The position numbers and the translations under genes are program-made. From Caldifarciminota bacterium (GTDB taxonomy: Bacteria; Hydrothermota; Hydrothermia; S141-80): DNA of 20,833 nucleotides. The notes under the pieces were generated by a model, which searched no databases, had not been told where the DNA came from, and saw only the letters and a list, made by a program, of their open reading frames with translations. The stretch covers positions 1 to 20,833 of the forward strand of contig JALUJC010000305.1 of NCBI GenBank assembly GCA_027053375.1, written 5' to 3'. Below are positions 1-20,833 of the stretch, one piece after another. Every line of letters begins with the position of its first letter. Within the stretch, counting starts at the first letter, position 1.

Positions 1-1
1 G

Positions 2-181
2 GTGGGGGTCACCGCAGGGGCTTCCACGCCAGAAGAACTGGTTCAGGATGTGATCGCCCGTTTGCGGGCATATGGCGCCACCCACGTAGAAGAGATTGAA
101 GGGCGGGAAGAGAACATTCTGTTCACACTTCCACGCCCTCTTCAGGAAAAAGCCCGGGAGCTCGGTCTTTCCCTTTCCTGA
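2..181 (+). CDS. ispH: 4-hydroxy-3-methylbut-2-enyl diphosphate reductase (IspH), C-terminal fragment
   Basis: This is the last 59 codons of a gene that begins before the window. IspH is the iron-sulfur enzyme that makes IPP and DMAPP in the last step of the MEP isoprenoid pathway. The visible part reads VGVTAGASTPEELVQ, the conserved 'vGiTAGASTP' segment near the substrate and cluster site, followed by a helix and the usual tail ending GREENILFTLPRPLQ. The stop TGA is at 179-181, one base from the stop of the convergent dodecin gene, with no terminator between them. The cluster cysteines and the rest of the enzyme lie outside the window, so activity cannot be judged here. The family call is fairly secure from the TAGAST motif and the typical C-terminal pattern. 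Confidence 0.85.
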   Translation: MGVTAGASTPEELVQDVIARLRAYGATHVEEIEGREENILFTLPRPLQEKARELGLSLS

Positions 182-182
182 C

Positions 183-401
183 TTACCCGAGATCGGTATC
201 GCCTTCGATCCGGAACCCCACCTCAAGCACCACCTGATATTCCTTCAACCGGCCATCTGCCACCGACCCACGGATCTCTTTCACCTCAAACCATCCGATG
301 TTTCGGATGGTCCGGGAGGCGCGCTCCAGCGCACGTTCCACTGCTTCCTCGATGGTGTTTTCACTGGTTCCCACCAGGGTGATCTTCTTATAGACAGCCA
401 T
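183..401 (-). CDS. Dodecin, small flavin-binding protein
   Basis: The 72-residue product begins MAVYKKITLVGTSENTIEEA and continues through a helix to WFEVKEIRGSV and a C-terminal YQVVLEVGFRIEG strand. This is the beta-alpha-beta-beta pattern of dodecins, which form hollow dodecamers that bind flavins and are thought to act as flavin storage or buffering proteins. The length matches the family (about 65-75 residues). I chose the ATG at 401 because a strong Shine-Dalgarno (GGAGGAGG) lies just upstream; an in-frame start further up at 506 would add 35 residues with no family resemblance. A likely promoter lies at 457-485. The gene is monocistronic and convergent with ispH. Confidence 0.9.
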   Translation of the reverse strand: MAVYKKITLVGTSENTIEEAVERALERASRTIRNIGWFEVKEIRGSVADGRLKEYQVVLEVGFRIEGDTDLG

Positions 402-456
402 GCAACCTCCTCCTTCGTTCGTAGATTCAACGTGAAATCTCTGACCCTCCCATCCA

Positions 457-485
457 AGCGTAGGGGGCGTGTCCCGATCCGTCAA
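457..485 (-). promoter_or_regulatory. Putative housekeeping promoter for dodecin
   Basis: On the minus strand, TTGACG (485-480) is followed by a 17-base spacer and TACGCT (462-457). The -35 matches 5/6 of the sigma-70 consensus; the -10 keeps the key first T, second A and last T. It would give a leader of about 50 bases before the ATG at 401. The match is moderate and no transcript data exist. Confidence 0.45.
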
Positions 486-525
486 GAATGGTTTCAGAAC
501 GTGCATTCAGGGCGTCTGGCGCTGT

Positions 526-554
526 TTGACAGTCCTGCAGGACAAAAGTATAAT
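526..554 (+). promoter_or_regulatory. Consensus sigma-70 promoter for the M16/glyQ/hprK gene run
   Basis: TTGACA (526-531), a 17-base spacer and TATAAT (549-554) form a perfect consensus housekeeping promoter. Transcription would start near 561, about 25 bases before the TTG start at 587, leaving room for the AAGGAGG ribosome site at 574-580. No other comparable promoter is evident before 8298, so it may drive the whole downstream block. Confidence 0.85.
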
Positions 555-586
555 TCCGCAGCATTTCCACAAGAAGGAGGCGCAAA

Positions 587-1942
587 TTGGGAGGCATCTG
601 GATGAGTTTGACACTGGTTGCGCTTGGGTCTGCCGTTGAACTGAATTTTCCCCTGACCACCTTTACCCTGCCCAATGGACTCCAGGTTGCCGTGGTGGAA
701 GACCACGCCAACCCTCTGGTGTCCGTACAGCTCTGGTTTCGGGTGGGTTCTCGGAACGAATCCTACGGTATCACGGGGATTTCCCATGTGCTGGAACACA
801 TGATGTTTAAAGGTACCCGCAAGATGAAATCCGAAGAATACTCCCAGACCATCCAGCGCTGGGGTGGGATGGACAACGCGTTCACGTCCGAGGATCAGAC
901 CGCCTATTTCTCCGAGGTTCCCAAGGCCCGACTGAAGGACATCCTGGAAATTGAATACGATCGTGTGGCCAACGCGGTGTTCCGGGAGTTCGAGTCTGAG
1001 CTCAATGTGGTACGCGAAGAACGCCGCTGGAGAACGGAAAATTCCCCGGAAGGATCCCTGTACGAACTCCTGCGTGCCACCGCGTACATCGCCCACCCCT
1101 ACCACCATCCTGTGGTTGGATGGATGAGTGACCTGGAAAACCTCACCCTGGAAGATGTGGAACGTTATTTCCACACCTATTATGTTCCCAACAACATGAT
1201 TCTTGTGGTCTCTGGCGATGTGACCCCCGAAGAGGTTCGCCCCCTTGTGGAGGCCACCTTCGGGAAACTGCCCAGAAGACCTGACCCGCCTCCGGTCCGT
1301 ACCCGTGAGCCAGAGCAGGAAGGTCTCCGGCGTGTGGAACTCAAAAGAGAAGGTTTTGCCAGTTATGTGGCCCTGGCTTTCCATATTCCCGAGGGAAAAC
1401 ACCCCGATCTCCCCGCTCTGACCCTGCTGGCCCATGTGCTCACCGATGGGAAAAGCTCCCGTCTCTATCGCTATCTGGTGAAAGAAAAGACCGTGGCGAT
1501 TGATGTTCAGGGGTGGGTGGAACAACAGCTGGATCCCGGGCTTTTCGTGCTCTGGGTTGCGGTTCAACAGGGTCACACACCTGAGGAGGCGGAATCTCTT
1601 CTGTTCCAGGCCCTGGAAGATCTGCAGAACCATCCGATCACCGAACGCGAACTGGAAAAAGCCAAAAACCGGAACATGGCCAATTTTGTCCGTCGCTACC
1701 AGTCCGTGGTTTCCAAAGGGATGCTGGTGGGAACCTGGGCGATCCTGGACCGCCCCGAAGCAGCGCTGGCATGGCCAAAGAAAATCCAGGCCGTTTCGCT
1801 TGAGGATGTCCAGCGTGTGGCCCAAACGTACCTGTTACGGGATCAGGCAACGGTGGCGATTCTACGCGCGGTTCCCCCAAAGGACATGAACGCCTTTATG
1901 AAAAAGATGAAAGAAGCATCACAGAAACGTTTTCGCCGCTAA
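587..1942 (+). CDS. M16-family zinc peptidase, catalytic subunit
   Basis: The 451-residue protein is an insulinase/pitrilysin-type (M16) metallopeptidase. Residues 67-71 read HVLEH, the inverted zinc motif HxxEH that supplies two histidine ligands and the catalytic glutamate. The third ligand is probably Glu144 in VVREER. The length fits the ~50 kDa bacterial M16B class, which works as homodimers or as active/inactive heterodimers. I prefer the TTG start at 587: it has AAGGAGG with good spacing, and the N-terminus it gives (MGGIWMSLTLVALG) parallels that of the next gene (MEGFWMAAVLTMSAG). An ATG at 602 with GGGAGG upstream is the alternative. The short hydrophobic N-terminus could be a weak export signal, which I cannot confirm. 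The companion M16 gene starts 13 bases downstream. Confidence 0.92.
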   Translation: MGGIWMSLTLVALGSAVELNFPLTTFTLPNGLQVAVVEDHANPLVSVQLWFRVGSRNESYGITGISHVLEHMMFKGTRKMKSEEYSQTIQRWGGMDNAFTSEDQTAYFSEVPKARLKDILEIEYDRVANAVFREFESELNVVREERRWRTENSPEGSLYELLRATAYIAHPYHHPVVGWMSDLENLTLEDVERYFHTYYVPNNMILVVSGDVTPEEVRPLVEATFGKLPRRPDPPPVRTREPEQEGLRRVELKREGFASYVALAFHIPEGKHPDLPALTLLAHVLTDGKSSRLYRYLVKEKTVAIDVQGWVEQQLDPGLFVLWVAVQQGHTPEEAESLLFQALEDLQNHPITERELEKAKNRNMANFVRRYQSVVSKGMLVGTWAILDRPEAALAWPKKIQAVSLEDVQRVAQTYLLRDQATVAILRAVPPKDMNAFMKKMKEASQKRFRR

Positions 1943-1955
1943 GGGAGAAGACGAC

Positions 1956-3323
1956 ATGGAGGGATTCTGGATGGCTGCTGTACTGACCATGAGCGCTGGA
2001 CCTTTCCCCATTCATCGGTTCACCCTTTCCAATGGGCTTCCGGTGATCTATGCACAAAAGACCGACCTCTCCCTCACCGTTCTCCGACTGGTTGTGTATG
2101 CAGGAAAACGGGATGAGACAGATGGGAAGTGGGGTCTTGCCAACCTGACAGCCGAGATGCTGACCGAAGGGACCAAAAACCGCACATCGGATGAAATCTC
2201 GGAGGAAATTGAATTTCTTGGGGCTCAACTGGGGGTGGATGCCGGAATCTACACCACCCAGGTCACCCTGAATATCCTCACCTCACAACTGGAAAAAGGT
2301 CTCCAGCTTACGAGTGATTTGCTGCAGAACCCCACCTTCCCCGATTCCGAGCTCAGCAAACTAAAAGAGCGTATCATTTCCTCACTCCAGGAGTCCCTGA
2401 ACGATCCGGACCAGGTTCTGGATGAGGCTTTCCGTCGTGCTCTGTACGACCACCATCCTCTGGCCCGACCGGAAGAGGGGACACCGTCCTCCATCCGTGC
2501 GCTCACGCGCCAGGATCTGGAAGCCTTTCACAGGATGTTTTATTCTCCCAGGAACGCCTTTCTGGCGGTGGTTACGAACCTTCCGCAGGAAGAACTGAAG
2601 CATCTTCTCGAAAAAACCCTGGGATCGTGGAAAGGAGATTCGGTGGAACACCGTGCGCTTCCTCCCCTTCCCTCCCATACCAGCCCCCGTGTGGTGCTGG
2701 TTCCCATGAAGGTCAACCAGGCATTTGTGGCCCTGGGTCACTATGGTGTTCGCCGGACGGATCCGGACTATCCCAGGATCCGCCTGATGAATTACATCCT
2801 CGGGGGTGGTGGATTCGCCTCCCGCTTTTTCCGCATTATCCGGAACAAGATGGGCTATGCCTACAGCGTATATGGTTATTTCATGCCCGGCTATAAGCTT
2901 CCTGGATACTATCTGGCCGGTATGCAAACCAAAGTGGAAACAGCCAACGATGCCATCCAGGAACTCATCCAGGTGATGAAATCCTTCCAGAAGGAGGGGC
3001 CCACTGAGGACGAACTCCGTGATGCCAAAAGTTTTTACGAAGGGAGCATCCCCCGCCAGACCGAGACCTACGGTCAGATCCTTGGGGCGCTCGTCAATGA
3101 ACAGCTGTACGGGCTTCCTGATTACTACTGGATCAAAGAAATTGACCTGATGCAGGGATATTCCAGGAAAGAAATTCTTGAAACTGCCCGGACCTACCTC
3201 CACCCTGACCGGCTTGTGCTTACACTGGTGGTTCCTCCGGATTTCACGTTTGATGTTCCCTCGTTCAAGGATGTGAAGGTGGAGGTGTGGGATCCCCGGG
3301 ATCTACTGAATTGGGAGGAATAA
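1956..3323 (+). CDS. M16-family peptidase-like protein, non-catalytic partner
   Basis: The 455-residue product has the M16 fold throughout (N-terminal FTLSNGLPVIYAQK strand pair, C-terminal half with the RNKMGYAYSVYGYF segment). That segment corresponds to the conserved Arg/Tyr substrate-contact region of M16 proteins. Where the active subunit has HxxEH, this one reads NLTAEML, so both histidine ligands are missing and it should not bind catalytic zinc. Pairs of one HxxEH subunit and one subunit with the C-terminal R/Y region are known to form heterodimeric M16B peptidases, similar in layout to mitochondrial processing peptidase. Adjacency (13-base gap) and matched length support that assembly. 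The ATG at 1956 follows GGGAGAAG. Confidence 0.9.
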   Translation: MEGFWMAAVLTMSAGPFPIHRFTLSNGLPVIYAQKTDLSLTVLRLVVYAGKRDETDGKWGLANLTAEMLTEGTKNRTSDEISEEIEFLGAQLGVDAGIYTTQVTLNILTSQLEKGLQLTSDLLQNPTFPDSELSKLKERIISSLQESLNDPDQVLDEAFRRALYDHHPLARPEEGTPSSIRALTRQDLEAFHRMFYSPRNAFLAVVTNLPQEELKHLLEKTLGSWKGDSVEHRALPPLPSHTSPRVVLVPMKVNQAFVALGHYGVRRTDPDYPRIRLMNYILGGGGFASRFFRIIRNKMGYAYSVYGYFMPGYKLPGYYLAGMQTKVETANDAIQELIQVMKSFQKEGPTEDELRDAKSFYEGSIPRQTETYGQILGALVNEQLYGLPDYYWIKEIDLMQGYSRKEILETARTYLHPDRLVLTLVVPPDFTFDVPSFKDVKVEVWDPRDLLNWEE

Positions 3324-3326
3324 TCC

Positions 3327-3671
3327 ATGAGCATGCACCCGGAATTTGACTTCGTGGAACCCACGCTGATCCCCGAATTGCTGGAAGGGGAAGAGAAAAC
3401 CCTTCAGGCGCTGGAAGAAGCACGTGCGAAAGCACAGAACATCCTCCGAGAAGCAGAAGAAGAAGCCCGCGCGCTCCTGGAAAAGGCACGAGAAGACGCC
3501 CAGGAAGCTGCCGCAGCCTATCTTGAACGAACCCGGCGGGAACTGGAAGCCACCGCTGAAAAACGACGGGAAGAGATGAAAAAATCTCTGGAGAAAGTGG
3601 AGACACTCGGGAAACGTCACCTTGACGAGGGCATCGAATTTGTGACCCGCCTGGTCCTCGGGGAGGCGTGA
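3327..3671 (+). CDS. Coiled-coil protein resembling V/A-type ATPase stalk subunit G/H
   Basis: The 114-residue protein starts with about 20 residues rich in Pro and acidic residues, then forms one long charged helix (about residues 22-100) with heptad-like Ala/Leu spacing and repeated 'EEARAKAQ / EEEARALLEKAREDAQ' blocks. It ends IEFVTRLVLGEA, which resembles the C-terminal cap of archaeal-type ATPase subunit H/G peripheral stalks. No other ATPase subunits lie nearby, so a role in an ATP synthase is a resemblance only; a general coiled-coil scaffold is equally possible. Start ATG at 3327 follows GGGAGG. It sits 3 bases after the M16 gene and 2 bases before the acyl-CoA dehydrogenase start, so it is translated within the same run. 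Confidence 0.6.
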   Translation: MSMHPEFDFVEPTLIPELLEGEEKTLQALEEARAKAQNILREAEEEARALLEKAREDAQEAAAAYLERTRRELEATAEKRREEMKKSLEKVETLGKRHLDEGIEFVTRLVLGEA

Positions 3672-3673
3672 AG

Positions 3674-4855
3674 ATGGATTTCCGGCTTACCGAAGAACAG
3701 CGCATGATCCAGGAAATGGCCCGGGAATTCGCGCAACGGGAGATCGCCCCCATTGCCAAGCAAATAGACGAAGAAGAGTCCTTTCCCTTTGAGACCGTGA
3801 AGAAAATGGGAGAACTGGGTCTCATGGGGATTGAAATTCCGGAAACTTACGGGGGTGCCGGAGCCGATCCGGTGGCGTATGTGCTGGCACTGAAAGAAAT
3901 CGCCCGCGTCTGCGCATCCCACGCGGTGATCATGTCCGTACAGAACTCGCTGGTGGCCTATGGACTGTGGCGTTTCGGAACAGAGGAACAGAAGGAGCGG
4001 TTTCTCAAACCAATCGCCTCCGGAAAAGCCCTGGGCGCCTATTCCCTCACAGAACCCCAGGCGGGCTCAGACGCTTCCAATCTCCTCACCACCGCCGTCC
4101 GGGACGGAGATCATTACATCCTGAACGGACGGAAAGCCTGGGTGACCAATGGTCCCCATGCCGACTATATCATTGTGTTTGCAGTGACGGACAGGGAGAA
4201 AAAGCACAGGGGCATCACCGCGTTTATTGTGGACACCTCCCGGGAAGGGATCAGCCGGGGCAGGCCCGAGAAAAAACTGGGGATCCGTGCTGCCCACAGT
4301 GGCGAATTGATCCTGGACAACTACCGCGCCCATGCCTCCGAGCGGCTGGGCGAGGAAGGCCAGGGGTTTAAGATTGCCATGCAAATCCTGGATGCCGGCC
4401 GAATCGGGATTGCTGCTCAGGCATGGGGCATCGCAGAAGCCGCCTATGAAGAAGCCGCCCGCTATGCGCTGGAACGGGAGGCTTTCGGTCAGAAAATCGC
4501 GCAATTTCAGGCCATCCAGTTTTATCTTGCCGACATGAGCATGCGTCTGGAGGCCACGCGGTTGCTTACACTCCAGGCAGCCTGGCTAAAAGACCAGTTT
4601 CTGAAGAGAGGGGAACCCCGGAGGTTCACCCGGGAGGCTTCTATTGCCAAACTCTTTGCTGCCGAATCCGCTGTCTGGATCACCCAGAAAGCCATCCAGA
4701 TCCATGGCGGGGTGGGATACAGCCGGGAATTCAACGTGGAACGGTATTACCGTGATGCGAAAATCACGGAAATCTACGAAGGGACCTCTGAAATCCAGAG
4801 GATTGTGATTGCCCGTCAGGTTCTTCAGCGATTTTCGGAAGCACTGGGGGTATGA
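3674..4855 (+). CDS. Acyl-CoA dehydrogenase (short/medium-chain type)
   Basis: This 393-residue FAD flavoprotein oxidises acyl-CoA to trans-2-enoyl-CoA and passes electrons to an electron-transfer flavoprotein or a bifurcating complex. It carries the family signatures GAYSLTEPQAGSD (flavin contact) and, near the C-terminus, the QIHGGVGY...RDAKITEIYEGTSEIQR block. Glu369 in YEGT is the catalytic base at the position used by butyryl/short-chain enzymes. Length is standard. I use the ATG at 3674, which lies 7 bases after GGGAGG and gives the classic start MDFRLTEEQ; a GTG six bases earlier overlaps the previous stop and is less likely. No etf or other beta-oxidation genes are in the window, so the physiological substrate is open. 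Confidence 0.93.
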   Translation: MDFRLTEEQRMIQEMAREFAQREIAPIAKQIDEEESFPFETVKKMGELGLMGIEIPETYGGAGADPVAYVLALKEIARVCASHAVIMSVQNSLVAYGLWRFGTEEQKERFLKPIASGKALGAYSLTEPQAGSDASNLLTTAVRDGDHYILNGRKAWVTNGPHADYIIVFAVTDREKKHRGITAFIVDTSREGISRGRPEKKLGIRAAHSGELILDNYRAHASERLGEEGQGFKIAMQILDAGRIGIAAQAWGIAEAAYEEAARYALEREAFGQKIAQFQAIQFYLADMSMRLEATRLLTLQAAWLKDQFLKRGEPRRFTREASIAKLFAAESAVWITQKAIQIHGGVGYSREFNVERYYRDAKITEIYEGTSEIQRIVIARQVLQRFSEALGV

Positions 4856-4867
4856 AAGGAGGGGGGA

Positions 4868-5239
4868 ATGAATCAGAAACAGAAGGAAGCCCTGAAGGCG
4901 CAGCTTCTGGAAACGCGGAAGGAGATCCTTTCCCGGCTTCAGGCCAAATTACAGACCGACGACCAGATCGGGCAACACTGGAGTGATCCACGCGATGTGG
5001 AGGATTGGGCCAGCATCAGCCTCACAGAAGAACTTTTCCGGTTGCTTTCACGAACGGAACTGCAGGAACTTCAGCAAATTGACGAAGCGCTGCGCCGAAT
5101 GAAAGAAGGCACGTATGGCACCTGCAGGCGATGTGGTAATCCCATTCCCTATGCACGTCTGGAGATGATTCCCTGGACCGACCTCTGCCATGTGTGCAGC
5201 CGGGAACTTGAACAGCATACTTTTACCGAAACCCCATGA
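4868..5239 (+). CDS. DksA/TraR-family zinc-finger transcription factor
   Basis: The 123-residue protein has an N-terminal coiled coil (about 1-75) and a four-cysteine zinc finger: C86-x2-C89-x17-C107-x2-C110, the TraR/DksA arrangement. The segment D43-V-E-D46-W-A48 matches DxxDxA, the coiled-coil tip motif with which DksA acts in the RNA polymerase secondary channel together with ppGpp. That makes a DksA-like role more likely than a generic zinc-finger protein. Length is shorter than E. coli DksA (151). It follows acyl-CoA dehydrogenase by 12 bases behind a GGAGGGGGG ribosome site and overlaps glyQ by 4 bases (ATGA), consistent with coupling of a stringent-response factor to a translation gene. 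Confidence 0.85.
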
Positions 5240-6180
5240 GTACGGCTCCGTCTTCCCGTGAGATCCGCACATTCCAGGATATGATCCTGGCGCTCCAGCA
5301 CTACTGGGCCCAGCAGGGTTGCCTGATTTTCCAGCCCTACAACTCTGAAGTGGGTGCAGCCACCTTCAACCCCGCCACCTTTATTCGCGCCCTGGGACCG
5401 GACCCGTGGCGGGTGGCGTATGTGGAACCCACACGTCGTCCGAAAGATGGGCGATATGCGGAGAACCCCAACCGCGTCCAGCAGTACTACCAGTTTCAGG
5501 TGGTGCTCAAACCCCCACCGGAGAATGTCCAGGACCTGTATCTGAACTCCCTGAGATCACTGGGGATCCCCATTGAAGAACATGATGTACGCTTTGTGGA
5601 GGATGACTGGGAGTCCCCGACCCTGGGGGCATGGGGCCTGGGCTGGGAGGTGTGGCTGGACGGACTGGAGATCACCCAGTTTACCTATTTTCAGCAGGTG
5701 GGCGGGGTGGATCTGGATCCCCCTTCCGTGGAGATCACCTATGGCCTTGAACGGATCGCCATGTTCGTTCAGGGAAAAGACAGTATTTTTGACATCCAGT
5801 GGAATGACCATGTGACCTGGGGAGACGTCTACCGCCAGTTTGAAAGGGAATTCTCCGTGTATAACTTTGAAGAAGCCCCGGTTGAAAAGCTGAAGGAACT
5901 CTTCACCTTCTTTGAATCTGAAGCCCACCGGCTTCTTGACAGGGAATTGCTGTACCCGGGGTATGATCATGTCCTGAAGTTGTCCCATTACTTTAACCTT
6001 CTGGATGCACGTGGGGCCATTTCGCCTACCGAGCGGGCCCAGTATATTGCACGGGTGCGCCGGCTGGCCTCTCGTGTAGCACGATTGTATCTCAAACAAC
6101 GGGAGGAGCGAGACGATGGAGATCCGGATCGTCGGAAGGAACATGGACCTGTCCGAAGGTCTGAAAGCCTACGTGGATAA
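5236..6180 (+). CDS. glyQ: Glycyl-tRNA synthetase alpha subunit
   Basis: The 314-residue protein is the catalytic alpha chain of the bacterial alpha2beta2 glycyl-tRNA synthetase. Diagnostic stretches include [57 protein letters not shown] and [20 protein letters not shown]. The homologous part ends around residue 293 (LKQREE). The remaining ~20 residues are charged, low in resemblance to the family, and encoded where the downstream hpf gene already begins, a 65-base overlap. The start ATG overlaps the dksA-like stop (ATGA) and lacks a clear ribosome site, suggesting translational coupling. The beta subunit gene glyS, normally the next gene, is not here and must lie elsewhere if this enzyme works. 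Confidence 0.95.
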
Positions 6181-6409
6181 GCGTCTTTCCGGGCTGGACC
6201 GTTATTCCCGGAACATCGTGGACGCCCAGCTTACCCTCTGGGAGGAACGGGGACAGTACCACGGGGAATTCCTGGTCCACGTGAAGGGAAAAACGCTGAA
6301 GGCAGTAGACCAGGCAAAAGATCCCTTTGAGGTGGTCGATCGTTTGAAAGACATCATGAAGGGACACATTGAAAAATACGAGGGGAAACTGAAGGACAGG
6401 CATCGTTGA
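6116..6409 (+). CDS. hpf: Ribosome hibernation promoting factor, short form
   Basis: The 97-residue protein begins [20 protein letters not shown] and follows the beta-alpha-beta-beta-beta-alpha layout of HPF/YfiA proteins, which bind the decoding region of the small ribosomal subunit and silence ribosomes in stationary phase or stress. The length shows it is the short form, with no C-terminal dimerisation domain. The start ATG is preceded by GGAGGAGCG inside glyQ, and the N-terminus matches the family exactly, so the 65-base overlap with glyQ seems real. It ends with a 4-base overlap on hprK, so hpf and hprK are probably coupled. hpf next to PTS-linked regulators is common in bacteria. Confidence 0.92.
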
Positions 6410-7317
6410 GTGCGGAAATCACCCTCGAACACCTGATTCAGGAGAAAGGGAAGGAGTGGGGGCTCCGGTTGATGAACCGGAGAATTCTGGATGCATCCTT
6501 TGTGTTGCGCGACCGAAAAATTGAGCATCCCTCCTATCTTCTGGCAGGGTTCGACCAGACCATCCATCCCCACCGGGCCTATGTGCTGGGGGAACTGGAT
6601 GTCGCCTTTCTCCACCAGCTTTCCCCGCGCCACCGCGGGCAGGCGCTCAGACGGCTGTTTCGCCAGAAACCCACAGCGGTTTTCTGGGTCCACGCCACCC
6701 CACCCTCACGCCGTGTACAGGATCTTGCCCGTTCTTTTCGCGTTCCTCTCCTTTACACCCCCTGGGAGGAATCCCATTTCATTCGGGAACTTCACCGGTA
6801 TCTTTCCTGGCACCTCTCTCCCCGCACATTCCTGCATGCGTCCCTGGTCAATGTTTTCGGGGTCGGGATCCTTCTGATGGGGGAAAGCGGGATCGGCAAA
6901 ACCGAGTGTGCGCTGGAACTGGTCAGCCGGGGACACCGTCTCGTGGCGGATGACCTGGTGGAGGTTGTGGCCTATCCCGAAGGTGCCCTCAGCGGTCAAT
7001 CGGGGACTCGTCTGGAAGCCTATCGGTTTGCAGTGGAGATCCGGGGTCTCGGGGTGGTCAACCTTCTTCCCCTCTATGGCATTCGGCAGTTTCTCAGAAA
7101 GAGCCTGATCCATTTGGTGATCGAACTGGCACGCATTCAGCCTGATCAGAATGTACACGACCGGTTTGCCTATGAGCGGGGGACCTTTGAACTCCTCCGG
7201 ATTTCCCTTCCCCATATTCGGCTCCCTGTGCAGGCTTCCAAACAGCTGGCATCCATCGTCGAGACCGCAGCCCTGGAATATCTCCACACCCACCTCCACG
7301 CCCCCCTGTCTCCCTGA
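6406..7317 (+). CDS. hprK: HPr kinase/phosphorylase
   Basis: The 303-residue protein matches HprK, which phosphorylates HPr on a serine using ATP or PPi and reverses the reaction with phosphate. The N-terminal domain (to ~130) is followed by the kinase domain with P-loop GESGIGKT at 159-166 (usual GxSGxGKS), the VADDLVEV segment with catalytic/metal Asp182-183, and the signature EIRGLGVVNLL at 211-221. The translation starts at TTG 6406, overlapping the hpf stop. The next in-frame ATG, residue 23, would remove part of the N-terminal domain. No HPr or other PTS gene is in the window; in many Gram-negative lineages HprK occurs without sugar PTS and has a regulatory role. Confidence 0.92.
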   Translation: MSAEITLEHLIQEKGKEWGLRLMNRRILDASFVLRDRKIEHPSYLLAGFDQTIHPHRAYVLGELDVAFLHQLSPRHRGQALRRLFRQKPTAVFWVHATPPSRRVQDLARSFRVPLLYTPWEESHFIRELHRYLSWHLSPRTFLHASLVNVFGVGILLMGESGIGKTECALELVSRGHRLVADDLVEVVAYPEGALSGQSGTRLEAYRFAVEIRGLGVVNLLPLYGIRQFLRKSLIHLVIELARIQPDQNVHDRFAYERGTFELLRISLPHIRLPVQASKQLASIVETAALEYLHTHLHAPLSP

Positions 7318-7320
7318 GCG

Positions 7321-8298
7321 ATGCGTGCACTCGTACACCGTGCCCCCCGGGACTGGGTTCTCCAGGATCTGACGATCCCTGACCCCAGAGAAGATGAAGT
7401 ACTTCTGCAGGTGGAAGCGGCAGGCTTCTGCCCCTCAGACTGGAAGATCTATCTGGGCTACAAGCCCGTGCCTTCTGGCACCATCCCGGGACATGAGATT
7501 GCTGCGCGTGTGCTCTATGATCCTGACGAAAGGCTGGATCCGGGCGAGCCGGTGGTGGTCTATCCCATTATTCCCTGCGACACATGCCCCGCGTGCGAGG
7601 CCGGAATGACCCATCAGTGTGAACGAAAAATCAGCGTGGGCTACGATCGCCACGGTGGATTTGCAGAGAAGCTCGTTCTTCCCGGGAAGGTGCTGTTTCG
7701 AACCACAGAAGAGGACCCCGAACGACGCCTTCTGGTGGAACCGCTCGCCACGGTGGTGTGGGGACTCACCCGGGCGCGCGTGCGTGAGGCTCACCGTATC
7801 CTGATCCTGGGGCTGGGGCCCATGGGCCTGCTGCACAGCCTCGCACTGAAAGAAATCTGGGAGAAAACCCATGTGTGGGGCTGGGATCCTCACGAACAGC
7901 GCCGGGCTTTCGCTCAGCGTTTTTCCGGGCTCACCCCGGAACTTCCCCAACGGGTGGACCTGGCCATTCTTGCCACAGGTAGCACCGACGCACTCCAGCT
8001 GGCCATGGAGAGACTGGAACCCGGCGGTACGCTTCTCCTTTACGCGAGTTATTATCGTGAAACGCCTCACCTGGACGCCAACGAGATCCATTACCGGGAA
8101 CTGCAGGTTGTGGGAACCCATTCCGTGCCGCTGTCCGTCTTTCTGGAAGTTCGCACGTTGATGGAAGATGGCCTGGATCCCACACCGATCATCACCCATC
8201 GCTATCCCCTGGAGGGATATACTGAACTCCTTGCACGCTATGCGCAGCGAGAGGGATTAAAATTCATTTTCCGGATGGATGCGTCCACTCAGCGATAA
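7321..8298 (+). CDS. Zinc-dependent alcohol dehydrogenase (medium-chain dehydrogenase/reductase)
   Basis: The 325-residue protein belongs to the MDR superfamily. The N-terminal catalytic domain has Cys37 in GFCPSD (usual GxCGSD) and His58-Glu59 in PGHE as catalytic-zinc residues. A structural-zinc loop with Cys86, 89, 92 and 100 (CDTCPACEAGMTHQC) follows. The Rossmann domain has ILGLGPMG. This pattern fits threonine/sorbitol/alcohol dehydrogenase-type enzymes using NAD(P); the substrate cannot be told. It is slightly short for the family (usually ~340-350). The start ATG is 3 bases after hprK stop, so it is likely the last gene of the run. Its stop overlaps the end of the convergent lptF-like gene by 10 bases. 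Confidence 0.88.
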   Translation: MRALVHRAPRDWVLQDLTIPDPREDEVLLQVEAAGFCPSDWKIYLGYKPVPSGTIPGHEIAARVLYDPDERLDPGEPVVVYPIIPCDTCPACEAGMTHQCERKISVGYDRHGGFAEKLVLPGKVLFRTTEEDPERRLLVEPLATVVWGLTRARVREAHRILILGLGPMGLLHSLALKEIWEKTHVWGWDPHEQRRAFAQRFSGLTPELPQRVDLAILATGSTDALQLAMERLEPGGTLLLYASYYRETPHLDANEIHYRELQVVGTHSVPLSVFLEVRTLMEDGLDPTPIITHRYPLEGYTELLARYAQREGLKFIFRMDASTQR

Positions 8299-9422
8299 CG
8301 CCAGAGCATCCAGGTCCCCAGAGCGTAAAACAGCATATTCGGACCCCACATCCCGAGCCAGGCGGGGATCATCATTCGATCACCCAGCTCTTCTCCTGCA
8401 ATAATCATTAAATAGTACAGCACATACACAAAAAAGGAAACCCCAAAGGCGGTACCAAATCCTCCCCGACGTGTGCGTACGGCCAGCGGGATTCCGAGCA
8501 ACACAAACACCGGCGCAGCAAAGGCAAAGGCGAACTTTTTGTGGATTTCCACCCAGAGCTGTGCAATGCGCCGCATGGAGGCCCGCTGGATCTCTGGATC
8601 TCGGGTCAGGTTCGCTCTTCTCTGTTGCTCCTGAATCTCTTTCCACATCATACCGGTGGTCATCTCCCGATCGGAACGGTAACTTCGCTGGCGCTGGATC
8701 AGTCGGGTGTCCATGGGGATTTCCACACGATACCGGCGAAAGGCCACCTCCCTGAGGCGGTCCGGTTCCCGTAGAGAAGCCTCATAGATCTTCCCGTCCT
8801 CCAGATCCAGAATCAACATTTTGTCCGGGATGCTGGAAAAGGTTCCTTTCCGTGCTCGGACCAGGCGCACTTCACCCGTCGGGAGCCGTTCCTGAATTAC
8901 AATTCCCCGAACCCTCTGGGTACGTTCTTCCAGCGTATCCACATAAATGTTGAAATTACGCAACCGTACAAACGTTCCAGCCTTCAGGGTGGACGCAGGC
9001 TTCTTCTGCTGAATATCCAGCAGAAGGTTCTTCAGACGGTGGTTGGCTTCGGGAAGGATCTGATCGTTGAAATAGGCCATCCCGATGGCAAGCAACAGGG
9101 CTGCCAGGAGCGGACTCTGTGCGACCCGATCCAGACGGATCCCTGCCGCACGCAGGGCAAGAATCTCATGATCCTGGGCCATCCGTCCAAAGACCAGCAG
9201 CACTGCACCCAGCACAGCCATGGGCACGGTCATGGTGAGGATAAAGGGCAGCGAGAGTCCCAGGACCTTCAGCATGACAGCGAAAGACACCCCCTTCTTC
9301 AGAACCAGACCGAGAAGGTCAATCAACTGATCCAGCAACACGATGAGCGTCAGGGTAAAAAGACTTCCCAGGAATGGAGCCAGATGCTGATGCACCAGAT
9401 ACCGATCCAATCGCGTTACCAT
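8289..9422 (-). CDS. LptF/LptG-family lipopolysaccharide export permease
   Basis: The 377-residue membrane protein has the YjgP/YjgQ layout: three N-terminal membrane helices (about 14-36, 50-75, 93-115), a periplasmic beta-rich domain (~120-260), then three C-terminal helices (from ~280). Family stretches include DHEILALRAAGI after the second helix and the C-terminal KFAFAFAAPVFVLLGIPLAV. LptF and LptG form the transmembrane part of the LptB2FG ABC exporter that extracts lipopolysaccharide from the inner membrane, so its presence argues for an outer membrane. Only one such gene is here and I cannot say whether it is F or G. ATG at 9422 is chosen over an in-frame TTG at 9446, which has no ribosome site; GGGGGT precedes the ATG. 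Confidence 0.9.
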   Translation of the reverse strand: MVTRLDRYLVHQHLAPFLGSLFTLTLIVLLDQLIDLLGLVLKKGVSFAVMLKVLGLSLPFILTMTVPMAVLGAVLLVFGRMAQDHEILALRAAGIRLDRVAQSPLLAALLLAIGMAYFNDQILPEANHRLKNLLLDIQQKKPASTLKAGTFVRLRNFNIYVDTLEERTQRVRGIVIQERLPTGEVRLVRARKGTFSSIPDKMLILDLEDGKIYEASLREPDRLREVAFRRYRVEIPMDTRLIQRQRSYRSDREMTTGMMWKEIQEQQRRANLTRDPEIQRASMRRIAQLWVEIHKKFAFAFAAPVFVLLGIPLAVRTRRGGFGTAFGVSFFVYVLYYLMIIAGEELGDRMMIPAWLGMWGPNMLFYALGTWMLWRYR

Positions 9423-9530
9423 GGGTACACCCCCGGACGATCGCAACAGGCCATGACCCCTATGTGTCGGGTGAACAGGGAGAATTCGGATTCCTTCACG
9501 GTGGGATGCGGGATGTTTTGCATAGGGTCC

Positions 9531-9560
9531 AATTTACGGGGATGAACACCGAACCGTCAA
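9531..9560 (-). promoter_or_regulatory. Weak candidate promoter for the lptF/G gene
   Basis: On the minus strand TTGACG (9560-9555) is followed by an 18-base spacer and TAAATT (9536-9531). It would yield a leader of about 100 bases. The -35 is good and the -10 is weak, so this is tentative. The 231-base gap between lptF/G and dnaA holds this element and the dnaA promoter and nothing else I can identify. Confidence 0.3.
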
Positions 9561-9600
9561 TAGGCAAAAAAATGCTGCAATGATGGGGATTTTTTGACCC

Positions 9601-9629
9601 TTGACACCCCTGTGGAGGGTGCGTACAAT
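9601..9629 (+). promoter_or_regulatory. Sigma-70 type promoter of dnaA
   Basis: TTGACA (9601-9606), a 17-base spacer and TACAAT (9624-9629) form a near-consensus promoter. The predicted start near 9636 leaves a leader of only about 18 bases, containing the strong ribosome site AAAGGAGGGG at 9641-9650 and then the ATG at 9654. I see no convincing cluster of TTATCCACA-type DnaA boxes around it. Confidence 0.85.
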
Positions 9630-9653
9630 CTCACCCGCCGAAAGGAGGGGAAC

Positions 9654-10937
9654 ATGCACGCGACCCATCCGAAGCAACACGATCCTGCCTCTCTGTGGAG
9701 CGCACTTCGTACCCATCTGGGAAAGGTTCTGGAACCTGGCTCCTTTCAGGTCTGGATCCGGCCCATCCAACCCGGTATCCTTGAGGATGGCCGGCTGGTT
9801 CTGCATGTTCCTGATGAGACCTTTGCCCGAACAGTGAAGGAGCAGTTCCGAACCATCATGGAGGAAATCCTCCACGAAATTACAGGATTCCCTCTCCAGG
9901 TGGTGTTCCAGGTGGGTGCGCCAGATGCCAACCCTTCGTCCACAAGCGAAGCCCTGGTTAAGCTTCTCTCCACCCAGCAAAACCGATGGATCTTTGATCT
10001 TTACCACCGACTTCTGGAGCGGAACGGCAAACCGCTGTACAACCCCATCGTGATTTACGGTCCTTCAGGGACGGGAAAAAGCACCCTCACGCGGGCGTTT
10101 CTTCATGATATCTCCCGTCGGGGGATCCGGGTTCGGATGTGGACAGGGGATCGCTTCCTCCAGGAGGTCCTGGGTGCACTCAAATCCAAACGTCTTCCTG
10201 CATTCCGTCAGGAACTGCGCACGTTTCAGGTCTTTTTCCTGGATGGTGTAGACATTCTTGTGGAAAAACCAGTGTTTCAGGCAGAGTTTCTCTCTCTCCT
10301 TGAAGAAACCCTGGCCACCCGTCAGTGGATCATCTCTTCCCAGCAGCCTCCCCAGCGACTCCGGCTTCGCCCCGATCTTCTCTCTCGCCTGCAGGGGGGG
10401 TTGATTCTTCCTCTGGAACCGCCCGATTTTCGGAGTGCCCGCGATTTTGTTAAATATCTCTCCCAGCGGAAGGGGCTGCCGCTCTCCGATCCCCTTGCTT
10501 CCTTTATCGCACGTCACGTCCCCCCGGATTACCGTGCTCTCACGGGGGTGGTCAATCAGCTCACGCTGTGGGTTCGATTTCACGGGGCATTCCCCTCGGA
10601 AGCAGAACTGCATCGTTTGCTCAAAGAACAGTTTGGAGGCACCATGGATGTAATGGATGTACTCAACATCGTGTGTGAGACCTTCGGCGTCTCTCTCAAA
10701 GCCATCCGGGGACGAAGCCGGCGACTCCAGATTCAGACCGCCCGGCAGGTGGCCATGTACCTCCTCCACCATGAGCTCCACATGACGCTGCGGGAAGTGG
10801 GGAAACTGGTGGGAGACCGTCACCACACCACCGTGCTCAGCAACATACGGACGCTGGAAAGGCGCATGCGCCGGGATCCTGCCCTGAACCGGACCGTGCA
10901 CCAGCTCCGGGATCGCGTTCGTCCGGCGTCTACCTGA
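9654..10937 (+). CDS. dnaA: Chromosomal replication initiator DnaA, divergent
   Basis: The 427-residue protein has the DnaA domain order. An N-terminal domain (1-85, [20 protein letters not shown]) and a short linker are followed by an AAA+ module (~105-300) with Walker A GPSGTGKS (136-143), Walker [10 protein letters not shown], arginine-finger SRLQGG and sensor-2 DYRALTG. A C-terminal DNA-binding domain carries [13 protein letters not shown] and GDRHHTTV. Two key motifs are altered: the usual DD of Walker B is Asp197-Gly198, and the box-recognition signature GGRDHTTV reads GDRHHTTV (387-394). It could be the organism's only DnaA or a diverged paralogue. The ATG at 9654 is fixed by a strong ribosome site. 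The stop overlaps the convergent trmD end by 8 bases. Confidence 0.88.
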
Positions 10938-11655
10938 GCCCTTCCTCCCGGAGGAGTTCGTCAAGAAGCTGCCGATCCTCACGGGAAAGAGGGATCTTTC
11001 GCAACAGTTCCGGGCGTCGGAGCAGGGTTTTGCGAAGCGCTTCCTTTCGCCGCCAGCGTGCAATGGCGGCATGGTTTCCACTCCGCAGGATCTCAGGAAC
11101 ACGCATCCCTTCAAACTCAAGGGGTCGCGTGTATTCTGGGGGCCCCAGAATGCCCCACTGGAAAGAATCGGTTTCTGAAGAAGCCTGATCTCCCAGTGCA
11201 CCGGGAAGAAGGCGGGCCACCGCATCCACAAGAACCAGTGCTGCAGGCTCGCCGCCGGAGAGCACATAATCCCCGATCGAAATCTCCAGGTGAACATACC
11301 GCTGAATCACCCGCTCATCCAGTCCCTTGTAACGCCCGGCAAGAAGAATCAGATGAGGTTTTCTGGCCAGCATCTCCACCCGGGTCTGGCACAACGGAAC
11401 GCCCTGGGCGGAGAGATAGACCACCCACCCTTCAGGAAGCGCCTGCAACGCCCGCGCCACCGGTTCTGGACGCAACACCATCCCCGCCCCTCCCCCATAG
11501 GGGAGATCGTCCACCTGCTTGGGGTGGTCTGCAAAATGGGCAAGGTTGTGCACGTACAGTTCCAGACTACCCGCTTCCATGGCCGCCCGTACAGGCCCCA
11601 TCCGGATCATCGGCGCGAAATATTCGGGGAACAGGGTCAGAATATCAATGCGCAT
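10930..11655 (-). CDS. trmD: tRNA (guanine-N1)-methyltransferase TrmD
   Basis: The 241-residue SPOUT methyltransferase methylates G37 of tRNAs with a G at position 36, which prevents +1 frameshifting. It begins [13 protein letters not shown] and carries [27 protein letters not shown] and the SAM-binding knot motif [15 protein letters not shown], all hallmarks of TrmD. The usual neighbours (rimM, rplS, rpsP) are absent; instead it follows rlmN with an 11-base overlap, giving a two-gene unit of RNA methyltransferases. I use the ATG at 11655 because the family N-terminus starts there; an upstream in-frame extension to 11706 lies wholly in rlmN. The ribosome site is weak (GGGGGAT), consistent with coupling to rlmN. 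Confidence 0.95.
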
Positions 11656-12694
11656 CGGATCCCCCGGGTCGTTGCAACGCCAGCTGTCCACAGGCACCAA
11701 ACACATCCCGACCGCGGGGCACGCGGTAGGTCACCGGATGGGGCAGAACCTTCCGCAGGCGTTCCACAAAGGCCAGGGTTTCCGACGCTTCGGGAGCCCG
11801 AAAAGGCAACCCGGGAGAAGGATTGAAGGGAATCACATTGACCTTGCTCGGAAGTTTCCTGACCAGGCGCCTCAGGGCTTCCACATCTTCCCGCCGATCG
11901 TTGAATCCCGGAAGATGAAGGTATTCCAGGGTGACCCACCGGCGGTGGGCCTTGTAGTAAGTCCAGAAGGCTTCCAGCAATTCGGGAAGAGGATAGGTTC
12001 TGGCCAGGGGAATCAGTTTCTCCCGCTTTTCCTGGATCGCTGCATGTAGAGACCATGCCAGACGAAACTGTTTGTTGAGGGAAGCAAAAGCCCGAACACG
12101 GTCTGGAATTCCCACCGTGGACAGGGTGATGCGCCGGGCCCCCAGCGCCAGACCCAGATCCCGATTCATCATGATCATGGCGGTACGAACCGCCTCCCAG
12201 TTCAGGAGGGGCTCGCCCATCCCCATCAGGACCACATTGGTGGCTCGCTCTTTCATGTACAGCGAGGCCTGAAGCACCTGATCCACAATCTCATGGGCAG
12301 GGAGGTTGGCCCTGAACCCCAGGAGGCCCGTGGCGCAGAAGCGGCATTTCAACGCGCACCCGACCTGACTGGAGACACACACTGTGCGGCGATGACCATC
12401 AGGAATCCACACCGTCTCAACCTCGTGCCCGGATGCGGTCCGAAACAGAAATTTGACCGTCCCGTCCCGGCTGTGAAGGGCCTCAATAAGCGCGAGCGAA
12501 GAAACATGGTACCCCTCCTGGATCAACCGCTCCCGGAAATGGCGCGGAAGATCGGTAAACCGGGAAATGTCGGTTTCTCCACGTTTCCAGATCCAGCGAA
12601 AGATCTGCTGCGCCCGATACGCCGGTTCTCCCCAGGAGGACACACGCGCCTCCAGCTCGGGCAGGTCCAGGGCCTTCAGATTTTTCTCCTTCAT
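11645..12694 (-). CDS. rlmN: Dual-specificity RNA methyltransferase RlmN (radical SAM)
   Basis: The 349-residue enzyme methylates C2 of A2503 in 23S rRNA and of A37 in some tRNAs. The radical SAM cluster motif is C113-x3-C117-x2-C120 (CALKCRFC). Cys106, seven residues before the cluster, and Cys335 in FGACGQLA correspond to the two other functional cysteines of the family (methyl carrier and partner). GMGEPLLN is the usual SAM-contact motif. Length is normal. The ATG at 12694 has no ribosome site, and a TATACT -10-like hexamer ends 10 bases upstream, so the mRNA may be leaderless or nearly so. It overlaps trmD by 11 bases; both modify RNA for decoding accuracy. Confidence 0.95.
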
Positions 12695-12704
12695 GGCAAC
12701 GGGA

Positions 12705-12710
12705 AGTATA
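12705..12710 (-). promoter_or_regulatory. Possible -10 element for rlmN
   Basis: The hexamer TATACT (12710-12705) lies 10 bases upstream of the rlmN ATG. No good -35 is visible at 16-18 bases (CATGGT at 17). Some promoter is needed here because the intrinsic terminator at 12735-12766 ends the upstream transcript. Confidence 0.35.
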
Positions 12711-12734
12711 CAGGAAATGCTTCGAACACCATGA

Positions 12735-12766
12735 AAAACGCGGGGCGGCCCTCCGGGCCGCCCCGC
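12735..12766 (-). terminator. Rho-independent terminator after the secreted-protein gene
   Basis: The 12-bp perfect inverted repeat GCGGGGCGGCCC / GGGCCGCCCCGC with a 3-base loop is followed on the minus strand by GTTTTT (12740-12735). It lies 25 bases past the stop of the gene at 12791-14410 and separates it from rlmN. The run of T is on the minus-strand side only, so it acts in that direction. Confidence 0.9.
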
Positions 12767-12790
12767 CAGATCAGATCACTGTATGTTTCG

Positions 12791-14410
12791 TCAGCGAATC
12801 ACCATTATCCGTTGCGAAACGGTGCCTCCTGCATGCTCCACACGGAGGAAATAGACCCCCGCACGTCCCGGGGCATTTGCCTGGAGGCTCCCCGTGGTGC
12901 GTCCTTCAAAGAGAACGTCCCGCTGACGGCCCATTGCGTCCAGCAAAAGGACACGTACCCGTCCCTCAAAGGGAAGGTTCAGGGAAATATGGGATCCAGC
13001 ACGCACCACCCCACGGCGCAGGATCGCGTGATGTCCCGGCTTCGGCTGTACAGGCTCCATCACATCCGTCCAGCTGGAGGCCATAAAAATGGCTCGGGAG
13101 CCCTGTCCATCATCCACCGCCAGGAACCCATAGACACCACTCCCCATGGCCACCAGTGCATGATCTCTGGTAAACTGGTAATCATAGGGAAACGTCCACG
13201 TCGCGCTCCAGCTGGGCGTCCCAACGGGTCGGGTGCGATAGACGATAGAATCCGGCTCCACACCCCCAAAGTAAATCCAGGAAACCGCAAAGGTTCCATT
13301 GTCCTCAATCACACGCGGTGAACGCTGACTGTGGGTGAAATCCGTGCTGACCGTACCGGACAGAAAGCTGGTGGTGTCTCCGTAAGAAATCCGGTAACGA
13401 AGGACACGTGCGTTGTTTGTGGTGTCGTAGGTATCAAAAACCACAAGCACCGTATCCGCACGGGCAGCCACCGATGTCTCAAGAATGTTGTTGATCACAC
13501 TCCCGGTATAGTGGGTTCCCCCGTAACCTGAGCCTGTACGCCAGCGAATGAACAGCGTGTCGCCCGTGGCATCGGTGTAGGCAAACAGAACCGGTCCAAT
13601 CTGACCACTCACAAAGGTGCCGGAAAGCCCATGATCCGCATTGGTGACCCCGGTGGAAATGGTGTTAAAGGAAGGCGCGGAAAGGGAGGAATAGAGATAC
13701 TCCACCTGTCCACTGCTGTGGAGGTAAAGGAAATATCCCACCGTACCGGTTCCGCTGGCAAAGGCTTCATGTTCCTTCAGCGTGTCTGGCGCTGTGAGCA
13801 CCGCCACATTCCCAAAGTTGCTGTCATAAGCCCCATTGCTGAAATCATAGCGGCGCATCCTGGAAAAATCTGTTCCAAAAATGTCCACCACATAGGCATA
13901 GGAAACACCGGACGGTGCAGCCTGGAATGCCTGAATTTTGTAAGGGAGTGAACCCGACCAGTCCTGGGTCTCCATCCAGGTATTGCCCCCATCCGTGGAC
14001 AGAAGGGTAAGCACATGATAGGATGAGGTATTTGCATTGGTATCCGCCGCAAGAAAGGCAATCAGTGCGCCCGTCGCCGGGTCCCTCACCAGCTCCACCT
14101 GACGCACATTCAGGCTGTCAGATACAGGAACAGGCCCACCATTGATATTCACACGCGGGACGGGTCTGGGCGTCCGGTAACCCAGACCGTACTCCTCCAG
14201 CGTGATGCCACGGGCATCCATTTCTTTGAGAAGTTCCTGCACCTTCACAGGATCGCCCTGATTCCATGCCTCTTCCAGTGCACGATACATCGGATGTTCC
14301 CCGGGAACGGTCAGCCGGGTCTCCGCAATCTCGGGAATCCGGTCCCACAGACCTGCTGTACCGGGGGTCGCAGCGATCACCGCTGCCAGCCATAGACTTG
14401 AAAGAAACAT
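12791..14410 (-). CDS. Secreted beta-propeller-like protein with C-terminal sorting domain
   Basis: The 539-residue product starts with a short hydrophobic signal (MFLSSLWLAAVIAATPGTAG). A helical segment follows (about 25-70), then a long beta-rich region full of Thr, Ser, Gly and aromatic residues. Around residue 135 STDGGNTW matches the Asp-box of BNR/sialidase-type propellers. The last ~75 residues (HISLNLPFEGRVRVLLLDAMGRQ... ending GVYFLRVEHAGGTVSQRIMVIR) have the pattern of type-A C-terminal domains used by the type IX secretion system or similar anchors. I do not recognise an enzyme active site, so no function is assigned. The gene stands alone between a promoter inside the end of the DASS gene and a strong terminator; the ATG follows AGGAGG. 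Confidence 0.8.
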   Translation of the reverse strand: MFLSSLWLAAVIAATPGTAGLWDRIPEIAETRLTVPGEHPMYRALEEAWNQGDPVKVQELLKEMDARGITLEEYGLGYRTPRPVPRVNINGGPVPVSDSLNVRQVELVRDPATGALIAFLAADTNANTSSYHVLTLLSTDGGNTWMETQDWSGSLPYKIQAFQAAPSGVSYAYVVDIFGTDFSRMRRYDFSNGAYDSNFGNVAVLTAPDTLKEHEAFASGTGTVGYFLYLHSSGQVEYLYSSLSAPSFNTISTGVTNADHGLSGTFVSGQIGPVLFAYTDATGDTLFIRWRTGSGYGGTHYTGSVINNILETSVAARADTVLVVFDTYDTTNNARVLRYRISYGDTTSFLSGTVSTDFTHSQRSPRVIEDNGTFAVSWIYFGGVEPDSIVYRTRPVGTPSWSATWTFPYDYQFTRDHALVAMGSGVYGFLAVDDGQGSRAIFMASSWTDVMEPVQPKPGHHAILRRGVVRAGSHISLNLPFEGRVRVLLLDAMGRQRDVLFEGRTTGSLQANAPGRAGVYFLRVEHAGGTVSQRIMVIR

Positions 14411-14450
14411 ACAGACCTCCTATTCATCAGGCGGGCCGTAGACGCACATA

Positions 14451-14478
14451 GGAGATGGAGACGTTGGAAACCACCTCC
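14451..14478 (-). other. Leader hairpin before the secreted-protein gene
   Basis: In the minus-strand RNA, GGAGGUGG pairs with CCAUCUCC (8 bp, one G-U) around a 12-base loop. On the plus strand the same arms have an A-C mismatch, so the structure favours the minus transcript. There is no following T run, so it is not an intrinsic terminator. Role unknown. Confidence 0.35.
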
Positions 14479-14512
14479 TTGAACATCCACCCATACCCGC
14501 GGTGTCTATGAA

Positions 14513-14541
14513 AGTGTACAGGATACAGAATTGTTCTTCAA
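14513..14541 (-). promoter_or_regulatory. Candidate promoter of the secreted-protein gene
   Basis: On the minus strand TTGAAG (14541-14536) is followed by a 17-base spacer and TACACT (14518-14513). The -35 overlaps the stop codon of the upstream DASS gene. The leader would be about 95 bases and contains a hairpin (14451-14478) and a 19-codon open frame (14427-14486). Confidence 0.45.
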
Positions 14542-15977
14542 CCAAGCGGGCGGAAAAACACAACAACCAGGGTGATCAGGAGCGACCCCGCGATGTTCAG
14601 AACCAGGCCTGTCCGGGCCATATCGGACACCCGCAACCTGCCACTTCCAAAGACGATGGCATTGGGGGGTGTGGCCACAGGGAGCATGAACGCAAAGGAT
14701 GCCGCCAGGGTGGCGGCGACCATCACAGGAAGGGGAGGCTGGTGAATGCCTTCCGCAACGGCTGCAAGAATCGGAAGCAGCACCGTCGCGGTGGCAGTGT
14801 TGGAGGTCAGCTCGGTAAGAAACGTGGTAAACAGGGCCACCATCAGGATCAACACAGGATAGGGAAGGGCACCCAGGCCATGAAGACGCGTCCCCATCCA
14901 CTGCGCAAGCCCGGATATCTGAAAGGCATGGGCAAGAGAAAAACCACCACCAAACAGCAGTACGATCCCCCAGGGGATCCGAACGGCTTCTTCCCAGGAA
15001 AGCAGGGGGTTCCCCTTCCGATCCGGCAGGAAAAACAGAAGGACGGCACCCAGGATGGCCACCGTGGCGTCGTGAACGGTCTTCTGAACCCCCAGCAGGT
15101 GAGCCCATCCCGGCAGGGTCCAGGATCCCAGCGTGAGATCTTTCCGGAAAACCCAGAGCACTGCCACAAAAACAAACACCGCAAGGACCTGTTTTTCCTC
15201 CATTCGCATTGCCCCCAGCCGGGACCATGCCTCCTGGATAATCGCGCGTTCCCGTTCGCTTTCCCGATTCTGTACGGGGAACAACCATCCCGTTAGAACC
15301 CACCACGTGAAGGGGAGAAAAAGGAGCACCACGGGGAGACCTGTGCGCAGCCAGGCCACAAAAGACAGATCCACGTTAAAAATCTCCCGCAGTTGCCCCG
15401 CCAGCACCAGGTTGGGAGGGGTCCCGATCAACGTTCCAACCCCTCCAATGGAAGCGGCATAAGCCACCCCCAGTAACAGCGCACGGGCAAAATTTTCGTC
15501 ATCCACCCCATGGAGAATACTCAGAACGATCGGAAGCATCATCATCGTGGTGGCCGTGTTGGAGATGAACATGGACAGAAAGGCGGTGGCGATCATCATG
15601 GAAAGCACAAGGGTCCGGGGCCGAAACCCCAGGAATCTCAGGAGGTTCAACGCAATCCTGCGGTGCAGGTTGTGCACCTCCATGGCCCGTGCGATAAAAA
15701 ACCCGCCGATGAAGAGAAAAATGTTGGGATTCGCATAGGGTAGCGAAGCCTCCCTTGCCTTCATGACTCCAAGCAGAGGAAACAACACCAGAGGAAAAAG
15801 GGACGTTACAGGAATCGGGAGCGCCTCTGTGATCCATAAATAGGCCATCAAAAAGCTGCTCGCCAGGACCGTCCGGGCAGGGGGCTGCAGATCCTTCACG
15901 GGTATTCCGAGAAGAAGTGCAAACCCAAGGAACGCGATCCCACCATGAACATACCGTCTGTTTATGCTTCTGAACAT
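14538..15977 (-). CDS. DASS/SLC13-family anion (dicarboxylate or sulfate) transporter
   Basis: The 479-residue membrane protein has about a dozen hydrophobic segments and two inverted-repeat halves. Each half carries the family's substrate/sodium motif: SNTATTMMMLPI in the first and SNTATATVLLPI in the second. These SNT motifs define divalent anion:sodium symporters (and a few exchangers) for succinate, malate, citrate or sulfate. The exact substrate is not predictable from what I see. ATG at 15977 follows AGGGAGG, and the first 16 bases overlap the end of the DUF1122-ThiE gene, so the two are probably co-transcribed, though a functional link to thiamine is not obvious. The distal end contains the promoter of the next gene. 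Confidence 0.92.
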   Translation of the reverse strand: MFRSINRRYVHGGIAFLGFALLLGIPVKDLQPPARTVLASSFLMAYLWITEALPIPVTSLFPLVLFPLLGVMKAREASLPYANPNIFLFIGGFFIARAMEVHNLHRRIALNLLRFLGFRPRTLVLSMMIATAFLSMFISNTATTMMMLPIVLSILHGVDDENFARALLLGVAYAASIGGVGTLIGTPPNLVLAGQLREIFNVDLSFVAWLRTGLPVVLLFLPFTWWVLTGWLFPVQNRESERERAIIQEAWSRLGAMRMEEKQVLAVFVFVAVLWVFRKDLTLGSWTLPGWAHLLGVQKTVHDATVAILGAVLLFFLPDRKGNPLLSWEEAVRIPWGIVLLFGGGFSLAHAFQISGLAQWMGTRLHGLGALPYPVLILMVALFTTFLTELTSNTATATVLLPILAAVAEGIHQPPLPVMVAATLAASFAFMLPVATPPNAIVFGSGRLRVSDMARTGLVLNIAGSLLITLVVVFFRPLG

Positions 15978-17140
15978 GGCGATGCCTCCCTGATCTGGGA
16001 CCGTACGAGCCGGGTCTTCATGTCCTTTGCCGCCTGCTGGGGATCGGCAACATTAAACAGGGCAGACACGACCGCCACCATCTCGGGCACCACCTTTTGC
16101 AACAGTTGCGAGAGCCGCACCTTCGTGATCCCTCCGATCACCCCGACAGGAATATCAAGAAGATCTTTCGCCCGACAGAGAAGGGAACCCCAGTCTTCCA
16201 GTACCGGATGATCGGGACGGGTCAGGCTGTGGAAGACCGCACCGAAAGCGACATAAGCCGCACCGGCCTCCTGTGCTTTTCGGGCTCGTTCAAGGTCATC
16301 GTAGGATGACACGCCAAAATATGCTGTACCGGGCAGGATCTCCCGAACCCGCACCCAGTCTGGATCCTCCTTTCCCACATGCACCCCATCTGCTTTCAGC
16401 ATCCGGGCAAGCCCGGGATCATCGTTCACCACAAACTCCACGGCATACCGATCCGCAAGATCACGCAAACGTTCCCCCAGGCGTATCCGGCGCACACGGT
16501 CCATGGTTTTGGTCCGAAACTGAAACAGATCCACCCCACCGCGCATCACCGCCTCCGTCTTCTCCATCCAGGCTTCTTCCGACGGGAAATAGGCATCATC
16601 CGTGACAGCGTACAACCCCTGGAGACGGATGTTCAGAGGCAGGGCGCGCAGAAATGCCCGGGCCGTCGTGGCCCAGAAACCTGAGGTCTGCAGCAAAAAA
16701 TCCCGAATCTCATATTTCAGACGAAGCAGGTGATGCGCACACACCTCAGGGTTCAGGGGTTTATGCGCCTGGAGTTTGCGCCCTCCCTCGGCACCCCCTT
16801 CAGGAATATACCAGTCCCGGAACCAGGTGAACCCTGCACGATACAGCAAACGCCCCAGCGGGGTGAGCACAGGGGGAACCCCACGCTGCAACGCATGAAG
16901 GGTCCGGGGAAGCTCCTCATAGCCCACCATCAAACGCCCGCCCGGAGGAAGGCACGCAGCGATCGCACGGAACAGCCTGTCCGAATCGGAAGGTGTCCAT
17001 CCCTCAGGAGGGAAAAAGTCCAGATCCATCCAGGGCACATAGCGACCTCTTCCCTCAAAGACCAGGCCCTTCAGCACCACGGAAGAACCCACCCGGAACT
17101 CAAAGAGCGCTTCTTCCCGAAATCTCGGGCTTTCCCGCAT
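15962..17140 (-). CDS. DUF1122-ThiE fusion: thiamine phosphate synthase with N-terminal DUF1122 domain
   Basis: The 392-residue product joins two domains in one uninterrupted frame. Residues 1 to ~170 resemble DUF1122, a mostly archaeal family of unknown function: YVPWMDLDFFPP, PPGGRLMVGYE, a gVPPvLTPLGrLL block and WYIPEGGAEGGRKLQAHKP. Residues ~175-375 are ThiE-like, the enzyme that couples the thiazole phosphate and HMP-PP moieties to thiamine phosphate: LYAVTDD, FQFRTKT, VVNDDPGLA, ADGVHVGKED, FGVSSYDDLERA, VAFGAVFHSLTR and VIGGIT. The usual QLRxK and GPxFxTxTK appear altered (QFRTK, GAVFHSLTR). I prefer the ATG at 17140, which has GGAGG five bases upstream; an in-frame ATG at 17203 sits 7 bases from a TATAAT box and would add 21 residues. 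The DUF1122 call is from memory of the family pattern. Confidence 0.8.
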   Translation of the reverse strand: MRESPRFREEALFEFRVGSSVVLKGLVFEGRGRYVPWMDLDFFPPEGWTPSDSDRLFRAIAACLPPGGRLMVGYEELPRTLHALQRGVPPVLTPLGRLLYRAGFTWFRDWYIPEGGAEGGRKLQAHKPLNPEVCAHHLLRLKYEIRDFLLQTSGFWATTARAFLRALPLNIRLQGLYAVTDDAYFPSEEAWMEKTEAVMRGGVDLFQFRTKTMDRVRRIRLGERLRDLADRYAVEFVVNDDPGLARMLKADGVHVGKEDPDWVRVREILPGTAYFGVSSYDDLERARKAQEAGAAYVAFGAVFHSLTRPDHPVLEDWGSLLCRAKDLLDIPVGVIGGITKVRLSQLLQKVVPEMVAVVSALFNVADPQQAAKDMKTRLVRSQIREASPCSEA

Positions 17141-17210
17141 CCGGACCTCCGGAATCCCGGGAATGGAAAAACGGAGCGAGGAAAGACTTTTCAGACACTG
17201 CATGCACTCA

Positions 17211-17239
17211 ATTATAGATGGCCGTTCAGGAAACGTAAA
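17211..17239 (-). promoter_or_regulatory. Promoter of the DUF1122-thiE/DASS unit
   Basis: On the minus strand TTTACG (17239-17234) is followed by a 17-base spacer and the consensus TATAAT (17216-17211). The predicted start is near 17204. The -35 overlaps a GGAAACGTA element (17229-17237) that recurs in the divergent nik promoter. Confidence 0.65.
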
Positions 17240-17291
17240 CCCGCATCACATCTACGGCCTCTCGCACAAGGATGCGTATCCGTGGCAGGGT

Positions 17292-17320
17292 TTGACAGTA
17301 TGGAACGTACACTGCATGAT
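17292..17320 (+). promoter_or_regulatory. Promoter of the nickel transport operon
   Basis: TTGACA (17292-17297), a 17-base spacer and CATGAT (17315-17320). The -35 is perfect and the -10 keeps 4/6 positions. The start would be near 17327, about 43 bases before the first operon ATG at 17370. The -10 lies within the inverted repeat at 17304-17331. Confidence 0.7.
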
Positions 17321-17331
17321 GATCATACGTT
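17304..17331 (+). promoter_or_regulatory. Candidate NikR operator
   Basis: AACGTA (17304-17309) and TACGTT (17326-17331) form a perfect 6-bp inverted repeat separated by exactly 16 bases. Its total length (28) and spacing equal the E. coli NikR site GTATGA-N16-TCATAC, though the half-site differs. It covers the nik -10 element, as expected for a repressor site, and nikR is the last gene of this operon. The match is inferred from geometry and context, not from a known consensus for this lineage. Confidence 0.5.
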
Positions 17332-17369
17332 TCCAAATTTCGTCATACGCAAACCGGGAGGCACCCACG

Positions 17370-17777
17370 ATGTTGTGGATGATGCTGGTGGGTCATCTGG
17401 TTCGAGCCATTCCCCTTTCCCCGGTGCTGGGTTATCAGGTGGTCTATGGGGACGGCACACCGGTCTCCTATGCTTATGTAGAGATTCTGGACAGCACGGG
17501 GAACAGGGTGGACTCTGCCATCACCGACAGTCTGGGTCGTTTTCTCTGGATCCCTCCAGATGCCCATGCGCGGTATACCCTTCGTTTTCTTGATGGAACG
17601 GGGCATGGCGCACGCGTGGTGTACCACCCCACCGCTTCGGATACGACCGCCCGGACACCGTCTGAAACGCATACATGGTTCCTCTGGCAAAAACTCCTGA
17701 TCGGGTGGGCCGTATTCTGGGGCTCTGCCGGAACCTGGTTCTACTGGCGGGGGAGGTCCACGAATGCACATTCCTGA
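17370..17777 (+). CDS. NikL/NikN-like small membrane component of ECF nickel transporter
   Basis: The 135-residue protein has a hydrophobic N-terminal segment (1-20), an extracytoplasmic beta-sandwich-like region (VVYGDGTPVSYAYVEILDST... DSLGRFLWIPPDAHARYTLRF, the pattern of carboxypeptidase regulatory-like domains) and a C-terminal membrane helix (about 107-127) with positive charges after it. This two-helix, one-loop topology is that of the auxiliary CbiN/NikN/NikL subunits that accompany the CbiM/NikM substrate-binding protein. Sequence in these subunits varies widely, so the subtype (NikL most likely) is inferred from topology and from its position directly before nikM, which it overlaps by 14 bases. 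ATG at 17370 follows GGGAGG. Expression should be controlled by the NikR-type operator upstream. Confidence 0.65.
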   Translation: MLWMMLVGHLVRAIPLSPVLGYQVVYGDGTPVSYAYVEILDSTGNRVDSAITDSLGRFLWIPPDAHARYTLRFLDGTGHGARVVYHPTASDTTARTPSETHTWFLWQKLLIGWAVFWGSAGTWFYWRGRSTNAHS

Positions 17778-18339
17778 CGGGTTTCTCACACCGGGTGTCG
17801 CCGGGGGCACCCTTGTCGGAAGCGGACTGGCATGGGGCTGGGGGACCCACAGGCTTCGTGCGCTTTCCGTGGAGGAAATCCCCCGGCTGGGGCTCGCGGG
17901 TGCACTTCTGTTTACCCTGGAGGTGATCGCTTTTCCCATCCCCGGCGGGACTTCCGTTCACCTCTCCGGGGTTCCTCTGATCACGCTGTGGCTCGGGGTT
18001 CCTCAGGCAGTTTTTCTTTCCGGTGTGGGGCTCTTCCTCCAGGCGCTCTTTGGTCATGGGGGGATCCTGACCTGGGGCGCCAACATGCTCAACATCGGGA
18101 TTCTGGGTTCCCTTATCCCCGCTGCGTTTGTCCGGATTCACCCGGGAAGGATCAGCGTTTTTCTGGGGACCACGCTCGCCATCCTGACAGGTGCGCTGTT
18201 CACGACTGTGGAACTTTCCCTATCGGGTACCCTGCCTCTGCATCCCACCCTGTGGATCATGCTGGGCGCCACCGCACCTGTGGCCATCCTGGAAGGTCTG
18301 ATCACGGCCACCGCGGTGCATTTCCTGTCCGGACCATGA
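17764..18339 (+). CDS. nikM: Nickel/cobalt ECF transporter substrate-binding subunit NikM/CbiM
   Basis: The 191-residue integral membrane protein starts MHIPDGFL. In this family the free amino terminus and His2 help chelate Ni or Co, which fixes the start codon exactly. A further conserved His lies in GGTSVHLSG, followed by several hydrophobic helices and GANMLNIGILG. The family usually has ~200-230 residues, so this is a compact version lacking a long C-terminal extension. It works with NikQ (T component) and NikO (ATPase). Nickel rather than cobalt is inferred from the nikR gene at the end of the operon. A strong GGGGGAGG site precedes the ATG; the stop overlaps the nikQ start by 4 bases. 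Confidence 0.92.
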   Translation: MHIPDGFLTPGVAGGTLVGSGLAWGWGTHRLRALSVEEIPRLGLAGALLFTLEVIAFPIPGGTSVHLSGVPLITLWLGVPQAVFLSGVGLFLQALFGHGGILTWGANMLNIGILGSLIPAAFVRIHPGRISVFLGTTLAILTGALFTTVELSLSGTLPLHPTLWIMLGATAPVAILEGLITATAVHFLSGP

Positions 18340-18863
18340 TGCCCGTTGCTGTACGTCTGCTTCTTCTTGGATCCGGACTTGTGGGGGTCCTCTATGCCCC
18401 GCTGCCCACGCTCCGATTGCTTGCCCTGCCAGCCCTTCTTGGCAGCACCGTGATCCGTTCGTGGAGGCACCGGATCATTCACCTTCTGCCTTTCTGGGCC
18501 CTTCTGACCCTCCCCCTTCTGCTCGAGCACAGACACCCGACAAGCCCGGAACTTCCCTTACTCCGCTCCCTTCTCAGTCTGACCTGGATCTCCCTTCTCA
18601 CCCTTCCGGGACGCGTTTCTTCATCCGCCACGATTCCTCCTTTCCTCCCCCACCCTCTTCACCTGGGTCTCCTGATCGCCCTTCGCCAGCAGAGAAGGCT
18701 ACGTGACCGCCTTGTCTGGGGGATTCGTGCGTACCGGCTTTCAGAAAACGGGCGTGTGCACATCCGGTATGGCGGGTTCCTGGGGCGCCTGTTGCTCCGT
18801 CTGGATGCGCGTTCGGTGCAGATGGGCTATGCCCTCCGTCTCAGGGAGTCTAACCGTGATTAG
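18336..18863 (+). CDS. nikQ: ECF transporter T component NikQ/CbiQ-like, short
   Basis: The 175-residue protein is hydrophobic through its first ~120 residues (VRLLLLGSGLVGVLYAP, FWALLTLPLLLEH and others) and then becomes basic and helical (RQQRRLRDRLVWGIRAYRLS ... RSVQMGYALRLRES). The last part occupies the place of the cytoplasmic coupling helices of EcfT, which normally carry two Ala-Arg-Gly motifs; here they are not clearly conserved. It is also shorter than typical T components (~230-260). The assignment rests on topology and on its place between nikM and nikO. It starts at ATG 18336 overlapping the nikM stop (a second ATG follows directly) and overlaps nikO by 8 bases. Confidence 0.7.
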   Translation: MMPVAVRLLLLGSGLVGVLYAPLPTLRLLALPALLGSTVIRSWRHRIIHLLPFWALLTLPLLLEHRHPTSPELPLLRSLLSLTWISLLTLPGRVSSSATIPPFLPHPLHLGLLIALRQQRRLRDRLVWGIRAYRLSENGRVHIRYGGFLGRLLLRLDARSVQMGYALRLRESNRD

Positions 18864-19563
18864 ACTGGAACATGTCCATTTTACCTACGGGTCCGAGCAG
18901 CTCGTGCTGGAAGATCTGACCCTTCACATTCACAAAGGCGAGCGCGTGGGGATCGTGGGGGCCAATGGTGCAGGGAAAACCACGCTTCTGTTGATCATTG
19001 CAGGATTGCTGCATCCCCACAAGGGTACGGTTCACATCGCAGGACAGCCCCAGCCACAGAAGTTCCGAACATTGCGAAAAAAGATCGGGTTTCTGTTCCC
19101 GGACCCTGACGACCAGCTTCTGTATCCCCGGGTGGAGGAAGAACTGCGTGCCGCCACGAACGGCACGGATTCCAGTGTGCTGGACAGGGTGGTTCAGCGG
19201 TTTGGCCTCGCCCCCTGGATGGACCGTCCCATTCACACGTTGAGTCCGGGGTTGAAAAAACGCCTTGCCCTTGCTACGCTTTTTCTCCGAAAACCGGAGG
19301 TATGGCTGCTGGACGAACCCACTGCGGGGCTGGACCCTCGCACCCGCAAGCAACTGATCCAGGATATCCGGGAACTTCCCGGAACACTCCTGGTGGCCAC
19401 CCATGATCTGGATTTCGTATGGGATGTGTGTGAACGAACCCTTCTGCTGGAACAGGGGCATCTGCAGGCCGACGGCCCCACCCGGGTACTTCTTCAGGAT
19501 CATAACCTGTTGCAGCGGTATGGACTGGACCTGCCGCTGAAACTTCAGGGAGGACACGTATGA
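18856..19563 (+). CDS. nikO: ECF nickel transporter ATP-binding protein NikO
   Basis: The 235-residue ABC ATPase has Walker A GANGAGKTT (35-43), Q-loop FPDPDDQLL (the FxxPDxQ form typical of ECF A components), an ABC signature reading LSPGLKKRLALA instead of LSGGQ, Walker B VWLLDEPTAGLD and switch histidine THD. It powers nickel import with NikM, NikQ and the small subunit. I start it at GTG 18856, giving VIRLEHVHFTYG, the usual N-terminal strand; upstream in-frame codons belong to nikQ. A GGGAG site lies 8 bases before it. The stop overlaps the nikR start by 4 bases (ATGA). The LSPG variation may tune ATPase activity but does not by itself suggest loss of function. Confidence 0.92.
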   Translation: MIRLEHVHFTYGSEQLVLEDLTLHIHKGERVGIVGANGAGKTTLLLIIAGLLHPHKGTVHIAGQPQPQKFRTLRKKIGFLFPDPDDQLLYPRVEEELRAATNGTDSSVLDRVVQRFGLAPWMDRPIHTLSPGLKKRLALATLFLRKPEVWLLDEPTAGLDPRTRKQLIQDIRELPGTLLVATHDLDFVWDVCERTLLLEQGHLQADGPTRVLLQDHNLLQRYGLDLPLKLQGGHV

Positions 19564-19976
19564 CCAAAGTCCGCTTCTGTCTGTCCGTGGAACCCGAACA
19601 TCTTGCCCACTTTGAGCGCTGGATGGAGGCCAACGGATACACCAACCGCTCCGAAGCGTTCCGGGACCTTGTGCGTCAGCTGGTGGTGGAGGAGACCTGG
19701 GCCCGCGAGGACAGAGAGGTTTCCGCCGTGGCGGTGCTGGTGTACGATCATCACCTTTATGCCCTGCCCCAGCACCTGGTGGAGGAGGAACACCGACACC
19801 ACGAGCTGGTGCTGGCACGCACCCACGTGCACCTGGACGAACACAACTGTCTGGAGGTGGTGTTGATGCGGGGACCTGCGCCTCAGGTCAAAGCACTGGG
19901 TGATCGTCTGATCGCTCGCCGGGGCGTAAAGGTTGGCCGTCTGGTTCCCGCGCATACCGGCCAGGGACTGCCGTAA
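19560..19976 (+). CDS. nikR: Nickel-responsive transcriptional regulator NikR
   Basis: The 138-residue protein has an N-terminal ribbon-helix-helix DNA-binding domain (VRFCLSVEPEHLAHFERWME... NRSEAFRDLVRQ) and a C-terminal ACT-like nickel domain. The four square-planar nickel ligands are all present at the spacing of E. coli NikR (H76, H87, H89, C95): here His78, His89, His91 and Cys97 in THVHLDEHNCLEV. With nickel bound, NikR tetramers repress nickel uptake genes; its position as last gene of the nik operon implies autoregulation. An AGGGAGG site precedes the ATG, which overlaps the nikO stop. No intrinsic terminator is visible after the stop at 19976. Confidence 0.95.
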   Translation: MTKVRFCLSVEPEHLAHFERWMEANGYTNRSEAFRDLVRQLVVEETWAREDREVSAVAVLVYDHHLYALPQHLVEEEHRHHELVLARTHVHLDEHNCLEVVLMRGPAPQVKALGDRLIARRGVKVGRLVPAHTGQGLP

Positions 19977-20014
19977 AAAAAGAAATCCACGCCGGGACGC
20001 CCCTCCACAAAACC

Positions 20015-20043
20015 TTGACAGCCCCCGGGTTGTTGTGTACCTT
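20015..20043 (+). promoter_or_regulatory. Promoter of the pilin-like gene; leaderless transcript likely
   Basis: TTGACA (20015-20020), a 17-base spacer and TACCTT (20038-20043). The ATG at 20050 begins 7 bases after the end of the -10, which is where transcription would start, and there is no ribosome site in between. Confidence 0.65.
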
Positions 20044-20049
20044 TCCACC

Positions 20050-20454
20050 ATGCGCAGCATCACACGTTCCGGATCTGGTCTAATCAGTTTGCTGCTTGCG
20101 CTGGCGATCATCGCCTTTCTGGTCTGGTGGATGATGGGGCGCACCGGGCAGGAGGTGGAACAGGCACGGATGGCGCGAAATGCCACATCCCGCGCCCTGG
20201 TTGAAACCGATCTCCGTCAGGCAAGCATGGCGGTCCAGCAATTTCTGGCGCTCTACGGAGAACCGCCCACCCTGAACCCCAATCCGTGCACGGGATCCTG
20301 TACACTGGAAGGAAGCCAGGGACGCCTGCCGCTGAATCTTTCTCCCGGGGTGTCCCTCACCCTCCAGGCTGCAAACTGTCAGGGAGGGACAGGCGTCCTC
20401 CTTGTTCTCACCAGAGGGAACGCCCAATCCAGCCGGAAGATCTGCAGCCCCTGA
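20050..20454 (+). CDS. Type IV pilin-like (pseudopilin-like) membrane-anchored protein
   Basis: The 134-residue protein has a short basic N-terminus (MRSITRSGSG), one hydrophobic helix (LISLLLALAIIAFLVWWMM), an amphipathic helix (about 33-66) and a small C-terminal domain with four cysteines (CTGSC, NCQ, ICSP). This is the layout of type IV pilins and pseudopilins, with a possible prepilin cleavage site after Gly8 or Gly10. The usual Glu at position 5 of the mature helix is Ser. Single-pass membrane proteins of other kinds would look similar, so this is a moderate call. Its stop is directly adjacent to the stop of the convergent oxidoreductase gene. No other pilus genes are in the window. Confidence 0.6.
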   Translation: MRSITRSGSGLISLLLALAIIAFLVWWMMGRTGQEVEQARMARNATSRALVETDLRQASMAVQQFLALYGEPPTLNPNPCTGSCTLEGSQGRLPLNLSPGVSLTLQAANCQGGTGVLLVLTRGNAQSSRKICSP

Positions 20455-20833
20455 TTACCCCAGTCCGATCTTCTCCAGCGGGAGTCGAGCCCCGAGCTTG
20501 CTGGACAGCACCTCTTCCCGGAAAAGTTCCAGAGGGAAGAGGCCGGTCTCTTTCAACAACGTGGTCAGGGCTGTAAGCATGGCATTCCGGGGCCCGGCGG
20601 TCTTCCGGAAAGGATACACCTTTTGCTGCGCGGCGGTATCCATCTCTGGCAGGGTCTCATCCCGATAGACGACCCCCACCTCTTGCATGTGCTTCGCACG
20701 ACCGCCCGCATGTCGCATCCCATCTTCCGAGGTCAGGACCAGCACATCCGGTGCCGCAATCCCGGTGTAACGTATGGGCACAGGGGACAGGATCAACTCG
20801 GCGGTGCTGAACCCCACCCCCACTGTTACGGGA
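20455..20833 (-). CDS. 2-oxoacid:acceptor oxidoreductase gamma subunit, C-terminal fragment
   Basis: About 125 codons of a gene that starts beyond the right edge. The reading frame runs open to the window end. The segment VGVGFSTAELILSPVPIRYTG followed by APDVLVLTSEDG, then a strand PFRKTAGPRNAMLTALTTLL and KETGLFPLELFREEV, matches the gamma domain of pyruvate/2-oxoglutarate/2-ketoisovalerate:ferredoxin oxidoreductases (KorC/VorC/PorC type). These enzymes make acyl-CoA from 2-oxoacids with reduction of ferredoxin in anaerobes. The substrate cannot be deduced from this part. It is the distal end of its gene, with the alpha and beta subunit genes presumably upstream outside the window. Confidence 0.75.
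   Translation of the reverse strand, partial: PVTVGVGFSTAELILSPVPIRYTGIAAPDVLVLTSEDGMRHAGGRAKHMQEVGVVYRDETLPEMDTAAQQKVYPFRKTAGPRNAMLTALTTLLKETGLFPLELFREEVLSSKLGARLPLEKIGLG

Follow-up and report, generated by a model that had tools for sequence, protein, structure and literature searches.

A candidate head-to-tail NikR operator at a nickel-transport promoter, and the spacing and direction of half-sites across NikR loci

The nik operon and its regulator

The window (the whole stretch of 20,833 nucleotides that we analysed) carries a nickel-transport operon that ends in a gene for the nickel-responsive regulator NikR. The genes are as follows.

17370..17777, plus strand: nikL (weak match, below cut-off, to the NikL family NF058648, and CarboxypepD_reg)
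17764..18339, plus strand: nikM, of the CbiM family (Pfam PF01891, E = 3.4e-41)
18336..18863, plus strand: nikQ (ORF; named only from its position in the operon)
18856..19563, plus strand: nikO, the ATPase (ABC_tran; in NCBIfam, ECF ATPases come closest, below cut-off)
19560..19976, plus strand: nikR (NikR_C; the NCBIfam NikR models NF003381 and NF002815 match above cut-off)

The initial annotation had given the order downstream of the promoter as nikL-M-Q-O-R, and the ORFs and family matches confirm this (NikQ, which has no match in Pfam or NCBIfam, by its place). It had also stated that NikR keeps all four nickel ligands. Indeed, H78, H89, H91, and C97 lie at the nickel-ligand positions (E. 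coli ligand numbering) in an alignment to solved NikRs. Judged by its family sequence and these four ligands, the gene at 19560-19976 is a nikR (its score against another model, TIGR02793, is below that model's cut-off). A [NiFe] hydrogenase is encoded in the same genome, so the organism should have a use for nickel.

The ORF 3′ of nikR (19933-20454) is without a Pfam match and encodes a hydrophobic segment close to an internal start; our impression, and only that, is of a pilin-type protein.

The nik promoter and its repeats

Upstream of nikL we distinguish a promoter, a dyad, and a candidate operator with two half-sites.

17292..17320, plus strand: nikL promoter TTGACA-17-CATGAT (consensus scan, 10 of 12 matches, which by itself is no proof of function)
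17304..17331, plus strand: dyad AACGTA-N16-TACGTT (exact; spans the −10; not conserved and probably not the operator)
17322..17348, plus strand: candidate NikR operator ATCATAC-N13-GTCATAC (half-sites in head-to-tail order at a 20-bp distance; overlaps the right arm of the dyad)
17322..17328, minus strand: half-site 1, GTATGAT
17342..17348, minus strand: half-site 2, GTATGAC (17341-17348, which adds the inner flank, equals the half-site of E. coli nikA)

Both the promoter directly before nikL and the perfect 6-bp inverted repeat with a 16-base spacer over its −10 had been reported for this locus, and both are present. The −35 hexamer TTGACA is at 17292-17297 and, after a 17-bp spacer, the −10 hexamer CATGAT is at 17315-17320.

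The dyad exceeds chance only weakly. When the 166-bp intergenic stretch was shuffled (3000 dinucleotide shuffles), a perfect 6-bp dyad with N16 arose with P = 0.041, and one with any spacer from N13 to N17 with P = 0.14; for the 65 bp of the promoter alone, these values were 0.013 and 0.061. There are eight perfect 6-bp N16 dyads in the 20.8-kb window. The exact AACGTA-N16-TACGTT is found once in the 1.83-Mb genome, and an extended form of it, with up to three mismatches, gave 17 matches there versus 10 for a backward-read control.

The same intergenic stretch contains further short repeats. A perfect 9-bp inverted repeat (GGAAACGTA/TACGTTTCC) spans 17229-17334, with its arms 88 bp apart and one arm in each of the divergent promoters (P about 0.03). 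We dropped a pairing of GTATGG at 17298 with TCATAC at 17323, whose spacing is N19, and Rfam gave nothing at the gathering threshold. The divergent gene (15962-17203) encodes a fusion of DUF1122 and thiamine-phosphate synthase. Its promoter match, TTTACG-17-TATAAT, ends 7 bases 5′ of the ATG, so the mRNA would be nearly leaderless.

A candidate operator just downstream of the −10

The candidate operator (ATCATACGTTTCCAAATTTCGTCATAC) begins 30 bp from the start of TTGACA (17292 to 17322), and one base separates it from the −10 hexamer. It contains TCATACG as an exact direct repeat at a distance of 20 bp (P = 0.0077 in the intergenic stretch); the window has one other exact 7-mer direct repeat at this distance, at 3557. 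The repeat was spotted before we knew the spacing of NikR boxes, and the 20-bp spacing was then fixed from other loci. The half-site is a known one, the TCATAC/GTATGA of E. coli NikR: one half of the operator of E. coli nikA, CGTCATAC, has a single copy in the window, at 17341-17348. If one central base is removed from the E. coli operator, its best match, over both strands, is at 17322 (17 of 27 positions). The intact 28-bp operator reaches a best score of 16 at several tied places, including 17314, and 17322 is not the best. The promoter of this nickel-transport/nikR operon carries a pair of half-sites whose distance (20 bp) is within the 20-21 bp expected of a NikR operator, and these halves are direct rather than inverted as in the textbook operator.

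The site does not fit the half-site matrix of related NikR loci: its score is 3.5, whereas the 61 known boxes score 13.0 to 25.0. Within the window it takes rank 7 of 41,611, and for the intergenic stretch P is 0.16. However, this matrix was built from a pattern with three fixed positions and is no fair judge of the CAT core. Against the IUPAC box of the delta-proteobacterial type, the direct reading matches at 12 of 14 positions, with the same change in both halves, and the inverted reading matches at 11 of 14. Also, 49 of 54 N13 boxes find their best intergenic match at 17322, which is only descriptive because the boxes have a common consensus.

The promoter of a relative

A NikR match was present in 61 of the 147 genomes of the phylum. 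This phylum is probably that of WOR-3, as a named WOR-3 record (L077) is placed among its rows on the NikR tree. In the closest relative (G001; NikR 63% identical), the contig breaks off inside nikO and the promoter lies beyond the assembly (the search for NikL in this genome gave E = 1.13). The end of that contig, just before nikO (L097:3030-3055), looks like a transposase adapter sequence.

Among relatives whose promoter is assembled, G011 is the nearest; its NikR is 58% identical. The G011 nik operon opens with two extra genes. The first of these (L098:424-1206), directly 3′ of the NikR box, has no Pfam match, and the other is weakly DUF4198-like, below cut-off. The G011 promoter is TTGACA-18-CATACT, and directly after it, at L098:386-412, is the box TTGTTACGAATTTAAAATTCGTAACAA, a perfect inverted TTGTTAC-N13-GTAACAA. 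It belongs to the delta-proteobacterial type of NikR signal, which was described in 2004 (accessible part of PMC545781). The box starts 30 bp beyond the first T of TTGACA (356 to 386), as does the candidate operator in the window. The G011 box and 17322-17348 are identical at 16 of 27 positions, which is the best of the 20,806 plus-strand 27-mers in the window; if the reverse complement of the box is added, position 1168 ties with it at 16. At the fixed 30-bp offset, a match this good has P = 0.0003 (shuffles). As compared to this one relative, then, 17322-17348 is conserved in place, with half-site 1 flipped.

We also considered a change in specificity via Cys7 of the DNA-binding strand. The strand residues are R-F-C-L-S in the window's NikR, R-F-S-V-S in G011, and R-F-C-V-S in G022. 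We rejected this idea, as G022 has the cysteine and still has ATATTAC-N13-GTAATAC.

Half-site arrangement across 132 NikR loci

We compared 132 NikR loci, taking for each distinct 180-base piece of nikR only the longest locus (the window is included, and many flanks are truncated). In the gaps between crudely called ORFs (119,838 bases in all), we searched for pairs of delta-type half-sites in any arrangement. With N13 between the half-sites, inverted pairs were found in 25 loci, direct pairs in 21, and everted pairs in 4; with N14, the counts were 3, 4, and 0. The totals for the two spacings are 28, 24, and 4, versus 1, 1, and 0 in a backward-read control. Among all other gaps between 3 and 30, the counts peaked at 4 loci for inverted, 6 for direct, and 6 for everted pairs. 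Some kind of box was present in 52 loci, and 80 had none. The window is counted among these 80 because an overlapping ORF hid its promoter and because each of its half-sites is one base off the pattern. Within the limits drawn for the loci, no locus among the 132 had half-sites of the enterobacterial type; the window's promoter was masked in this search. A search of only the 160 bp upstream of nikR, without ORF calling (131 loci), found 22 inverted, 9 direct, and 2 everted pairs at N13, and at most 3 at gaps besides 13 and 14.

Could the direct pairs be inverted boxes in disguise? A third half-site beside the pair, which would indicate a hidden inverted box, was absent from all 26 of the 26 direct pairs. 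The cores TATTA and TAATA leave a half-site too symmetric for its direction to be read; once pairs that hold such a half-site are removed, 22 inverted, 21 direct, and 2 everted pairs are left. On a 53-row NikR tree, with one box per locus, the arrangement needs at least 13 changes (the shuffles average 18.7) and is therefore inherited in part, though it has often switched. For example, L105, L106, and L108, from one genus, have GTATTAC, GTAATAC, and ATAATAC as the second half-site, and the direct or inverted reading differs among them. As this reading turns on the middle of that half-site, a flip can be a single base change.

It looks as if the spacing of NikR half-sites is conserved and their direction is not. 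More broadly, and with somewhat less confidence than for the window's own operator, we think that NikR operators probably consist of two near-symmetric half-sites exactly two helical turns apart, in any direction. The head-to-tail form would then be a widespread and overlooked class that is often interchanged with the inverted form, and the window's operator would be a head-to-tail version of the enterobacterial half-site. The literature that we searched showed no account of NikR operators with direct repeats (Rodionov 2006, J Bacteriol, lies outside that coverage).

Which site does NikR use?

We propose that NikR represses its own operon, nikLMQO-R, via 17322-17348, and we give this reading a probability of roughly 0.7. 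The case is built on the place of the site, the exact repeat, and the matches to the G011 box and to E. coli. Against it stand the weak matrix score and the inverted halves of the box in G011, the only near relative with an assembled promoter.

A second possibility is that 17322-17348 is the operator but is a degenerate inverted box of the delta type, so that the direct repeat is a by-product. The inverted reading ranks 3 of 41,611 in the window, matches those 11 of 14 IUPAC positions, and agrees with the inverted box at the same place in G011; with G011 left out of the matrix, it has P = 0.23 in the intergenic stretch. This seems unlikely because the direct reading matches better, with an identical change in each half, and because direct boxes are common in NikR loci.

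A third possibility, which we consider slightly less likely still, is that NikR uses neither repeat as an operator and acts elsewhere or weakly; the direct repeat would then be due to chance or would belong to another regulator. The matrix P value of 0.16 and the other short repeats in the stretch are consistent with this, as is the fact that no relative nearer than G011 has an assembled promoter. However, chance or another regulator would not readily explain the match to that box in both place and sequence, the E. coli half-site, or the presence of nikR within the operon.

Finally, the initial annotation had proposed that NikR binds the AACGTA dyad, a lineage-specific half-site with E. coli spacing; this is very improbable, as the dyad, although perfect, unique in the genome, located on the −10, and 28 bp long like the E. 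coli operator, is only weakly beyond chance (P = 0.04), is exact in just 1 of the 132 distinct NikR loci (the window itself, and none of the 131 others; three others have it with one mismatch, every copy more than 1.3 kb from nikR), scores −21 on the matrix of NikR boxes from related loci (31 sites, with scores between 18.9 and 25.8), and is not where the G011 box lies relative to the promoter. Conservation, place, and score together led us to discard it. The initial annotation had itself named a lack of conservation among homologous operons as a ground for refutation, and as far as these loci reach, that is the outcome.

What survives of that proposal is that a NikR operator probably does sit over the nik promoter; its place and its half-site were probably given wrongly, as it is the box at 17322-17348 that matches G011. 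Nor is the half-site new: TCATAC/GTATGA is the published enterobacterial one, and non-enterobacterial NikR half-sites have been in print since 2004 (PMC545781, accessible part). What is newer is that the half-sites stand head-to-tail, an arrangement distributed widely in our sample.

Genome-wide searches for further targets

No clear second NikR target was found in the genome. TGTTAC-N13-GTAACA, with up to two mismatches, had 8 matches versus 33 for the control, none of them on the window's contig, and DTRYTAY-N13-RTARYAH, with one mismatch, had 6 versus 28. A search for a second copy of the window's box (up to two mismatches) gave 10 further matches, near the control (5+6 versus 3+3 in all). 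With a looser box pattern, applied to G000, G001, and G011, the window's site is the only exact match in its own genome (G000), and G011 has two exact matches elsewhere, so the looser pattern is unspecific; controls were about equally frequent. One of the six DTRYTAY-N13-RTARYAH matches, C329:155-181, came up again in the search for a second copy of the window's box, but it lies inside an ORF and we dropped it.

A model for repression by NikR

In our model, each [AG]T-CAT-AC half-site (17322-17328 and 17342-17348) would be occupied by one of the two-fold-symmetric ribbon-helix-helix dimers of a nickel-loaded NikR tetramer. The tetramer would need the two half-sites on one face of the DNA, that is, 20 bp or two helical turns apart. 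Just 3′ of the −10, NikR would cover the transcription start, which we infer to be at about 17327. As the candidate operator lies over this start point, binding would shut off nickel uptake and also nikR itself (autoregulation).

Why would head-to-tail half-sites be tolerated? The frame of the half-site, [GA]T-NNN-A[CT], is near-symmetric, so a flip would alter mainly the 3-bp core. With symmetric dimers on near-symmetric half-sites, direction should matter little.

NikR is a well-studied metal sensor, and its operators are usually sought as palindromes. If direction is free and only the 20-bp spacing counts, a search for palindromes in this sample would miss nearly as many NikR boxes as it finds (24 direct and 28 inverted, of 132 loci). 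The predicted nickel regulons of many phyla would then have to be redone. The arrangement also offers a direct way to test how two-fold-symmetric ribbon-helix-helix dimers recognise their half-sites.

Comparison with known systems

The NikR operator of E. coli nikABCDE, which the initial annotation gave correctly, is published as GTATGA-N16-TCATAC (PMC7055735, accessible part). The window has the same half-site, with CGTCATAC identical. However, the E. coli halves are inverted, with N14 between the heptamers, whereas the window's are head-to-tail, with N13.

The accessible part of PMC545781 gives the delta-proteobacterial NikR signal as GTGTTAC-[N13/14]-GTAACAC, along with an everted form, so the direction of the half-sites was already known to vary there (inverted or everted). 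The window shares with this signal the N13 spacing and the place upstream of nikMQO operons. It differs in its CAT core and in its direct arrangement, which is absent from the Table 4 rows in that part of the paper.

For H. pylori, the operators are described as TRTTA-N15-TAWTA with 20 nt between the centres of the pentamers (PMC5385501, accessible part), so the 20-bp spacing is found in both systems. At H. pylori ureA, the natural probe and a symmetric version of it were reported to have similar affinity (PMC7949043, accessible part). By our reading of these probe sequences, the natural one would be direct and the symmetric one inverted, with the second natural half-site too symmetric to orient surely. 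The H. pylori half-sites are AT-rich with a near-symmetric core, so their direction is partly ambiguous, and the papers speak of a pseudo-palindrome.

A precedent for freedom of direction comes from another ribbon-helix-helix protein, ParB of pSM19035: two of its dimers bind two 7-bp repeats, either direct or inverted, with high affinity (PMC9499535, accessible part). ParB reads contiguous heptads and uses no metal, whereas NikR would bind as a tetramer across a 13-bp gap.
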